Virus record (IMG/VR): IMGVR_UViG_3300024999_000117 | Coordinates: 1-59,177 of that record | DNA length: 59,177 bases | Direction: 5' to 3' (one strand) | DNA from: a virus | Part shown: positions 1 through 59,177 of the stretch, in pieces | Layout of the letters: every line of letters begins with the position of its first letter | Position numbering within the stretch: position 1 is the first letter of the stretch | Translations under genes and position numbers: made by a program | Notes under the pieces: generated by a model | Told to the model about the DNA's origin: nothing | Database searches by the model: none | What the model saw: the letters and a program-made list of their open reading frames with translations, nothing else

Positions 1-71
1 GTCTAGAGTTTGTTTACTCCAGAGATTTGATCCCCCCTACCGTACATCAAATAATATATAAGTTTATCTAA
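1..71. other. Candidate packaging (cos/pac) region, left part
   Basis: This non-coding stretch follows the stop codon of the HNH gene. Read on the minus strand it holds a run of six G followed by ATCAAATCTCTGGAG, which resembles the G-run plus AAATCTCT element I associate with the cos region between HNH and small terminase genes of Gram-positive HK97-like phages. If the ends are joined, this stretch leads directly into TerS at the other end of the window. The cut site and any overhang cannot be seen. Confidence 0.4.
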
Positions 72-434
72 TTATTTTCCTAGTCCTCCATCAACCAGCA
101 CAGTCTTCCTGCTATGACAGGCATGACAAAGCGCCTGATGGTTACTAGGTTTCCAAAACCCTGAATCATTAGGACCACTCACAGCTACGATATGATCAAC
201 GTCTGTCGATGGTGTTAGTTTTCCCTTAGCTTCACACTTAACACAAAGTGGATTCTCACAAAGAAATCTTTTCCTGTATCGCTGCCATCTAAAGCCGTAA
301 CCTCGCTGTGCTGAACTACCTCTGCGCTCGTCATATCGTTTAGCTTCCTGCTTCTTATGCTCCTCGCAGAATCTTTCAGTGGTTAACTGGTTACATCCGG
401 GATAGCTACAAGGTCTTTGGCTTCTCGGTGGCAA
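72..434 (-). CDS. HNH homing-type endonuclease next to terminase
   Basis: About 120 residues. An N-terminal zinc-knuckle-like segment (CSYPGC, then C-E-E-H) precedes an HNH core with DHIVAV, an N-H-Q-A-L-C segment and the C-H-A-C-H-S-R-K zinc site. In HK97-like phages this small HNH protein helps TerL cut at the cos site. I start at the TTG at 434, which has GAGGTG six bases upstream; the ATG at 440 abuts that Shine-Dalgarno and is unlikely. It is the last gene on the left and would precede TerS in a circular map. Family assignment is firm; the role in packaging is inferred from position. Confidence 0.88.
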   Translation of the reverse strand: MPPRSQRPCSYPGCNQLTTERFCEEHKKQEAKRYDERRGSSAQRGYGFRWQRYRKRFLCENPLCVKCEAKGKLTPSTDVDHIVAVSGPNDSGFWKPSNHQALCHACHSRKTVLVDGGLGK

Positions 435-536
435 TATCATCACCTCAAAAGAAATAAGACTCGGCACTGGACCGAATCTTTTGACGAATATATAATATCA
501 CATTTTTAGGTGCCAAAACTCCCGACTTTACACCAC

Positions 537-992
537 TTAGTTATAAACTTTATAACCTTTGTACAAAGCAACCAGCAATAAGAAGTTCTCTCGCCACTTC
601 CAGAAGGTTGTCTCAGAGACATGGAGTTTTAGTTGTATTCCTTTGGGTGTCAAGGTTCTGTTAAAGAACATCTCCTGGATAAATTCAGCTTTCTTACTAT
701 CTCCTACAGGAAATTCTCTCATGGCCCGCTCAATGGCGTATACTGTCTTTTCCATATCACGTATGGCCGTAGTGGTCATAAGCTTTATAGCCGTGTTGTA
801 TGTCGTATCGCTTATGTCTGTTCCTCTCGGGCCATCCTGCACTGAATAATTTCTCTGCATCAGAATATTATTTCTAGCTTCTTCAAGCTCAACTTTAATA
901 ATTTCAAAAACCCTTACTTCTTCTTCCAGGTGTTTAAGTTGACTTTTCTTAAGAGACGCATACCAGGCTCTTTTACTCTCTTTCTTAGTCAT
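537..992 (-). CDS. RinA/ArpU-like late gene transcriptional activator
   Basis: 151 residues. A coiled, charged N-terminal half is followed by a C-terminal helix-turn-helix-like segment (LTPKGIQLKLHVSETTFWKWR) and a short hydrophobic end. Length, architecture and location just before HNH and terminase match RinA-type activators, which switch on packaging and structural genes. Start chosen at the ATG preceded by AGGAGGTG; this site lies inside the end of the upstream helicase gene, so the two are translationally coupled. A sigma-like ArpU/DUF1492 regulator is the main alternative. Confidence 0.7.
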   Translation of the reverse strand: MTKKESKRAWYASLKKSQLKHLEEEVRVFEIIKVELEEARNNILMQRNYSVQDGPRGTDISDTTYNTAIKLMTTTAIRDMEKTVYAIERAMREFPVGDSKKAEFIQEMFFNRTLTPKGIQLKLHVSETTFWKWRENFLLLVALYKGYKVYN

Positions 993-993
993 A

Positions 994-2373
994 TCACACC
1001 TCCTGACTGATTCTTTCAATCCGTGCTTTAACTGCCTCCATCAAAGCCTCTTGCCCTGCTGCTTTTCGTTCCAAAGCAGCCACAGCCTCTTCATCCATTG
1101 TTCCCTCGGCCACCAGTCGCATAACTACGATTCTCTGCGTCTGCCCCTGCCTGTGTACTCTCGCATTAGCCTGCTGATCTTCTTCAAGGCTCCATATATC
1201 GTCAAACCATACGACAGTCTGACAACTAGACTCCTGCAAGTTTAAACCGTGTCCAGCTGACTTAGGATGCAACAGCAGTATGGGTATTCCATCACTGTTC
1301 CAGTCAGCTATATCCTGATTTCCGTCTTTACCCTTCCGCAAGATTCGCGCTTGCGGAAATCTCTTCTGAATCCTAGCCAAACTATGCTTGAAGTTATAAA
1401 ACACCATGACCGGCTTGCCGTTTGCAGCCTCGATAATGTCTTCCAAAGCATCCAGCTTAGCACTGTGTATCTGCTTGACACCTTTATCCTCGTCATAAAC
1501 TGCACCGGAAGCCATTTGCAGAAGCTTATTGCTCAGTACAGCCGCCGTAGTCGCTACAACATCAGCATCTTGATACGGTAATAACAAATCACGTTCTAAC
1601 TTTTTGTACAGCTCCCGCGCTTGCGCCGAAAGTTTAATTCGGATAGTCCGGTCAATTCTCTCTGGCAACTCCAACCAATCGGCAGATTTCATACTCACAG
1701 CAATATCACTGATCGCCTCGTAAATCCTCTGCTCTGACTCTTTTTTCTGGTGCCACTTGTAAACCACATGCCCGCTACGCTCTCCCGGTGTAAAATATCT
1801 GTCCCGATAACCCGTGATAGTTTTACCAAGGCGCTCTCCTTGGTCAGCTAAGTATACCTGTGGCCACAAGTCTATAAGACCATTTGGTGCAGGTGTACCC
1901 GTTAACTCAACTAATCTTTTAATCAACGGTCGTACTCTACGTAATGCTCGAAAACGTTTTGCTTGGTGATTTTTAAAACTGCTCGACTCGTCAATCACTA
2001 CCATATCGAACTTCCACTTTGTGCCTAACTCACTAACTAACCACTCAACGTTTTCACGATTTATTATATGGATATCGGCTTGCCTGTTAAGTGCATTTAA
2101 ACGCTCTTTCCGTGAACCTAATATCTTTGATACCTGAAGATGTTTTAAATGCTCCCATTTGCCAATCTCACCACTCCAAGTAGATTCTGCAACTCTAAGA
2201 GGTGCTATAACTAACACTTTGCTTACATCGAAGTAATCATTCAGCAATAAATCTATCGCTGTTAGTGTAGACACTGTTTTTCCTAAGCCCATTTCCAAAA
2301 ACAGTAATAACATCGGACAATCAATTATTTTTTGGGTCGCGTGTTGCTGGTACATATGCGGTTTATATTTCAC
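994..2373 (-). CDS. SNF2-family helicase (phage replication module)
   Basis: 459 residues of a superfamily 2 ATPase. Walker A is in LEMGLGKTVSTL near residue 28, the DEAx box is VVIDESSSF near residue 125, and the C-terminal helicase half carries the SAGHGLNLQ and ARVHRQGQ motifs typical of Swi2/Snf2 proteins. GTG start with AAGGTG seven bases upstream. It overlaps the VRR-NUC gene by 11 bp, and this pair, with primase-helicase and family A polymerase, is a standard Firmicute phage replication block. Probably remodels DNA or replication forks; substrate unknown. Confidence 0.9.
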   Translation of the reverse strand: MKYKPHMYQQHATQKIIDCPMLLLFLEMGLGKTVSTLTAIDLLLNDYFDVSKVLVIAPLRVAESTWSGEIGKWEHLKHLQVSKILGSRKERLNALNRQADIHIINRENVEWLVSELGTKWKFDMVVIDESSSFKNHQAKRFRALRRVRPLIKRLVELTGTPAPNGLIDLWPQVYLADQGERLGKTITGYRDRYFTPGERSGHVVYKWHQKKESEQRIYEAISDIAVSMKSADWLELPERIDRTIRIKLSAQARELYKKLERDLLLPYQDADVVATTAAVLSNKLLQMASGAVYDEDKGVKQIHSAKLDALEDIIEAANGKPVMVFYNFKHSLARIQKRFPQARILRKGKDGNQDIADWNSDGIPILLLHPKSAGHGLNLQESSCQTVVWFDDIWSLEEDQQANARVHRQGQTQRIVVMRLVAEGTMDEEAVAALERKAAGQEALMEAVKARIERISQEV

Positions 2374-2650
2374 CGGCTTTCACCTTTCCAATAAATTCAT
2401 CTACGCCCTCACGAGAATCTATTTTAAAAACTTTGTGGCCTAATCCTTGGAGTATTTTTACCCATCGCTCCTGAAGAGGTTCCAGTGCTTTACCTGGTGC
2501 TTTCATTTCGACGAATGCGATCATACCATCAGGGAGTATGATTATTCTATCGGGTACGCCTCTATTTCCTGGCGATGCCCATTTAGGTGCCCGGCCCCCG
2601 ATTCGTTCTACCTCACAAACCAGGTATCTTTCCAATGTTGATTCTCTCAT
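2363..2650 (-). CDS. VRR-NUC domain nuclease
   Basis: 95 residues, a stand-alone VRR-NUC (PD-(D/E)XK) nuclease. The core is visible as G-V-P-D-R-I-I followed by F-V-E-M-K-A-P-G, giving the acidic pair and catalytic lysine, and a glutamine-containing helix (LQERWVKIL). Such phage proteins are structure-specific nucleases, probably resolving branched DNA during replication or before packaging. ATG start with AAGGAG. Overlaps the downstream SNF2 gene. Confidence 0.88.
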   Translation of the reverse strand: MRESTLERYLVCEVERIGGRAPKWASPGNRGVPDRIIILPDGMIAFVEMKAPGKALEPLQERWVKILQGLGHKVFKIDSREGVDEFIGKVKAGEI

Positions 2651-2940
2651 AGTACTCTCCTTTTTGGGAGTTGCCGTGGTTGCCCCTTACACGCGCGTAC
2701 TCGTAATTATAGGCGTTTAACCTATTTAACCTATAATTACATTGCCTACGCATAGGTTAATTATATATTTTATTTATTTATATATATATTACGGCAACTA
2801 AGGCAACCTATATGCGTGAAGCCTTGGTATTATTGGTTGCCGTGAGGTTGCCGTGACTAAGTATTTTACGGCAACCTCACGGCAACCACGGCAACCTCAC
2901 GGCAACCACGGCAACCTTGCGGCAACCGTTTACGGCAACC
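2651..2940. repeat. Iteron array, candidate replication origin
   Basis: A 290-bp gene-free stretch between primase-helicase and VRR-NUC. The nonamer GGTTGCCGT or its complement ACGGCAACC recurs: seven copies in one orientation from 2868 to 2940 (starts 2868, 2879, 2888, 2899, 2908, 2919 with one change, 2932), two in the other at 2835 and 2846, and imperfect copies at 2670, 2678, 2791 and 2800. Spacing is 9 to 13 bp. A nearly pure A/T tract (about 2757-2790) lies within the set. Iterons plus an AT-rich tract beside a primase gene is the classic layout of an origin; this is inference. Confidence 0.6.
2835..2887. repeat. Perfect 20-bp inverted repeat within the iterons
   Basis: Arms 2835-2854 and 2868-2887 are exact reverse complements separated by 13 bases. 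Each arm is two iterons. It can form a cruciform or a hairpin in RNA, but no T-run follows on either strand, so it does not look like an ordinary terminator. Confidence 0.85.
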
Positions 2941-5280
2941 TCAAATGATACGTTCAAATACTCTCTGAACACCGTAACCTGGTATTTTAGCCTTACCTTT
3001 TCGCTCCTTCCATCCTGGCATTTGCCTCATAATATCCATGATTTCTTTTGCTTCCCACGTGCGTATGGATCCTTTTTTGTTGTTTAAACATTCCGCCCAT
3101 ATCTGCGCGACACATACACGGCTTTTTAATTGTCCTGAAGTACGTTCCATGAAGTCTGTTTCTTCTGAGTCAAGCCATTCCTGAATTATCCCTTCGCGGG
3201 TATCCAATTCCGTGTGTAAGGCTTGTTGCCGCTCAGCTTCCTCTCTCGCTTCGTTATCCACCTCCAACGTTTCATCTGCATTAAACCAACTTAAAACCTC
3301 AGCCCATATCTGCCCGACAAGCTCATCAGTTAAGTGATCCCAATGACTCAATTCAGCTTTTTCGGGATTAACCTCAACCGGCCAAAAGCGACGATTACCT
3401 GTTGTGTCCCGTAGAAAATCCTTAGTGTTCGTAGTACCGAAAAAAATACATTTTCGCGGGAAGTCAGATACCTGTCTATCGTACGCAACCCGATATCGAT
3501 CCTCAGTCTTAGATAAAAAAGCTTTAACTTCCTCTACTTCTGACTTTTTAAGCGCTGATAACTCACCAATTTCAAATATCCACCCTGCCTGTAAATGTTC
3601 TCCCGCTTCTTTATTTTCAAAAGTTCTTAAAGAATCACTAAACCACTCTCGTCCTAACTTTGCCAAAATACTACTTTTACCCGCTCCCTGCGGCCCTATC
3701 AGCACCAACATTTGATCGAATTTACAACCAGGTACGTATAACCTTTTCACTGCAGCGAGTAACATTTTACGGGTAACTTGTCTCACGTAATGGTTATCAG
3801 CGGCCCCCAGATAAGTTATAAATACGTGTTCAGCTCTAGTTACCCCATCCCAAACGTTAGACTCGAGGTAAGCTTTAATGGGGTGAAATTCGAACTTATG
3901 AACCACTTCTGTAAAAGCGTTTTGTATAAGCTTTGTACTATTTATTCTATAAACTTTAGCAAACCAGTGTTGCAGGCGTTTATCGTCAGATCCAAGCCAA
4001 GGCTCGTACTTTTTACCTACCCTACTCCTATCTCTCCAAGGTAGATCTTTTCGTAAGACTTCTGTATTACCGAAAGAATCGTAGGCTAAAACACCCCACC
4101 AGGGGCCGTGTGTCAATAACAGTTCAATATTACCGGCTGTAGGTAAAGGTAATCCTGTTTTATGATGGTTCTCTAATTTAGTGGTCCAATTGTCATCCTC
4201 CGGATCTTCATTTTCGTAATCGGTAAACGTTTCCCCACATTCTGCTTGCCGTTCTAATGCGCCGAACTTTTTAACTTCGGGTAAGGTTACAACGTAATGC
4301 TCCATAGCCAAAAAACTAGGTTTTTTATTGTCAGGTGTAAATTCTTTAACGTTCTCATCTAAATACCCAAACTTATGCACCCGTACCAGGTCAAAAACGT
4401 TATAGGTTCTACCATCAGCAATAGGATCGCTATCTTGGTATGAGTAGACCAAACCTTGATCCGGGAACACTTCTAAACCATTTGCGGATGTACCGTTAAC
4501 ATACGTATACCGATTCGGCATTGATCCAGCCACATATGACTCACTTAAGAAAGTTTCTATACCTTCCTCGATTGCGTAAGCCCGGCAGAATAATCCTATC
4601 GTGCCGAACTTTTCACGAGGATCCTGAGCCTTCTTGCTGATTAATTGGCCGCCTGTTTTATCCTTTGGGTGCCTTGGCCACTGTGATACGTCAGTCCAGT
4701 CATCATACTCAGCTAGTAGCCCATCGACACTAATCGGCTTTCCCTCGTGAACGTCAAATACCATTTCCGCATCTTTGCTGCAACTAGGAAGATACATGAG
4801 CCTATGTACTTCAAACGTCGTTTTATCAAAATAGTGCATCCCGATTTGCTCTGCCAGTTTACGGCTAATAGCCGAATATTCATCGGGTGATATAGGTCTG
4901 TCTATAAGCACAATAAGCCTGTATCTAGGGCTAGTTGATCTGTGGCTGTGAGTAGAATATATGAGATATGTACAGCCACCTAAAACCAAATCTACATCAG
5001 GTAAGAATTCTTCAGTCACATTATCCACATCAAATGTTATGACACTTCGTGTATCAATGTTCTCTTTTTTTCTTCGACCACCCCGGACGAGCCCGCCAAC
5101 AAAAGCGGGTCCATCCTTGATTTTACCCTTTGCGTTCTTATCCATTGCGTCATATTGAGCCATTGTTTCGGGTGTGCGTCGTACTTTACTTAATCTGTCT
5201 ATGAACTCATCCCAGGTTAAGTACTCTGGTTTCCAGTTCGTATCTGTTCGATGCCTACCAAAGCTGATATCAAGTTCCAT
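2941..5280 (-). CDS. Primase-helicase (AEP-like N-terminus, VapE-type helicase)
   Basis: 779 residues. The N-terminal part carries an archaeo-eukaryotic primase-like core with TFDVDNV (DxD) near residue 104, YSTHSHRS, and R-Y-R-L-I-V. The C-terminal half is a VirE/VapE-type P-loop ATPase with GPQGAGKSS (Walker A) near residue 530, followed by the usual GEL and T-N-T-K-D-F-L-R-D motifs. Together these prime and unwind phage DNA. Its 3' end abuts the iteron array, which supports a role in initiating replication there. Confidence 0.88.
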   Translation of the reverse strand: MELDISFGRHRTDTNWKPEYLTWDEFIDRLSKVRRTPETMAQYDAMDKNAKGKIKDGPAFVGGLVRGGRRKKENIDTRSVITFDVDNVTEEFLPDVDLVLGGCTYLIYSTHSHRSTSPRYRLIVLIDRPISPDEYSAISRKLAEQIGMHYFDKTTFEVHRLMYLPSCSKDAEMVFDVHEGKPISVDGLLAEYDDWTDVSQWPRHPKDKTGGQLISKKAQDPREKFGTIGLFCRAYAIEEGIETFLSESYVAGSMPNRYTYVNGTSANGLEVFPDQGLVYSYQDSDPIADGRTYNVFDLVRVHKFGYLDENVKEFTPDNKKPSFLAMEHYVVTLPEVKKFGALERQAECGETFTDYENEDPEDDNWTTKLENHHKTGLPLPTAGNIELLLTHGPWWGVLAYDSFGNTEVLRKDLPWRDRSRVGKKYEPWLGSDDKRLQHWFAKVYRINSTKLIQNAFTEVVHKFEFHPIKAYLESNVWDGVTRAEHVFITYLGAADNHYVRQVTRKMLLAAVKRLYVPGCKFDQMLVLIGPQGAGKSSILAKLGREWFSDSLRTFENKEAGEHLQAGWIFEIGELSALKKSEVEEVKAFLSKTEDRYRVAYDRQVSDFPRKCIFFGTTNTKDFLRDTTGNRRFWPVEVNPEKAELSHWDHLTDELVGQIWAEVLSWFNADETLEVDNEAREEAERQQALHTELDTREGIIQEWLDSEETDFMERTSGQLKSRVCVAQIWAECLNNKKGSIRTWEAKEIMDIMRQMPGWKERKGKAKIPGYGVQRVFERII

Positions 5281-5287
5281 TTGGGTA

Positions 5288-5869
5288 TCACCCTTTTAGT
5301 TCGTCGGTCAGTTTGTGAAACATTTCAATAAATTGCTTTTTTGCTTCCTGCGGCGATAACCCTAAAACAGGTTTAAGCTTTAGATCTAAACCAGTTATAC
5401 TCTTTGCCCAATTCTGATTATTAGGCATGATATTTTTGGCTTCATACTTTAAAAGAGCGTTATCAATATCCCTGAGCATGTACGATAAATGGTTTTTGGT
5501 CTCCGGGGTTAAACCGAAAGCCTCAAATATAGCTTTTTGTACTTTATACTCTAACCCGACATAGTAACCGATATGCCGTTTAATAGGTCTAGGTATATCG
5601 CAAATGTATGCCTCTGCCGCGTCGTGTAACAATCCTCTAAGTTGCACTCCAGGGTAATAATCTCTAGCTGCTAACTCCTTAGCAACAATGATACTATGCT
5701 CAGCAACGCTATAAAACCTTGAACAGTGACCATTGAAACGACACTGCATAGATAACGAATGAGCAATATCCGAAATATCAACGTCCTCTGGCCTCGGGTC
5801 TAAAGGCCAGAACTGCTTACCTGTAAATGTTTCTATAAAGTCACCGATACGTTCAGTCAAACTGGCCAC
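5288..5869 (-). CDS. HD-domain phosphohydrolase (YfbR-like)
   Basis: 193 residues. The HD signature is complete: H in FYSVAEHS, LLHDAAEAY, and a downstream D in MLRDIDNALL. Length and the start of the protein match YfbR/HDDC2-type 5'-nucleotidases that act on deoxynucleoside monophosphates. In a phage this would adjust the nucleotide pool. It overlaps the Dam gene by 13 bp and sits in the replication operon. Substrate is not determinable here. Confidence 0.8.
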   Translation of the reverse strand: MASLTERIGDFIETFTGKQFWPLDPRPEDVDISDIAHSLSMQCRFNGHCSRFYSVAEHSIIVAKELAARDYYPGVQLRGLLHDAAEAYICDIPRPIKRHIGYYVGLEYKVQKAIFEAFGLTPETKNHLSYMLRDIDNALLKYEAKNIMPNNQNWAKSITGLDLKLKPVLGLSPQEAKKQFIEMFHKLTDELKG

Positions 5870-6315
5870 CTCCTGAATATAACAACCATACTGGGAAACG
5901 GTGCACTATTTTTAGCACCACCAAACTTAAGTCGGCCTTTTAAAAATCTCAACTCTATCCCGGGTCGTGTCTGGTGTTTTTCACAATCCCAAATATACCT
6001 GTGAAAATACTTTGTGTCAGTTCTGGCAGGTAAGAGCATAACAACGGTAGTCCCAATCTTAGATTCAGTTACCGCTTTCTCTATCCACAGACCAATTTCT
6101 TTACCGTAAGGCGGGTTACACCAACAGGATCTAAAAAGCCACCAGTCCTGAGACAATCCGTCGTCCGAAAAGTTGAAATAGGTTTCACATTTAGCGTTGT
6201 TTGCCTCAGCGCAAACATCTACATCAAAGTTAAATTCAAAATTCAATTGGTCAAATAGCTCCTGTGGCGTCTCCCATTCTGAACTGTCCGAGGAAAACAA
6301 AGCTTTATCTACCAC
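5857..6315 (-). CDS. Phage DNA N6-adenine methyltransferase (Dam type)
   Basis: 152 residues of the phage Dam family (PF05869 type). Visible features are the EWETPQELFDQLN opening, F-D-V-D-V-C-A, and the catalytic N-P-P-Y (CWCNPPYGKEIG), followed by VVMLLPARTDTK. It transfers a methyl group to adenine N6 in DNA, usually protecting phage DNA from host restriction. GTG start with GGGGTG upstream. Lies downstream of another methyltransferase, which together with the C5 enzyme gives the phage three DNA methylases. Confidence 0.9.
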   Translation of the reverse strand: MVDKALFSSDSSEWETPQELFDQLNFEFNFDVDVCAEANNAKCETYFNFSDDGLSQDWWLFRSCWCNPPYGKEIGLWIEKAVTESKIGTTVVMLLPARTDTKYFHRYIWDCEKHQTRPGIELRFLKGRLKFGGAKNSAPFPSMVVIFRRWPV

Positions 6316-6327
6316 AAATTCACCCCA

Positions 6328-7287
6328 CTATGACAGTAAATCATCTATTTCTTTTTTAATCTCCTCTACAGCAATATCTAAATTGCTAACCGATTGATTG
6401 AAATATGATTCTTTTAACTCAATACCGACAAATTTTCTACCTAATCCTAAGGTTGGATAACCCTCGCTACCGATACCAGCAAACGGGCTACAAACGATAT
6501 CTCCAGGGTTAGACCACAATTTAACTGCCCTCTCCACAACGTCAAGTTGCAACGGGCAAATATGCTTTTCGTCCTGGTCATCACGGGCCAGTTTGCAGTT
6601 CAGTACGTTCATTTGGTTTATATCAAACCATACCGCGATTGACGGAAAGTTCTTAATAAAATCCTTAGTAACGTTTATATCCTTATCGTCGAACCAAAGA
6701 GGAGAAGCGTAATTCTGCCAATCACTGAGTGGAAAAGTTTCCTCAGTATGAGTGACCGGCTCAGGGTCTACGTAGTCATCTGCCCATTTCCTAAAAAGCA
6801 ACAAGTAATCTGGCAGGCCTGTCCTACTATAGCAGCTATCCTTCCTGAGCTGTTTATACAGTAGGCCGTGGCTTTTTGTCCTCTGCATTTCTGTAACTGG
6901 ACTTTTCCAAATCAGCACTTCCGCATGGTAGGTAAAACCGTGCTTTTGATGTAACCGGATAATCTCACCCCGGAAGTCCCTAAGTCCTGCCTTGCCATCC
7001 CTACCCTTGTAGTTAACCAGTTGCTTACAGTGGACTGCTGCAAGCCGGCCAGGAACCAAAGTCCTGTATGTTTCGCCTACCAGATAATTATAGTGTTTAA
7101 AGAACTCTTCGTCGTTCTTGCTGTTACCCATGTCTGCAATACTACTACTGTAGATATATAAACTACTGAAAGGTGGTGAGTATAAATGTAAGTGGACACT
7201 ATCGCTTGGTAACCCTTTCAGCACTTCACACGAATCACCATTATACATAGTGTAGAAATCTGTTATTTTTTGGTCTAATACTTTCAC
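6328..7287 (-). CDS. DNA methyltransferase, SPPF type (probable N4-cytosine)
   Basis: About 319 residues. The catalytic motif reads S-P-P-F (LYSPPFSSLY), characteristic of N4-cytosine enzymes, and near the C-terminus lies the SAM-binding region SPFAGIGSEGYP with KFVGIELKESYF. The catalytic motif precedes the SAM motif, so beta-class order. I start at the GTG at 7287, which overlaps the stop of the upstream helicase (GTGA), giving tight coupling. An in-frame ATG further upstream lies inside the helicase gene. The C-terminus ends in IDDLLS, shared with the protein encoded at 8670-8999. Confidence 0.85.
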   Translation of the reverse strand: MKVLDQKITDFYTMYNGDSCEVLKGLPSDSVHLHLYSPPFSSLYIYSSSIADMGNSKNDEEFFKHYNYLVGETYRTLVPGRLAAVHCKQLVNYKGRDGKAGLRDFRGEIIRLHQKHGFTYHAEVLIWKSPVTEMQRTKSHGLLYKQLRKDSCYSRTGLPDYLLLFRKWADDYVDPEPVTHTEETFPLSDWQNYASPLWFDDKDINVTKDFIKNFPSIAVWFDINQMNVLNCKLARDDQDEKHICPLQLDVVERAVKLWSNPGDIVCSPFAGIGSEGYPTLGLGRKFVGIELKESYFNQSVSNLDIAVEEIKKEIDDLLS

Positions 7288-8654
7288 GTGACACCCCCAA
7301 TTAACCACTCGGGTAGTAGCATTTTTAAAGTTGGGCAATAGTCAAGTCTGTGTTTTTTGTCCTGCATAAGAGCGTGGTTTTTCAGCATCCCACCAACCAT
7401 ACCCTTTTTCATTTCCTCAAATAAAGTTTCTTTGGTCCGGACGATATCAAGGATCTGCTTTTCTGTTTCACCAATAACTATGTGGCAGTTAACCACTTTG
7501 TCCTGACCAAAACGCCAAAACCTTCTAGTCGCCTGGTAGAAAGATTCATAGCTAAAACTTAACCCGCAAAATACAACATTACGGCAGTTCTGAAAATTTA
7601 ACCCAAAACCGAATATTGAAGGTTTGCTAATTAACACTCTTATTTTCCCAAACCTGAAATCCTTAGCTGCCGTTTCTTTTTTAATCGTGCTGTCACTGCC
7701 GCGAACGTCTACAGCATCAGGAATGGTTTTTTTCAGAGCGTCGGCCTCATAGTTTGTATCACACCAGATTGTATATTGTTCATCTGTCCGACTAACTATC
7801 TCCGCGCACTTAGCTACCCTATCGAGTAAAGTTTGCCGCTTCTCTCTGTGGTAGGTAGTAGCATTTAGCTTTGTCAGTTGGGACGGTTCAGCTATAGGTA
7901 AAATCTCTTCGATAATATTGAGTGGAGGTAAAGTATATCCCTCGTCTGAATAGCCCAGGTCACTCGGCCTGGATATACTGACAGCCCAATCTGATACCCA
8001 GTTCCAAAAGTCGTCTACAGCATGGCCTTTGAGCTTGTACTTACCCATGTTCATTGTATCGTTTATAAACCATACCGCCAGGGCCTCATGGCTTTCCATC
8101 ACATTTAAGAAAGCCGCATGATTCAATATTTCCATGTGGTCATTAGGCGAAGGTGTGGCTGTACAAGCCAACTTAAACTCAGTATGTTTAAAGGCTCTAA
8201 TAATCTGTTGTTTAATTTTCCCGCTGTAGGATTTCAGTATTGACGATTCATCTAACACAACACCGGCAAACTGGTCAGGATCGAACTTATGCAACATCTC
8301 GTAATTCGCTATGTTGACACCTGGTCTTACATCTGCTTGTTCCCGGCATATAGTTGTCTCAATCCCAAACTTTACACCTTCGTCGTGGGTCTGCTGTGCT
8401 ACAGACAGTGGTGCTAGAACCAGTACATCACCAAAAGTATCTTTACACACTTGGTCTCCCCATTCAAGCTGCATAGCGGTTTTACCAAGTCCGCAATCAG
8501 CGAAAACAGCAGCCTTTCCTTTCCCAATTGCCCATTTCACAATATCCTTTTGAAAAGGGAATAGTTTAGGATTAATGTCTTCCGGATAAATATTAAAACC
8601 TTTGTTCTGTACCAATATCTTTTTGCTTTCAAGAAAAGCCTCGTAATCAGTCAA
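7284..8654 (-). CDS. SNF2/DEAD-like helicase coupled to methyltransferase
   Basis: 456 residues, a second superfamily 2 ATPase, distinct from the one at 994-2373. Walker A is in FADCGLGKTAMQL near residue 54; the Walker B box is VVLDESSILKS; C-terminal motifs include FGFGLNFQNCRNVVF and the arginine finger region QATRRFWRFGQ. TTG start with GAGGTG. Its stop overlaps the start of the SPPF methyltransferase. Helicase-methyltransferase coupling is common in phage replication blocks; whether they act together is unknown. Confidence 0.85.
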   Translation of the reverse strand: MTDYEAFLESKKILVQNKGFNIYPEDINPKLFPFQKDIVKWAIGKGKAAVFADCGLGKTAMQLEWGDQVCKDTFGDVLVLAPLSVAQQTHDEGVKFGIETTICREQADVRPGVNIANYEMLHKFDPDQFAGVVLDESSILKSYSGKIKQQIIRAFKHTEFKLACTATPSPNDHMEILNHAAFLNVMESHEALAVWFINDTMNMGKYKLKGHAVDDFWNWVSDWAVSISRPSDLGYSDEGYTLPPLNIIEEILPIAEPSQLTKLNATTYHREKRQTLLDRVAKCAEIVSRTDEQYTIWCDTNYEADALKKTIPDAVDVRGSDSTIKKETAAKDFRFGKIRVLISKPSIFGFGLNFQNCRNVVFCGLSFSYESFYQATRRFWRFGQDKVVNCHIVIGETEKQILDIVRTKETLFEEMKKGMVGGMLKNHALMQDKKHRLDYCPTLKMLLPEWLIGGVT

Positions 8655-8669
8655 TCAACCATCACCTCA

Positions 8670-8999
8670 TTAAGACAACAGGTCATCTATATCATCAACC
8701 GGCTCAGCAGTTTCTTGTTTTAATTTCTTAACTACTTCCCTAAAATCCAGCTTCATAATGTCTTTTTTCATCTGAGCCAAGTAGTCAAGTATTTGCCTAA
8801 CACCTACCAACTCGGAAGTCTTCAGACCATGATTAGCTAAGAATTTAAACAGAGATTCGTCAAACATTGAATAGTAACCGGCAGTAGTCCAATGCTCTTC
8901 TCCGACGTTTTCACCCTCAGTTTTAATTTTTCGCTGTTCAATGATGTAGTTAAATCGGTCAGAGGTTATTTTGAAATTTTCACCTACAAACAGTTCCAT
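8670..8999 (-). CDS. Small phage protein, DUF5405-like
   Basis: 109 residues. The pattern of an N-terminal beta region (KITSDRFNYII), a conserved G-E-E-H followed by G-Y-Y, and a helical C-terminal half resembles DUF5405 phage proteins, from memory. No catalytic motif is visible. It ends in an acidic tail DDIDDLLS that resembles the protein-interaction tip of single-strand DNA-binding proteins and nearly matches the tail of the nearby methyltransferase. Function unknown. Confidence 0.65.
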   Translation of the reverse strand: MELFVGENFKITSDRFNYIIEQRKIKTEGENVGEEHWTTAGYYSMFDESLFKFLANHGLKTSELVGVRQILDYLAQMKKDIMKLDFREVVKKLKQETAEPVDDIDDLLS

Positions 9000-9437
9000 T
9001 TAATCATCTCCATATAATCCGATAATCGGTAAACTACCGGCCAAACTCCGGTAGCTATTAACGTCATGCAAAACCACATAACCCTTGCGCTCTTTATTCC
9101 AAGACTTCTGATAATCAATTCGCAAATCAAAACCATCAATTCCTGCCCTAACAGTTTGATGTTTAGCTAAACTTCTATACATTTGCTTCAACAATTCATA
9201 ATCAAGCAGTATCGAATCACCCAACACCTTCACGGTCACAGGCGATCCTTTTATGAGTAGTTCTTGTAAATGCTCCCGTTCACGTTCCAGTCGCCTAAGC
9301 TCCTTGGAACTGCTATCCGATTTACGAAGTTTAGTAATTTGCTTTGTCAGTTCCTTGCTTTGTTCTTTTATTGATTTGTTAGCTAATTCCTTGACTTGCT
9401 TAATTTTATCCCCAGCGGTGAGGGGTCTAACATACAT
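9000..9437 (-). CDS. Uncharacterised coiled-coil phage protein
   Basis: About 145 residues starting at the ATG at 9437, with GGAG upstream. Residues 15-70 form a highly charged helical coiled coil (many K, E, L), followed by a mixed alpha/beta C-terminal part ending in PIIGLYGDD. I do not recognise the family. It directly abuts the 8670-8999 gene and lies in the same operon as the methyltransferases. Confidence 0.65.
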   Translation of the reverse strand: MYVRPLTAGDKIKQVKELANKSIKEQSKELTKQITKLRKSDSSSKELRRLEREREHLQELLIKGSPVTVKVLGDSILLDYELLKQMYRSLAKHQTVRAGIDGFDLRIDYQKSWNKERKGYVVLHDVNSYRSLAGSLPIIGLYGDD

Positions 9438-9454
9438 GGTCAATCAACTCCAAC

Positions 9455-11212
9455 TTATACAACGTTTCTAACATCTGAGCATAACTCCGGTAAATTTGCC
9501 CCAACAAGGTGCTCGGCTAACTGCGGTGGTACGGCATTTCCGCATCTAGCTACTTGGTTAGCTTTAGAAAATTTATTACCCTCCGCGTCACGGTCGATAA
9601 TATAAGTCTCTGGAAATCCTTGCGCCGCGAAAAGCTCGTGCGGCTCCAGCATCCTCATTCCGATATCAACTATTTGGTATTCCTGTCCTTGAACAGTTAC
9701 CAGTCCAAACCTGTGTTTTGTCGTAATAGTGTGAAGTGGCTCAGTAAGTACCTGCCCTGTATCTGCCCCATAGTATTTCAGCAGGAACGCCCTAACTTCT
9801 CCCATATGGGTACCACCAGCGGAAACCGTGTGAAGTGGCTCCTTAACTGGTTGACCTATATTCATACCAGGACCGGTACCGCGGAATTTAATTAGGTGAC
9901 TGGTTACAAGAGCAAAACGGTTAGACGTGTCAACTGTTTTTATTGGTTCGTCAGGCAGTTGCCCTCTGACTCCAGTTCCAGGCGTTTCACCGTGATACTT
10001 CGAGAGAAAAGCGGTTACCAGAGCGTTGTGGTCAGTGGTCGTAACTGTGTGTATCGGCTCCCCTAAGCTACTACCAGGACCTGTATAATTGCCGCCGTAG
10101 TGTTTAGCTAAAAAAGCTGTAACTAACTGTGATTTGCCCATGCCTCCAGCTGTGATTGTCCCCAGCGGGTCAGTTACGCTGTGACCAACGCTTTGCCCGA
10201 ATTGACGGGCTATCACAGGAGTAATCAGTAAATGCTCTGCCTTTGTCGTGACTGTGGTCAATGGCTGTTCTACCTGGTACTGCATCCGATCACCGCCAAA
10301 ACCTGTCTGGCCAATTCGCACTATAAACGGCTTGGGATTATCTATAACAAACTTCTGGATACCCCTGGCAATACGCCGCATAGTGTTCTCAGCCAGTGGC
10401 CTTTTTCGCTCAAAAATACTCGGGCAGGGTAAGGACCAGTCAATAATCTCGGCAGCCGTCCTCCAAGGCAGAAGTTTACCAGATTTCACCTCTGCGCTCT
10501 CTGGATTGCCGTGTGTTGGCTTTGGCCAAACAATCGGCCTGCCGTCGCATCGAGCAATTAGGAAAAACCTCTTTCGGATAGTAGGCGCCCCATAATCACA
10601 AGCCCGTAACTCTTTATGCTCTACCTGATAACCTTGCCGCTTAAGCGCATTGATGAAAGAATTAAACGTCCGGCCTTTTTGTTTCGGATCTGGGATAAGT
10701 ATGCTTTGGTCGGGCGGAACAACTTCTCCTGATTCGGATACGATGATTTTGTCATCCTCGTCTTCATCTTCAGAACGTATGAGCTTTAACATTCGTCCTG
10801 TTTTTAGATCTGTCTTTGCAATTAGTGGTCCCCATGTTTTGAATTCCTCGACATTTTCGAGAATAATCACTCGGGGTCGGACGGTGGCTGCCCATCTGAC
10901 AGCTACCCATGCAAGCCCTCGGATATGCTTCTCAACCGGCTTGCCACCTTTGGCCTTTGAAAAATGTTTACAGTCCGGACTGAACCAACATAACGCAACT
11001 GGCCTGCCTTTCGTAGCTTTTCTTGGGTCTACATCCCAAACAGATTCACAAAAATGCTCGGTGTCAGGATGATTTACCTTGTGCATGGCAATAGCTACAG
11101 GATCATGGTTTATGGCTATGTCTACCGACATACCTATTGCCAGTTCAATTCCTGTCGATGCCCCGCCACCTCCAGCGAAGTTGTCCACAATAATCTCTCT
11201 AATTCTTATCAC
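9455..11212 (-). CDS. C5-cytosine DNA methyltransferase with internal repeats
   Basis: 585 residues. SAM motif I is FAGGGGASTGIE near residue 13, the catalytic cysteine lies in SPDCKHFSKAKGG, followed by ENVEEF and RKRFFLIA. Between the catalytic core and the terminal motifs (GFPETYII and GNAVPP) lie about five copies of an approximately 45-residue repeat with the pattern LVTAFLxKYxG and PxHTVTT. This replaces the usual target-recognition domain and is typical of one phage subfamily. The first start is a GTG overlapping the stop of the small upstream membrane gene; the exact start is uncertain. Confidence 0.9.
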   Translation of the reverse strand: MIRIREIIVDNFAGGGGASTGIELAIGMSVDIAINHDPVAIAMHKVNHPDTEHFCESVWDVDPRKATKGRPVALCWFSPDCKHFSKAKGGKPVEKHIRGLAWVAVRWAATVRPRVIILENVEEFKTWGPLIAKTDLKTGRMLKLIRSEDEDEDDKIIVSESGEVVPPDQSILIPDPKQKGRTFNSFINALKRQGYQVEHKELRACDYGAPTIRKRFFLIARCDGRPIVWPKPTHGNPESAEVKSGKLLPWRTAAEIIDWSLPCPSIFERKRPLAENTMRRIARGIQKFVIDNPKPFIVRIGQTGFGGDRMQYQVEQPLTTVTTKAEHLLITPVIARQFGQSVGHSVTDPLGTITAGGMGKSQLVTAFLAKHYGGNYTGPGSSLGEPIHTVTTTDHNALVTAFLSKYHGETPGTGVRGQLPDEPIKTVDTSNRFALVTSHLIKFRGTGPGMNIGQPVKEPLHTVSAGGTHMGEVRAFLLKYYGADTGQVLTEPLHTITTKHRFGLVTVQGQEYQIVDIGMRMLEPHELFAAQGFPETYIIDRDAEGNKFSKANQVARCGNAVPPQLAEHLVGANLPELCSDVRNVV

Positions 11213-11333
11213 CTTTTTTCTTACCGAATTTAATGTTTATCTCGCCGCCACGTAACATAATACCGACGAGTATTAACCAAGGTAGGCTCAGTAAAGCAGT
11301 AGTAAAGTAAAGTTCTAATTTTTCCATAGACAT
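11199..11333 (-). CDS. Small membrane protein (44 aa)
   Basis: A 44-residue reading frame beginning MSMEKLELYF, with one membrane span (TTALLSLPWLILVGIML) and a basic tail rich in K, G and D. AAAGGA lies upstream, overlapping the end of the DNA polymerase gene. Its stop overlaps the start of the C5 methyltransferase. Placement tightly between two real genes, in the gap they leave, supports it. Function unknown. Confidence 0.6.
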   Translation of the reverse strand: MSMEKLELYFTTALLSLPWLILVGIMLRGGEINIKFGKKKGDKN

Positions 11334-11336
11334 AAA

Positions 11337-13292
11337 TCAATCATCCTTTTTATAGTACATTCCTGAAAATCCGTCAGCAGGAGTAGGAAGATCTGGCGCC
11401 CACTTGATAGGCTGTCCCATGATCTCGTTAAGCTCCTTCAAGCTGCCCCAACCTACCGGCACATCACAAACTATTTCATCGTGCACATGTGCCGCAATCC
11501 GATAACCCGCAGCATCAACCCTGATAAGTGCTTCGGCAAGGCAATCTCTGGCTATTGCTTGAATTACATTTTCCACCAATTTGCCTCCGTATGTGTCAAC
11601 CTTCGACCAAACCTTTTTCACTTGATCCATGCCCCAGTAAGTCAATTTTGGTCTATTGAATCGTGTGTCGTTTTCAATTGCTGCTTTGCAATACGCCAAT
11701 CTCCTGCCCGATGGTAGCTTGATGAACAAAATACCTGACTCAAAACTAAACGTAACGCCGTACTGCAGTTGCACTACCTTCCTGTCTTTGACGGCTGATA
11801 TGGCTGCCTTCTCTACATCTTTCCACAGGCGCACTATGGCTGGATTAGCTGCCCTCCAGGTACTGACCAACTCAGGCAGTTCTTCCTCAGTCAAACCCAT
11901 TTTCAAAGCACCCATTGTTACCAATGCCCCAACGCCGCCTTGGTAGCCAAGGGCCAGCTCAGAGATCTTACCTTTTTGCCTCAAAGGGTTTGCCTTCGTG
12001 ATAGACTCCAAGGGAACCTTAAACATTTGGGAAGCAGACGCTTCATATATCTTGCCGTGTGTCCTGAACACTTTCATGCGCCACTGTTCACTGGCCAGCC
12101 AAGCTATAACTCGGGCTTCAATTGCACTGAAATCTGAAACGATAAATCGGCAACCAGCAGACGGGATGAAAGCGGTTCTAATTAGTTGGGATAAGACATT
12201 TGGGACGCTATCAAACAACATTTCCAGTATTTCATAATCACCCGATAGTAGGAAATTACGCGCCATGTCCAAGTCACGCATACTGTTTTTGGGCAAGTTC
12301 TGAAACTGAACAATTCTTCCAGCCCATCTCCAGGTTCTATTAGCACCGCAAAACTGAAACAAACCTCTGACCTTGCCATCCTCTCTGACGGCTCTTATCA
12401 TAGCGTCATATTTCTTTACTGAGGTTTTAGCCATAGTTTGACGTAATATCAGCATCTTTTTAACCGTGTTATTTTTAGTGGTTTTAATCAGTTCTGCTAC
12501 GGTTTCCTTATCCAGGCTGTCAACCTCTATACCTTCTTGTTCAAATATCCAGTTTTTAAGTTGCGCAACGCTATTCGGATTGTCTAAATCTGTCAGCTTT
12601 TTAGTTTCTTCTGTTTTTCGTGCTTGAAACTGCAGATCACACTCAATGGCGTTTTCAACTAACTTTCTGTCTATCTTAATCCCTGTATCGTTAATCTTTT
12701 GGTCTAAGCACCAGAGTTTATGTTCGTGTTCAGGAACGGGAAACTTCTCAAGTTTCTTTCTTATATCACGTTCTACAACAACGTCCTGCCTGCAGTATTC
12801 CTTGAATTGTTCCCATTTTTCCGGGCTATGTTCAGGCAGGTTCCTTGTCCTCCTACCGTTGGCTTTTGTAGGTTTGCAAGGAGTGCAGAAATATTTAATT
12901 AGCGCCTTTCCTGCCGTGTCTTTTTGCTGCTCCAAGCCCAGCACCTTAGCAACATCCTCTAACCTTCCAGGCAGCCCTAAAGTTAACGCATGAACTGCCG
13001 TACAGCGCCAAAACATAGGATCAACTGGTAACCATAGGTGTTCGTTAATACATAGCCGTTCAAAATTTGCGTTATAGGCTGTTTTGATAATGTTCGGGTC
13101 AATCAAAGCATCTGTAACATCTTTGTGTAGTGACTCGCCGCTGGCCAGGTCAACAACCTGGACTGGATCATCATCAAAAGCAAATCCGAACAAGATTATT
13201 TCAAAATCCGGCGAAGCTACGTATTTGTAGGCACCCGAGGTTTTTATATCTACACTGCTAAAAGTTTCTAAATCTATACTGAGAATAGTCAA
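11337..13292 (-). CDS. Family A DNA polymerase (phage replicative type)
   Basis: 651 residues. N-terminal 3'-5' exonuclease begins with SIDLETFSS (DxE, Exo I), and polymerase motifs are complete: motif A SDFSAIEARVIAWL, motif B around NPLRQKGKISELALGYQGG, motif C HVHDEIVCDV. It copies phage DNA with proofreading. TTG start overlapping the TGA of the DpdA-like gene, with AAAGGA upstream. Together with primase-helicase, DUF2815 and DUF2800 it forms the phage replication core. Confidence 0.93.
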   Translation of the reverse strand: MTILSIDLETFSSVDIKTSGAYKYVASPDFEIILFGFAFDDDPVQVVDLASGESLHKDVTDALIDPNIIKTAYNANFERLCINEHLWLPVDPMFWRCTAVHALTLGLPGRLEDVAKVLGLEQQKDTAGKALIKYFCTPCKPTKANGRRTRNLPEHSPEKWEQFKEYCRQDVVVERDIRKKLEKFPVPEHEHKLWCLDQKINDTGIKIDRKLVENAIECDLQFQARKTEETKKLTDLDNPNSVAQLKNWIFEQEGIEVDSLDKETVAELIKTTKNNTVKKMLILRQTMAKTSVKKYDAMIRAVREDGKVRGLFQFCGANRTWRWAGRIVQFQNLPKNSMRDLDMARNFLLSGDYEILEMLFDSVPNVLSQLIRTAFIPSAGCRFIVSDFSAIEARVIAWLASEQWRMKVFRTHGKIYEASASQMFKVPLESITKANPLRQKGKISELALGYQGGVGALVTMGALKMGLTEEELPELVSTWRAANPAIVRLWKDVEKAAISAVKDRKVVQLQYGVTFSFESGILFIKLPSGRRLAYCKAAIENDTRFNRPKLTYWGMDQVKKVWSKVDTYGGKLVENVIQAIARDCLAEALIRVDAAGYRIAAHVHDEIVCDVPVGWGSLKELNEIMGQPIKWAPDLPTPADGFSGMYYKKDD

Positions 13293-14188
13293 TTGGTCAC
13301 TTCCTTTAAAGCCTGAAGGTATACGTTAATATTGTGAACGGCCCTACCCATGTTACGCTCGTTACTGCCCATCTCTCTTGTGTCTAAACCTATCGAACGG
13401 ATAACCTCACAGGCAGGGCAGTTGCATATCGGTATTTGTTCTTTAGCTAATTCTTTAACACTGTATTTTTTAATGCCGCCACCACCACTACTGAGGTCTA
13501 AAGCGTAGTAACTCGCTCCAGTAAAAGCACTAAAAAACATTGAACTTCCGTCAAAGCTGTCTATGCAGTACTGCTTATACTCCCGTACCCAACGGATTGA
13601 TGAAATACCTAAGACGTGTATTTTGAAAGGTTGCTGCTGTCTTAGTTTACATACCGCTTCTAGTACAGAATGGATATATTTTTTCGCCCCGGCTCTACCG
13701 GCCACACCACCTATGGCTAGATATTTGTAACCCATCTCTAAGAGTTCCTGAGCCGCCATAAGGCGTGTATCCAAACTATTGCCGTGTATTACACCAACCG
13801 GTATTACACCCTTAGGAACTAACTTTATAAACTCTCTCGCATTGTCTAAAGTTATATTGAGTCTGTACAGTTCTTCCTCTGGCGTATGGTTCCTTAAAAC
13901 CATGTGGTCAGGTGAAGCAACCATATCACCAGGGCAGGCTAGTTTCCTATACATAGCAGCGCACCCTGCCGGACCCCATTTCGGTTCCGGTAGATGCTTG
14001 TAACTCCAGGCACCGCAATCAAAAAATATTTGTTTCGCATGAGGTGGCAGCGGTAAATTTTTACTATAGATAAGGGATGTTAAAAACTGCTCCGGAAAAG
14101 GATTAATATATTTCCAAATTGGTTCTTTAACCCCGTTTATTTTTAGATGATCCCTATTCCCGATAACGCAAAAGAATCTAGGTTTCAT
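13289..14188 (-). CDS. dpdA: TGT-superfamily base-exchange enzyme (DpdA-like)
   Basis: 299 residues. It follows the tRNA-guanine transglycosylase plan: D57 in FDCGAWS (catalytic), SPDHMV (91-96), VGVIHGNS (131-138) where TGT has the substrate loop, LAIGGVAGR (157-165), HVLGISS (191-197), and D213 in SFDGS where TGT has its nucleophile. A complete zinc site C255-x-C257-x2-C260 with H285 closes the fold. In phages this family (DpdA) swaps guanine in DNA for a 7-deazaguanine such as preQ0. No queuosine synthesis genes are visible, so the base would come from the host. Its start overlaps the DUF4326 gene stop and its stop overlaps the polymerase start. The DNA-acting role is inferred; gene symbol is provisional. 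Confidence 0.78.
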   Translation of the reverse strand: MKPRFFCVIGNRDHLKINGVKEPIWKYINPFPEQFLTSLIYSKNLPLPPHAKQIFFDCGAWSYKHLPEPKWGPAGCAAMYRKLACPGDMVASPDHMVLRNHTPEEELYRLNITLDNAREFIKLVPKGVIPVGVIHGNSLDTRLMAAQELLEMGYKYLAIGGVAGRAGAKKYIHSVLEAVCKLRQQQPFKIHVLGISSIRWVREYKQYCIDSFDGSSMFFSAFTGASYYALDLSSGGGGIKKYSVKELAKEQIPICNCPACEVIRSIGLDTREMGSNERNMGRAVHNINVYLQALKEVTN

Positions 14189-15015
14189 CTCAACAGATCT
14201 TCCAATTCTCTAGCCTGCCGGTCACGCTCAACGAGTGCTTTGTACCTATCCACATCAACCTTCTGAACAATCCAGTCCTTTGCCTTGGTAGAAGTCTCAA
14301 CAAACCCGGCAACCTTAGCAACTCCGTACCCCCTCACAGTATGGCACACAACCGGGTCATCAATCTTTAGATCCAAGTCAGTGAAGAAGTCATATTTGAC
14401 TTCGTTATTTCCCGCAAAAGTGACTTGAGCTATTTTCTTAACATCGACTAATACATCGCTACCTGATAATTTCTCATTATCTCGTCTAAGTTCGTGAATA
14501 GCGGAAGTTAGTGATTTACATTTATCCTCAAAACCGCACATACTACAAGGGATGTTACAACTTAGTGCGTCCATATATTGATCTTTAATAGGACATAGTT
14601 TTAACCTGCAATTTCCTTCACAATCATCAGTATTCAGCGGATGGTTACAAAAAACTAATACAGGAGAGGAACGATCTTCTACCCCATCTAAATCCTTCTC
14701 AAACATACAATTTTGATGTTTGCAACCTTTACCATACCACTCTCTCAATTTATCAACTCCCAAACTATTAGCTAATTTAGCTAAAACATCACCGTGGCAA
14801 AGTTTTGGTTTACACCAGCATCCAAGCGTCTTTCCTTTCAAATCATGTAGATCATTCAGCAAATCCGGTCTCAACAAGATGTGTTTTTCGTACTTGCCAA
14901 TAACCTCTTGCCGGGATCCATCCCTACCAATCAGAAAAGGGTTGCCCCACTTTGATGGCCTGCCGATGTAAACATCAAACTTTTTACGTTTGCAATGAAC
15001 TACTTTAGTTTTCAA
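14185..15015 (-). CDS. DUF4326 protein with cysteine-rich middle
   Basis: 276 residues. Residues 1-85 show the DUF4326 pattern: YIGRPSKWGNPF, then a helix, then LGCWCKPKLCHGDVLAKL. Residues 95-175 are rich in paired Cys (CKHQNC, CNHPLN, DDCEGNC, LCPIKD, CSMCGFEDKC), suggesting one or two metal or Fe-S sites. The C-terminal part looks like a small beta domain followed by a helix. The stop overlaps the DpdA-like start (ATGA), so both are made together. DUF4326 is of unknown function; joint action in base modification is inference from coupling. Confidence 0.75.
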   Translation of the reverse strand: MKTKVVHCKRKKFDVYIGRPSKWGNPFLIGRDGSRQEVIGKYEKHILLRPDLLNDLHDLKGKTLGCWCKPKLCHGDVLAKLANSLGVDKLREWYGKGCKHQNCMFEKDLDGVEDRSSPVLVFCNHPLNTDDCEGNCRLKLCPIKDQYMDALSCNIPCSMCGFEDKCKSLTSAIHELRRDNEKLSGSDVLVDVKKIAQVTFAGNNEVKYDFFTDLDLKIDDPVVCHTVRGYGVAKVAGFVETSTKAKDWIVQKVDVDRYKALVERDRQARELEDLLR

Positions 15016-15299
15016 GGCAATCTATTGCACCAGTCTTTAAATTCAGATATCAGGACTTCCAGAAACCTAGCTTCGTGCTTCATAGGTTCAAGGTATGCTT
15101 TAGAACTACATTCATGCGAACCGCCCATATGAAACATCTTGTCACGTAATTTATCTTCAAGGTTCTTAACAACCCGGCCCATCATATCTTTAGCACCAAA
15201 ATGGCGGTTTTTATCGCTTAGATCTGCCACCTTAGCCAGCAGATTAGACATTTCATTGATTATTATTTTTAATTCTTTAGGAGGCTCCAAACAGTTCAA
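15012..15299 (-). CDS. Small helical protein upstream of the DUF4326 gene
   Basis: 95 residues, mostly helical, with a H-M-G-G-S-H-E-C segment in the middle that could bind metal and an F-K-D-W-C end. TTG start; the Shine-Dalgarno AAAGGA is close, so a slightly later start is possible. Overlaps the DUF4326 gene by four bases and therefore belongs to the same three-gene unit as the DpdA-like enzyme. Family not recognised. Confidence 0.6.
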   Translation of the reverse strand: MNCLEPPKELKIIINEMSNLLAKVADLSDKNRHFGAKDMMGRVVKNLEDKLRDKMFHMGGSHECSSKAYLEPMKHEARFLEVLISEFKDWCNRLP

Positions 15300-15311
15300 A
15301 TCCTTTCATCA

Positions 15312-15341
15312 CAGGCGGGTAGCGGTTTTGTTACCCGCCTG
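15312..15341 (-). terminator. Strong hairpin between DUF2815 and the DpdA unit
   Basis: A perfect 10-bp stem, CAGGCGGGTA pairing with TACCCGCCTG around a 10-base loop, directly after the DUF2815 gene. No T-run follows on the minus strand, so it may be an attenuator or RNA-stability element that separates the DUF2815 messages from the DpdA/DUF4326 unit. Confidence 0.6.
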
Positions 15342-15353
15342 CTTATTAACTAT

Positions 15354-16055
15354 TTAGTTTAGGAAGTCATCCTCAGAACCATCCTGTACAGCGTCAAAAT
15401 CATCCTCAGCACGACTCTTACCTGCCAGTGCCTCACCGTCTGCAAATTTCTGCACGTTATTCAACCCACAACCAACGCCTCGGTTTCCCTTAGCATCGAA
15501 CGGAAAGAAGTTCAAACTTACACGGACGTAACAACCGGGGTAAATTTCAGACTGGTCAAGTATCTGCTGAACATTTTTATCCACGATACCAGGCTTCTGC
15601 TTACTACTGGCATTCAAGAAGTAGTGGCCTGCGTATTCCGGACTATCTTCCCTCTCAGTGTCGCCATCACGAAGCGGGGTCTTAAGGTTTCCCGGCAGTT
15701 TGCCTTTCCATTTTGAAGAAATACCTTCCTGTTTAGCTGCTTCAACTGCAGCCTTAATTTTGCGTAAAGTTTCAACATCAGACTTCGGAATCAACAGACA
15801 GGCTGAATATTTTTCCTCGCCCTCGTCGTTGATCTTAGTAGGCGTAAACAAATGCGGGTAGGATAATCTCACTTTACCGGTTACAACCTTTGTACTAACT
15901 GTTTTTTGCTGTGTTGACAATTTGCATTTCTCCTTTTCGTCGTCTTCTTCTAGTATTCCAAGCGGGCACGGCTCATCCGGAAACAAATCATCGGGGCACT
16001 CGTAGCCGTAGGCAGGTACACCTTTGCAGCCTTCAGGACATTTCCAATCACTCAT
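15354..16055 (-). CDS. DUF2815 single-strand DNA-binding protein
   Basis: 233 residues. From about residue 55 it matches DUF2815: VTGKVRLSYPHLFTP, EEKYSACLLIPKSD, LKTPLRDGD, YFLNASSK and YPGCYVRVSLNFFPFD, ending in an acidic tail (EDDFDAVQDGSEDDFLN) like T7 gp2.5. It probably coats phage single-stranded DNA and recruits replication proteins through that tail. The first 50 residues contain extra cysteines (CPEGCKGVP, CPDDLF, CPLG), a zinc-ribbon-like addition. Pairs with DUF2800 just upstream. Confidence 0.85.
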   Translation of the reverse strand: MSDWKCPEGCKGVPAYGYECPDDLFPDEPCPLGILEEDDEKEKCKLSTQQKTVSTKVVTGKVRLSYPHLFTPTKINDEGEEKYSACLLIPKSDVETLRKIKAAVEAAKQEGISSKWKGKLPGNLKTPLRDGDTEREDSPEYAGHYFLNASSKQKPGIVDKNVQQILDQSEIYPGCYVRVSLNFFPFDAKGNRGVGCGLNNVQKFADGEALAGKSRAEDDFDAVQDGSEDDFLN

Positions 16056-16261
16056 AACGTGGCACCTAAGAAAAAACTACCTACTATCAAAATTAATGTC
16101 AGAACGTAATACTTAACTTGGATGCATAATCCGCCGATATGCAGTTGTAGCCAAGGCGACCATGGATAGCGGCCGGTTCCAACCATCCAATTTGTAATTC
16201 CGTAGCCTTTCATTTGGTCTGAGTAAGATACACGTACGGGTTTATTCCATGGTTTAAACAA
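16052..16261 (-). CDS. Small membrane-anchored protein
   Basis: 69 residues, TTG start preceded by GAGGTG at good spacing. A tryptophan- and proline-rich soluble N-terminal part is followed by a C-terminal membrane span (YYVLTLILIVGSFFLGATL). Its stop overlaps the DUF2815 start. No known family; location between the DUF2800 and DUF2815 genes is unusual for a membrane protein. Confidence 0.6.
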   Translation of the reverse strand: MFKPWNKPVRVSYSDQMKGYGITNWMVGTGRYPWSPWLQLHIGGLCIQVKYYVLTLILIVGSFFLGATL

Positions 16262-16273
16262 ATTGTTTCACCT

Positions 16274-17446
16274 CTAATCCAAAACGCTGCTAAAATCGTC
16301 TTCTGCCGAAGCAACACTGGAAATCTCCGGCCTTTTATCGTTCTCCGGCGCGAGTGTCGGCTTGCCTGCCGGTTTAACAATCAAATCACTAAGTAGCTCG
16401 CTAAATTTCTTTTTACCTATCAATTTTTCAAGTGCTGTAATACCAAGCATTTCTTTTGGCTTGTGTATCAAATCATCAGCAAAACCACTTACTATGAGTT
16501 TGTCAGCGGCATCAATAGGATCGGTTATTGTCCGTTTGCTCCTACCCTCGACAAGTTTCCAACCTGGGAACTTAACGTTATGGTTAACAGCTTGGTCTAA
16601 TGCGTATTCGTCAACATCCTTAACCCAGCTTTGAAGTTCAGCAATCTTGCCTAGGATTTCTGCTATCTCGTCATGTGACAAAAGCGGCGGTTCTTTAAAT
16701 TCGTACTGTGCGAGCTTCAAATTTTCTTCAGCCCTGGCTCTACAGGTAAATCTAGCCCGGCAGAATCTGCAATGTTCACCGGCGCAAAATTCACCTTCGC
16801 CGGCAAAAGCTTGTTTTGCCTTTGGTACTACCTCAGCGTCTGCCCATTCAAGCAGTTCTTGCACAGTCAGTTCCTCAGTTGATGTACTATCAAGTCTAGG
16901 TTGAATAATGGTCATTCTGACTACAGAGAAGTCATACAGCATTTCGTAAGTATCAATAGCACCTAACCCATACAGCCTCATTTGTGGATTGTTTTCAGCG
17001 CTAACAGGTACACCTTTACCATACTTCAAATCAATAACCTCGATGGCTCCATCGGAAATAATAACCACGTCACCAGTGCCAAAACCTTTAGGTACCCACT
17101 TGCTATAATCAAGTTTTTGTTCCAGTAGTGCTAACGTACTAGGATATTTAGACTTAGCAGCCATGTAAATCTCAGATACTTGACTAACATAATCGTCTAC
17201 ATAATCACCCATCTCAGCAGAGTACATAGGATTAGCCTGAAGCTCAGCCAGCTTCTTTTTGAACGCTGAAGGCTTGATACTATTAGCTATCTGCCTACCA
17301 AGCCTCAAATCAGCTATAGCGTGGGCATGACTACCTTCTGCAGCGTATTCGCTTTGTTCGTTTGGGAATTGCTGTTCTAACCTAGCACTAGGGGTACATG
17401 ACATCCAACGTTTAGCTCCCGAAGCGGAAAGTGTAGCATGTGCCAT
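16274..17446 (-). CDS. DUF2800 RecB-like exonuclease
   Basis: 390 residues from the ATG that has GGAGG upstream (the beginning MAHATLSASGAKRWMSCTPS is the family hallmark). The PD-(D/E)XK nuclease core shows GTGDVVIISDGAIEVIDLKYGKG, and a four-cysteine cluster (CAGEHCRFCRARFTC) suggests an iron-sulfur site as in Cas4/AddB-type nucleases. It probably resects DNA ends for recombination-linked replication, working with the DUF2815 protein. Confidence 0.88.
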   Translation of the reverse strand: MAHATLSASGAKRWMSCTPSARLEQQFPNEQSEYAAEGSHAHAIADLRLGRQIANSIKPSAFKKKLAELQANPMYSAEMGDYVDDYVSQVSEIYMAAKSKYPSTLALLEQKLDYSKWVPKGFGTGDVVIISDGAIEVIDLKYGKGVPVSAENNPQMRLYGLGAIDTYEMLYDFSVVRMTIIQPRLDSTSTEELTVQELLEWADAEVVPKAKQAFAGEGEFCAGEHCRFCRARFTCRARAEENLKLAQYEFKEPPLLSHDEIAEILGKIAELQSWVKDVDEYALDQAVNHNVKFPGWKLVEGRSKRTITDPIDAADKLIVSGFADDLIHKPKEMLGITALEKLIGKKKFSELLSDLIVKPAGKPTLAPENDKRPEISSVASAEDDFSSVLD

Positions 17447-17447
17447 A

Positions 17448-17924
17448 TTAAAGTGCCTCCGCTGCAACCCACAGGTCATGTAATTTTTCTGTCGGCACAT
17501 CGGATACTTTAGCAACACCAAAACTTTGTATCAGTGCTTTGACAGCTGCCTGCTTACCTGCTTGGGCAAGAGCCCCCAGCTTAGTTTTCACATCATCGAG
17601 AGCGATTACCGGAGTATCTTTCTTGACATCCGTTTCCGGTTTATCTGTAGAAGTTTCTACACCATTGCCAGCAGCAGGCTCAGAGTTTTCGGCAGTAACA
17701 GGCTTATCAGCGTTTTCTGCCTTATCAGTAGCACCTGCAGCGTCAGCTAGTTTAAAGTTAAAGTCAGATTTAGTTTTATCAGCGGACTTAGATGTATCAT
17801 CTATGGCAGAAGTTATAGTAACCCGAGGTACGGGAACATTAGACATAGCACTGGCCAAGTTATTAAGTGCTTCGCATAGTCCCAAAGCGTTTATGTTTAC
17901 GTTCAAATCAACTGTTATTTTCAT
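17448..17924 (-). CDS. Phage protein with low-complexity linker
   Basis: 158 residues. A short beta-like start (MKITVDLNVNINALG), a long low-complexity middle rich in A, D, K, S and T (residues 45-110), and a helical C-terminal segment (VKTKLGALAQAGKQAAVKALIQSFGVAKVSDVPTEKL broken by short loops) that resembles the C-terminal module seen in many phage proteins beside DUF2800. ATG with GGAGG upstream. The function is unknown; an adaptor role would fit the architecture. Confidence 0.72.
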   Translation of the reverse strand: MKITVDLNVNINALGLCEALNNLASAMSNVPVPRVTITSAIDDTSKSADKTKSDFNFKLADAAGATDKAENADKPVTAENSEPAAGNGVETSTDKPETDVKKDTPVIALDDVKTKLGALAQAGKQAAVKALIQSFGVAKVSDVPTEKLHDLWVAAEAL

Positions 17925-18097
17925 TTTAGGTAAACCTCCGTTATAATTAGTGTGGGTATTTTTTTGTTGGCGCCTCTAGCCGCGACAACGGACCGAGGCG
18001 CTCTTTTTAATTTCTGTAAGTTTATAAGTGTTGAGGAGATACTTAGTGGTTACATAAGATTTGCACCTCCTTAAGTTAGTACCACGAAACCAATCAG
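17925..18097. other. Gene-free leader with hairpin and start-stop motif
   Basis: 173 bp without a gene. On the minus strand an AAGGAGG (18072-18066) is followed ten bases later by ATG TAA (18055-18050), a start codon directly followed by a stop. Further on, GCGCCTC (17970-17976) pairs with GAGGCGC (17995-18001). The hairpin is followed by TTTTT only on the plus strand, so as a terminator it would serve plus-strand transcription, for which no gene is seen; as a minus-strand leader it would be a structured 5' region of the next gene. Confidence 0.45.
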
Positions 18098-18385
18098 CTA
18101 TTTATCTAACAAAGCAATCAGTCCGTTTTCGTACTTAAGAATTATTTCAGCATTCTTACCCCCTACACCAATGCGGTCCAAGATATTACCGGCACTACAG
18201 CAACCACGCATAACGGTTTTAATGCTGTTAGCTACATAACCAACGTGCTTATCACTAAACAGCACTTTAACTGCCTCCAAGTCATAGGCGTTTTCAGGTT
18301 CTTTCACCAGTATAACTTTATCACCCACATCTAAGATGTTAGGTTGGATGAGGTGATTAACGCCCACAATACTAACTAATCTCAT
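18098..18385 (-). CDS. HIRAN-domain protein
   Basis: 95 residues. The whole protein fits a HIRAN fold: VGVNHLI, LDVGDKVILVKEPENAYDLEAVKVLF, and HVGYVANS. HIRAN domains bind 3' ends of single-stranded DNA in eukaryotic HLTF; stand-alone bacterial and phage versions probably recognise damaged or stalled replication DNA. ATG with AGGAGGG upstream. Lies between two phage early genes in the same direction. Confidence 0.75.
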   Translation of the reverse strand: MRLVSIVGVNHLIQPNILDVGDKVILVKEPENAYDLEAVKVLFSDKHVGYVANSIKTVMRGCCSAGNILDRIGVGGKNAEIILKYENGLIALLDK

Positions 18386-18408
18386 GTACTTATACCCTCC
18401 TAAGCTAA

Positions 18409-19128
18409 CTACTCAGTCACAATCAATCTATCCAAAAGAATCAGGTCAGCAAGCTTGTCCTCAAAATAGGACTTAACGTTCTTCCGTGCCTGCATCCTCC
18501 AAGCACCCCCGTCTGCCTCAAACAAGGCTGCTTTAGGACCATTCTGCAAGCGTAACAGGAACTCGCCCTCGGGTTGCTCTACTTCAATGAAGGTTCTGTA
18601 AGGAGCCAGCTTAACAATGGGGTCGATAGTTACCTTCGAAACAGTAGCAATGCCAGTTTTTGCAGTAACCGTTTGGGTTATTCCATCATCGGTACTAGTC
18701 TTAATTGCTTCTTCAACGACACCACCAAGCAGCTTGACCAATGCATCCCTAGCTTCCGATTCTACAAAAGTGGATTTAAGCCTGATAATCATGTCTTCGA
18801 GGTCGGTATACATGCCTAACTTCTGTGCAGGTATTTCGGCTTTGGCTACGTACAGAAGGAACCTTCCAAAGTCATCTCTCAAGCAGGAATGTACTTCTAC
18901 CAACTCCGGACCAACAACGTGTATAATTAAACCGTTTAGCCTGTTGTGCTCATATTCTTTATTGATTAAATCAACAATACTGAGCAACGACTTTGTGGTA
19001 AACGGTTCGGGTGATACTTCAGGTACACGGTAAAGTGTTTTGGTCTGGTACTTCAACCCATCAATTTCAACTGTTTCAAGTTCTTTCAACGACATTAGAT
19101 ATTGCAGCCCATCCCTATTTAAACTCAA
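18409..19128 (-). CDS. Conserved early phage protein, paired with 19130 gene
   Basis: 239 residues, TTG start with GAGGAG upstream. Mixed alpha/beta protein without a recognisable catalytic motif. It contains an ITQTVTAKTG segment and a helix with YFEDKLADLILLDRL at the end. In phages of this type such a gene commonly lies beside a small 'replication terminator'-labelled protein, as here. Function unknown. Confidence 0.7.
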   Translation of the reverse strand: MSLNRDGLQYLMSLKELETVEIDGLKYQTKTLYRVPEVSPEPFTTKSLLSIVDLINKEYEHNRLNGLIIHVVGPELVEVHSCLRDDFGRFLLYVAKAEIPAQKLGMYTDLEDMIIRLKSTFVESEARDALVKLLGGVVEEAIKTSTDDGITQTVTAKTGIATVSKVTIDPIVKLAPYRTFIEVEQPEGEFLLRLQNGPKAALFEADGGAWRMQARKNVKSYFEDKLADLILLDRLIVTE

Positions 19129-19129
19129 A

Positions 19130-19471
19130 TTAGTTCACACTCCTCAATTGAAATATTTCTGCCTTGTTACTGTCAGGACTGTCCTTGACATATTCAACCG
19201 CCACAGCGTTACCTTTGCGGTCAGTGTCAAGGTTCAGTCTGGTCAAAATAGGCTTGACCGGTGCTAAAGTAGCTTTTGCCTGTGCTGAACATGCCACACT
19301 TTCCCTGTTTTCGTCTACCTCGAAAACCAGAGTAACGACTAACTTTCTTTTGTCCTTGGTGCTGGTATTCGGATCAACTAAGTTATTTAAAACCCGGCCC
19401 AGCTCGTTTGTAATCTGCTCCTGGATTGCGCCTTTTGCGAGTTCTAAAACGTTGATTTCTTTACCTACCAT
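19130..19471 (-). CDS. Small early protein ('replication terminator'-like)
   Basis: 113 residues. ATG with a perfect AAGGAGG. An N-terminal helix (LAKGAIQEQITNELGRVLNNLVDP) is followed by beta strands (KRKLVVTLVFEVDENRESVACSAQAKATL broken over strands). Many databases carry such phage proteins under 'replication terminator protein', a name I think rests on weak similarity to Rtp. Stop and start of the neighbour nearly touch. Confidence 0.7.
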   Translation of the reverse strand: MVGKEINVLELAKGAIQEQITNELGRVLNNLVDPNTSTKDKRKLVVTLVFEVDENRESVACSAQAKATLAPVKPILTRLNLDTDRKGNAVAVEYVKDSPDSNKAEIFQLRSVN

Positions 19472-19493
19472 TTATCTTTTTCACCTCCTTAAA

Positions 19494-19640
19494 TTAGTAC
19501 ATATAACTTATAATATTAAGTTCTTCGAGTTCCCTGAATTGTTCGTAAGTTATTAGTCTTTCAGCGAAAGCCTTGCATATCAGGTCCCAAAAATTTTCTG
19601 AACCTAATTTACTAAGTAACTTCTGATATGTTTTAACCAC
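19494..19640 (-). CDS. Possible small helical protein (48 aa)
   Basis: A 48-residue frame, helical and charged (TYQKLLSKLGSENFWDLI, LITYEQFRELEEL), filling most of a 222-bp gap. The only usual start is a GTG at 19640 with an AGAGG that is too close; the frame is open further upstream into the preceding gene, so the true start is unclear. The peptide looks protein-like, but the start problem keeps confidence low. Confidence 0.4.
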   Translation of the reverse strand: MVKTYQKLLSKLGSENFWDLICKAFAERLITYEQFRELEELNIISYMY

Positions 19641-19693
19641 CCTCTTAATTAACTCTTGGGGTTTTACGGGTCGCCCCCAAACCGATAAACTTA

Positions 19694-20164
19694 CTATGCT
19701 TCTTTTAGCGCTTTGTACGCATCTCCGGCGTTTTTATCCCTTTTTAAAGCCTCGCCATCTTGCGTCCAGTCCACACCCGCCATGCATTTAGTTACGGCTT
19801 TAACGATTGTTTTCATAGACTTAAAATCCCTGGTGGTTAAACGCCATCCGCTCTTTTCATGTGATACCGTGTAAGTGGATTTATTAAGTTCGCGGTGAAT
19901 CATAACCCCCGCAAAATCAGGATTACGATATACTGTAAGTTCCACCTCTCCGCCATCTGTATACCTCACTTTACCTTTCCCTTTAGTCCAACCAGCCACT
20001 GCAATATTGGTTTCAACCTCGTCAACCAGCTGCCTGACAAGCATTGTTGCAGATACATTGTCTTTGTCCAGATACGCCTTTATCTCAACCGGCAGTTTAC
20101 TTTGATCAAGAATCTCCCACTGGTGCTGCAGAAGGTTTTGTATTTCGATAAGTTTTTTAAGCAT
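19694..20164 (-). CDS. Uncharacterised early protein
   Basis: 156 residues. A helical N-terminal half (LKKLIEIQNLLQHQWEIL) precedes a beta-rich part (KVRYTDGGEVELTVYRN, THRDFKSMKTI-like strands) and an amphipathic end. No motif recognised. ATG overlapping the end of the upstream basic protein gene, with no strong Shine-Dalgarno, so probably translated by coupling. Confidence 0.65.
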   Translation of the reverse strand: MLKKLIEIQNLLQHQWEILDQSKLPVEIKAYLDKDNVSATMLVRQLVDEVETNIAVAGWTKGKGKVRYTDGGEVELTVYRNPDFAGVMIHRELNKSTYTVSHEKSGWRLTTRDFKSMKTIVKAVTKCMAGVDWTQDGEALKRDKNAGDAYKALKEA

Positions 20165-20369
20165 ACCGGCGATTCTTCTGCTTAGACGCTTTAGCCATTT
20201 TCCTTTTACGCCTCTTTATTTCAGTTTTACTAACAATCCTTTTGCCGGCTGCTGTCCTGGGGTGGTTGTGCATAAGTTTAATAAATTTCTTTACAGGTTT
20301 ATCCTGGTTAACAGCTATATCGACACCACCAATCAAGGGTAAACATTCTTTCAGTTTTCTTAAATACAT
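20157..20369 (-). CDS. Small, very basic protein
   Basis: 70 residues from the ATG with a perfect AGGAGGT eight bases upstream; an earlier in-frame start would lie inside the PP-loop gene and lacks a site. About a third of residues are K or R, especially the C-terminal half (KRIVSKTEIKRRKRKMAKAS). This composition suggests nucleic-acid binding. Family unknown. Confidence 0.65.
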   Translation of the reverse strand: MYLRKLKECLPLIGGVDIAVNQDKPVKKFIKLMHNHPRTAAGKRIVSKTEIKRRKRKMAKASKQKNRRYA

Positions 20370-20382
20370 ATTTCTATACCTC

Positions 20383-21357
20383 CTAACTAATTTTGTCTTC
20401 CCAACCAACCCCGATATAGTTCAGTACCTTACCCCAGCCCCATTTGTACATCCAAAAATTCCACTCAGCAGGTGAATCTTCTCTGAGTCTATCGAATCTA
20501 TGCGGCCGCTTTTCCATATGGATGCCGAAGCCACACATTGTGCAGCCGGTTCTCTTTGCCCTCGTGGTGTCCAAAGTTCCGTTCGGCAGTAGAACTATTT
20601 CTCCGTATATCTCAGGTACCGGAACATCTAATTCTAAAGCTAATCTCAGTAAATCGGATTTTGAGAATATCGCAAACGGGCAACTTCGCGTAACTGTTTT
20701 CCCGAAATAGTTGCAACCGTTTTTCCGTAGCCCCTTCTCCCTTTGTCCTCCCTCTGAAGCCATTAGGCCCATATACGGGAAAAGCTTATTTTTCTTAGCA
20801 AAATCATTACATGGTTTTTCCTTCATATGGTAGCAACAATCTGCGCTAACCCTAAATGGCGCTGTTTTGCAAATTAATTCCGGCCTGTGGTGGTTATACA
20901 GCCCCCCGAATAATTTTATCCATTTTTCAGGTAGCTTGATTTTGTTACTATGCTTAAATCCTCCCTGAGCACCCATATCACCAGTCATAATAGCGTGAAT
21001 AAAGGTCTGTTTTGGGCTGTCAGGAATCTGAAGTATACTTATCTTTTTGGCTTTTTCTTTACTCACGACAGGATAGCCGAATTCTTTTATAACCTGCGTT
21101 TTTAACTTTCCAGGCCTTAAAAAGACTATATTACTAAGCTGTCTGTGTATTTTTTGTATACTTCGGTCTTCTAAAGCAGATACAGACGCCCCAGGAATGT
21201 CCTTATTAACGTGTTTTTGCAGAAATAATAAGAGAGTGATGCTGTCTAGTCCACCAACCGAACAGTAAACCTTACCACCCAGTTTTTCATAAAACTCACG
21301 AGCTATGAGCTTTGCGTGTTCTATTTTCATTTCATATGGCAATGTCTGTCTAAACAT
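20383..21357 (-). CDS. PAPS-reductase-like PP-loop protein
   Basis: 324 residues. The pyrophosphate-binding loop is SVGGLDSIT (residues 33-41), a variant of SGGxDS. Later motifs fit phage PAPS-reductase-like proteins: MASEGGQREKG, RSCPFAIFSKSDLLRLALELDVP, and TTRAKRTGCTMCGFG followed by an aromatic-rich end. It has about ten cysteines that could hold a metal cluster. The family activates a substrate with ATP, often for sulfur chemistry; DndC, which modifies DNA backbones with sulfur, is a relative. The substrate here is unknown. No DndD/E partners are visible. Confidence 0.75.
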   Translation of the reverse strand: MFRQTLPYEMKIEHAKLIAREFYEKLGGKVYCSVGGLDSITLLLFLQKHVNKDIPGASVSALEDRSIQKIHRQLSNIVFLRPGKLKTQVIKEFGYPVVSKEKAKKISILQIPDSPKQTFIHAIMTGDMGAQGGFKHSNKIKLPEKWIKLFGGLYNHHRPELICKTAPFRVSADCCYHMKEKPCNDFAKKNKLFPYMGLMASEGGQREKGLRKNGCNYFGKTVTRSCPFAIFSKSDLLRLALELDVPVPEIYGEIVLLPNGTLDTTRAKRTGCTMCGFGIHMEKRPHRFDRLREDSPAEWNFWMYKWGWGKVLNYIGVGWEDKIS

Positions 21358-21378
21358 AAAATCCTGTGAATTCGTATA

Positions 21379-21579
21379 TCACACCTCCAGCATTTTGTTT
21401 CCTTTCATCACAGCCTGTAGCATCCTAACAAGCGGTTGTCTACGCTTTGCCCTGGTTGTGCCGTCTTGATAGCCTGTCCTATATTGCTGCTTGTCTACTG
21501 GATCACTTGGTAAACACCTGGCCACCCCAATAAATCCATGATTAAAACCTACCTGATAATACCCACCTTCTTTCCACAC
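21379..21579 (-). CDS. Small hypothetical protein
   Basis: 66 residues. GTG start with AGGAGGG upstream; the ATG two bases before is in another frame. Tyrosine/glycine-rich first half (GGYYQVGFNHGFIG) and a basic second half. No family recognised. Fits the tightly packed string of small early genes. Confidence 0.6.
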   Translation of the reverse strand: MWKEGGYYQVGFNHGFIGVARCLPSDPVDKQQYRTGYQDGTTRAKRRQPLVRMLQAVMKGNKMLEV

Positions 21580-21590
21580 ATAAAACCCTC

Positions 21591-21743
21591 CTAAGTTTTA
21601 ATAATTTTTCTACCTGGTGTTACTCTATGCACTATGTGCAACTCACCGGGTAAATCTTTAACAACTAACCAGTTATTCGGGTTTAATTTGCTTGCTTTGA
21701 TTATTTCTTTCTGTTTACGGGTAGGATTTTTTCCGTGTTTCAT
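21591..21743 (-). CDS. DUF6906-like small protein
   Basis: 50 residues beginning MKHGKNPTRKQKEIIKA, then LNPNNWLVVKDLPGELHIVHR. This is the recognisable pattern of the DUF6906 phage proteins: a basic helix followed by a short beta hairpin. Start overlaps the stop of the upstream gene (ATGA). Function unknown, but the family is widespread in Firmicute phages. Confidence 0.8.
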   Translation of the reverse strand: MKHGKNPTRKQKEIIKASKLNPNNWLVVKDLPGELHIVHRVTPGRKIIKT

Positions 21744-21934
21744 ATAGCTGTTTCCTTCCGTAAATCGTGATATTCAAATTCGTTATGTCTACAGTCAAAT
21801 GATATTACAGGGTTTTCACGGCAAACTATTCCACAACTGATAGTCTTGGCACCGCTTGAGCATGTCCCACATTTGGACTTAATCAGTTCCCTCTTTTCCT
21901 GGACAAGCTGCTTCCAGCGTTCCTTCGGAGTCAA
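21740..21934 (-). CDS. Small cysteine-containing protein
   Basis: 64 residues from a TTG at 21934 with GGAGG seven bases upstream, inside the end of the preceding gene. C-x-x-C (CGTCSSG), then SCGIVC and a late D-C-R-H give a possible zinc-binding set. A longer start at 22003 is open but would overlap the neighbour by 125 bp. Function unknown. Confidence 0.5.
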   Translation of the reverse strand: MTPKERWKQLVQEKRELIKSKCGTCSSGAKTISCGIVCRENPVISFDCRHNEFEYHDLRKETAI

Positions 21935-22331
21935 TAACAGCACCTCCCTGTTCAGATTCCCAGCAGTCAAAGCCATCACAAGCGTTACAGGGGTAATCTT
22001 CACTGCCTACAACTTTGTGTTTGCAGTTATCGCAGTTACGTTCAGCAGGTATGTTCTGGACATCAATCTCTAACTGAAGCAAGCAGTACCCAAGTTTATC
22101 TGCAACCGGGTTTTCTTCTTGCAAATCCGGCTCAGTGGCGTATCTCATGTTCTTGTCAAAGTCTCTAACAAGAAACAGCATCCTGCCGTATTGCTCTGGC
22201 TCAATTCCGCTAGGAAAAAGAAGTTGCAGGTAAGCTTCCGACTTTGCGTAAGAGTCACCATATTTTTTATTCTTCTTTGCCACTAAGTTAGCGATGTTAA
22301 CGGCATGTGGCATCCATTTATTTTCTATCAT
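21879..22331 (-). CDS. MazG/DUF1599-like protein with zinc-like tail
   Basis: 150 residues from the ATG with GAGGGG. The first 95 residues resemble phage nucleotide pyrophosphohydrolase-like proteins (KKNKKYGDSYAKSE, then FLVRDFDKNMRY and VADKLGYCLLQLE). The C-terminal 45 residues hold CDNCKHK, PCNACDGFDCWE, a possible zinc knuckle. Could trim nucleotide pools, perhaps removing unmodified or modified dNTPs; catalytic residues are not clear enough to be sure. Confidence 0.6.
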   Translation of the reverse strand: MIENKWMPHAVNIANLVAKKNKKYGDSYAKSEAYLQLLFPSGIEPEQYGRMLFLVRDFDKNMRYATEPDLQEENPVADKLGYCLLQLEIDVQNIPAERNCDNCKHKVVGSEDYPCNACDGFDCWESEQGGAVIDSEGTLEAACPGKEGTD

Positions 22332-22581
22332 AATATCCCCTCTCACGGTTCTTCTTGATCATAAATTGCCTGCCTTCCTCAATACTCACACCGCTCTGTT
22401 CCTCTCGCATACGTTGAAGTGTTTCAACACTCTGCCCAATGTCATGTAGTTCAACATCCATATCGCCAAGCATACCTTCGTTGAAGGCTTTTATCGCCTC
22501 AGTGACTTCGGATAAGATGTGCTGCAATTGCTGTTCTACAGTGTTGGTGTCAGCAAACTTAATGCGTGGGTATTTGTACAT
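22318..22581 (-). CDS. MazG-like nucleotide pyrophosphohydrolase
   Basis: 87 residues from the ATG at 22581, which shares a base with the stop of the upstream gene. Motifs HILSEVTEAIKAF and VELHDIGQSVETLQR give the EExxE...ExxD type metal site of all-alpha NTP pyrophosphatases. Such phage enzymes hydrolyse dNTPs or alarmone-like nucleotides. It overlaps the DUF1599-like gene, which may be its functional partner. Confidence 0.7.
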   Translation of the reverse strand: MYKYPRIKFADTNTVEQQLQHILSEVTEAIKAFNEGMLGDMDVELHDIGQSVETLQRMREEQSGVSIEEGRQFMIKKNRERGYYDRK

Positions 22582-22862
22582 CAACAACCTGCTTTCTTAG
22601 CTAACCAGTTACAACACTTACCCCAAACAGTCTGATTCTCTATTCGATAAATCCTTTCGAGTAAAGACTTGTAGCAGGTATTTAATATAAAAACTTTACT
22701 TTTAAGCCACTTAATATCAGTTTTAACTTGAGATATTCGGTTCCCCTGGTCAATGCAAACTCGTCCTTGTACTTCAGCTGTTTCACGAAGGTCCTTTAAT
22801 TCGGCTTTCACCCGCAGGAGTTGACTTTCTAAGCGCTGGATACGTGAGTTTGTTTTTCCCAA
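22581..22862 (-). CDS. Coiled-coil small protein
   Basis: 93 residues, TTG start with GGGAGGGG upstream. Nearly the whole protein is predicted coiled coil by heptad pattern (NSRIQRLESQLLRVKAELKDL onward), ending in a W-C-C-N-W-L-A-K-K segment. No family recognised. Confidence 0.6.
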   Translation of the reverse strand: MGKTNSRIQRLESQLLRVKAELKDLRETAEVQGRVCIDQGNRISQVKTDIKWLKSKVFILNTCYKSLLERIYRIENQTVWGKCCNWLAKKAGC

Positions 22863-22878
22863 CTTTCGCCCCTCCCAA

Positions 22879-23151
22879 TTACTTCTTAAATCTTTTAGTT
22901 GTGTTCAAGCTACCGTAAGTACCATCGACTATAGACTTTATCCTCTTACCGTTACTGTTGAATTCTTCAAAGCATTTACGCTCCTTAACTATGTCAATTT
23001 TGTGCAACTTCACCAGGCGCGATATGAAACTTTTACTTACTCCATATTGTTGCGCCACCTGGTTTAAAGTTAATTTTTGTTTAACAAGTCGCTCTCTGAG
23101 TTTTTCTTTCGTCAACTCTGCTTTGACTTTATCACCTTTGGTTTTAACCAA
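22879..23151 (-). CDS. Helix-turn-helix DNA-binding protein
   Basis: About 90 residues. A clear helix-turn-helix, L-T-L-N-Q-V-A-Q-Q-Y-G-V-S-K-S-F-I-S-R-L, sits near residues 30-50, flanked by basic segments. TTG at 23151 with GGAGG upstream is preferred over a GTG inside that site. Likely an early-gene regulator or replication-related DNA-binding protein. Confidence 0.65.
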   Translation of the reverse strand: MVKTKGDKVKAELTKEKLRERLVKQKLTLNQVAQQYGVSKSFISRLVKLHKIDIVKERKCFEEFNSNGKRIKSIVDGTYGSLNTTKRFKK

Positions 23152-23270
23152 GATCACCTCCGCAAATGTTTGGCATATTTCCCAGGTTATCTAGTATACA
23201 TAGACTAGAGAGGTGTTTGTTTCCAACATAAAAGATTATTTTTTAAGTGGCCCAAAATCCCGGCCACACT
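23152..23270. promoter_or_regulatory. Gene-free leader with CTAGT/ACTAG inverted repeat
   Basis: Upstream of the helix-turn-helix gene. CTAGT (23191-23195) and ACTAG (23204-23208) form an inverted repeat around ATACATAG; the right half shares TATACATAGAC-like letters with the immunity region near 25.7 kb. Could be an operator. No convincing promoter pair found. Confidence 0.3.
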
Positions 23271-23498
23271 CTACCAGTATTTATTCAGATTTTTGTAATA
23301 ATCAAAACTGCCTTGCTTGCGTAACTTTTTTATCTTGCTCTTCACAGCAGGTACCGTCCTGCCCAGAGCTAAAGACATGATTTCTGAGCCATCAATCTCG
23401 TAATATTTGCAAAGGTACTCAACTTCATAGTCGGTAAATGGTTCTCCCTGATTACCATACAGTTCAGGGTCGTAGGCGGTTAGTGTTGTTGTATCCAT
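23271..23498 (-). CDS. Small SANT/Myb-like helical protein
   Basis: 75 residues. The segment PFTDYEVEYLCKYYEIDGSEIMSLALGRTVPAVKSKIKKLRKQG has the spacing of the small tri-helical (Myb/SANT-like) phage DNA-binding proteins. ATG with a weak AGG upstream, probably coupled to the small frame overlapping its start. Function unknown. Confidence 0.6.
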   Translation of the reverse strand: MDTTTLTAYDPELYGNQGEPFTDYEVEYLCKYYEIDGSEIMSLALGRTVPAVKSKIKKLRKQGSFDYYKNLNKYW

Positions 23499-23569
23499 AA
23501 CCTGTTTAACCTAAGCCACCGACGAAACTCTTTTACAGTGCCTTTAAAAGCTATAAGTTTATACAACAT
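23480..23569 (-). CDS. Possible 29-aa peptide gene
   Basis: AAGGAGTG lies upstream of an ATG at 23569, giving a 29-residue basic peptide (MLYKLIAFKGTVKEFRRWLR, then NRLW and a short end) whose stop overlaps the next start by 19 bases. The good ribosome site and coupling argue for translation; length argues for caution. Confidence 0.45.
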   Translation of the reverse strand: MLYKLIAFKGTVKEFRRWLRLNRLWIQQH

Positions 23570-23604
23570 CTTTTTAACACTCCTTATTAGTTATTAATTT
23601 TCCT

Positions 23605-23820
23605 TTAACAACCTAGTTGATCGGTATTGCCTTCACCCACAACAACTATATAATCCATCGCAAACCTAACGCTTTTAGCAATAAGCTTGACCGTTGGGAC
23701 ACCGGTCTGAACGCTCAACTCTTTAAGTATCGAGTGCGTTTCACTGTCTACCAATGCTGGCTTATATCCTGAGTTACTTTTCTCAACTGTAATTAATAAT
23801 TTAGGCTTGGAATCACTCAA
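23605..23820 (-). CDS. Small hypothetical protein
   Basis: 71 residues, TTG start with GGCGGTG upstream. A beta start (KLLITVEKSNSGYKPALV) is followed by two helices (ETHSILKELSVQTGVPTVKLIAKSVRFAMDYI in part), reminiscent of a ribbon-helix-helix fold but not diagnostic. Part of the early small-gene cluster. Confidence 0.55.
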   Translation of the reverse strand: MSDSKPKLLITVEKSNSGYKPALVDSETHSILKELSVQTGVPTVKLIAKSVRFAMDYIVVVGEGNTDQLGC

Positions 23821-23838
23821 AATATCACCGCCTTTTAC

Positions 23839-24054
23839 TTATTTAGGCCCCAGAACCATAGCCTTGTATTCTTCGTAAATCCCATTGTAGTTATCCAAGT
23901 TAAAATGAATTGCAACTACAAACCAGGCCCCTATCGCTCCCATAACTTCACCTTGGTAATAATCCGTGTCACCTTTATTTGTTGCCCAGAACTTAGCGCT
24001 CCGCATTATGTGGTTGTGAAGTGCTTCAAAGAGTTTTTGAGTGTTGTCTGGCAT
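23839..24054 (-). CDS. Small hypothetical protein
   Basis: 71 residues from an ATG with AGGAGGT eight bases upstream, beginning MPDNTQKLFEALHNHIMRS. Helical; conserved-looking aromatic patch (GAIGAWFVVAIHFNLDNY). An earlier in-frame start would overlap the upstream regulator and has no site. Family not recognised. Confidence 0.6.
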   Translation of the reverse strand: MPDNTQKLFEALHNHIMRSAKFWATNKGDTDYYQGEVMGAIGAWFVVAIHFNLDNYNGIYEEYKAMVLGPK

Positions 24055-24067
24055 TTCAGTAAACCTC

Positions 24068-24286
24068 CTATCCGTAATTTCCATGTTTGACCGGGCAATT
24101 TTCGCAGTACCTACAAGCAACCTCTCGACCGTAAACCTTAGCCATTGCGCTTACTTCATCGGGGCTGGGAATCTTTTTACCGCCCTCTATACGGGCCAGT
24201 GTCCTTTCCCCGATGGGTATATGCTCCGCTGCCTCCAACCTACTTCGAAATCCTGCCTGTATCCGGGCCTGTCTGTAGATGTTCAC
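24068..24286 (-). CDS. XRE-type regulator with cysteine tail
   Basis: 72 residues. Helix-turn-helix of the XRE family: ARIQAGFRSRLEAAEHIPIGERTLARIEGGKKIPSPDEVSAMAKVY in segments. The end, RYCENCPVK, adds a C-x-x-C as seen in many small Clostridial phage regulators. Starts inside the end of the next upstream gene. Likely controls early transcription. Confidence 0.75.
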   Translation of the reverse strand: MNIYRQARIQAGFRSRLEAAEHIPIGERTLARIEGGKKIPSPDEVSAMAKVYGREVACRYCENCPVKHGNYG

Positions 24287-24446
24287 TTACATCTTCCCCT
24301 TTCGCCAAACCACGTAGACGGTTTGCATAAAACCGTGCCAGCCCATCAATTTGCTCATCAAAGCTACCAGGCACCTGCCCGATGACTTCACGTTTAATAG
24401 TTTCTAAGGTATCCCGCCTGGAAGTGTATTTAACGATTACGAGCAT
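24240..24446 (-). CDS. Small hypothetical protein
   Basis: 68 residues from the ATG at 24446 (MLVIVKYTSRRDTLETIKR), with AGGGG upstream. No motif recognised; mixed strand-helix. The end overlaps the XRE regulator gene by 47 bp, which is long and leaves slight doubt about one of the two. Confidence 0.5.
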   Translation of the reverse strand: MLVIVKYTSRRDTLETIKREVIGQVPGSFDEQIDGLARFYANRLRGLAKGEDVSEHLQTGPDTGRISK

Positions 24447-24478
24447 AATAATTACCTGCCCCTCTGTGCCTATTAGGT

Positions 24479-25165
24479 TTAAGCTGTAGCAATTAACTTG
24501 CATCTACTAGCTACTATTTTTTTAAAGTGATTTTCTAAAGCATTTTTCCGCTGTTGAAAATCTGAAATAGCTAGGATAAGCCCAATGTCACAGCGTTGCA
24601 ATGTTTCTACAGCCTGGATTTGATTTAATGTTAGATGTGGCTTAATCACTGCTCCTTTTTCTATGCCGTGAGCTTCTCGAAACTTCTTGGCATCCATGCC
24701 CAGCACAATGCGGTAAATCATGTTAATTTCATTTGAAAAATGATAGTGCTTTGGTTCTTCGTGAGCTGACATAATTGCATCGGTAAAAGCAGGAAATTCT
24801 ATTTTAGTTGCAAGTAATGATTTGATGAAGGCTTCCATGTTGTTAAAGCGTTTAATATAGGCAATTTTAAATCTAAGTGCCTTTTCCCCAGTAAAACCCA
24901 TAGTTAAAAGGGTAAATCCGTCGCGGGATAATAGATACTCTGGGTATTTCTTTCCGCGCTCTTTGTAGGATGATTCAATGAAGTTGTTTTTCCAATCTGA
25001 CTCCTCAATTTTGAGGAGCGAATCTATGGTATTTTCTATATCCCGTAGAACATTGTCATGCCTTTTATTAAAACTTTCCGCTACCTGACGACTACTACAA
25101 AAGACCAGACCGTTACGTTCATAAAGGTTAAATTCTGGATTAAGGGCTAATTTAGCTATCTTCAT
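24479..25165 (-). CDS. Rha-family regulatory / antirepressor-like protein
   Basis: About 228 residues. N-terminal Rha domain: ERNGLVFCSSRQVAESFNKRHDNVLRDIE, YLLSRDGFTLLTMGFTGEKALRFKIAYIKRFN. The C-terminal part (KKFREAHGIEKGAVIKPHLTLNQIQAVETLQRCD in segments) is a KilA/ORF6C-like domain. Such proteins interfere with lysogenic control early in infection. Start is near GGGGTGATG; the exact codon is uncertain by one. Confidence 0.8.
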   Translation of the reverse strand: MKIAKLALNPEFNLYERNGLVFCSSRQVAESFNKRHDNVLRDIENTIDSLLKIEESDWKNNFIESSYKERGKKYPEYLLSRDGFTLLTMGFTGEKALRFKIAYIKRFNNMEAFIKSLLATKIEFPAFTDAIMSAHEEPKHYHFSNEINMIYRIVLGMDAKKFREAHGIEKGAVIKPHLTLNQIQAVETLQRCDIGLILAISDFQQRKNALENHFKKIVASRCKLIATA

Positions 25166-25349
25166 CACCCCTTAAATTTTGGTTACATGTGTGAGCGTCC
25201 CTACGAAGCACCTTAGCCAGATACTCAGTTGCTGGGGCTAAATAGTCCTCTAACGAACCAGTGGAAGGTCGAATGTTAGCGTAAGTAGTGCTAATTTCTT
25301 TACCTGTTTTCCTGTCGATTCTGACGATTGCTGTGGCGTCGTATAACAT
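25152..25349 (-). CDS. Small early protein upstream of rha
   Basis: 65 residues, ATG with GAAGGTG upstream. Opening MLYDATAIVRIDRKTGKEISTTYANIRPS suggests a small beta domain. Overlaps the Rha gene by a few codons. Second gene of the early operon after the Cro-like regulator. Function unknown. Confidence 0.6.
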   Translation of the reverse strand: MLYDATAIVRIDRKTGKEISTTYANIRPSTGSLEDYLAPATEYLAKVLRRDAHTCNQNLRGDEDS

Positions 25350-25377
25350 ATAGATTCACCTTCTAGTTGACAAACCG

Positions 25378-25392
25378 TATACATTTAGTATA
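25378..25392. promoter_or_regulatory. Putative operator, TATAC-N5-GTATA
   Basis: A perfect inverted repeat TATAC ATTTA GTATA between the Cro-like gene and the next early gene. A near copy (TATACTTAGAGTACA) occurs at 25696-25710 upstream of the Cro-like gene. Likely bound by the phage repressor or Cro-like protein. Confidence 0.5.
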
Positions 25393-25415
25393 TAGTTTTA
25401 ATAAGTTTTTGTTGC

Positions 25416-25676
25416 TCAAACGCACTTGTCTATGTACTCAGTACACGTTTCAGGCATGAAAATATCCCCTACTTCACACTGTAGACATTGTGCTATTTTA
25501 AATTGTAGCTGCATTGATGGGAAACGATCACCGCGAATTATTTTGAATAAATGGTCAGGTGTCACACCTACAGTTTTAGCAAGTCCTGCAATCGTTATTT
25601 TGTTAGATTGAGTGCTGTTTATTTTGAGTATTTGCTTTTTAATATTATTTTTAATATTTATCTTTTGCGTATGCAT
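25416..25676 (-). CDS. Cro-like XRE regulator
   Basis: 86 residues. Basic N-terminal arm (rich in K, N, I), then a helix-turn-helix: NKITIAGLAKTVGVTPDHLFKIIRGDRFPSMQLQFKIAQCLQCEVGDIF in segments. First gene of the leftward early operon and divergent from the LexA-type repressor, the position of cro. ATG with AGGTGG upstream. Confidence 0.78.
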   Translation of the reverse strand: MHTQKINIKNNIKKQILKINSTQSNKITIAGLAKTVGVTPDHLFKIIRGDRFPSMQLQFKIAQCLQCEVGDIFMPETCTEYIDKCV

Positions 25677-25695
25677 AATTTTATCACCACCTGTA

Positions 25696-25752
25696 TATAC
25701 TTAGAGTACATGTCCTGCACATAGTATAGACTAATAGTACACATAGACGCAA
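25696..25752 (-). promoter_or_regulatory. Early leftward promoter with operator
   Basis: On the minus strand TTGCGT (25752-25747) and TATACT (25728-25723) are separated by 18 bp. The operator-like TATACTTAGAGTACA (25696-25710) lies just downstream, near the expected transcription start. Directs the Cro-like gene and probably the whole early operon. Confidence 0.55.
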
Positions 25753-25858
25753 AGTACATTTAAGCCTATATTTGCTTATTTTTTGTGTTTATTTTTACCA
25801 TCATCAATATATCTATTATTTGCTTAAAATTACTTTAAAAAAAGGTTGTGTTAAATTT

Positions 25859-26512
25859 ATGGACTTAGGAAGCAAAATCGATAAAATAAGAAATAACCTT
25901 AGTTATATTGATTTTTCTAAGGCCATTGAGCAAAAGACAGGGCACGAAATAAGTCCTTCAAGCCTCCATAAATACATTACGAATCAAAGGAATCCATCTT
26001 ACAAGATGCTTGAAACCATAGCATTGTATGGTGATGTACCAATAACCTTTTTCTTCGATAAAGGTAACCCTATTTACAAAAAAGTTCAGAGATTAGATAA
26101 ATTAAAACAGCTAAAGAAAGATTACAATGACCTTAAAACAATAAAGGAAATACCTATTTTAGGAGAGGTACCAGCTGGCGAACCAAACTTACATCCTGAA
26201 ATATTTGAAGGTAACTATCCTCTCCCAATGTCAATTTACAATAATGAATCATTTGCCTTGCGTATCAAAGGAGATAGTATGCTTGACGTAGGTATTGAGC
26301 ACGGTGATTTAGTATTGGTTCGTAAGCAACCTACAGCAGAAATGGGACAAACTATAATTGCAAGAATAGGTGATGAAGTAACCTGTAAACGATTTTATAT
26401 TAAAAACGGACTTCCGGTATTGGAACCAGCCAACTCAAAGTATAAAACGATAGAGCCAAGGGAATTAGAGATAGTAGGAATAGTAACAAAAATAATCAAG
26501 GAGTTGGAGTAG
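25859..26512 (+). CDS. LexA/CI-type repressor with S24 peptidase
   Basis: 217 residues. N-terminal helix-turn-helix (KAIEQKTGHEISPSSLHKYIT), linker, then an S24 autoprotease: cleavage pair A106-G107 in GEVPAGEP, catalytic S140 in KGDSM, catalytic K177 in VTCKRF. Such repressors keep the prophage silent and self-cleave on RecA activation during DNA damage. Start taken at the ATG at 25859; an earlier in-frame ATG would add a non-conserved hydrophobic stretch. Directly precedes the serine recombinase on the same strand. Confidence 0.88.
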   Translation: MDLGSKIDKIRNNLSYIDFSKAIEQKTGHEISPSSLHKYITNQRNPSYKMLETIALYGDVPITFFFDKGNPIYKKVQRLDKLKQLKKDYNDLKTIKEIPILGEVPAGEPNLHPEIFEGNYPLPMSIYNNESFALRIKGDSMLDVGIEHGDLVLVRKQPTAEMGQTIIARIGDEVTCKRFYIKNGLPVLEPANSKYKTIEPRELEIVGIVTKIIKELE

Positions 26513-26513
26513 T

Positions 26514-28121
26514 GTGTTACGGGGAGTAATTTACGCCAGGTATTCATCAGACAACCAAAGAGAAGAATCTATAGATGCCCAGGTGTATGAAATAAAAGAA
26601 TACGCCCGGGCAAATAATATTTCTATAGTAAAAATATATACTGATGAAGCCAGATCCGCTACAACCGATAATCGGCCTGGCTTTCTTAAAATGATAGACG
26701 ATGCAAATAAAGGCATATTTGAGGTTATACTAATCCATAAGTTGGACAGGTTTGCCCGGAATAGATATGACAGTGCCTTCTATAAAAGAGAATTAAAAAC
26801 GGCAGGGGTTAAGCTTATAAGCATCACCGAGAAACTTGACGATAGCCCGGAAAGTGTTATTTTGGAAAGTCTCTTAGAAGGAATGGCTGAATACTACTCC
26901 AAGAACCTGGCTAGGGAGGCCATGAAGGGGCTAAAAGAGAATGCCCGGAGCTGTAAGCATAATGGTGGTCGTCCACCCCTAGGATTGGACGTAGACCCTG
27001 CTACAAAGCAATATATTATTAGTGCTAATACTAAAGAAGTTGAAGCCGTTAAATTGATTTTTGAACTTTATGATCAAGGATTAGGTTATGGTACCCTGAT
27101 AAAGGAATTACATTTAAGGGGTTATACTACAAAGCTTGGTGGTAAATTTGCTAAAAATAGTCTATACGAACTTCTTCGTAATGAGAAATATATTGGGACA
27201 TATCTTTATAACAGAAGTGCCAGTAAATCTGACGGAAAAAGAAATAACCATAAATCAAAATCAGAGGAAGAAATTATAAAAGTTGAAAATGCCTTTCCGG
27301 CAATCATTGACAAAGACTTATTTGAGAGGGTGCAAGAAAAGATGGATACGCGTAAACATGCTAAAGCCAGGAACAAAGCAAAAGTTAATTATTTACTACA
27401 AGGCTTAGTTTATTGTAATGAATGCGAAGCTGCCATGGTAGGAAATAGCGGATCCTACAAAACAAAAACCGAAACCGTAAGATACTCTTATTATGAGTGC
27501 AATAAACGTAACCGACAAAAAGATTGTAGTAACCCACGCATTCGGAAAGAAATTCTTGAGAATATCGTATTGGACAAACTCTACCAAGAAATATTTGTTC
27601 CGGAGAGAGTTTCAATATTAGTACAAAAGATTAACGAATACAATCAAAAAACTACTACAGAAAGAAATGCAGAATTGGAATTACTTGAAACGGAGCTTAA
27701 AGAAACAAAAAAGCAAATTGATAACCTGGTGATGGCTGTAGCTAATGGAGCACCGTTTGCAAGTTTTTCAGATAAACTAAATGAACTGGAAAATAAAAAA
27801 GCCATGCTCGAAACTCGTTTAGAAGAGTCTCGAACTCTGGCTTTAAGATCATTGATTACTGAGGATATGATTATTAATTATTTAAACCAGCATCGTCAGG
27901 CCGTAGAAGACAAAGACATTGACGCTTGCAAGAAGTTCATAGGCAATTATGTAGAAAAAGTTGTTGTAAGCACTGATTTTATTGACATTCACTTCTACCT
28001 AAAATTTTTGGATATTGATGGTGGAGGCGGGGCGTACCGTTCAATATCCAAAATAAATAAAAAAGATATAAACGCAAAACCTGTAGGTGCTATTCCTACA
28101 GGTTTATTATTTCTTCAGTAA
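26514..28121 (+). CDS. Large serine recombinase (phage integrase)
   Basis: 535 residues. Resolvase-type catalytic domain with Y-A-R-Y-S (S11 as nucleophile) and IHKLDRFARNRYD; recombinase domain around GGRPPLGLDVD; zinc ribbon YCNECEAAMVGNS with YYECN and DCSNPRI; coiled-coil motif near 375-450. This is the large serine integrase layout, which joins attP and attB without host factors. GTG start two bases after the repressor stop, so both may be made from one message in lysogeny. Confidence 0.9.
   Translation: MLRGVIYARYSSDNQREESIDAQVYEIKEYARANNISIVKIYTDEARSATTDNRPGFLKMIDDANKGIFEVILIHKLDRFARNRYDSAFYKRELKTAGVKLISITEKLDDSPESVILESLLEGMAEYYSKNLAREAMKGLKENARSCKHNGGRPPLGLDVDPATKQYIISANTKEVEAVKLIFELYDQGLGYGTLIKELHLRGYTTKLGGKFAKNSLYELLRNEKYIGTYLYNRSASKSDGKRNNHKSKSEEEIIKVENAFPAIIDKDLFERVQEKMDTRKHAKARNKAKVNYLLQGLVYCNECEAAMVGNSGSYKTKTETVRYSYYECNKRNRQKDCSNPRIRKEILENIVLDKLYQEIFVPERVSILVQKINEYNQKTTTERNAELELLETELKETKKQIDNLVMAVANGAPFASFSDKLNELENKKAMLETRLEESRTLALRSLITEDMIINYLNQHRQAVEDKDIDACKKFIGNYVEKVVVSTDFIDIHFYLKFLDIDGGGGAYRSISKINKKDINAKPVGAIPTGLLFLQ
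28077..28105. terminator. Convergent hairpin terminator
   Basis: Perfect 11-bp stem AAACCTGTAGG / CCTACAGGTTT with a 7-base loop, followed by ATTATTTCTT on the plus strand and preceded by A-rich sequence. It overlaps the last codons of the recombinase and the end of the small convergent gene, so it can stop both transcripts. Confidence 0.75.
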
Positions 28122-28260
28122 TATAATCTGATAATTCAAGCATATTATTGATTTCTTGCTCTTCTTTTTCTATGATAGATCCCAAGTTATCCATTTCTAC
28201 TAAGCCCTTTATCCCAAGTTCAGCTGCTCTTTCCAAAATAGATTCTAATTTTTTTCTCAA
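28096..28260 (-). CDS. Small helical protein convergent to integrase
   Basis: 54 residues from a TTG with GGAGGTA nine bases upstream. Acidic helical peptide (LRKKLESILERAAELGIKG onward). Overlaps the 3' end of the recombinase by 26 bp. It is slightly reminiscent of Spo0E-type phosphatases in size but lacks their SQxLD motif. Function unknown. Confidence 0.5.
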   Translation of the reverse strand: MRKKLESILERAAELGIKGLVEMDNLGSIIEKEEQEINNMLELSDYITEEIINL

Positions 28261-28676
28261 TAACTTGTACCTCCATAATTTGATGATGGTCAAGAAACGA
28301 TAAATGAATTTATGTTGCTATTTAGATAGATTAAATCATTAATTGTATATAAATATACCCTTTATTTAAAGATATTTAAACTAATATAAAGTTTTAATAT
28401 CTTTTTTGATCTTGTTGACACTTGCAATAATAAATCACCTCGGTTTTTTAATTACTTAACTATGAATATTTTAACACACTTTAATTCTATAGTAGGGGGC
28501 TTTTGTAAATATTTTAGATAAAATAAAATGATTGATAAAGATATTATAAATTTAACTTATACGCCAATCAACTACCTAGCTATATAAAAGCTAGGTGTGT
28601 CATAGGAAGGTATTGTAATAACATACATAGAAAAATAAAAACTTAAAGTTATTTTAGTGTATACCAAGGAGCCTAT
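28261..28676. other. AT-rich gene-free region, candidate attP zone
   Basis: 416 bp without a convincing gene. Contains the inverted repeat ACCTAGC (28574-28580) / GCTAGGT (28590-28596). Serine integrases usually recombine at an attP right beside their gene, so this or the gap at 28908-29155 is the likeliest place; no crossover dinucleotide can be assigned from one sequence. Confidence 0.35.
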
Positions 28677-28907
28677 ATGAAAATCAGAATCAAACAATAT
28701 CGATTAAAAAGAATACCTAAAATTCTACAAGATGAATTAGCAGAACACATAAACATGAAACCTGCACAAATATCACAAATGGAAAATGGTCATTATATAC
28801 CATCATTAAAAGTTGCATTGACTGTGGCTAAATCTTTTTCCGATTTATTAGGGGAACGTGTTCATGTAGATGATCTTTGGATTATTGAAAAAAATGATTT
28901 AAAATAA
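28677..28907 (+). CDS. XRE-family small regulator
   Basis: 76 residues. XRE helix-turn-helix: ILQDELAEHINMKPAQISQMENGHYIPSLKVALTVAKSF in segments, then a short end with VHVDDLWIIEKN. ATG with AAGGAG seven bases upstream. Stands alone on the plus strand in AT-rich DNA between integrase and the ATPase module. Probably a locally acting regulator. Confidence 0.75.
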   Translation: MKIRIKQYRLKRIPKILQDELAEHINMKPAQISQMENGHYIPSLKVALTVAKSFSDLLGERVHVDDLWIIEKNDLK

Positions 28908-29155
28908 TAAGATTTTTAAAAAACTATCATAGACAGCTATGTTTTTAAACATATTCTACAATTATTTTCTTTTTCCTCTAATAATATTTCGACTTATTAT
29001 GACATTAAAATAATACAAACATATGTTCAGTATTTTAAGGATACTACATTATATAATATTGTAAGTTAATTAGCAACTTTTGTTAGTGGAAGTATGTTAA
29101 TTAATAGTATATCGTTTTGTAAATGTAAATACAATAATACCTACCCTAATACATA
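28908..29155. other. AT-rich gene-free stretch
   Basis: Nothing coding seen. A small hairpin CATAG-ACAG-CTATG followed by TTTTT (28928-28946) just after the regulator stop is a likely terminator for it. The rest is very A/T-rich and could include part of an attachment region. Confidence 0.4.
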
Positions 29156-29187
29156 AATACCCCATCCTCTTTTAAGAATGGGGTATT
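29156..29187 (-). terminator. Terminator of the ATPase module
   Basis: 10-bp stem AATACCCCAT / ATGGGGTATT with a 12-base loop, about 50 bp after the stop of the 29241-29702 gene. Flanked by T-rich sequence, more strongly on the plus side, so it may work in both directions. Confidence 0.6.
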
Positions 29188-29240
29188 AAGCAGTTTTTAT
29201 TTTTTCTTCTTAGCCTCCCTTAACCTCCGCCTGCCTTTGC

Positions 29241-29702
29241 TTATTTATTGAACCATCTCTCGTCAACTTTAGTTTTAGTTGCCTGTTTTTTCATGTCCTT
29301 TAGAAATTTTTCGTATTTTTCTACCGTATTCATACTATCCATGCGGCTATCAAAAACGGCTTTTTCTTCAACATCTAAACTCTCATACAATTCATACATA
29401 GAGATAGAATCTTCGGTGTGCCTTCCCATGCCTGACTCTTCCCAGTTCAATACCTCGCCGTCTTTTCTGAATACCACAACTCCGTCAAGCCAATCCATTG
29501 TATGCTCGCTTGGGTTTTCCTGTATATCAACATAGGTATAGATCATACTTTTGTTGGTTTCGTCTATAATTTCATAATATCCGTCATTTCTATAAACTAC
29601 AGATTTGTTATTGTCGCTAATATTATTTAAGCCAGACATCATCATAATGCCAGCCATGATTAAACCAACTATCTTTGTCGCGGCGGGTACTTGTATGAGC
29701 AT
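29241..29702 (-). CDS. Membrane-anchored or exported protein of ATPase module
   Basis: 153 residues. An N-terminal hydrophobic segment (AATKIVGLIMAGIMMMSGL, about residues 7-25) looks like a signal anchor; the rest is a soluble, acidic domain with a charged helical end (EKYEKFLKDMKKQATKTK). GGGGGA upstream and four bases from the ATPase stop, so same operon. Family not recognised; an outward-facing component of a membrane complex is a reasonable guess. Confidence 0.6.
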   Translation of the reverse strand: MLIQVPAATKIVGLIMAGIMMMSGLNNISDNNKSVVYRNDGYYEIIDETNKSMIYTYVDIQENPSEHTMDWLDGVVVFRKDGEVLNWEESGMGRHTEDSISMYELYESLDVEEKAVFDSRMDSMNTVEKYEKFLKDMKKQATKTKVDERWFNK

Positions 29703-29705
29703 AAT

Positions 29706-32396
29706 CTAATCCCCCTTTTTGCTTTTCTTTTGGGCTTTGGCCTCAGCCTGCCGTTCCTCCCGCCAAGCCTCATCCTGCAAGGTAATTCTACGTTTCCCCT
29801 GAATGTACTCAGTAACCTCTTTCCAGTGCCGGCCAAACTGCTTAGAACATTCTGCCCGCCGATAGCTCCTATCCTTAACCGGCTTTGGCGGGGCCGTCAT
29901 GTGGCAGATAAAAGCAGGTAGTGAATCAGTACCAGGCAACTCCATCTTGCAAGCAGCAACCCAACGCTTTGGCAACTGCTCATAAAGACTGCGGGCTTCC
30001 AACGGAGTTAATTTCTCTGCATGGTCAGTAAAGGTTTTCTGTAGCTCCGTCTTAAAAAAGTTAAAGAACGGCCCCCCGGCGTAAATGCCTGCTTTATACT
30101 TACCGAACTGCTCTGCGCTGTGAGCAAGGAAAATCATCTTATTTCTGTACTTCCGGGCCTCCACCCCGATCTCGCCGTCCAACAACGGGCCCGTGCCTTC
30201 AAGACAGTTGTGGGGCTCATCAATGATTGTGTAGAACGGTTTGCGATCTTTCTGTGCCGTGTCCAGACGCGATAATGTTGCCAGCCAGATTTTTGCCATC
30301 AAGAATGAAGCTACCCGATTAACTCCGTCTTTGCCTAACTCTGCTTTGGGGATGCGTAACCCGACGAAATACCCTCCTTCGTCCATCATCTGCCTAAAAT
30401 CCAAAACAGGCTTGCCGTCGGCTTTCAGCTTCTCCTGCTGCAGAAAAATGTTAGCCAGCGTCCTTTTACCAGCCAACAAATTCAGCCGGTCAAGGATGGG
30501 CTGCACTAAAGTTTTATCCGTACCTTTCACGGCTTTGGCTTGTAACTCTCTAAGCACGTCAACAACTTCCGACTGAGACTGGATAACCGGGTCCTGCAAT
30601 AACTCCTCTCTGTAAACTGGGGACGATAAAGCCAGCACCACGTCTAGTAACCCTCGGCGCGGATCTGTGAGTACACCTTTGCCGACAGGACTAAGAAAAT
30701 ACTCCATGCGGTCTGAAAACTCGCTGGAAGCTAACTGGTTTATAAAAGTGTGCAGGTAGTCAGTCATTTTTTCCGCTGCGTCTAAAGCGTCTAATTCATC
30801 CCCAGCGCTCCCCCGGATAGCTATATCAGTCAAGGTTAAAGGTATTGGCCAGTGCTTGTCTCCAAAGTCTAGGTCAAGTATTTTTGAATCAGGTATATCG
30901 CTTGACAAGCTATCCCGGACAGCATCAATAGCGGCACCATCGGCCATATCAAAGAAAAATACCGTCCGCCCGTTTTTAACACCGTTGACAGCAAGCACAA
31001 TCCCCCTCCCTGTCTTACCGGAGCCCATATTGCCATAATTGATCTCTCCTTTACACTCAATGTCGTGGTCGTGAATAGGTAATTTAGCTTCCCGGGTGAC
31101 TCCACGGTCAGTAACCCTGCCCAAGGGAATACCGGTATTGCCGAAAAGCTCAGCCGGCAGAGTGACTTCCTGGAGTTTAATCCCCTGCACCTGCGGGTAA
31201 TCCTCTTGCAGTTCCCGGCCCGGAATCTGAATTAACTTCCCGGCCTCGGCAGTGCTTAAAATACTGTAGTTAAATTTCAGTTTGGGCAGGCGTTTAGTCA
31301 GCATAGATTCGATAACTGCGGCCTTCTTCTTCCGATTCTTAATCTCCCGGGTCTCAAATTCGTTATCAGCGGCCAAGTCAGCAAAAGCACTGGCAAGCGT
31401 CCTGGCTGTCGATTCCCTGCGGCCCTGATCGTCAGACTGAGAGATTATCCAAAGGTAAGTCCTGAGCGCACCCATGCCACCTTTGCGCTTTGTGGCGCTG
31501 GTTAGATTTTCTATAGCAAACAGTCCTGCTTCGGGGTCAACTTCCTTCTTGGCGTACCTATTTTCCTGCTTATCTGACTTGATCATGTCTCCGATACCGA
31601 CCATAACCTCCTGCATCAGCTGGCCAGTGCAGGTCAAACCTAAACGGAAATAGCCTCGAGCATCACCGTTCCTTTTTATCGGCTGTCTGCCGTTCCTGAG
31701 CATTTCCCAAGCCTCTTGGTATGTCGCGTTCCAGTCAAGCCTACCAACAGGGTCAAACAGGATAAAAACTTTTGCCTTGTCGCCTACCTCGAGAGATTTA
31801 ACACCCTGCAGGAGTGATGGCAGAGGTAAGTTGTTTTTCGCGTCGGTAAGCAACGAATACATATCATGCTTTCTTAGCACCAGTTCATAGATAACGGTCG
31901 TTTCTTTATCCCAGGCTTCGCTGTAGTCATCATCGACTGTGATAGTTGACTTATCCCAAATGCCAGACAGTCGCCGCACCCAACTATCTACCCGATCCCC
32001 CGGCACTGTTAGTAGAAAATCTATAGTGTCGGAGGCATAATCTATCTCCCAAGTGGCCCGGTCAGGTTGCCGGTACCGGAGCTTCCAACCGTCCTCAAAG
32101 TAAAACCTATCTAACGGGATTTTAAAAGCATCTGTGATAGTTTTCGCTATATCCTCGGTGTACCAGTTCCTGGCCGATGTATCCGGCCGGATGCGGATAA
32201 CTCGATGTGGTGGAGCAACGATCTGGTAGTGACTGCGGAGATTAAAACGCTGTTTTTGCTCAGTTTCGTACCATTCTGCGTCTATGTAATCCTGCTGACC
32301 ATTTTGCTGATGTCGGCAATATGGTTTATTTTGGGGCAACTGCTTACCCGGGGTAAGTGCTGGGACAGAGGGAAGCGACGGTAGATATTTTCTCAT
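29706..32396 (-). CDS. VirB4/HerA-like conjugation-type ATPase
   Basis: 896 residues. Walker A GNMGSGKT at 455-462, Walker B FYTIIDEPHNC with D726/E727, followed by FLAHSAEQFGKYKAG as in VirB4/TraC and HerA-type ATPases. The N-terminal 420 residues resemble the soluble front part of such proteins. These hexameric ATPases drive conjugative pilus or secretion machinery or pump DNA. ATG overlaps the stop of a 35-residue membrane protein. No relaxase, coupling protein, VirB6-type or peptidoglycan-hydrolase partner is found nearby, so a full conjugation system is not present here. Confidence 0.8.
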   Translation of the reverse strand: MRKYLPSLPSVPALTPGKQLPQNKPYCRHQQNGQQDYIDAEWYETEQKQRFNLRSHYQIVAPPHRVIRIRPDTSARNWYTEDIAKTITDAFKIPLDRFYFEDGWKLRYRQPDRATWEIDYASDTIDFLLTVPGDRVDSWVRRLSGIWDKSTITVDDDYSEAWDKETTVIYELVLRKHDMYSLLTDAKNNLPLPSLLQGVKSLEVGDKAKVFILFDPVGRLDWNATYQEAWEMLRNGRQPIKRNGDARGYFRLGLTCTGQLMQEVMVGIGDMIKSDKQENRYAKKEVDPEAGLFAIENLTSATKRKGGMGALRTYLWIISQSDDQGRRESTARTLASAFADLAADNEFETREIKNRKKKAAVIESMLTKRLPKLKFNYSILSTAEAGKLIQIPGRELQEDYPQVQGIKLQEVTLPAELFGNTGIPLGRVTDRGVTREAKLPIHDHDIECKGEINYGNMGSGKTGRGIVLAVNGVKNGRTVFFFDMADGAAIDAVRDSLSSDIPDSKILDLDFGDKHWPIPLTLTDIAIRGSAGDELDALDAAEKMTDYLHTFINQLASSEFSDRMEYFLSPVGKGVLTDPRRGLLDVVLALSSPVYREELLQDPVIQSQSEVVDVLRELQAKAVKGTDKTLVQPILDRLNLLAGKRTLANIFLQQEKLKADGKPVLDFRQMMDEGGYFVGLRIPKAELGKDGVNRVASFLMAKIWLATLSRLDTAQKDRKPFYTIIDEPHNCLEGTGPLLDGEIGVEARKYRNKMIFLAHSAEQFGKYKAGIYAGGPFFNFFKTELQKTFTDHAEKLTPLEARSLYEQLPKRWVAACKMELPGTDSLPAFICHMTAPPKPVKDRSYRRAECSKQFGRHWKEVTEYIQGKRRITLQDEAWREERQAEAKAQKKSKKGD

Positions 32397-32500
32397 TTAA
32401 CCCTACCCCCGAATTTTCTAATAAACGGGCCAAATATAACGGTAATAAACCCGCCCAAACACATACAGATTAAACCGAAATAACATAAGTCAGCTAACAA
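32393..32500 (-). CDS. 35-aa membrane protein coupled to the ATPase
   Basis: TTG start at 32500 with AAGGAGGGG upstream gives a 35-residue peptide that is almost wholly one membrane span (DLCYFGLICMCLGGFITVIF) with a basic end (PFIRKFGGRVK). Its stop overlaps the ATPase start (ATGA). It fills exactly the gap between the ATPase and the next membrane protein gene. Confidence 0.65.
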   Translation of the reverse strand: MLADLCYFGLICMCLGGFITVIFGPFIRKFGGRVK

Positions 32501-32512
32501 AATTACCCCTCC

Positions 32513-32746
32513 TTAAATTGCTTTACCTAATACCTGCACCACTACAAACAACGCCACCGAAAACAGTACACCCTTCCGGGCCAGCGAAAACCCGAACATC
32601 GAGAACAGTAATGACACCATAGCACCCATCAGGCAGATCTCAAAACTGTAGTAGTAGAACGCTGTCCCGGCGGCTGCCAACGTAGCTACCCAACCGGCAG
32701 CTTTCTTTAGTCCCATGCCGACCAACCAAGCAGCTATTCCAGGCAA
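32513..32746 (-). CDS. Small polytopic membrane protein
   Basis: 77 residues with an N-terminal amphipathic/hydrophobic helix and two further spans (YYYSFEICLMGAMVSLLFSMF and KGVLFSVALFVVVQVLGKAI in segments). Size and position before a VirB4-like ATPase suit a small inner-membrane component such as a VirB3- or pilin-like subunit, but no diagnostic motif is visible. Directly abuts the 32747-33316 gene. Confidence 0.6.
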   Translation of the reverse strand: MPGIAAWLVGMGLKKAAGWVATLAAAGTAFYYYSFEICLMGAMVSLLFSMFGFSLARKGVLFSVALFVVVQVLGKAI

Positions 32747-33316
32747 TTAAGCCACCCCCAGCAGCCCCATAGCCAACGGCATCACCGACAAGGCACCCTT
32801 GATCTGATAGAAAAAGAACGGAATGATAAACACCCCGATATAGCCAAGCATGGCATACTTGATTTTGTCCTTGCCTCCTGGATTGCCTATGATAATCTCG
32901 ATAAGCCCCCATATAGCCATACCGATTCCGACGGGGAGGGCAAGTTCCTGCAACATACTGATAACGGGCTGTAGTGCCGGTGCTATGCCCATATACGTCT
33001 TTGCTGCTACTGGTACGGCCTGAGTTGCTACGCTGTATTGCCCTGCTAATGTGCTTATCGGGGCCATGGCCAGGAGGTTTATGCCCGTTGTCAGTGGTAA
33101 TATGTGACGTTTGGCGGCCTCGCGGATACGGGCCAGTCTGTCGCGTAAAGTTTCTGTTTCTGTTTTTGGCTGTGCCGTTTCAGGTTTTTGCGGAATAGTA
33201 ACGTTTTCGGGTTCTTTGGTAACGCTTTTCCAGGAAAAAGTATCGTTTTTTATAGGCTTAGTAACGGCTGTATTATAATTTACAACACGACCATTTATTT
33301 TTACTATCATCGGCAT
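32747..33316 (-). CDS. Membrane protein of the ATPase module
   Basis: 189 residues. Soluble, proline- and threonine-rich N-terminus (to about 75), a basic helix (TLRDRLARIREAAKRH), then three hydrophobic spans ending in MPLAMGLLGVA. The C-terminal half resembles VirB2/TrbC-like or TcpE-like small membrane proteins in outline only. ATG near GGGGGAAA. First gene of the module, followed at once by further membrane genes and the ATPase. Confidence 0.6.
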   Translation of the reverse strand: MPMIVKINGRVVNYNTAVTKPIKNDTFSWKSVTKEPENVTIPQKPETAQPKTETETLRDRLARIREAAKRHILPLTTGINLLAMAPISTLAGQYSVATQAVPVAAKTYMGIAPALQPVISMLQELALPVGIGMAIWGLIEIIIGNPGGKDKIKYAMLGYIGVFIIPFFFYQIKGALSVMPLAMGLLGVA

Positions 33317-33382
33317 TTCCCCCTTGTAGCTAATTTGATACGGTGATTAAATCTTATTCGCTACAACTTGTCCGATATAACC

Positions 33383-33435
33383 AATAAAAATAACCCGCTT
33401 AGCGGTAATTTATTCCTCCGCCGTAACGGGTTCTA
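33383..33435 (-). terminator. Possible terminator after 33410-33814 gene
   Basis: On the minus strand AACCCG near the gene end can pair with CGGGTT just before ATTTTTATT, with an inner CCGC/GCGG. The T-run supports a terminator, although the stem is irregular. Confidence 0.4.
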
Positions 33436-33814
33436 GGTAAAATAGCTCCTTGATTTTTTCAGTAGGGACTCTTAGGGATTCCAAGAGCAATAACAAAACA
33501 ACCACCGAAGGCTCACATTGTTCATTTATAACTTTACTGAGATAAACACGATTAACGCCTATTTCTTTTGCTACTTGAGTAATAGTTTTCCCGCTTGCAT
33601 CTATGGCTACCTTGACACTATTTTTTAGCATGACATTGCTTCTTTTGGTAGATATTTTTTCTTCTTGCCTCCCATACGGCTCCAACCACTCCATTATTAC
33701 CTGTCTTACAAACGAATCTTGATCAATTTTAGGGTTATGCTTTGCCGCCTTTTGATATATGGCAGCCAGTGTCTGAGCTAAGTCTTTCGGTAGTTGGATT
33801 TGCTCAAAGTTCAA
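33410..33814 (-). CDS. Regulator with C-terminal XRE helix-turn-helix
   Basis: 134 residues. The first 65 residues are helical and unlike an HTH; the rest is an XRE-type domain (TITQVAKEIGVNRVYLSKVINEQCEPSVVVLLLLLESLRV in segments). TTG start with GGAGGTGG. Located just upstream of the membrane/ATPase genes and divergent to the 33879-34010 frame, so it may control either. Confidence 0.72.
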   Translation of the reverse strand: MNFEQIQLPKDLAQTLAAIYQKAAKHNPKIDQDSFVRQVIMEWLEPYGRQEEKISTKRSNVMLKNSVKVAIDASGKTITQVAKEIGVNRVYLSKVINEQCEPSVVVLLLLLESLRVPTEKIKELFYLEPVTAEE

Positions 33815-33878
33815 AGTACCACCTCCTGTATAGTATATGTTACGAATTGCAGGTTAATAATACAGTTGAGGTGATAAT

Positions 33879-34010
33879 GTGATTTCTCTTTTGAATTTAA
33901 AATACAAAGACAAGGCTTGCGACCGCGACAGCTACGACATCAACAAAGCCGCCAAAGACATAGCCGACAAGACCAAAAAAGAACAAAAAATAAGCCCTAC
34001 GAAGGCTTAA
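33879..34010 (+). CDS. Possible 43-aa charged peptide gene
   Basis: GTG start with GAGGTG five bases upstream gives a 43-residue, strongly charged peptide (KYKDKACDRDSYDINKAAK and following). A good plus-strand terminator follows at 34145. It overlaps on the other strand a hydrophobic frame; only one may be translated, or this strand may act as antisense RNA. Confidence 0.4.
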   Translation: MISLLNLKYKDKACDRDSYDINKAAKDIADKTKKEQKISPTKA

Positions 34011-34076
34011 AGTAGATATACTTTGGGTTCTTAGTGCCAGTAAGAACATAATAATATAATTCGTCATGCAAAACAA
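33897..34076 (-). CDS. Possible hydrophobic peptide, antisense to 33879 gene
   Basis: A 59-residue, mostly membrane-type peptide (NYIIMFLLAL, YFLFFFGLVGYVFGG and a V/A-rich end). GGGGAGG lies upstream, but is closer to a TTG than to the better ATG nine bases later. The Shine-Dalgarno (34080-34086) can pair with TCCTCCC formed by 34111-34117, which would hide it. Reminiscent of type I toxin messages; unproven. Confidence 0.35.
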   Translation of the reverse strand: MFCMTNYIIMFLLALRTQSISTLSLRRAYFLFFFGLVGYVFGGFVDVVAVAVASLVFVF

Positions 34077-34144
34077 ATGTCCTCCCCTGGTACGCATTAT
34101 CAAGAGGCGCGGGAGGATCTGTTGGGTATATTATAGCCTATTTT

Positions 34145-34176
34145 CAGTAGGGCCACAACTGCCCTACTGCTTTTTT
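34145..34176 (+). terminator. Plus-strand rho-independent terminator
   Basis: Stem CAGTAGGGC (34145-34153) / GCCCTACTG (34161-34169), 7-base loop, then CTTTTTT. A classic terminator for plus-strand RNA, which supports transcription of the 33879-34010 region. Confidence 0.75.
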
Positions 34177-34250
34177 GCGTTACTCTTAACTTCGTTAATG
34201 CGTTACTCAAAAGCTATTCGGTAACGGGTTAAAATATGCGTGTTTTGTGG

Positions 34251-34280
34251 AATAAAAATAACCGCCCGGAGGCGGCTAAA
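34251..34280 (-). terminator. Minus-strand terminator after 34281 gene
   Basis: AGCCGCC / GGCGGTT stem with TCCG loop followed by ATTTTTATT on the minus strand, immediately after the stop of the 43-residue gene. Confidence 0.7.
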
Positions 34281-34412
34281 CTATCTGTGACAGTCCCACA
34301 TAGCTTTTGTTTCAGTATACATCCACAGTGTTTCCTCTGTTGCCAAAAACCAACCCTGCGCCCAAGGTACAAAATTTCTGTAGCAATTTGATATATAAAT
34401 AAGAGTATCCAT
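34281..34412 (-). CDS. Small 43-aa protein
   Basis: ATG with GAGGGGG eight bases upstream; 43 residues rich in W, Y and C (NCYRNFVPWAQGWFLATEE). The 26 bp before and including the start are identical to those of the next upstream gene, and a terminator follows the stop. Function unknown. Confidence 0.6.
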   Translation of the reverse strand: MDTLIYISNCYRNFVPWAQGWFLATEETLWMYTETKAMWDCHR

Positions 34413-34436
34413 CAAAATTCCCCCTCTGATTTATTT
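34411..34436 (-). repeat. 26-bp repeated leader, copy 1
   Basis: Identical for 26 bp to 34774-34799. Contains the ribosome site and the first bases of the start codon for the 43-residue gene. Copy 2 does the same for the 34431-34775 gene. Confidence 0.85.
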
Positions 34437-34775
34437 TCCTCCTAGAGCTAATTTTTCCGAACGGTATTCTGTCCAGGAAAATAACTCCTTTAGTTTTTCC
34501 AAAAATAATATTCCCTTAGCGTTCTCCCCGTCGTCCATCGGAACACCATAGTTTACTACTAAGCGCCGGTCTATTTTAGCAGCATAGTAGCGTGGGCAAC
34601 TAGCATCCCACCTTGTGGGTACAAACAGCACTTCACAAATATATTGACCGTTGCCACACGTTTTTCCCGTAGACGCTTTTCCCATTTCCTCTTCTGTCAT
34701 AAATATTTCTACATACGCCCCGCCTCCGGGGTTGGTTCCTTTGTCGAAAGTTCTGTTATTTATTAGAAGATTCAT
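34431..34775 (-). CDS. Uncharacterised accessory protein
   Basis: 114 residues from the ATG with GAGGGGG. Mixed alpha/beta protein with G-G-G-A-Y-V-E-I-F near the start and a W-D-A-S-C-P-R-Y-Y-A-A-K segment. No family recognised. Shares its leader with the 43-residue gene downstream, so both may be controlled together. Confidence 0.6.
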   Translation of the reverse strand: MNLLINNRTFDKGTNPGGGAYVEIFMTEEEMGKASTGKTCGNGQYICEVLFVPTRWDASCPRYYAAKIDRRLVVNYGVPMDDGENAKGILFLEKLKELFSWTEYRSEKLALGGK

Positions 34776-34799
34776 CAAAATTCCCCCTCTGATTTATTT
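34774..34799 (-). repeat. 26-bp repeated leader, copy 2
   Basis: Second copy of the leader described at 34411-34436, in the same orientation and position relative to its gene. Suggests duplication of a leader with gene exchange downstream. Confidence 0.85.
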
Positions 34800-34838
34800 C
34801 CTGGCGGGGCTTTTTCGGCTAACCCCAAGCCGTTGGAA

Positions 34839-35120
34839 CTAATCGCACTCGCATTCCCGAAATAACTTACCGCATCGTAGGCAGGTTGTTGTTTCCTGTC
34901 TTTCTAGTATTTTTTTTAACTTAGAACTGGCTATTTCTTGCTCAATTGCGGCCAGTTCTAAAAACAAATCTCTTCTTTGAATGTAGTCTGGAGCTTCGTC
35001 TGGTTCTGCTTCTACGAGACCTAGACATTCGAGTAAATCTTTTCTGGCGTTCAAAAGACTACTACCCCAAACTTTATTTTTTAGTTCGGTATAATCTAGC
35101 ATGACGATGTCTGATTTCAT
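34839..35120 (-). CDS. Small protein with C-terminal zinc motif
   Basis: 93 residues. Helical first part, then CLRCGKLFRECEC, a C-x2-C...C-x-C pattern likely to bind zinc. ATG with GGGGGA upstream, about 50 bp after a good promoter (35196-35168). Function unknown; the tail resembles small regulatory or DNA-binding zinc proteins. Confidence 0.6.
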   Translation of the reverse strand: MKSDIVMLDYTELKNKVWGSSLLNARKDLLECLGLVEAEPDEAPDYIQRRDLFLELAAIEQEIASSKLKKILERQETTTCLRCGKLFRECECD

Positions 35121-35167
35121 TAATTTTCCCCCTTAACCGGTTCTCCCGGCTGTTTTCTACTGATATA

Positions 35168-35196
35168 AGTATATCACTGGTGCAACACCTAGTCAA
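35168..35196 (-). promoter_or_regulatory. Sigma-A promoter P2 (paired with 36446 promoter)
   Basis: TTGACT (35196-35191), 17-bp spacer, TATACT (35173-35168). The surrounding sequence TTGACTAGGTGT and TATACTTATAT is shared with the promoter at 36446-36474. Drives the 34839-35120 gene and probably those after it. Confidence 0.75.
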
Positions 35197-35350
35197 CACC
35201 TTTTTCAATTTCTTTGACGTGCTTTTCTAAAATAATAGTTAAATACATCGACAGTGTTCTTTTGTCAAGCTCAGCCAACTCTCTGAGCTTTTTTGCCAAC
35301 TCGCGCGGAAAAGTGATCGGTACGCGCTCATTTTCTGGTGCTATTCCCAT
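35189..35350 (-). CDS. Ribbon-helix-helix (Arc/CopG-like) protein
   Basis: 53 residues from an ATG with AGGAGG six bases upstream. VPITFPRELAKKLRELAELDKRTLSMYLTIILEKHVKEIE (in segments) is the strand-helix-helix of Arc/CopG-type regulators. It lies between the two shared promoters and is the natural candidate to bind their common element. A longer in-frame opening exists but overlaps the next gene in a non-protein-like way. Confidence 0.7.
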   Translation of the reverse strand: MGIAPENERVPITFPRELAKKLRELAELDKRTLSMYLTIILEKHVKEIEKGVD

Positions 35351-35402
35351 GATGTCCTCCTGTGCGGCCCGCCCGATGAGCGGAACGGGCCTGGTTTTTG
35401 TG

Positions 35403-36386
35403 TTATAACATGTTTTTGTAAAGAGAAATTTTCTCAGGTTCAATGTCGCTAATCTTGTCTCTCGACCATCCATCCTGGTTAGCCAGATGCTGGTCATCGC
35501 GCCCTGCTGTATATATCGCTTCACCGTCGCGGAACAGGTATTCAACTTTCCAGTTGCCAGCCTCGAAGTTTTCCATGTCTTCATTGTCGCATGAGTTTTG
35601 CTCGTCTGAGACAAAATCATCCATAATGTCATGCAGAACGTCGTATACTTCCTCGTCATTTTCCTTAACCCAGTCGGTGTCTGTTGTGAAGCTAACGTGG
35701 TCAAGGAGAATATCTTCCGAGTAAATTTCCATGTCTGCACCGGTGCCGCATTGTTCCGTTTTACTGTACCAACTGCCTTCCTCCTCCACGTACATGCTGG
35801 CATCGTGCAGGTTTAGAACTGCATCCTCAGGTATTTCTACTTCAACTGTGGTTTTCGCTGGGATGATTGTATCTCCCAGGTCTGTTACTATTGTGATGTT
35901 GATGTTTTCGCCGTTGTAAATTTTCATGTTTCTGTTTCCGTTTGCATCACGCAACCTTGTCAACTCGGTGCAAAAATCATCAATATTGCCCCATGCTGTG
36001 CTTGTATCGTTTTCACACTCGTCCATAATATCTGAGTGACCATAAACCTTATACCCGCCTACCCTGATCTGCTCGTCTTCTGGTTCCAGTTCTGCCGCCT
36101 CTTCTTCGTGTCCGTCCCATCCCTCGGTAGTGCCATCCACCATAAAATCGTGATAGTGTTCGGCTGCCTGCTTAGGATTTTGATAGTAGTGCGAAAATCC
36201 AGGCAGTTGCAGCGTAACCCCACCAGCGTTATCAAAAATAATCTGGGTATTATTTAAGTTATTTTCGATCTGTATACAATCAGGACAAAGGTTAGTATCG
36301 CTCTTAAGTCCAACCACTCCAATACCCTCCAAAAAATTATCCGTCCCATCATCCCATAATTTGCCACATTTTTTACATTTTATCAT
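35403..36386 (-). CDS. Highly acidic accessory protein with zinc ribbon
   Basis: 327 residues. N-terminal C-K-K-C-G-K-L-W and later CPDC give a zinc ribbon (residues 4-35). The remainder is very rich in D and E (for example EEEAAELEPEDEQ, CDNEDMENFEAG) with few K/R, and has several short beta-like segments. Transcribed from the strong promoter at 36446. Strong negative charge is a feature of DNA-mimic proteins such as anti-restriction factors, but nothing else proves this. Family unknown. Confidence 0.65.
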   Translation of the reverse strand: MIKCKKCGKLWDDGTDNFLEGIGVVGLKSDTNLCPDCIQIENNLNNTQIIFDNAGGVTLQLPGFSHYYQNPKQAAEHYHDFMVDGTTEGWDGHEEEAAELEPEDEQIRVGGYKVYGHSDIMDECENDTSTAWGNIDDFCTELTRLRDANGNRNMKIYNGENINITIVTDLGDTIIPAKTTVEVEIPEDAVLNLHDASMYVEEEGSWYSKTEQCGTGADMEIYSEDILLDHVSFTTDTDWVKENDEEVYDVLHDIMDDFVSDEQNSCDNEDMENFEAGNWKVEYLFRDGEAIYTAGRDDQHLANQDGWSRDKISDIEPEKISLYKNML

Positions 36387-36445
36387 AATATTCTATCTCC
36401 CTCCGGCTCCCGCCGTGTTATTTTGTTTCCCTCTTCTTGTATATA

Positions 36446-36474
36446 AGTATACCACAGGTGGTACACCTAGTCAA
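36446..36474 (-). promoter_or_regulatory. Sigma-A promoter P1 with palindrome in spacer
   Basis: TTGACT (36474-36469), exactly 17 bp, TATACT (36451-36446). The spacer and -10 region hold TACCAC-CT-GTGGTA, a perfect 6-bp inverted repeat, a likely operator. Lies upstream of the acidic protein gene, after the late-operon terminator. Confidence 0.78.
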
Positions 36475-36505
36475 CACTTATTTTATAAAGTTGGACAAAA
36501 TAAAA

Positions 36506-36530
36506 AGCCCCGACCGCATAGGCCAGGGCT
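36506..36530 (-). terminator. Late operon terminator
   Basis: On the minus strand AGCCCTGGCC pairs (two wobbles) with GGTCGGGGCT, then TTTTATTTTG. It directly follows the DUF6527-like gene, the last gene of the structural-lysis operon, and separates it from the accessory region. Confidence 0.8.
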
Positions 36531-36537
36531 AAACTAA

Positions 36538-36810
36538 CTAATCAATATCAGGCAATTCTACAGTTTTATTCGCCAGTTCATGAAAACAATCACTAAGAAA
36601 TTGTATTTTCCCTTCACTCACGAAACTATGGCATCTTGAGCCAGAATCATGTTGATTAACTAGCATAGACGGTGAAAATGTGGGTTTTTCAAAATCACCA
36701 TTAAATGACCATCTACTGTCAAATAAATGATGTGTTTTACAGCCCGGACAAAATATCAAATACCCGCCAAACTCACCACTGGAATTATTAATAACCTCTG
36801 TTTTGGGCAT
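36538..36810 (-). CDS. DUF6527-like protein at the end of the lysis block
   Basis: 90 residues. Pattern GYLIFCPGCKTHHLF, WSFNGDFEKPTFSPSMLV, RCHSFVSEGKIQFLSDCFHELANKTVELPD is the recognised phage family, often mis-annotated as ammonia monooxygenase. Cysteines and histidines probably bind metal. Function unknown; it habitually lies near lysis or tail genes. Confidence 0.8.
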   Translation of the reverse strand: MPKTEVINNSSGEFGGYLIFCPGCKTHHLFDSRWSFNGDFEKPTFSPSMLVNQHDSGSRCHSFVSEGKIQFLSDCFHELANKTVELPDID

Positions 36811-36811
36811 C

Positions 36812-37531
36812 CTATCCCCTCGCCTTCAATGCGTTCAACGCAACCTTGAGTAAAAACCAGGCAGTAACCGGCTCATCCGGATTATGATCCCCGACAATCA
36901 GACCGGCCTTCTTTGCTTCCTCCATAATATCAATCTTCCATTGCTCCTGGCCCGGTTGTTTCGGTGCAGGTTCCGGCAGTTCTACTCCAAGAAAATCACA
37001 TATCCCTCGAGCGATAGCCATAGCAGCCCTGTTCTGAAAATCTTCCGACTGCAGTAATTTTTCCTCTACTGAATTTGATATGAAAGCTAACTCCACTAAT
37101 GCAGATGGCATTTTACTCTGCCTAAGAACGGCAAAGTTTGACTGTTTTGTTCCCCGGTCAGCTAAGCCCAGGGCAGGAACTAAACGATCCTGCAAGCATT
37201 GAGCAAGTACAGCGCCTTTTACGCTGCCTGGATAGCAGTGTGTTTCCGTGCCATGCGCCGTTGCATCAGCAGCAGCATTGCAGTGAATCGAAACAAAAAC
37301 ATCGGCACCGGACTGATTTGCTTTATTCGCCCTGGCAGATAAGTCACCACCAAGGCTTGAACCAAGAGCATAATTAGCGTCTCTTGTCAAAATTGCGGTC
37401 ATCACCGGTTGTAAAAGTTCGCTTACTTTTCTCGCTACTGCCAGATTTACGTCCGCTTCATGCACTCCTGTCGGGCCGATGGCACCAGGGTCTTTTCCGC
37501 CATGCCCGGGATCTATTGTTACTCTAAACAT
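36812..37531 (-). CDS. N-acetylmuramoyl-L-alanine amidase (endolysin)
   Basis: 239 residues. Amidase_3 catalytic domain at residues 1-180 with zinc ligands H10 (DPGHGG), E25 (HEAD), H83 (SIHCN) and catalytic E147 (ALVELAF). The C-terminal about 55 residues are a short tail module likely for wall targeting. It cuts the bond between N-acetylmuramic acid and L-alanine to release virions. The start overlaps the holin gene end. Confidence 0.93.
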   Translation of the reverse strand: MFRVTIDPGHGGKDPGAIGPTGVHEADVNLAVARKVSELLQPVMTAILTRDANYALGSSLGGDLSARANKANQSGADVFVSIHCNAAADATAHGTETHCYPGSVKGAVLAQCLQDRLVPALGLADRGTKQSNFAVLRQSKMPSALVELAFISNSVEEKLLQSEDFQNRAAMAIARGICDFLGVELPEPAPKQPGQEQWKIDIMEEAKKAGLIVGDHNPDEPVTAWFLLKVALNALKARG

Positions 37532-37937
37532 TTTCCTTTTCCTCCTTGCCGCCTGACTTCCCTTTTAAAATCTCAACGGCCTGCTTAATAATGTCCGGCA
37601 CCGGCAGTCCGATCCTGCCGGAATTTTCGACTATACTCAGGAGTTCGTTGGACAGGTAAAAAAATATAACTGCATCCCTGAATACGTGTCCCTGAGCAAT
37701 AGCTGTGTCTACTAGGTGGGCCACTGCCACCATACCGAAAATAAATACTTTTCTAGCTATGCCTTTCAGCCCGACAGAACTTGACAGCACTCCTTCGATA
37801 GCAGCCGCCACCATACCTGAGAGATAATCCATAACCACAAAGGCCAGCAACACGCCCAGCAGTGTTGACCAACCGCCGAAGAAAAAGGACACCGCTGCCC
37901 CACTTACTGCTACTAGAGTTTTAAATGTGTTTTCCAT
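37524..37937 (-). CDS. Phage holin (toxin secretion/lysis holin family)
   Basis: 137 residues from the ATG with AGGAGGTG. Hydrophobic spans near residues 10-40 (VAVSGAAVSFFFGGWSTLLGV and VLLAFVVMDYLSGMVAAAIE) and 60-80 (IFGMVAVAHLVDTAIA), with the conserved KGIARKVFIF and a charged end, as in the TcdE/Cph1-type holins. Forms the membrane lesion that lets the amidase reach the wall. Confidence 0.88.
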   Translation of the reverse strand: MENTFKTLVAVSGAAVSFFFGGWSTLLGVLLAFVVMDYLSGMVAAAIEGVLSSSVGLKGIARKVFIFGMVAVAHLVDTAIAQGHVFRDAVIFFYLSNELLSIVENSGRIGLPVPDIIKQAVEILKGKSGGKEEKENV

Positions 37938-37979
37938 CTTGCACCTCCTGTTTAAATTAAAATAACCCCCGTTTTGGAG

Positions 37980-38043
37980 GTATACTTTCAAGCCTTGATT
38001 TCACTGAGGTATACATAGGTATACTTGTATACTTTTTGTATAC
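37980..38043. repeat. Cluster of five GTATAC sites before the holin
   Basis: The palindromic hexamer GTATAC occurs at 37980, 38009, 38019, 38027 and 38038, mostly 8 to 11 bp apart, in the short gap between tail-tip and holin genes. The density is far above expectation and resembles a cluster of regulator sites. Confidence 0.6.
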
Positions 38044-39759
38044 CTAAGATAATATTTTAGATTTAACCGTCCCCGCCGAAATCTGCTTCAAATAGTCCGA
38101 CAATAGCGGTTTATTAATCTTGCCACCACTGTCCACGGTAAACTGAGTATAAAACCCATCTTTGCCAAATCTGTGTGTCACCGTTGTAATAGTACCCAGC
38201 AAATTAGGCCCGTCCTCGTCGACGATCTGCGCTGCATCCCCCGGCATCACCTGCGGTCGGATCGGCCCAACAAATTCTTCTACCTCACCAGAGTTACTTA
38301 GCTGTTCAGCTATCTCAGTAGCCAATGCCGCCGCCTGGATCGATGTAGTACCATCCGGGCACTGCTGATATAGCGTTTTCTGTGCAGGAGGTAGCCAGCC
38401 CAGATTTGACGATACTGGCCTATATGCCTTAACTGCGAAATCTGAGGTATGCACGCACACCCGCCCATACGTGTTGTTGTCATCCTTCGTAACTGACCTG
38501 GAGAATACGTCCCGGTTCCGGTAAAATGTATACGTCCCAGGCTGTGTAAACGCTTCATCTGTGCGCTCTGCAATGACTACCTTGCCGTCTGGTTCCTCTC
38601 GAATCATCCAGTCCCGGACAGTCGTTAAAACGTCATTAATGCCGCTCAGAATATCCTGGTTGGGTGAAAATTCCATGCCTAACTCAGCAGTTTCAGGACC
38701 GACATAATAGTTTGTTATACCGGCACCTGTGAGGATTTGGGTTAGTAATGACTGAGTAACTACTTTGGAATAAACATTTCTCTCATCAAATGTCTGGTCT
38801 TTGAGATACTTCCCAATACTATTCCGTGCATCCACTGACACATTTGCCCTGCCTACGGCAAAATTTGTCCTGTCAACGTAAAAAGATCCCATCAGTAGGG
38901 GATCTGAGTCGCCAGCTTTGAAATTTAGTTTTATTTTTGATGCTGGCGGGTAATTTGGGATATATTCATTTATTATAAAATTTTGCCAAACAAAATATGG
39001 GTACCGGTTGTTATAGTAATTATCTATTTTCCAAATCCCATCAAAATCCCAATCAATAAATGTGGCTTGATTATGCATTTCGCTAGTTGTCTTACCTTCC
39101 CCACCTGCGCTTGTTGATTGACCAGACACCTCTGTGTCCCAGTAAGAGTTGATTACCGTAACACCTGATGCTACGCTGCCAATCATCCCTCCTGTATCAG
39201 TTGAACCAATTACAAGACCAACTGAGTATGAATTAGTAATTTGTGACTGATATCCCCTACCAACTACTCCTCCAACGTGTTGCGTGCCCATAACGGTACA
39301 AAAGGATTGACAATTAGCGACAGTACCTGACGTAAAGAGATAACCAGCTACTCCTCCAACGTATAAACTACCGTTTATCGCACCCGTACAAAAACATTCT
39401 GAAATATCTATTGCAACAAGTCCTCCAAATACACCTACATAATTAGCACCCGTTATGTCTACGTTAACGAGTCCTAATTGATGGACGGTTCCACTTCCAG
39501 AACCAATAAAAAGACCACTTTGATCTGAAGTTCTATTTATATATAGACCTGATATTTTATAACCCATGCCTTCAATTGTTCCGTTAAATGTCCCTATTGG
39601 AATCCAACCTGCGCCGTTATTCCAAGTCTCTGTCTCTGATGCGTCTATGTCAGCCGTTAGCTTGTAGTGTGCGCTTAGATAATTTCTGATATTATTCAAA
39701 TCTGTCAAGTTAGAAATTAGATAGGGATCTGCTATTGTTCCCAATCCACCACTAAACAT
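38044..39759 (-). CDS. Tail-tip protein with GLUG-repeat insertion
   Basis: 571 residues. Residues 1-220 carry GLUG-type repeats (GGVAGY, GGVVGRG, GGMIGS followed by SYWDTEVSG), a beta-solenoid-like adhesive module. The rest resembles a baseplate-hub or tail-fibre attachment domain (SVDARNSIGKYLKD, MFSPNQDIL-like segments, and a final VDSGGKINKPLLSDYLKQI). Likely contacts the host surface. Its start overlaps the preceding tail gene. Confidence 0.65.
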   Translation of the reverse strand: MFSGGLGTIADPYLISNLTDLNNIRNYLSAHYKLTADIDASETETWNNGAGWIPIGTFNGTIEGMGYKISGLYINRTSDQSGLFIGSGSGTVHQLGLVNVDITGANYVGVFGGLVAIDISECFCTGAINGSLYVGGVAGYLFTSGTVANCQSFCTVMGTQHVGGVVGRGYQSQITNSYSVGLVIGSTDTGGMIGSVASGVTVINSYWDTEVSGQSTSAGGEGKTTSEMHNQATFIDWDFDGIWKIDNYYNNRYPYFVWQNFIINEYIPNYPPASKIKLNFKAGDSDPLLMGSFYVDRTNFAVGRANVSVDARNSIGKYLKDQTFDERNVYSKVVTQSLLTQILTGAGITNYYVGPETAELGMEFSPNQDILSGINDVLTTVRDWMIREEPDGKVVIAERTDEAFTQPGTYTFYRNRDVFSRSVTKDDNNTYGRVCVHTSDFAVKAYRPVSSNLGWLPPAQKTLYQQCPDGTTSIQAAALATEIAEQLSNSGEVEEFVGPIRPQVMPGDAAQIVDEDGPNLLGTITTVTHRFGKDGFYTQFTVDSGGKINKPLLSDYLKQISAGTVKSKILS

Positions 39760-41734
39760 ATTGATCGCCGCCTAATCCATTGACTTCCAAGGATACAGAT
39801 ATAACCGGCGTATCCTGCCGAATCGTAATACTACCGCTGACCAGCCCCAATACCTCTTCCACCTCTATCGTCTCATCTTGTGGGAATATTCTGTGCTGCC
39901 CTCTCGAACGCCAGGCAAGCCAGGTTTTGCCGTCAAAATACTTAGCTATCAGGTGCGAAATATAGCTATCTGAGGCCATGTTCACAACGACACCAAAGGC
40001 AAGCGTTCCCCAGTCATTCGAAAAAGCAGCTTCGCTCTTGGACATTGACTGTACCGCATTGACATAATACATCTTAGGCACGTCTTCTACTGTTTGAATC
40101 AAGTTTCCGCATGTCCCAGGAGGTAACGTTTTTGTATATTCAATCGTCATACTGTCTTCCTCTGTGAGTGCCAGTGTCATAACCCCATCAACATCGGCAA
40201 CAAACCCTATCCTATCATCGTTTGTTTTGAACGTACCCAGCGTGTCAGTACCGGCAGGCAATTCGGTCACTTCTACCGCTGCCGCCCAACTTGTACCATC
40301 GAATTTGCGGTAATATGTCGCCCCATCAATCGCATAAGCACAAACCAAACCTTGTGTTGCACTGCCTTTTATAGCCGAAATAACAATTCCCAGCGGGTCG
40401 TAGAAAATTTTCAGAATCGGGTAAGGACTTTCATCCTGATCGATCACAAAGTAATAGTCGAAACTAAACCAGTCCTCCTGGAATGTAGTTTCTATTCCTA
40501 GTTCGTTTGTAGTTTTTCCTTCCCCGCCATGGGTATTTGACGCAGTATTTGTGTCACTGTTGTAGTATGCCGGTGTTTCGTATGTTATGGTGCCTATCGG
40601 GTCTTCAGGGAAATACGGTGCTCCGCGATAGCCAATGATTGCCCCTCTCCTACTGCCGGTCACAGAGCCTGTGCAATAGACGTTTCTAAAGTCCAAATAA
40701 TAGGGAAATACATAACCTATTACGCCGCCAACATGCCCTGTTGCTGACACATTGCCCTGGGCAAAGGAATTAGCTATGTTTGGCGATCTATACCCGCCGC
40801 TATTGCCAGCACCAACCAGGCCTCCTGCACGATATATACCGATCACATCGCCAAGCGCATAACATCTATCAATTAGCTCAAAATCCATGAAGCCGACAAG
40901 TCCACCGACACCGATGAGACTTGTATTCCAAATCTCAGGTTCTGTAATTATCTCAGTGCCGGTTACATCACCTTCGGCATAGGATTTTCTAACCAGTGAC
41001 CTATTGCCAGCATAGCCGATTAAACCACCGACACATTTTTTTCCGGTGACTACTCCTGTCGCATAAGCAAACTCACAAGGGCAGTCAAAATAATACCCTA
41101 CTAGACCACCTACTATGTCGCCGCCTGCAATAATTCCTGTTGCATGAGACTGGTATAATTTGAGATATTTTAGGTACCCGACAAGACCACCGATATTCTC
41201 GCCAGATCCGGTTACGGCTGCCAGAGAGTAGCAAGAAGCTATTCTGCCGATTCGGTAATAATCTTCGTCTCCGTAGTCTACTCCTGCCTCAACGCCTTCG
41301 GCATAACCGACAAGGCCGCCCGCGTTAGTTCTGCCGCTTACAGTGCCTGTCGACGAACAATTTTCAGCTAGGTTAAAACCGTTTGTCGTATATTGCGTTG
41401 TTGTTATTTTCCCAGCCAGTACTCCAACATTATCCTGACCGGTAATATTGGCTCCTGTGATGTTTACATTCTTTATATTCGGAGCATTAGCCAAAACATC
41501 AAATTCGCATACGCCGAAAAGTCCTACATTGTCCGTACTCGCCCGGTCAATTGTCAGGTTAGATATTGTATATGGAGATCCGTCTAATTTGCCCGTGAAC
41601 GGTGCTGCTGTGGTTCCGATAGGCACCCAGTTAGCGTATCCTACCAGGTCTATGTCAGCGCCAAGGACGTAATCACCGTCAAGGTTAGAACGTATTGCAT
41701 CAAGGTCTGCTGGAGTTAAAATTGTAGTCGCCAC
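39752..41734 (-). CDS. Tail fibre/adhesin with many GLUG repeats
   Basis: 660 residues. From about 60 to 400 come about ten GLUG repeats of the form GGLVGYxxxxxI and SCYSxGxVxG, as in IgA-peptidase and surface adhesins. A closing element (THGGEGKTTNEL) matches one in the neighbouring protein (SAGGEGKTTSEM). The C-terminal 200 residues look like a beta-propeller or virion-attachment part. Presumably binds the host or surface polymers. Confidence 0.72.
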   Translation of the reverse strand: MATTILTPADLDAIRSNLDGDYVLGADIDLVGYANWVPIGTTAAPFTGKLDGSPYTISNLTIDRASTDNVGLFGVCEFDVLANAPNIKNVNITGANITGQDNVGVLAGKITTTQYTTNGFNLAENCSSTGTVSGRTNAGGLVGYAEGVEAGVDYGDEDYYRIGRIASCYSLAAVTGSGENIGGLVGYLKYLKLYQSHATGIIAGGDIVGGLVGYYFDCPCEFAYATGVVTGKKCVGGLIGYAGNRSLVRKSYAEGDVTGTEIITEPEIWNTSLIGVGGLVGFMDFELIDRCYALGDVIGIYRAGGLVGAGNSGGYRSPNIANSFAQGNVSATGHVGGVIGYVFPYYLDFRNVYCTGSVTGSRRGAIIGYRGAPYFPEDPIGTITYETPAYYNSDTNTASNTHGGEGKTTNELGIETTFQEDWFSFDYYFVIDQDESPYPILKIFYDPLGIVISAIKGSATQGLVCAYAIDGATYYRKFDGTSWAAAVEVTELPAGTDTLGTFKTNDDRIGFVADVDGVMTLALTEEDSMTIEYTKTLPPGTCGNLIQTVEDVPKMYYVNAVQSMSKSEAAFSNDWGTLAFGVVVNMASDSYISHLIAKYFDGKTWLAWRSRGQHRIFPQDETIEVEEVLGLVSGSITIRQDTPVISVSLEVNGLGGDQYV

Positions 41735-41738
41735 ATTA

Positions 41739-42203
41739 TCACCTCGCCACTGAAACTAATTCTGTACCTGCCGGTTGCGTACCGGTTCCGTCCCACTGCA
41801 GCGCCCAAATCTTATCATAACTCACGCCTCTCTCTACCCAAAAGAGCCAGGGCAGTTCACCATCGAAGGTAATCGACACATCCCTGACCTTCGCATCAAC
41901 TTCCTCAGTGGCAAGGGTGAATGTCCTGTCAGGCGCAGTAAAATCAATCGTTTCGGCATAGGTATAGACATTTACGACAGCTTGACCACTCACAACAGCA
42001 ACGATCCATATTTCAGTTGCGGCATCGACTACGATTTTGGGGGCTAAGTCAACGCTACCCAGGGTTCCGCTACGAATTGTTTGGATGTCAAGGGTACGGT
42101 TTGCTTTGACTATTACGGCCTCCATACGCGGATCGGCGTTATTGTAGATGGTTTGCTGAACTAGGTTTATGCGGGCCTGGATATCAGCGGGTAAAGCTCT
42201 CAT
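41739..42203 (-). CDS. Small tail-tip protein
   Basis: 154 residues from the ATG with GGAGGG. Helical start (ALPADIQARINLVQQTI) then beta strands (IVVDAATEIWIVAVVSGQAVVNVYTY in segments), and an end resembling part of the C-terminal domain of the GLUG fibre (FDGELPWLFWVERG). Probably a tail-tip component. Function not resolved. Confidence 0.6.
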   Translation of the reverse strand: MRALPADIQARINLVQQTIYNNADPRMEAVIVKANRTLDIQTIRSGTLGSVDLAPKIVVDAATEIWIVAVVSGQAVVNVYTYAETIDFTAPDRTFTLATEEVDAKVRDVSITFDGELPWLFWVERGVSYDKIWALQWDGTGTQPAGTELVSVAR

Positions 42204-42547
42204 ACTGTGCCCTCCTCGGAGACAATCAGGGTAAAGCTTGTTTTGTAAGTTCCAGGCGCTAACTTTTCCCACTTCGGACTGCCGCGAATTATGCCTGTGT
42301 AATAATTGCCGTCTGCGGTGACTTTTACGGGCGTTTTTAGCGACTTATAGACGTCTATACTGTTCTTGTCGGTTACAGATGTGACAATTAATGCAACTTC
42401 ACAAATCCGCGCCGGACTGCCTATAGTTTGGATATGGATTGAATTATCAAGCAGCTTATTTTCAACCTCTTGGGTTTCGTAGTCTGGAATAACGGAGGTG
42501 ACGCGATCTGTAATAAGCACATCGGCAGAAGTGTATAAACTTGCCAC
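42200..42547 (-). CDS. Tail protein next to tape measure
   Basis: 115 residues, GTG start with GGAGGTG overlapping the tape measure stop. Beta-rich small protein (SIHIQTIGSPARICEVALIVTS, VKVTADGNYYTGIIRGSPKWEK). Position immediately after the tape measure suits a distal tail component, but it is shorter than classical Dit proteins. Confidence 0.65.
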   Translation of the reverse strand: MASLYTSADVLITDRVTSVIPDYETQEVENKLLDNSIHIQTIGSPARICEVALIVTSVTDKNSIDVYKSLKTPVKVTADGNYYTGIIRGSPKWEKLAPGTYKTSFTLIVSEEGTV

Positions 42548-45500
42548 TAGATACGCACCTCCCGGCGAAGTTGATCCATGATAATATCTACAGCACCCAT
42601 TAGCTGATTCTGATTATTTACACCTTCTACACGTATAGTTCCGGTGTGGTTGACTGTTTGCGCAGTTGACTCACCTTCCGGAATCACTCTTTCACCATTC
42701 GCGAGCAAAGCCAATCCTTCAACTTGCCCGAAGGGTGCCTTAAATATACCTCCTCCGTGTAGTACGGGTATATTAGCTATATTCACTCCCCAAGTTTTGT
42801 TTTGAATGCTATTGGGAAGAATATCCCAGTCGGGGGTAGACACACTTATGGTATTTAAACCATCAATAACATAATTTATACCTTCGATCATAACATTTAA
42901 AACTGATTTTATAGGTTCCCACATACCTTCCCACAGACCGATAAAGAAATCTCCAAAACCATTCCAAACATCTTCGAAATAGTCAGCGGTTGCCCTCATT
43001 GGCTCTAGCATACTTTCCCATAGATCAGTAAAAAATACCTTAAAGCCTTGCCATGCCTCCGTAAAATAATCTACCGTTGCTTTTACCGTATCAGCCATCA
43101 TTCCGACTAGTGCAACGATTGCATCTGCGTAAGTTACCGTGTTTTTGTCTTTTGCTGAATTATCAGGAGACTTGTCTTCGTTGTCTGCGTCCTTGGTTTT
43201 AACGCCTAATTCTCCCTTCAATTCATCTATCTTATCTTTCTCATTATCGTATCTTTCATTTACGGATTCAGTTATAGCCTCGTATGCTTCTTTAGCAGCT
43301 AGTTCCTGTTCCTCGTATGTTTTCTTAATTCTTTCAAGATTTTCGTTGGCTAAATTTGTTTCTATCTCATATGATGACTCTATTTTTTCTATCTTGATGT
43401 CCGTTTCAGTTTCAAGTGCATTAGTATCTGCTTTGTGTATTTTTTCGGCCTCAGCCAGACTATTTTCAGCAAGTTTCTTTTTCTGCTCAAAAGAATTCCT
43501 TACGGTATCCATCTGACTGCGGATACTTTCCTTGTTTTTATCTACTTCCTGTTTCCTAGTCCATTCGGCAAGTTCAGCAATAGCCTTTGCCTTGTCTTCT
43601 GCGGTTTCTGCTTCATCTATCGCCTTTTGCAGTCTGCTACGCTCGGCATCCTGATCCCTCTTCTTTTCCTCCGCATCTATGGAATCCAGTTGTCCCTGTA
43701 GTGCCGCCAGATCGCCGTCCCTTGATAATTCCGCTGCTTCAATTATTTTGGCGTAGCTATCTTTAGCTTTTTCGTATATCTGATCATAATAATCCTTCTG
43801 CTTGTCAGCATAATCTTTAGCCGCTTCAACCTTTTCATCTCTTGCTTTTTTGGCTAAGTCTATGCTCTTTTCAATCATTTCTTTCTCTGCCTCATACGCT
43901 TCTTTTGAAGCCTTTTGGCTTTCTTCGTAGTTAATTTTAGCTAGTTCTTTGTCATCAACTTTAATTTCAACCTGCTCTATTCCGATACCGTCAAGCCTAT
44001 CTTTTAGCTGCTCAGAAGTATACGCGGCATGTTCTAACTGCGAACTATCCACAGGTATTGGTGTTTTATTTTCAGCTAACTTATCTTTTTGTACCTTCAA
44101 TTCTTGCGCTTTAATTTTTGCGCTGTCAATTTTAGCTGGATCAACTTCTACCTTTTTTTTCTCTTCGAGTAAGCCCAATTTACCCCTTACCCATTCGATA
44201 CCCTTGTCTATCTTTTTAAATAACCATCCCAGGGCATCAATTAAAGGTTGTATCGGTTTGGTGATGTAATTCCATGCCGCCACCATGAAACTTTTAAAGC
44301 CGCTAAATCTTGCATCTATGGCGTTTACCGTACCGATAATAATGCTTTTAATGCCGTTCCAGACAGCCATTCCAATTTTTTTGACATCATCCCAATGTTT
44401 AAGCAGTTGATAGCCGATAGTAATTAAAATAGCTATTGCGGCTACAATAAGACCTTGGGGAGTTAATAGAAATGCCAGCATTGCCCTGCCTAAAGCAGTT
44501 ACTGCCGCTGTAAGCATTGGCAAAACGACAGATCCAAGAGAGGTAAATAAAAGTATTATTGCCCTTATTGGAGTCGTTAGCCTTGTCAACCAAGTCATCA
44601 ACAAAGGAGCGTTGGCCGTTACCCACAAAAAACTTGCTGCAAGTTTGGCAAAGTAACCGACAAATATCATAAATATGCCACCGGTGATTAGCAAACCTGC
44701 TCCCAGTGCGACAATTACTGTTATAGTACTCTTTACCCACTCAGGAAGCGAACCAAAAGCGTTAGCTAGTACGGTTAAGCCTTTTACGATATTATTTAGT
44801 AGCGGCAAGAATGTGTTACCGATGGATATTTGCAAATCCTCTATCGAACTAGAAAATATTTTTAGGCTACCTTTATAGTTATCCAATTGCTTTTTGGCTA
44901 TTTCTGCCGCCTTGCCAGTGCTGTTTTCAAGTTCTTTTGTATACTCCCGAAGTTTTTCTGGCCCAGCATCAAGTAACGCTAACATTGCCGGAGCACCACG
45001 CGCACCAGCTAAATACGCTGCTACTGCAAGTTTCTGTTTATCTGTAGCATTAGCTGTAGCATCAGCTATTCTTTGGATTATATCGGGGAATGGAAGTATC
45101 TTGCCGTTTGCGTCCTCTATGCTTATGCCAAGTGCCTTCATCGTTTTTACTACTGCGCTTGGTTCGGTTGATAGTCTTAGGAAGATATTCCTGAGAGCAG
45201 TACCGGCCATATCAGCCTTTATCCCAACATCTCCAAGTATCCCAGCAGCTGCGGCAACCTGCTCTAATGATACCCCAGCAGCCCTAGCAACAGGCCCGAC
45301 ATATTTCATCGTCTGACCAAGTGTTTCCAATGTAGTGTTTGACGTGACAAAGGTTTTTGTCAAAACATCAGCCACTCTGTTCATTTCGCTTGCTTCTATG
45401 CCGTATGCTCTTAGGACATTGCTTGCGATATCCGCAGTTTCAGCCAAAGCCACCTGTCCAGCAGCCGCCATGTCAAGGAGTCCAGGCATTGCCGATATCG

Positions 45501-45918
45501 TCTCGCTTACTTTAAAACCTGCCATCGAAAGTGACTGCATCGCCTGCGCTGCTTCAGTAGCGGTATAAGCGGTATCCCTACCTAACTGCCTTGCCGTTTC
45601 TGTTAACTTAGCTAATTCTTCTTCTGTTGCGCCGCTTATCGCACCTACGCGCGCAACCGCATACTCAAAATCAGCCGCAACATTAACTGACGAACCAAGC
45701 ACAGCGCCTATGCCTAAACCCATAGCAGTTACGCCTATGCCTATTTGCTTAATAGAATTCAGTACATCGCGGTTCATCTGATTAATGTTTCTTGTCACTC
45801 TACTTTGTACATTAGAGCTGAATCGCGTTATATCCAAAGTTGCACGCTGTAAATTAGCTTGGAAATTTTCAGTATTAAGACCAAGCGCGACAACTAAACT
45901 AGGTAGTTTTGATGCCAA
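42547..45918 (-). CDS. Tape measure protein
   Basis: 1123 residues. Phage tail-tape-measure domain in the first 350 residues (AAQAMQSLSMAGFKV, AAAAGILGDVGIKADMAGTALR), two hydrophobic stretches near 385-500, then a long charged coiled-coil region (KKARDEKVEAAKDYADKQ and similar, 600-870). It sets tail length and may enter the host membrane at DNA injection. At about 0.15 nm per residue the tail would be near 170 nm. TTG start with AAGGTG. Confidence 0.93.
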   Translation of the reverse strand: MASKLPSLVVALGLNTENFQANLQRATLDITRFSSNVQSRVTRNINQMNRDVLNSIKQIGIGVTAMGLGIGAVLGSSVNVAADFEYAVARVGAISGATEEELAKLTETARQLGRDTAYTATEAAQAMQSLSMAGFKVSETISAMPGLLDMAAAGQVALAETADIASNVLRAYGIEASEMNRVADVLTKTFVTSNTTLETLGQTMKYVGPVARAAGVSLEQVAAAAGILGDVGIKADMAGTALRNIFLRLSTEPSAVVKTMKALGISIEDANGKILPFPDIIQRIADATANATDKQKLAVAAYLAGARGAPAMLALLDAGPEKLREYTKELENSTGKAAEIAKKQLDNYKGSLKIFSSSIEDLQISIGNTFLPLLNNIVKGLTVLANAFGSLPEWVKSTITVIVALGAGLLITGGIFMIFVGYFAKLAASFLWVTANAPLLMTWLTRLTTPIRAIILLFTSLGSVVLPMLTAAVTALGRAMLAFLLTPQGLIVAAIAILITIGYQLLKHWDDVKKIGMAVWNGIKSIIIGTVNAIDARFSGFKSFMVAAWNYITKPIQPLIDALGWLFKKIDKGIEWVRGKLGLLEEKKKVEVDPAKIDSAKIKAQELKVQKDKLAENKTPIPVDSSQLEHAAYTSEQLKDRLDGIGIEQVEIKVDDKELAKINYEESQKASKEAYEAEKEMIEKSIDLAKKARDEKVEAAKDYADKQKDYYDQIYEKAKDSYAKIIEAAELSRDGDLAALQGQLDSIDAEEKKRDQDAERSRLQKAIDEAETAEDKAKAIAELAEWTRKQEVDKNKESIRSQMDTVRNSFEQKKKLAENSLAEAEKIHKADTNALETETDIKIEKIESSYEIETNLANENLERIKKTYEEQELAAKEAYEAITESVNERYDNEKDKIDELKGELGVKTKDADNEDKSPDNSAKDKNTVTYADAIVALVGMMADTVKATVDYFTEAWQGFKVFFTDLWESMLEPMRATADYFEDVWNGFGDFFIGLWEGMWEPIKSVLNVMIEGINYVIDGLNTISVSTPDWDILPNSIQNKTWGVNIANIPVLHGGGIFKAPFGQVEGLALLANGERVIPEGESTAQTVNHTGTIRVEGVNNQNQLMGAVDIIMDQLRREVRI

Positions 45919-45991
45919 ATATATTCACCTTCTTTCTATGAAGGGATTTTTTCTCTTTTAACGAATAGGTTATAAAAAGGAGTGATGCGTA

Positions 45992-46378
45992 ATGGTAAAA
46001 AAATATAAACCTGGGGAATTGGGCACTGAATCAAAACCAGTAAAAACAAAAGGCTGTTTGATTGCGTTTGGATTATTCGTACTCTTTGCAATATTGGTTT
46101 CATCATGTGTTAAACCGGAACCAAAAGACAGTGCACTAAGTGCCTATATAATCTCCCAGCAATTTGTTGAAGAAAAACTAAGATCACCATCTACTGCAAA
46201 ATTCCCGATGTTTCGAGAGGCACACGTCACTAATATAGATGAAGGTAAATACATTGTAATTGCTTACGTAGATGCTCAAAATCATTTTGGTGCCACGGTT
46301 CGGAGTAATTTTAGTGCTACAGTTAAGTACGCAGGAGACAACAACTGGAATTGCGAAGCATTAAATATGTGGGAGTAG
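45992..46378 (+). CDS. Opposite-strand moron, membrane or lipoprotein-like
   Basis: 128 residues on the plus strand inside the minus-strand tail block. Hydrophobic span IAFGLFVLFAILVSSCV (about 25-41) ends in S-S-C, compatible with a signal anchor or lipoprotein. Conserved-looking segment FVEEKLRSPSTAKFP followed by YVDAQNHFGATVRSNF and VKYAGDNNW, a known small Firmicute/phage pattern. AAGGAG upstream. Expressed independently, possibly from the prophage. Confidence 0.7.
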   Translation: MVKKYKPGELGTESKPVKTKGCLIAFGLFVLFAILVSSCVKPEPKDSALSAYIISQQFVEEKLRSPSTAKFPMFREAHVTNIDEGKYIVIAYVDAQNHFGATVRSNFSATVKYAGDNNWNCEALNMWE

Positions 46379-46397
46379 GCAGGTTAATCCCCTGCCT
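46377..46397. terminator. Convergent hairpin between moron and chaperone gene
   Basis: AGGCAGG (46377-46383) pairs with CCTGCCT (46391-46397). Lies at the meeting point of the plus-strand moron and the minus-strand tail chaperone gene and may stop one or both transcripts. T-run weak. Confidence 0.45.
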
Positions 46398-46755
46398 TCG
46401 TTTCATCCTCCCCGCCATAAGCAATATTAAGCAGTTTCACCATTTCCAGCTGATCTTCCCATTTTTGCTTTTTCTTATCTACATCTTTTTTAGGTATAAA
46501 ATCGCTGGGGGTAAACGCTCTCGGATTTTTATCCTTATTCCTGTTGCAGTTAGCTATTACCGATGCAACGATACCAAATCGGAAAAACTCCCGATCTTCG
46601 CGTATATTGTAGCCTTCAATAATACCCATCCATTCTTTCGGAGTTAAACACCAGAATTCCCAAGGTTTTAGGCCAATTATGTATGCCGATTTCTCGGCTT
46701 TTTCGATGGAATCAGAAAAGCGAAGGTCAGTTAATGCACCGCCTCCGCTGTCGGG
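46384..46755 (-). CDS. Tail assembly chaperone T part, made by -1 frameshift
   Basis: This frame has no good start of its own; it is open back to the slippery site in the preceding gene. Joined as 47078-46755 then 46755-46384 it makes a 231-residue G-T fusion. The part begins PDSGGGALTDLRFSD and continues AYIIGLKPWEFWCLTPKEWMG, which is the typical T-type sequence. Lambda gpG/gpGT is the model: the longer form recruits the tape measure for tail assembly. Confidence 0.85.
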   Translation of the reverse strand, partial: PDSGGGALTDLRFSDSIEKAEKSAYIIGLKPWEFWCLTPKEWMGIIEGYNIREDREFFRFGIVASVIANCNRNKDKNPRAFTPSDFIPKKDVDKKKQKWEDQLEMVKLLNIAYGGEDETKAGD

Positions 46756-47078
46756 TTTCCCTCTTCTTTATCCTCGCCCAAAACGCCGGACATTTTAAGA
46801 GCAACGCCGATAAAATTAGAAATTGTATCAAGGGTGCCGCCGTTTTCGATAAATCTCTGAATAATACTGCCTGTGCGTTCAATGGTAAGCCCCTTGTCCT
46901 GCCATTTAAGACCTGCCCAAGTCAACATTCTTATGGTGGACATACCCGCTTTTTCTTCGGACAAAAATTTACCTATACCAAAACCAGATTTATCCTCCAG
47001 ATCCGCTATGGCATTAAAGTCGTAGCGGAGTTTCCTTAACTTGTCCAGTTCAATTTCAACACCTCTGTTTTCGATCAT
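46731..47078 (-). CDS. Tail assembly chaperone G
   Basis: 115 residues. GTA-gp10/gpG-like protein (VEIELDKLRKLRYDFNAIADLEDKSG, MLTWAGLKWQDKGLT). Its 3' end contains the slippery heptamer GGGAAAC in the right frame (G GGA AAC), so most ribosomes end here and a fraction continue into the T part. Lies between the major tail protein and tape measure, its usual position. Confidence 0.85.
   Translation of the reverse strand: MIENRGVEIELDKLRKLRYDFNAIADLEDKSGFGIGKFLSEEKAGMSTIRMLTWAGLKWQDKGLTIERTGSIIQRFIENGGTLDTISNFIGVALKMSGVLGEDKEEGNPTAEAVH
46755..46761 (-). other. Programmed -1 frameshift site GGGAAAC
   Basis: Zero-frame reading is GAG GGA AAC, giving X-XXY-YYZ with X=G, Y=A, Z=C. The -1 frame stays open for 123 codons from here to 46384, matching the T frame exactly. 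Lambda uses GGGAAAG at the same gene. Confidence 0.85.
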
Positions 47079-47080
47079 GA

Positions 47081-47302
47081 CTAATTCTCCTTATGTGAAA
47101 ACTTTTCAATCAAAATTTTAGCTTCTCCCTCATACTCCAATTCTCCTATTAAACTAAGAGTAACTATCGGAGTCTCACACGCCACTGCCTTAATTTCAGT
47201 CGCTCTTATGCCTTCTATCTTTACCCCGTTTATTTCAACGGTTCCAAATCCATTACAATCAAGCACTACTTTAATTTTAGCTAAATCCATAGGTTTAGCC
47301 AC
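47081..47302 (-). CDS. Small protein between tail tube and chaperone
   Basis: 73 residues. Beta-rich (KVVLDCNGFGTVEINGVKIEG, PIVTLSLIGELEYEGEAKILIE), with spacing of two bases to both neighbours. Common place for a small tail-associated protein; family not recognised. Confidence 0.65.
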   Translation of the reverse strand: MAKPMDLAKIKVVLDCNGFGTVEINGVKIEGIRATEIKAVACETPIVTLSLIGELEYEGEAKILIEKFSHKEN

Positions 47303-47303
47303 C

Positions 47304-48020
47304 CTACGAAGCTGCCCTAGACAGATATATCGTATATGTCTTGGTGCTCTTATTAGTTTCAGTAACAGTTATCGTAATCGTAGTAACACTTCCTGCCGCT
47401 CCTAATGTGATCGCGCTTGATTCCACTCCGGTTGCTACTGTATTTCCGTTTACAGTTATTACGCCTGCCGATGCTGTCGGGGTTACGGTTACGCTTGTTA
47501 CACCTGTTAAAACAGTTGCTACATAAGTAGTCGTTGCCTGCGCCTTGGTCGGGGTGACTACCGCACTCTCAGAAATAACAAAGAAAGGGGTTGTCAGACC
47601 TGCAGATGCAGAAGTCGCCAGAGTCGGCTTGCCGGTAATTTTCAGCGTTGCGTTAAAAGTGAGTTTCCCGTCGATGGGAGCATCAGAAGCCTTGAACCCG
47701 GTAACAAGTGCGCTAAAACTCCAAGATATGCCGGTTGCAGTGGGAAATGTAATAACAAAAGCAGATACTGACTTTGCGTTCATCGCTGTTAGCAATGCCG
47801 ATTGACCCGCATTGCCGGGATAAAAGTTGCCTTCAATTGGCACCTCTCCAGCATCTAGGACAGTTCCGATGAATTCGCGATACGAGTTTGCGCTGTCGTG
47901 GTTTGTTGCATCAATAGTTGCAAGTTTTGCGTCAATGCCGCCGATATTGGCTAATTCTGCAACGGCAACGCCGCCGATAGTTAACGCTGTTCCGAAAGCT
48001 GAACTTGCTGTTGTGGTCAT
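47304..48020 (-). CDS. Major tail protein with Ig-like C-terminal domain
   Basis: 238 residues. Tail tube domain in residues 1-150 (FGTALTIGGVAVAELANIGGIDAKL, FITFPTATGISWSFSALVTGFKAS in segments). C-terminal 85 residues form a cadherin-like/Ig-like beta sandwich (TTTYVATVLTGVTSVTVTPT, TTITITVTETNKSTKTYTIYL), which in phages decorates the tail and can bind carbohydrate. Standard position before chaperones. Confidence 0.87.
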   Translation of the reverse strand: MTTTASSAFGTALTIGGVAVAELANIGGIDAKLATIDATNHDSANSYREFIGTVLDAGEVPIEGNFYPGNAGQSALLTAMNAKSVSAFVITFPTATGISWSFSALVTGFKASDAPIDGKLTFNATLKITGKPTLATSASAGLTTPFFVISESAVVTPTKAQATTTYVATVLTGVTSVTVTPTASAGVITVNGNTVATGVESSAITLGAAGSVTTITITVTETNKSTKTYTIYLSRAAS

Positions 48021-48157
48021 GATTTTACCCCCTGTTTAATTTTTTCTAGCATAGCAATTATTTTGTCTAAGGTTTTGTTGTGCTTTCTATGCTCAAAATA
48101 AAGAGACAAGAAAAGAACAATATTTAAAGTTAGTGAGAAAAATAAAATACAGGACAT
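48017..48157 (-). CDS. Small membrane protein in the tail block (46 aa)
   Basis: ATG with GGGAGG upstream gives a 46-residue peptide: membrane span (CILFFSLTLNIVLFLSLYF) and a charged tail (EHRKHNKTLDKIIAMLEKI). Its stop overlaps the major tail protein start (ATGA). It fills the 140-bp gap with clean coupling on one side. Role unknown; membrane proteins are unusual here. Confidence 0.6.
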   Translation of the reverse strand: MSCILFFSLTLNIVLFLSLYFEHRKHNKTLDKIIAMLEKIKQGVKS

Positions 48158-48161
48158 GCTT

Positions 48162-48569
48162 TTACGCCTCCCTGTAATGAATTAAAACGTCAATCGGTAC
48201 GTGGTACTCATCCACGTTATCATAGTACGTATCTGACACATCTTCGTAGGCATCAGAACCATCATTGCAAAAAACGGCCTGGACTTTAGGGTTATCTTGT
48301 GGCAATTTTTCAAGAGCGGCGATCACTAAATCGGATAGGTCTTTTGCTTCTTCGTATGTACCGCCGTAGCAGTCAACCTGTATTCTTGGAGTAGATAGGT
48401 TACTTGCTCCACCGTGCGTATACTGCCTTCCAGGACTAACCTTGAAATAGGTGGCGTAGGGTGTAGTTACCTCCTGTGCGGCAACAACAGGGTAAATCTT
48501 GTCACCGATAAGAGCAATTAAATCAGCATCGGCAGACAGGCAATCATAAACTGCTTTCTCAACACTCAC
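48162..48569 (-). CDS. Tail completion protein (DUF3168)
   Basis: 135 residues. DUF3168 pattern: VEKAVYDCLSADADLIALIG, VTTPYATYFKVSPGRQYTHGG, QVDCYGGTYEEAKDLSDLVIAALEKL. Such proteins cap the tail top (gpU/gp17-like). Overlaps the gp10-like gene by four bases. Confidence 0.85.
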   Translation of the reverse strand: MSVEKAVYDCLSADADLIALIGDKIYPVVAAQEVTTPYATYFKVSPGRQYTHGGASNLSTPRIQVDCYGGTYEEAKDLSDLVIAALEKLPQDNPKVQAVFCNDGSDAYEDVSDTYYDNVDEYHVPIDVLIHYREA

Positions 48570-48985
48570 CTGCCTACCTCCTCAATAATTCTTATTGCCC
48601 CGTCTTCAATGATCCTTAGTGCCTCATTTCTTTTAGCATCAACGGCAGGACGAAAGAAAGGGTACGCCTTAACCTTGCCACGTTTCTGTCCTTTAATTAT
48701 AAGTCTGTGTCCGTATTCAACTAAATGCGCATGAGGGGATATTTTATAATCAACCGCTGATAAATATATAGTTTGATATCCTTTTGATATCCATTTTTTT
48801 GTTACAATACCCTTTTTAAGATTTCCAGTTACGCCTACCGGGGCGTTCTCCTTTGCCTGTTTAGTTATGATGTCGGCAGCTTTTTCGATAATATTTTCTA
48901 TTTTGCTAGGCGCAAATTTGCCGGCCAAAGCCTTAATTTCTTCATATAATTCCTTATCACCGCTGATACTTAAGATGTTTGCCAT
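48566..48985 (-). CDS. HK97 gp10-like tail-head joining protein
   Basis: 139 residues. HK97-gp10 family: long N-terminal helix, APVGVTGNLKKGIVTK, SPHAHLVEYGHR, KAYPFFRPAVDAKRNEAL. Forms the neck/tail-terminator region. Overlaps both neighbours by a base or a few, as usual in this block. Confidence 0.88.
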   Translation of the reverse strand: MANILSISGDKELYEEIKALAGKFAPSKIENIIEKAADIITKQAKENAPVGVTGNLKKGIVTKKWISKGYQTIYLSAVDYKISPHAHLVEYGHRLIIKGQKRGKVKAYPFFRPAVDAKRNEALRIIEDGAIRIIEEVGR

Positions 48986-49311
48986 CAGACCACTTCCTTA
49001 CACATGACATACAACTCCCGCCGCCTACCGTCCGGATCATTCGCTCCAATAACATCATAGGTCCTGCCATCGTAAACAACTTGCATTTTAGCGTTTACAC
49101 CGGCAAGGTAACGAATAACAAACAAATCCGTTGTCTCAGCATTAATCTTCTGCGCGGCAAAAAACTCCCTGGATGCTTGGTGCACCTTCTGAGCGTGAAC
49201 AGTCGCAAAAGTTGACCAAGTTTTTACAACCCCACCTAGACTGCCTTTAGAGGTGGTCAGTTGCTGGATCGTTATTCTGTGTCTGTATTTACCTGCTCCC
49301 ACAACTACCAC
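48985..49311 (-). CDS. Head closure / head-tail adaptor (SPP1 gp16-like)
   Basis: 108 residues. Pattern GKYRHRITIQQLTTSKGSLGGVVKTWSTFATVHAQKV (in segments) and a closing VYDGRTYDVIGANDPDGRRRELYVMCKE, the hallmark of phage head-tail adaptors. Closes the portal pore after packaging. Confidence 0.88.
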   Translation of the reverse strand: MVVVGAGKYRHRITIQQLTTSKGSLGGVVKTWSTFATVHAQKVHQASREFFAAQKINAETTDLFVIRYLAGVNAKMQVVYDGRTYDVIGANDPDGRRRELYVMCKEVV

Positions 49312-49314
49312 CCC

Positions 49315-50082
49315 CTAGACTAAAATAATTTTATCCTGGCCAAGCAGAGCCGAAACTGTAAACGGTATTTCTCCGCTGACGGTTCCGTCTACTATGGGTT
49401 CCCGTTTCTCGTTCCAGTGTGATACTAAAAACAATATCGCCTGCTTAATTTTCTGCGGTAAATCGTTAGTAATGTAATTTTTACTTGTCTGCGTCCCTGC
49501 CGTAGCGGTAAGTGTTAAAGCATCAACGCTGGCAACAGACGCGATAGTATACATAACGCCATCAATCTCGATAGCCTTACCTGCTGGCCAGTTGACATTA
49601 AATTCACTGCCGCTTACCCGCGTTACCGCCGTGCCGTTGGTGCTTACAACGCCCGTATAGGACGGAAAGCCTGCAGTAAAACGCACACAGACAGCATTTG
49701 CGGGGCGCAATGTCTCGGTAGGCCATAACTTACTGTATCCCAGCGAAACGCGCCCAGGTTCACTCACAACGTCAACGAAATAGTCAGTTGCTGGCATGGT
49801 ATGCTCAACATTTTCGGTGTCATAGTATTTCACCGATGCAACAGACTGCATAGGCGGTCTAGGGATACTGATATAGTCTCGACAAGGCCAATCATCCAGC
49901 CAGAGATCCCATGTCTGCGGCAGATAAGCCAACCGCTGACTAGCTTCACAATAACCTGTAGCGGCGGTAATTAAAGCAGAAATATAGGCTTCATTGTCCG
50001 TATCATCGATAACACAATGTTTTTTTGCCTCGGCAAGTGTTACTGGTTCTGTTGTCGCTGGTGTTATTAATTTTAAGGCAAT
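49315..50082 (-). CDS. Head-tail connector (gp6-like), apparent ATT start
   Basis: 255 residues if started at the ATT at 50082, which has GAGGTG seven bases upstream. The extra 50 residues (ALKLITPATTEPVTLAEAKK, then DDTDNEAYISALITAATGY) are the conserved N-terminus of gp6-like connectors, so the true protein must begin here; the first usual start, a TTG at 49932, would cut them off. ATT starts are very rare. The gene begins 16 bp after the tyrosine recombinase stop. Confidence 0.82.
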   Translation of the reverse strand: MALKLITPATTEPVTLAEAKKHCVIDDTDNEAYISALITAATGYCEASQRLAYLPQTWDLWLDDWPCRDYISIPRPPMQSVASVKYYDTENVEHTMPATDYFVDVVSEPGRVSLGYSKLWPTETLRPANAVCVRFTAGFPSYTGVVSTNGTAVTRVSGSEFNVNWPAGKAIEIDGVMYTIASVASVDALTLTATAGTQTSKNYITNDLPQKIKQAILFLVSHWNEKREPIVDGTVSGEIPFTVSALLGQDKIILV

Positions 50083-50097
50083 TTTAAGTCACCTCTA

Positions 50098-50940
50098 TTA
50101 TCTGAAATATTTATTATACTCCTGCCGCCGACGCTCCCCGGAGAGTTGGGCGTAAATCATCGTAGTGCTGATTCTGGCATGGCCCAGGTTCGACATAATA
50201 ACTTCCATAGGAGCCCCATTGTTCAACATCGTGGTAGCCATGCTGTGGCGCCATCTATGCGGGTAGACGTTAGTGGTTACCTCAGAATGCTGGGCAATAG
50301 CCTTGACCACCTCTCTGATTCTGGCTATAGACATTCTACGAATTGGCTTTCTGATAGTCACAAACAGGGCTTCGTGGTCATCGGTACGGGATTTTATATA
50401 CTTGTCCAGCCAAATTTTACACTTAATCGTAAAGTATACTTCCCTTTGCTTGTCACCTTTTCCGATGACTGAAGCCGAACGATCATCCCAGTTAATATCT
50501 CTGCGGTTTAATCCAAAAACCTCACCGATGCGGCAGCCGGTGCTAAAGAAAAATTCTGTGAGAGCTTTTTCCAGCAGTGAATCACAGCTATCCCTCAGCA
50601 GTTCGATTTCCTCATCATTGAGAAACTTAGGAATTCTTTTACCCTGCTTGGGCTCTCTTAGTTTGGCAGCTACGTTCCGATCAATAAATCCCTCTTCGTG
50701 TAAATAACGAAATAGCGATCTGATAAACTTTATCCTGTGGCCGATGCTGGCCGGCTTAAGGTGCTCTTGTTTGATGAGGTATTCCTTTAGGTTCACATAA
50801 GAAACATCTCCTATCTCTACGTCCCCAAGTTCCCTGATTAGTAAATTGGCCTGTATTTGGTAGGCTGTAAGCGTGTGGGGAGAATAACCTAAAAGCTTCT
50901 TATCAGCCTCGTAAAGTTGCCATGCCTTCGATAATAACAA
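50098..50940 (-). CDS. Tyrosine recombinase inside the structural block
   Basis: 280 residues from a TTG with AGGGGG eight bases upstream. SAM-like N-terminal domain and catalytic domain with R137 (STGCRIGEV), K161, H228-x-x-R231 (HRWR), H254 (LGHARIS) and nucleophile Y263 (MIYAQ). All catalytic residues present, so likely active. Surprisingly lies between head decoration and head-tail connector genes, with its own repressor and operators. The phage already has a serine integrase. Confidence 0.88.
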   Translation of the reverse strand: MLLSKAWQLYEADKKLLGYSPHTLTAYQIQANLLIRELGDVEIGDVSYVNLKEYLIKQEHLKPASIGHRIKFIRSLFRYLHEEGFIDRNVAAKLREPKQGKRIPKFLNDEEIELLRDSCDSLLEKALTEFFFSTGCRIGEVFGLNRRDINWDDRSASVIGKGDKQREVYFTIKCKIWLDKYIKSRTDDHEALFVTIRKPIRRMSIARIREVVKAIAQHSEVTTNVYPHRWRHSMATTMLNNGAPMEVIMSNLGHARISTTMIYAQLSGERRRQEYNKYFR

Positions 50941-50961
50941 GATCAACACCCCCTACAATGC

Positions 50962-51050
50962 GACACTTATTTAGTGTCTACATCATACCACATACACTAA
51001 TTTAGAGTCAATAATATTATATAGAAATTGACACTTATTTAGTGTATAAT
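50962..51050. promoter_or_regulatory. Divergent promoters with three operators
   Basis: Operator pattern ACACT-N5-AGTGT: GACACTTATTTAGTGTC (50962-50978), a one-mismatch copy (50993-51009) and a third (51030-51046). Recombinase promoter on the minus strand: TTGACT (51011-51006), 18 bp, TATGAT (50987-50982); the middle operator covers its -35/spacer and the left one lies just downstream. Regulator promoter on the plus strand: TATAAT at 51045-51050 overlapping the right operator. Confidence 0.75.
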
Positions 51051-51070
51051 GATTTAAGGAGGTGTATGCT

Positions 51071-51280
51071 GTGCAGCTTAAGTCAAATCTAAAAGAAATA
51101 ATTGATAGTCGCGGTCTGTCCATCAGGCAGTTAGCAAAAGATATTGACTACCGTTTTGAAACTGTTCGTCAACTCTATAACAACGACACAAAGCAATTTC
51201 CCCGTGATTTACTAGTAAAACTATGCGCTTACCTCGAAATTGATATTTCCGATTTATTAAAGCTAGACCGTCAGGATTAA
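51071..51280 (+). CDS. Small XRE regulator of the recombinase cassette
   Basis: 69 residues, GTG at 51071 with AAGGAGG eight bases upstream. XRE/HTH_26-type domain: SNLKEIIDSRGLSIRQLAKDI, RFETVRQLYNND, LLVKLCAYLEIDISDLLKL. Divergent to the tyrosine recombinase and presumably binds the three operators between them, controlling both. Confidence 0.82.
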   Translation: MQLKSNLKEIIDSRGLSIRQLAKDIDYRFETVRQLYNNDTKQFPRDLLVKLCAYLEIDISDLLKLDRQD

Positions 51281-51320
51281 CCTGGCGGTCGTTTATGTCC
51301 CTTCCCGGCCCGTTCATCAG

Positions 51321-51346
51321 CCAACTAACGCACCTTCGTTAGTTGG
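51321..51346. terminator. Hairpin between head genes and cassette
   Basis: Perfect 10-bp stem CCAACTAACG / CGTTAGTTGG with six-base loop, five bases after the stop of the 51352-51579 gene and also 40 bp after the regulator stop. T-run absent on both strands; still likely to limit read-through. Confidence 0.55.
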
Positions 51347-51351
51347 GTAAA

Positions 51352-51579
51352 CTAGCAAGGAATTTTACCTTCACTTACAAGATAATCAAAAAACAATATC
51401 AATCCGTCACTTGATGTTGCTTCTTTCATTTCTGTTGCAATTGAGTATTGCCCAAAAACTGCATTTAAGAAGTCAATTGATATGCCACCAGCAATCCAAT
51501 TACCCTCGGCATCTTTTCCAGCATAAGGAAATTCAGCATTTCCAAAATCATCTACTATTAGGATAGTAGAAAAATCCAT
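51352..51579 (-). CDS. Small head-region protein
   Basis: 75 residues, acidic, with a STILIVDDFGNAEFPYAGKD start and ILFFDYLVSEGK end. Starts right at the stop of the previous gene. Last head-block gene before the recombinase cassette. Family unknown. Confidence 0.6.
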   Translation of the reverse strand: MDFSTILIVDDFGNAEFPYAGKDAEGNWIAGGISIDFLNAVFGQYSIATEMKEATSSDGLILFFDYLVSEGKIPC

Positions 51580-52160
51580 TATTTTATACCCCCCACAACA
51601 ACGTCATAAACATGGTCAACCGTATCACTGTTTTGTACTCTAGTATCAGCCCATAAAGCGGCCATATCTAAAGCAGAAACAGAGGCTATTTTAACACCTG
51701 TAGCAGTTGTACTTTTAATACTTGGATATTTTGACATACCTAGAGTGGCTTCATTATCTAGTTGATCTAGGTTAATAGTAAAATTGTGGTTCGTATCCGT
51801 GAGTGCATACGCATAAACTTTAGATAAATTAGTTGTACTCAGAAAGGACGTACTAAACATACTTAATGTTGCACCGGCGGTAACAGTTACGTTCCGTCTT
51901 ACCCCTAATATAACATTTCTACCAGTTAGTTTGCAAGGGACCGGGTTTAAGTCAGCAACATCAGCGTCACCGACCTGCATATTCACATCACCTATCATTC
52001 TCTTTACGTTCCAGTTCCCAGCACTGTTTAGAACATACAGCCGTCCAGTATCGGATTGAAAAAAGGTACTACCGGCAGGCACTTCTGTAACAGCTAGCGC
52101 CGCCATTTCTACGGCAGTACCGATAAATCTTTTTATTGTTGTTACTAAAGTAGCAGCCAT
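51579..52160 (-). CDS. Virion surface or decoration-like protein
   Basis: 193 residues, beta-rich (STFFQSDTGRLYVLNSAGNWNVKR, RNVTVTAGATLSMFSTSFLSTTN), with a short N-terminal helix. A tail- or head-fibre-like fold is likely by composition. Sits downstream of the capsid together with two other beta proteins. Confidence 0.6.
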   Translation of the reverse strand: MAATLVTTIKRFIGTAVEMAALAVTEVPAGSTFFQSDTGRLYVLNSAGNWNVKRMIGDVNMQVGDADVADLNPVPCKLTGRNVILGVRRNVTVTAGATLSMFSTSFLSTTNLSKVYAYALTDTNHNFTINLDQLDNEATLGMSKYPSIKSTTATGVKIASVSALDMAALWADTRVQNSDTVDHVYDVVVGGIK

Positions 52161-52181
52161 CTTTTTCGGCCCCTCCTTTTA

Positions 52182-52898
52182 CTACGAATTAATCTGAATG
52201 CATTTGATCCAGTCAATAGTCATAGACTTAGCACCAGCGGAACCACTCAAAAATTGAATGGATGGGGTTAAATCCTCATCATCCGGCAGGTTGGTCATTG
52301 CCAATCTTGTCTGCAGGACACCATCGACATAACAATCGACGTTAGTTCCGTCAAAGCAAAATTCCAGGGTTACGTTAGTTGCAGCGGCCAAAACTCCGAC
52401 ATTTGCGGCAGTCGCTGTGCTGTTTTTATTTAGTTCAAACTGTATCGCAGTAGCTCCGTCAACCTTCTTGAAGCCGATAGAGTCTGTTACACCACCCAAA
52501 ATATCGGTATCGGTAATAGCCAGACCTATAAAAAAGTCAGATTGTGTTGCCTCAGAAGCTTGGAATTTAGTCCCAAAGTAAAGCGGTTTGCCGGATGCTA
52601 GTTTGAACGCCTCACCCAATAGCTGCAGGTTTGCACCGTCATTTTCATTTGCATCGGTGGTAATTACTACCGCTCCACCAGTCCAACTGGACACGAGAGC
52701 AACAGTTGTATCCCCGGCACCGGCTTCAACCAAAGTAGTTGTCCATCCAGCGGGACTGTCTGCGCCAGCAAAGGGAGTACCTACAAAGTCTTCAAGTAAT
52801 TTACATACTCCAGGACCGATAGCATCAAGCCATCTTTGCTTGTTTGCGCTGTCCACAAATACGAGATTCCCGTTTACGTACTTACTATTTACACCCAT
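52182..52898 (-). CDS. Head fibre-like protein with lectin-type domain
   Basis: 238 residues. N-terminal short segment then a concanavalin/LamG-like beta sandwich (LYFGTKFQASEATQSDFFIGLA, VTLEFCFDGTNVDCYVDGVLQTRL, SIQFLSGSAGAKSMTIDWIK in segments). Such domains on capsids bind carbohydrate or help adhesion. ATG with GGAGG. Virion localisation inferred from place. Confidence 0.65.
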   Translation of the reverse strand: MGVNSKYVNGNLVFVDSANKQRWLDAIGPGVCKLLEDFVGTPFAGADSPAGWTTTLVEAGAGDTTVALVSSWTGGAVVITTDANENDGANLQLLGEAFKLASGKPLYFGTKFQASEATQSDFFIGLAITDTDILGGVTDSIGFKKVDGATAIQFELNKNSTATAANVGVLAAATNVTLEFCFDGTNVDCYVDGVLQTRLAMTNLPDDEDLTPSIQFLSGSAGAKSMTIDWIKCIQINS

Positions 52899-52928
52899 CG
52901 TTTTTACCTCCTTCGCTCAATTAAGAGC

Positions 52929-52946
52929 GCCCGGCTAATGCCGGGC
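52929..52946 (-). terminator. GC-rich hairpin after the decoration gene
   Basis: GCCCGGC / GCCGGGC with TAAT loop in the gap after 52956-53429. Followed on the minus strand by GCTCTTAATT. Could partly terminate or protect the abundant capsid and decoration message. Confidence 0.5.
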
Positions 52947-52955
52947 AAATTTGGT

Positions 52956-53429
52956 TTATGCTATTGCTGTGGCCGATTCTGTACCGCCATAGCGGGCACC
53001 TGAGAGAATGGCCACGGCAGATCCATATGTTGCACCACCACATGCAGACCATTTTAGTTCCAAACAAGGAAAACCGTCAGAAAGTTGGGCAGCGTCAATT
53101 TCAATAACATAAGTAGTGTTGTCGTTAGCTGATACGTCGATACCTGTTGCCGCTACTGCAGCCGTGCGGGCACCTAAAGTATCACCAGCGGCGGTTGTTT
53201 CTGCGTAATAGCTAAAGTCGATGGCAGTATCATTGCTGGGAGTAAAGTTATCACACTCCTCAATCGTGATATTGCCAGCATCAGCGTTTGTGGCACCACA
53301 AGTTACAATAATTGTGGCGTGAGCATAGTTTTTCATAGAGAAAACATCCGAACTAACACCGGCAGAAACGTCCTGCGGCGGGAGTATATTTACTACGTGT
53401 CCTTGTTCTGCAATTGTGATTCCAGGCAT
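52956..53429 (-). CDS. Capsid decoration-like protein
   Basis: 157 residues, beta-rich with many T, A and D (VNILPPQDVSAGVSSDVFSM, YAHATIIVTCGATNADAGNITIEE, TTYVIEIDAAQLS). Immediately after the major capsid gene, the usual place of a decoration (cement) protein. ATG with GGAGG upstream. Family assignment uncertain. Confidence 0.65.
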   Translation of the reverse strand: MPGITIAEQGHVVNILPPQDVSAGVSSDVFSMKNYAHATIIVTCGATNADAGNITIEECDNFTPSNDTAIDFSYYAETTAAGDTLGARTAAVAATGIDVSANDNTTYVIEIDAAQLSDGFPCLELKWSACGGATYGSAVAILSGARYGGTESATAIA

Positions 53430-53498
53430 TGATATTCCTCCTTAGACTTTTGAGTTTTTAGGCGTGTTTTTAGACAGGTTTTTATGCCTGCTTTTTAA

Positions 53499-54767
53499 TT
53501 AAGCGCGAGTATCTAAAGCAACAAAGGACGAAGTAGTATCGGATCCGTTAGCTGGTGTCAGCGGAGTTGATCTAACAGGTTGACCGTCTGCGCGATAGGT
53601 AAATCTGAAACAACTCTCGTCGTAAATAAATCTTACGTGAATGGAAATAGCGGTATTAATACCGCCTTTGTCGATAAACATATAGTCTCCGAAATCAGCT
53701 AAGATGATATCGCCCTTTGTACCAAGCGTTTTGCACTGCTCCATAGGATTAACAGGTAAACCAAGCAAGGTATTATAAGGTTTACCACTCAAACCCCCGG
53801 CAGGCATAAATATAGGCGCCCCACCAGTGCCTACCGCAAGGCTCATGGTGAATAATTGCGGTATCGTATCTTTGTTGATGTACCATTCAGCCATTTCACT
53901 GGCACAACGTGCATACATCTTGATGATATTTTCAGCTAATATGGTTTTAGCAGCTTGGCCATTCTCTTTAGCTATTGTTACAAGTGATCCGCTCTGTAAA
54001 ATACCGAGTGGTTTACCTACTCCGTTACCGTTTATCAGTGCATCGTCAATTAACCAACCAAACTCACTAGAAAAAGTTTTAGTTATAAAAGCCTCTAACT
54101 GCTGCGAATCTTGCAACATTTCATCGGTGGCGTAACAGAGACCGGTTAACTTACGAAGGTTAAGCTCAATCTGTCTAAATTTAGGTTTTGATCCGGTGAA
54201 TTGATCCGCTTCACCCTCCCAAAAAGCTTGTACACCACCAAAGCGTGATCCTGTGGCCCGAGAAGTTTCGTCAACACCGTTAATCTTAGTTCCGTTAGCA
54301 TTTGTGCTTAACGGTAATTTATTGCATTTAGACGCTAACTTACCCGTTTTATATGTTTCCTGCAACAAAGTGGCAATAAAATCCTGTTGCACTAAAAATC
54401 CACCATCACTCGGCACTGATTCATTCATACCAGAAGCGGCATTCTTTACCATTAGCCTGTTATCGAAACTACCACCGGGCCTTGCAGCTTCCGCTACTGC
54501 CCTTAGCTGTTCCCCAAAATTATTAAATTTCTCGTTACTGTTCACGACTTCAACGTGCACAGGTTTATTGACCGGGGTATTCATTTTGGTCTGCTGGTCA
54601 TTTAGCTTTTTAGCTGCCTCAGCAGATTGCTCCAGGTTACCAACCTCAGTCAATAACGCATTAACCCTTGACACTTCTTCTTCCGTCATCGGTCTGTTTT
54701 CGGCTATGGCCTTATTGTTAATAGCCTCTGCCTCATCCAATTTAGCTTTAATCATTGCTCCGTACAT
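53499..54767 (-). CDS. HK97-type major capsid protein
   Basis: 422 residues. N-terminal about 100 residues form the helical delta/scaffold domain (KLDEAEAINNKAIAENRPMTEEEV, LLTEVGNLEQSAEAAKKL), removed by the protease. The capsid fold follows (GGFLVQQDFIATLLQ, GSRFGGVQAFWEGEADQFTGSKPKFRQIELNLRKLTGLCYATDEML in segments, and LGLPVNPMEQCKTLG). ATG with GAGGAGG overlapping the end of the protease gene. Confidence 0.95.
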   Translation of the reverse strand: MYGAMIKAKLDEAEAINNKAIAENRPMTEEEVSRVNALLTEVGNLEQSAEAAKKLNDQQTKMNTPVNKPVHVEVVNSNEKFNNFGEQLRAVAEAARPGGSFDNRLMVKNAASGMNESVPSDGGFLVQQDFIATLLQETYKTGKLASKCNKLPLSTNANGTKINGVDETSRATGSRFGGVQAFWEGEADQFTGSKPKFRQIELNLRKLTGLCYATDEMLQDSQQLEAFITKTFSSEFGWLIDDALINGNGVGKPLGILQSGSLVTIAKENGQAAKTILAENIIKMYARCASEMAEWYINKDTIPQLFTMSLAVGTGGAPIFMPAGGLSGKPYNTLLGLPVNPMEQCKTLGTKGDIILADFGDYMFIDKGGINTAISIHVRFIYDESCFRFTYRADGQPVRSTPLTPANGSDTTSSFVALDTRA

Positions 54768-55572
54768 TATTTTTCCTCCTCTTAATTTCTATCATTGCCT
54801 GATAGGTATTATTCATATCAACCGGCGCTTGTTTAGGCGGTTCCGGTTTGTTTTCGATTATACCGTCGGGGTCTTTTCTTTTTTCCATCTCTTTGAGCTT
54901 TTGAGCATAACCATCAAAGAGGCGATCCATGCTTTGCTTAACGCTGTTCTGTATGGCTAGTCCGCTAAACATGAACGAGTTTTCTACCGGATCGACTACT
55001 TCTGTATTATCGTACATAACACCATCAACGAAACCCTCTTTTACAGCTGTTTTTGCACTCATCCAAGTTTCGTTATCCATCATTTCTGCTATTTTCTTAC
55101 GTGATCTACCCGTTTTAGCCTGATATGCGTTTATGATCGACTCCTTAACCTCATCAAGTATGTCTGCCATGTGGCGCATATCTTTCGACTCGCCTCTGAC
55201 ACCGCTCCAAGGATTATGGATCATCATAATACCAACAGGGGAAATCTGTATTTCTTCACCGGCCATAGCGATAACAGAACCAGCGGACACGGCCTTACCG
55301 TCAATTTTTACGGTAACTTTGCCCTTATGCTCTTTTAGAGCGTTGTAGATGCCTGCTGCTGCTGTAGTGTCGCCACCCCAACTATCTATCCAGACGTTGA
55401 TATTCTTACCGCTATGCTCTGCCAGTGCTTGCCTAAATGCGTTTGGTGTCGCACACGGAATACCGAACCACTCATAGATCCAACCATCGTCGTCACTTAC
55501 AATCTCGCCTTCAATCCTGAGTTCTACTTCTTCCGGATTAGCTTCGTTTTTTACGAAATTCCAAAATGGCAT
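54748..55572 (-). CDS. ClpP-like prohead protease
   Basis: 274 residues. ClpP/S14 fold with catalytic S96 in GKAVSAG and H119 in MIHNPW. It matures the prohead by removing the capsid delta domain. The C-terminal 60 residues are a charged tail. Overlaps the capsid gene by 20 bp. Confidence 0.92.
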   Translation of the reverse strand: MPFWNFVKNEANPEEVELRIEGEIVSDDDGWIYEWFGIPCATPNAFRQALAEHSGKNINVWIDSWGGDTTAAAGIYNALKEHKGKVTVKIDGKAVSAGSVIAMAGEEIQISPVGIMMIHNPWSGVRGESKDMRHMADILDEVKESIINAYQAKTGRSRKKIAEMMDNETWMSAKTAVKEGFVDGVMYDNTEVVDPVENSFMFSGLAIQNSVKQSMDRLFDGYAQKLKEMEKRKDPDGIIENKPEPPKQAPVDMNNTYQAMIEIKRRKNNVRSND

Positions 55573-55590
55573 TTTATTTTCACCGCCTTT

Positions 55591-56862
55591 CTACGCTGCT
55601 TTACTCTGTAGCATTTTGTAAATTTCCTCAGCCGTGGCCTTGATGTTATCCTGGACTTTACCAGCTTCAACCATATTAAGAGGCTCCAGGTATATATCGC
55701 CGTTAGCTATAGAGTTCATATTCTCTAGTTTTCTTATGTCATTAACTGACATCCAACCCCACTGTCTAGCTATGGAGTAAGCCTCTGCCCGGCTTTTTGC
55801 GTCGCCTCGAAGCAACGAATCAATCTTGAATTCCAGATAATAACCAGCCATGCGCTCTTGTTGCGTCAGGAGTTGCATGTTAATGTTTTCCTCCCAGCGT
55901 TTAAACCAGGGAAGCATTGTATACATTACAAATTCAAGGCTTTGCTGTTCAATATTGGAAAATGTTGCTTTGTCAAGATTCTGTATCAAGTGCAACGGCA
56001 CGCGGTAAATTCTTGCCACGTCTTCAATTTGGAACTTTTTATTGCCCAACAGCTCGGCATCAACCGGCTTGATAGTAAACGGCTTAAAGTCCATGCCCTC
56101 TTCGAGTATCATCGGCTTTCCGGTATTAGCCAAACCCGTATAGTTTTTAGTTAAGTCTGCTTTTAATCTCTCAAAAGCGATATCGCTTAACGAATTAGGA
56201 TGCGTAAAAGCACCACTTGCGTTAGCTCCGTTGTTAAAAAAACTATTCCCGAACTGTTCGTAGGACAATCCCAAGCATATAGCTGATCCTGCATACTCAA
56301 TTGGGGTCATACCGATAACACCGTCAAAACTTAAACCAGGTATATGAAATACCTGCGACCTGTCTAACTCTCTTAACTTAGTCCCATCCCTAATCTTATA
56401 CACCAGTCGTCCAGTCTCTTTGTTACGGTCTATCTGTACCATAGACCACGGATAGGGGTATAGTCCAACTAATTGGCCATACCGATTAACCAGACGCTCA
56501 CAGACAGCGTTGCCACCAGTGTTCAAGGCTACCATGCAGGCTTCTTTAAAATTAAACGGCGACATTTCATCGTTCGGAGCATTGTGCAAAATATCGTATA
56601 CCGCTAAATCGTTCTTGGATTCTCGGTCACCATCCGTTTTTTTGCGATACAGCATAATCGGCATTGATGCAAGTGTCTCGGATAACACCCGCACACAAGC
56701 AAAAACAGCCGTGTATTTCATGGCTGTTTGAGTGTTGATGTTCGTATAACCGGGTGTGCCGGGTACATCGTCGCCCCGGAGGAATGACCTTACATATTCA
56801 TCAAACCAGTTGTTTTTAAAAATTATACGGCTGGCCATACCTAATCTTTGCCTTAACTTCAA
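55591..56862 (-). CDS. HK97-type portal protein
   Basis: 423 residues, TTG start with GGAGGTG. Portal family hallmarks: TAMKYTAVFACVRVLSETLASMPIMLYRK, CLGLSYEQFGNSFFNNGANASG, PLHLIQNLDKATFSNIEQQSLEFVMYTMLPW (in segments). Dodecameric ring for DNA entry and exit, docking site for terminase. Confidence 0.95.
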   Translation of the reverse strand: MKLRQRLGMASRIIFKNNWFDEYVRSFLRGDDVPGTPGYTNINTQTAMKYTAVFACVRVLSETLASMPIMLYRKKTDGDRESKNDLAVYDILHNAPNDEMSPFNFKEACMVALNTGGNAVCERLVNRYGQLVGLYPYPWSMVQIDRNKETGRLVYKIRDGTKLRELDRSQVFHIPGLSFDGVIGMTPIEYAGSAICLGLSYEQFGNSFFNNGANASGAFTHPNSLSDIAFERLKADLTKNYTGLANTGKPMILEEGMDFKPFTIKPVDAELLGNKKFQIEDVARIYRVPLHLIQNLDKATFSNIEQQSLEFVMYTMLPWFKRWEENINMQLLTQQERMAGYYLEFKIDSLLRGDAKSRAEAYSIARQWGWMSVNDIRKLENMNSIANGDIYLEPLNMVEAGKVQDNIKATAEEIYKMLQSKAA

Positions 56863-56874
56863 ATACTCACCTCC

Positions 56875-58605
56875 TCACAGCGACCTCATTCCGCGTTTTT
56901 CATAAACCGAAGATTTATCCTCATTTACCATTGCCCGAGCATGGGCATTAATCAGTGACGCAACCGGGTCAATTTTATCGGAAGCTTTCGATTTATCTAA
57001 CATTATGTTTTCACTTGGGCCTTTTCTAACTACTGCGTTTCCTATGGCCCAAGTCAAAACCGGATTATTGTTGTGGAATATTTTTTTGTTATATGCCTTA
57101 GCCCTAAAATCCTTTGTTGCTACACTTAGTCCCGTAAAAGACTGCGGTATGTCTACCGGGATAAATCCAAGTAGATCAAGTTCATGTGACAACCATGTAG
57201 CAAGCGCCCGGTCAAAACATACTTCACCTTTGGGCCATTTGTATTCTTCAAAAGTTTTCACCAAATAATCTAAAATAAAGTGATAATCGACTTCAGCCTC
57301 AGGCGTAACCGTTAACCATCCCTGATCTTTCCATAAGTCAAACCTAATCTTACCCTCCCTTACCCTTGCTTCGTAAGTTTCCTCGGGCATAAATGAGTGC
57401 GATAAAACAGCATAACATCCATCTGAAAGAGGGATATCAAAGGATAAGCTTGTTAGGTCAAGTGTTGATGCAAGGTCAATTCCAGGATAAACTTTCATAC
57501 CCGTAACATCCGGGAAAGGTCTGCCGTCATTTGTACTACATTGTTTCCACTTTGCCATATTCATGTAGCCAGCAGCACGTTGGTTAATCCAAATATTAAA
57601 TGTCTTAGTCAGGACATCACGCATTTTCTCAGGCTTGTCCTGGGCCTCCATAATGTCGTATTCAATAGACTCTTTACCTACGACGGTATTGCCGATGATA
57701 GGGTTTGACTTAAGCCTGGCGGCTTCACTGTTTATATCGTCTATCATCTTGCCGTTTTCGTCAGTTTCGGCCTCACATATCGCAACGTAGTAGCGGTCGT
57801 TTTCAACGGGATTATCAGGGTCAAGTATCTTACTAACGTAGTCATATTCAACACGGTAGCAAGGGTTGTTTAATTCAAAACCGGCAGTTGATATGATTGA
57901 CAATAGAGGCTGCAGTCTGGTTTTCATACCCGATGAAGCTAAGTCGTAATATTCCGTTGTTTCGTGCTGGTGATATTCGTCCAGAACAACAAACTGCGGA
58001 TTGGTGCCATCACCATTCTTTTTATCTTCTTTGCTTAGCCGGGCAAAAAAAGAACCGCTTTTCTTATGGCGGATAACGGTTGCTTGTAATTCTTGGTCAA
58101 ACTTGGTTACGAATTTATCTTTAAGAAGTTCTGAATTTTGATAAAGCCAGCTAGCTTCACCCCAAACAAACCTTGTATCAGATTTTTTAGTAGCTGCTAC
58201 ATACGCCTCTGCCATCGATTCGCCAAAGGCTGATATTTCATACAGAGCTTGAATACCTTTATCCTGTGACTTTGCGTTTTTCCTTGCCAACTGCTCATAA
58301 GAGCGACGAAACCTTCTTAAGCCAGTTTCGCGGTGTACCCATCCATAAATATTGCCGTAAACGAATAGCTCATATAATGCTGGTTCTTTTTGCTGTCCCG
58401 CAAGTGGCCCTTTGCTATGCTTAAATAGCCGCATCCAGTTAAAATATCTTTTTGCTTTTTCTTCATCGAGTACCCAAGGGAATTCATCTATGCCCTCACG
58501 CTTTATGTCTCTTAGAAAGCGCATGGCAGACCACTTATATTTTTGACAGTAAGCTATATTGTTATTGATTACTTCATCACAGTATTGCTTAAGGTCGTAC
58601 TTCAT
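56875..58605 (-). CDS. terL: Terminase large subunit
   Basis: 576 residues. ATPase part with a Walker A-like ARKNAKSQD (107-115) and Walker B FVVLDE (D209, E210); coupling motif ISTAGFE; nuclease part with PGIDLASTLD, CFDRALATW and late DPVASLINAHARAM. Packaging motor and nuclease of HK97 type. Overlaps TerS by four bases. Confidence 0.95.
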   Translation of the reverse strand: MKYDLKQYCDEVINNNIAYCQKYKWSAMRFLRDIKREGIDEFPWVLDEEKAKRYFNWMRLFKHSKGPLAGQQKEPALYELFVYGNIYGWVHRETGLRRFRRSYEQLARKNAKSQDKGIQALYEISAFGESMAEAYVAATKKSDTRFVWGEASWLYQNSELLKDKFVTKFDQELQATVIRHKKSGSFFARLSKEDKKNGDGTNPQFVVLDEYHQHETTEYYDLASSGMKTRLQPLLSIISTAGFELNNPCYRVEYDYVSKILDPDNPVENDRYYVAICEAETDENGKMIDDINSEAARLKSNPIIGNTVVGKESIEYDIMEAQDKPEKMRDVLTKTFNIWINQRAAGYMNMAKWKQCSTNDGRPFPDVTGMKVYPGIDLASTLDLTSLSFDIPLSDGCYAVLSHSFMPEETYEARVREGKIRFDLWKDQGWLTVTPEAEVDYHFILDYLVKTFEEYKWPKGEVCFDRALATWLSHELDLLGFIPVDIPQSFTGLSVATKDFRAKAYNKKIFHNNNPVLTWAIGNAVVRKGPSENIMLDKSKASDKIDPVASLINAHARAMVNEDKSSVYEKRGMRSL

Positions 58606-59117
58606 ACATTACCAAATCCTTGATCAGCCAAAGGATCGGCAGGTTTTTTATTTTCTTGTTTTGGTACATTCTTAATCCTCGCCGTGGGGTTTAGGAAAAG
58701 TCTGTCCTCCAACTTCACTAGCAGGTCCATCTTTTTTTCAACGCGCTTATCGATTTCAAGTATTCTGTCAGCTAAAGATAAGCGCTCTACGGGATCTCTG
58801 CTCTGTGCGTATTGACTGGTTATATCATTTCTCATATCAACCATTCTTGAATACTCAGAATGTAGTAGGCAGTAACGATTAATCACGTTCTCGTCAAGTC
58901 CCTCAACATACTCAATGGAGCGATAGAGTTTTTTTAACTTCTTAAACATAGCCAGGGCAACCATGTCATTTTCAACCTGTGGGCTTGGCTTATAGTTCTT
59001 TTGTCCGGAGTTAAGTTTTGTTTCCTGTTTTTGGCGAGCGGCAATTTCTTCTTTGGTCAGGTGCCGCTTATTGCCGTTTAGTAGGTGCAACTGTACCGGT
59101 TTAGCTGGTCTGGCCAA
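58602..59117 (-). CDS. terS: Terminase small subunit (P27 family)
   Basis: 171 residues, TTG start with GGAGGTG nine bases upstream. P27/HK97 family: ARPAKPVQLHLLNGNKRHLTKEEI, then VALAMFKKLKKLYRSIEYVEGLDENVINRYCLLHSEYSRM in segments. Recognises the packaging site. Nothing but leader lies between it and the window end. Confidence 0.92.
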   Translation of the reverse strand: MARPAKPVQLHLLNGNKRHLTKEEIAARQKQETKLNSGQKNYKPSPQVENDMVALAMFKKLKKLYRSIEYVEGLDENVINRYCLLHSEYSRMVDMRNDITSQYAQSRDPVERLSLADRILEIDKRVEKKMDLLVKLEDRLFLNPTARIKNVPKQENKKPADPLADQGFGNV

Positions 59118-59177
59118 TGCCGATCACCTCCTTACAGGTGCTGAAATTTCATTTCACGAAGTTTATGTGAGGAAAGG
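59118..59177. other. Candidate packaging region, right part
   Basis: 60 bp leader upstream of terS. Contains the terS ribosome site. If joined to position 1 it forms a 131-bp gap between the HNH and terS genes, the normal size and place of a cos region. Confidence 0.4.

What the first reader, a model, noticed from the sequence alone, without database searches (positions are those of the whole stretch)
13289..15299. DpdA-like base-exchange enzyme coupled to a DUF4326 protein
Seen: the TGT-type protein at 13289-14188 keeps both aspartates (D57, D213) and the full C-x-C-x2-C...H zinc site, and is joined by overlapping start/stop codons to a DUF4326 protein and a third small protein, all inserted between two replication genes. 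Known: phage TGT relatives (DpdA) put 7-deazaguanines into DNA and block restriction. Inference: this three-gene unit modifies phage DNA with a host-supplied preQ0/preQ1-type base, and DUF4326 plus the Cys-rich region may act on the inserted base or serve as DNA-binding partner. I know of no assigned function for DUF4326.
Basis: partly seen in the sequence, partly recalled or inferred. Interest (0 to 1): 0.85.

Follow-up and report, generated by a model that had tools for sequence, protein, structure and literature searches.

The report
Phage DNA-base swapper from plasmid/phage clade
A temperate virus of bacteria (probably Bacillota) carries a small enzyme that, by sequence, structure prediction and family tree, most likely swaps guanine in DNA for a 7-deazaguanine base made by the host; it belongs to a rare, undescribed branch shared by phages and plasmids, while the neighbouring DUF4326 gene is probably an unrelated passenger.

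Summary
At 13289-14188 (-) a 299-aa TGT-fold protein keeps the catalytic aspartates (D57, D213, plus D94) and the CxCxxC...H zinc site. It overlaps a DUF4326 gene and a 95-aa orphan, all between an ssDNA-binding protein gene and DNA polymerase A. The DNA-modifying reading is supported: best solved relative by sequence and fold is DpdA (7ui4), and grouping with tRNA TGTs is rejected (AU p=7e-5). It is not DpdA proper, though (NCBIfam 118.7 bits, cut-off 200). It sits in a distinct clade of TGTs on phages and on Deinococcus/cyanobacterial plasmids. There the usual partner, fused or next door, is DUF6884, a domain of the DpdC (dPreQ0 to dADG) type, not DUF4326. DUF4326 is a widespread phage domain (T4 NrdA.1; 2200 of 50,697 phage records) and is absent from every other clade member examined. 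Two related phages carry this DUF4326 gene at the same spot without a TGT. The 'three-gene base-modifying unit' is therefore not supported; a stand-alone base-exchange enzyme using host preQ0 is. No queuosine-pathway gene was found in the window. The product base is not established.

The parts
13289..14188 (-). DpdA-like DNA-guanine transglycosylase, 299 aa (TGT core only)
   Evidence: PF01702 4.8e-9; NCBIfam DpdA 118.7 bits, below cut-off 200; PADLOC DpdA 2.2e-32; top fold hit 7ui4 DpdA E 2.9e-13; 98/98 clade with plasmid TGTs
14018..14020 (-). codon of D57 (DCGAW motif; TGT general acid/base aspartate position)
   Evidence: alignment with TGT/DpdA; invariant in ten clade members from phages
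13907..13909 (-). codon of D94 (PDH motif; base-recognition aspartate position)
   Evidence: alignment
13550..13552 (-). codon of D213 (SFDGSS motif; nucleophile aspartate position)
   Evidence: alignment
13334..13426 (-). zinc site C255-x-C257-x2-C260 ... H285, enclosing the clade signature DTRxxGSNExNMGRAxHN
14185..15015 (-). DUF4326 protein, 276 aa: DUF4326 (residues 4-80), Cys-rich linker, C-terminal domain (194-272)
   Evidence: PF14216 4.7e-27; phrog_464 7.4e-35 and phrog_3489 3.2e-11; homologues in L026 and L027 without a TGT. Probably not functionally coupled to the TGT
14776..15006 (-). DUF4326 domain with CWCKPKLCHGD motif (T4 NrdA.1 family)
14200..14436 (-). C-terminal domain of the DUF4326 protein (phrog_3489-like), conserved in L026 and L027; the Cys-rich linker between is not
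15012..15299 (-). 95-aa protein of unknown family, overlapping the DUF4326 gene
   Evidence: no family above cut-off and no phage relative
15354..16055 (-). Enc34-type ssDNA-binding protein, upstream boundary of the variable slot
   Evidence: PF10991 3.6e-76
11337..13292 (-). DNA polymerase A, downstream boundary of the variable slot
   Evidence: PF00476 2.1e-20; phrog_17 1.3e-149
15314..15340 (.). inverted repeat between the ssDNA-binding protein gene and the inserted genes, conserved in related phages
   Evidence: 27/27 identical to L026, 93% over 30 in L027, both in inverted orientation

Best explanation
The protein at 13289-14188 is a stand-alone DNA-guanine transglycosylase of a distinct phage/plasmid clade related to DpdA. 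Inferred mechanism: made from the replication operon, it binds DNA, the D213 carboxylate attacks C1' of a deoxyguanosine and releases guanine, and a free 7-deazaguanine (most likely preQ0 from the host queuosine pathway) is joined in its place. This would give patchy dPreQ0 or a derivative in phage DNA and reduce cutting by host restriction enzymes, alongside the phage's three DNA methyltransferases. In most relatives a DpdC-like DUF6884 domain would hydrolyse dPreQ0 to dADG; this phage lacks it, so dPreQ0 itself is the expected product. The enzyme is an accessory gene placed in a variable slot between the ssDNA-binding protein and polymerase genes. The DUF4326 gene beside it occupies that slot in related phages without a TGT and is judged not to be part of the base chemistry. 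Shown: fold class, catalytic residues, clade, gene context, lack of detected que genes. Inferred: DNA as substrate, preQ0 as base, anti-restriction role.
For: Top solved relative by sequence and by fold is the preQ0 insertase DpdA 7ui4. NCBIfam DpdA 118.7 bits against 21.8 (Tgt) and 19.9 (arcTGT). A clade of window plus three tRNA TGTs is rejected, p=7.3e-5. H191 corresponds to the His196 that PMC6884629 names as conserved in DpdA; E. coli and Zymomonas TGT have Tyr there, archaeal TGT has His. Clade members are on phages and plasmids and several are beside replication genes: ssb (L015, L045), DNA Pol III genes (L016), SSB and polA (window). DUF6884 is fused or adjacent in L014, L017/L018, L047, L048/L050, L051/L052, L053, L054, L056 and scores to PADLOC DpdC; DpdC hydrolyses dPreQ0 to dADG (PMC12839542). 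The nearest plasmid relative lies next to dpdE and dpdF, with QueC on the same plasmid. 9g dpdA alone put host preQ0 into plasmid DNA (PMC6884629). DUF4326 without TGT in L026 and L027.
Against: No biochemical test exists for any member of the clade. The NCBIfam DpdA equivalog cut-off is not met. No DpdB-like or other dpd gene was found, although DpdB is reported dispensable in some clusters (PMC12839542). The window may be incomplete (linear record), so que genes could lie outside it. The host is unknown; its preQ0 supply is an assumption. The tree used only three tRNA TGT rows, one of them a fragment.
Confidence: 0.7

Rival explanations
1. The three overlapping genes work as one pathway: the TGT inserts a base and the DUF4326 protein (with its Cys-rich part) acts on that base or on the modified DNA. 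DUF4326 would stand where DUF6884 stands in relatives.
For: Overlapping start/stop codons. Burroughs and Aravind predict DUF4326 to bridge NAD-type signalling with DNA modification (PMC7824862, PMC9503650). The window lacks the DUF6884 partner.
Against: Same DUF4326 gene at the same slot without a TGT in L026 and L027; no other clade member has DUF4326; the family is widespread in phages including T4; tight overlaps are usual in phage operons.
Confidence: 0.12
2. The enzyme modifies tRNA (host or phage), for example placing preQ1 or preQ0 at a wobble or D-loop position to tune translation during infection.
For: TGT fold and full zinc site as in tRNA TGTs; archaeal TGT is the second-best sequence and fold hit.
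Against: Grouping with tRNA TGTs rejected; DpdA profile far ahead of the tRNA TGT profiles; fusion or linkage to DpdC-like DUF6884 and to dpdE/dpdF in relatives; placement among replication genes; no tRNA genes in the window.
Confidence: 0.1
3. The enzyme is a counter-defence or superinfection-control factor: it changes 7-deazaguanine marks on host or competing DNA rather than protecting its own genome, or acts as part of a prophage-borne defence.
For: Temperate phage (S24 repressor and serine integrase); DUF6884 of relatives matches the PADLOC defence candidate PDC-M57A; the Deinococcus relative sits in a dpd island.
Against: No restriction component (DpdD-K) was found in the window; its operon position among lytic replication genes suggests lytic expression.
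Confidence: 0.06

Closest known systems
Bacterial DpdA (NCBIfam NF041059; PDB 7ui4, Salmonella Montevideo)
   Same: TGT fold, D/D/D active-site motifs, zinc CxCxxC...H, best profile and fold match
   Different: 299 aa against about 440: lacks the insertion before the zinc site and the N-terminal extension; 118.7 bits against cut-off 200; separate branch (100/100); no DpdB or DpdC in the window
Phage DpdA of the 9g/CAjan/Dp-1 type
   Same: Phage-borne, base-exchange motifs, near replication genes (9g dpdA next to the polymerase processivity factor and DNA polymerase)
   Different: 9g and Dp-1 sequences lack the zinc site; they come with FolE/QueD/QueE/QueC; placing the window alone with this group is weakly rejected (p=0.045), though the whole clade plus this group is not (p=0.30)
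Plasmid and phage TGT / TGT-DUF6884 proteins (L014-L018, L045, L047-L057)
   Same: Full-length relatives at 30-48% identity with the same signature DTRxxGSNExNMGRAxHN in phage members; the actual family of the window protein
   Different: Most have DUF6884 fused or as next gene; the window has none
DUF4326 (PF14216; T4 NrdA.1 family)
   Same: PF14216 94.9 bits, CWCKPxxCHGD motif
   Different: Window protein adds a Cys-rich linker and a C-terminal domain shared with L026 and L027; no link to TGT elsewhere
tRNA-guanine transglycosylases (bacterial Tgt, archaeal TgtA)
   Same: Fold, catalytic aspartates, zinc site
   Different: 21.8 and 19.9 bits against cut-offs 306.75 and 350; clade rejected

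Membership tests
DpdA (NCBIfam NF041059 equivalog) | Score at or above the curated cut-off of 200 bits | tested here: not met
   118.7 bits over residues 45-229
DpdA (NCBIfam NF041059 equivalog) | Catalytic aspartates and zinc ligands conserved | tested here: met
DpdA (NCBIfam NF041059 equivalog) | Inserts preQ0 into DNA | not testable with these tools
   needs LC-MS of DNA
dpd modification-restriction island | dpdB and dpdC (and dpdD-K) in the same locus | tested here: not met
   no DndB/DGQHR- or YaaA/DUF6884-type family in Pfam scans of the main window ORFs; PF21818 search of the window empty
Phage DpdA with preQ0 pathway (9g type) | FolE, QueD, QueE, QueC encoded by the phage | tested here: not met
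   QueC absent by HMM; none of the others listed in Pfam scans; record may be incomplete
Phage DpdA with preQ0 pathway (9g type) | Groups with 9g-type DpdA in a tree | tested here: not met
   separate starred clades; window plus that group p=0.0445, whole clade plus that group p=0.30
tRNA TGT | Groups with bacterial/archaeal tRNA TGTs | tested here: not met
   AU p=7.3e-5 for the window, 0.008 for its whole clade; only three tRNA TGT rows
Mobile-element TGT clade (this work) | Full-length similarity and signature after the zinc cysteines | tested here: met
   98/98 with plasmid members, 100/100 with phage members added, signature
Mobile-element TGT clade (this work) | DUF6884 partner, common but not universal | tested here: not met
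   PF21818 search of the window empty; also absent in L015, L045, L016, L049, L055, L057
DUF4326 | PF14216 over cut-off | tested here: met
   94.9 against 25 bits
DUF4326-DpdA functional pair | Co-occurrence beyond chance | tested here: not met
   1 of 29 other TGT/DpdA phage or viral records (nt-1) against a background of 2200/50697

The most novel reading that the evidence does not exclude
The clade is a third, self-contained kind of DNA 7-deazaguanine machine spread by plasmids and phages: TGT plus DpdC-like DUF6884, often in one polypeptide, living on the host's preQ0. The window's member would be a version that has lost DUF6884 and deposits a different base, possibly finished by an unknown enzyme such as the DUF4326 or 95-aa protein.
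Probability: 0.3. Interest if true: 0.65.

Novelty: new variant of a known kind. Interest (0 to 1): 0.5.

Why it matters
7-deazaguanine DNA marks were known from dpd islands and from phages that mostly also make preQ0. A separate TGT clade that travels on phages and plasmids, mostly without a QueC gene in the record and often fused to a DpdC-like domain, suggests a minimal, transferable DNA marking kit that could hide mobile DNA from restriction. It gives a small enzyme and a two-domain fusion that can be tested directly in E. coli. It also removes DUF4326 from the list of likely 7-deazaguanine partners.

Tried and rejected
DUF4326 structure prediction (four sequences) was useless: pLDDT 37.8, pTM 0.25, so no fold claim is made. 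Searching solved structures with the DUF4326 protein gave nothing. PF01702 does not detect the divergent viral DpdA proteins of L008-L013, so 'no TGT' in DUF4326-bearing records means no TGT close to this clade; the region between SSB and polymerase in L026 and L027 was also read directly. The protein search had no positive control. A second clade scan of viral contigs added only one partial contig, so the clade is rare in IMG/VR at this sensitivity. Haloarchaeal plasmid TGTs, fetched as possible archaeal TGTs, lie beside a BREX-type ATPase and were kept only as tree rows. Considered and rejected: overlapping codons as evidence of a functional unit; grouping with tRNA TGTs; full dpd island membership.
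Full report
WHAT IS THERE. The window is an IMG/VR virus record of 59,177 bases, linear. It encodes terminase, portal, capsid, tail, amidase, holin, an S24-type repressor and a serine integrase, so it is a temperate tailed phage. Its terminase is about 52% identical to a Parageobacillus phage and its polymerase A about 60% identical to Brevibacillus and Clostridioides phages, pointing to a Bacillota host. A second contig (IMGVR_UViG_3300025009_000342) encodes identical proteins. The three ORFs of the finding exist at the stated coordinates with 4-base overlaps.

THE ENZYME. 13289-14188 matches TGT (PF01702, 4.8e-9). Against solved proteins the best hit is DNA-guanine transglycosylase DpdA (7ui4, 3.4e-9), then archaeal TGT (0.0013). 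NCBIfam: DpdA 118.7 bits (cut-off 200), tRNA Tgt 21.8, archaeal TgtA 19.9. PADLOC DpdA 2.2e-32. AlphaFold2 with 11 sequences gives pLDDT 87.8 and pTM 0.87, and Foldseek ranks 7ui4 first (2.9e-13), archaeal TGT second (4.4e-10) and other TGTs after. The motifs DCGAW (D57), PDH (D94), HG (H135), GG, SFDGSS (D213) and CxCxxC...H (C255, C257, C260, H285) are kept. H191 aligns with residue 196 of 9g DpdA, the position at which PMC6884629 describes a conserved DpdA histidine. Bacterial tRNA TGTs have Tyr there; archaeal TGT also has His.

ITS FAMILY. Among annotated phage genomes only a DpdA of a gut phage is similar at E<=1e-3. On plasmids there are full-length relatives of about 300 aa: Deinococcus taeanensis (37%, fused to DUF6884, next to dpdE and dpdF), Chroococcidiopsis (32%), Gloeothece, and TGT-DUF6884 fusions on Nostocales conjugative plasmids. 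An alignment of these found eleven further viral contigs (L047-L057) at 37-47% identity over nearly the full length; two pairs of them have identical TGT sequences. Ten aligned phage members, window included, share DTRxxGSNExNMGRAxHN after the zinc cysteines. The window groups with the plasmid proteins at 98/98, and the enlarged clade separates from bacterial DpdA at 100/100. Holding the window with three tRNA TGTs is rejected (p=7.3e-5), as is holding the whole clade with them (p=0.008); the exact relation to bacterial and phage DpdA is not resolved.

ITS USUAL PARTNER. DUF6884 is fused to or directly follows the TGT in L047, L048/L050, L051/L052, L053, L054, L056 and on the L014, L017 and L018 plasmids. 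DUF6884 is distantly related to YaaA (PMC11701544) and was found as the domain of dpdC in dpd islands (PMC11888242). The clade's DUF6884 regions also score weakly to PADLOC DpdC. DpdC (described there as DUF328/PF03883, the YaaA family) hydrolyses dPreQ0 to dADG (PMC12839542). So the clade looks like a base-insertion plus base-finishing kit; that reading is inference. The window, L049, L055, L057, L015, L045 and L016 lack DUF6884. On the tree this needs at least four changes, consistent with repeated loss or gain. QueC is absent from the window and from most clade records, but present on the Deinococcus plasmid and in the L054 phage. No Pfam scan of window ORFs listed FolE, QueD, QueE or QueF.

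DUF4326. PF14216 is clear (4.7e-27), but it is the T4 NrdA.1 family and is present in 2,200 of 50,697 phage records. Besides the window's own phage, it was found in 0 of 15 viral TGT/DpdA records, 1 of 3 named DpdA phages (nt-1, annotated nrdA.1) and 0 of 11 clade phages: 1 of 29, close to the background of 4.3%. Two related phages (L026 and L027, polymerase 82-83% identical) carry a DUF4326 gene with the same C-terminal domain in the same slot and no TGT. phiCDKH02 and LunBun have nothing between the gene in the ssDNA-binding-protein position and polymerase. The slot is a variable insertion site and the TGT a cargo gene in it. PMC9503650 and PMC7824862 predict DUF4326 to be a rhodanese-phosphatase-type enzyme linked to ADP-ribose and DNA-modification conflicts. 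From memory, not readable here: a later paper by the same group places it in a RapZ-C/DUF488/DUF4326 clade with predicted DNA-end processing. No experiment is known to me.

MECHANISM. By analogy with TGT/DpdA chemistry: covalent attack of D213 on C1' of dG, release of guanine, and attack by a 7-deazaguanine from the host pool. 9g DpdA expressed alone put host preQ0 into plasmid DNA (PMC6884629), so no partner is strictly needed. Without a DpdC-like domain the expected product here is dPreQ0. Expected benefit: partial restriction resistance, added to three methyltransferases (Dam-type, N6/N4-type, C5). Substrate, base and benefit are inferred and untested.

VERDICT. Observation confirmed; DNA-type base exchanger supported; coupling with DUF4326 not supported. 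New variant of a known kind: a rare phage/plasmid TGT clade with a recurrent DUF6884 partner that the window's copy lacks.

Noticed in passing
window 15314-15340: Inverted repeat between the ssDNA-binding protein gene and the inserted genes; identical over 27 bases in L026 and 93% over 30 in L027, both in inverted orientation; no T-run follows, so not a classic terminator.
   Followed up: partly
L054 5995-7350 and L059 6480-10457: One 148.7-kb phage carries both a TGT-DUF6884 fusion and, more than 100 kb away, a QueC-bearing cluster that includes a second, DpdA-like TGT-type ORF and a separate DUF6884 gene.
   Followed up: partly
L055 7499-8203, L057 6912-7625: Two clade members without DUF6884 are followed by similar genes; the one in L057 is DUF6610 (8e-25). 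A possible alternative partner.
   Followed up: no
L043 2087-5171, L044 2090-5159: Haloarchaeal plasmids with a 344-aa TGT followed by a hypothetical gene and a BREX-type ATP-binding protein; resembles TGT-bearing BREX-related systems described in PMC12839542.
   Followed up: partly
window 5857-6315, 6328-7338, 9455-11212: Three DNA methyltransferases of different types in the same replication module.
   Followed up: no
L047 4956-5480; L059 4977-5471: A DUF1643 gene (2.5e-37) lies half a kilobase upstream of the L047 TGT, and a similar-looking ORF lies near the QueC cluster of the L054 phage.
   Followed up: no
window 14200-14436: C-terminal domain of the DUF4326 protein (phrog_3489-like) is strongly conserved in related phages while the Cys-rich linker before it is not.
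   Followed up: no
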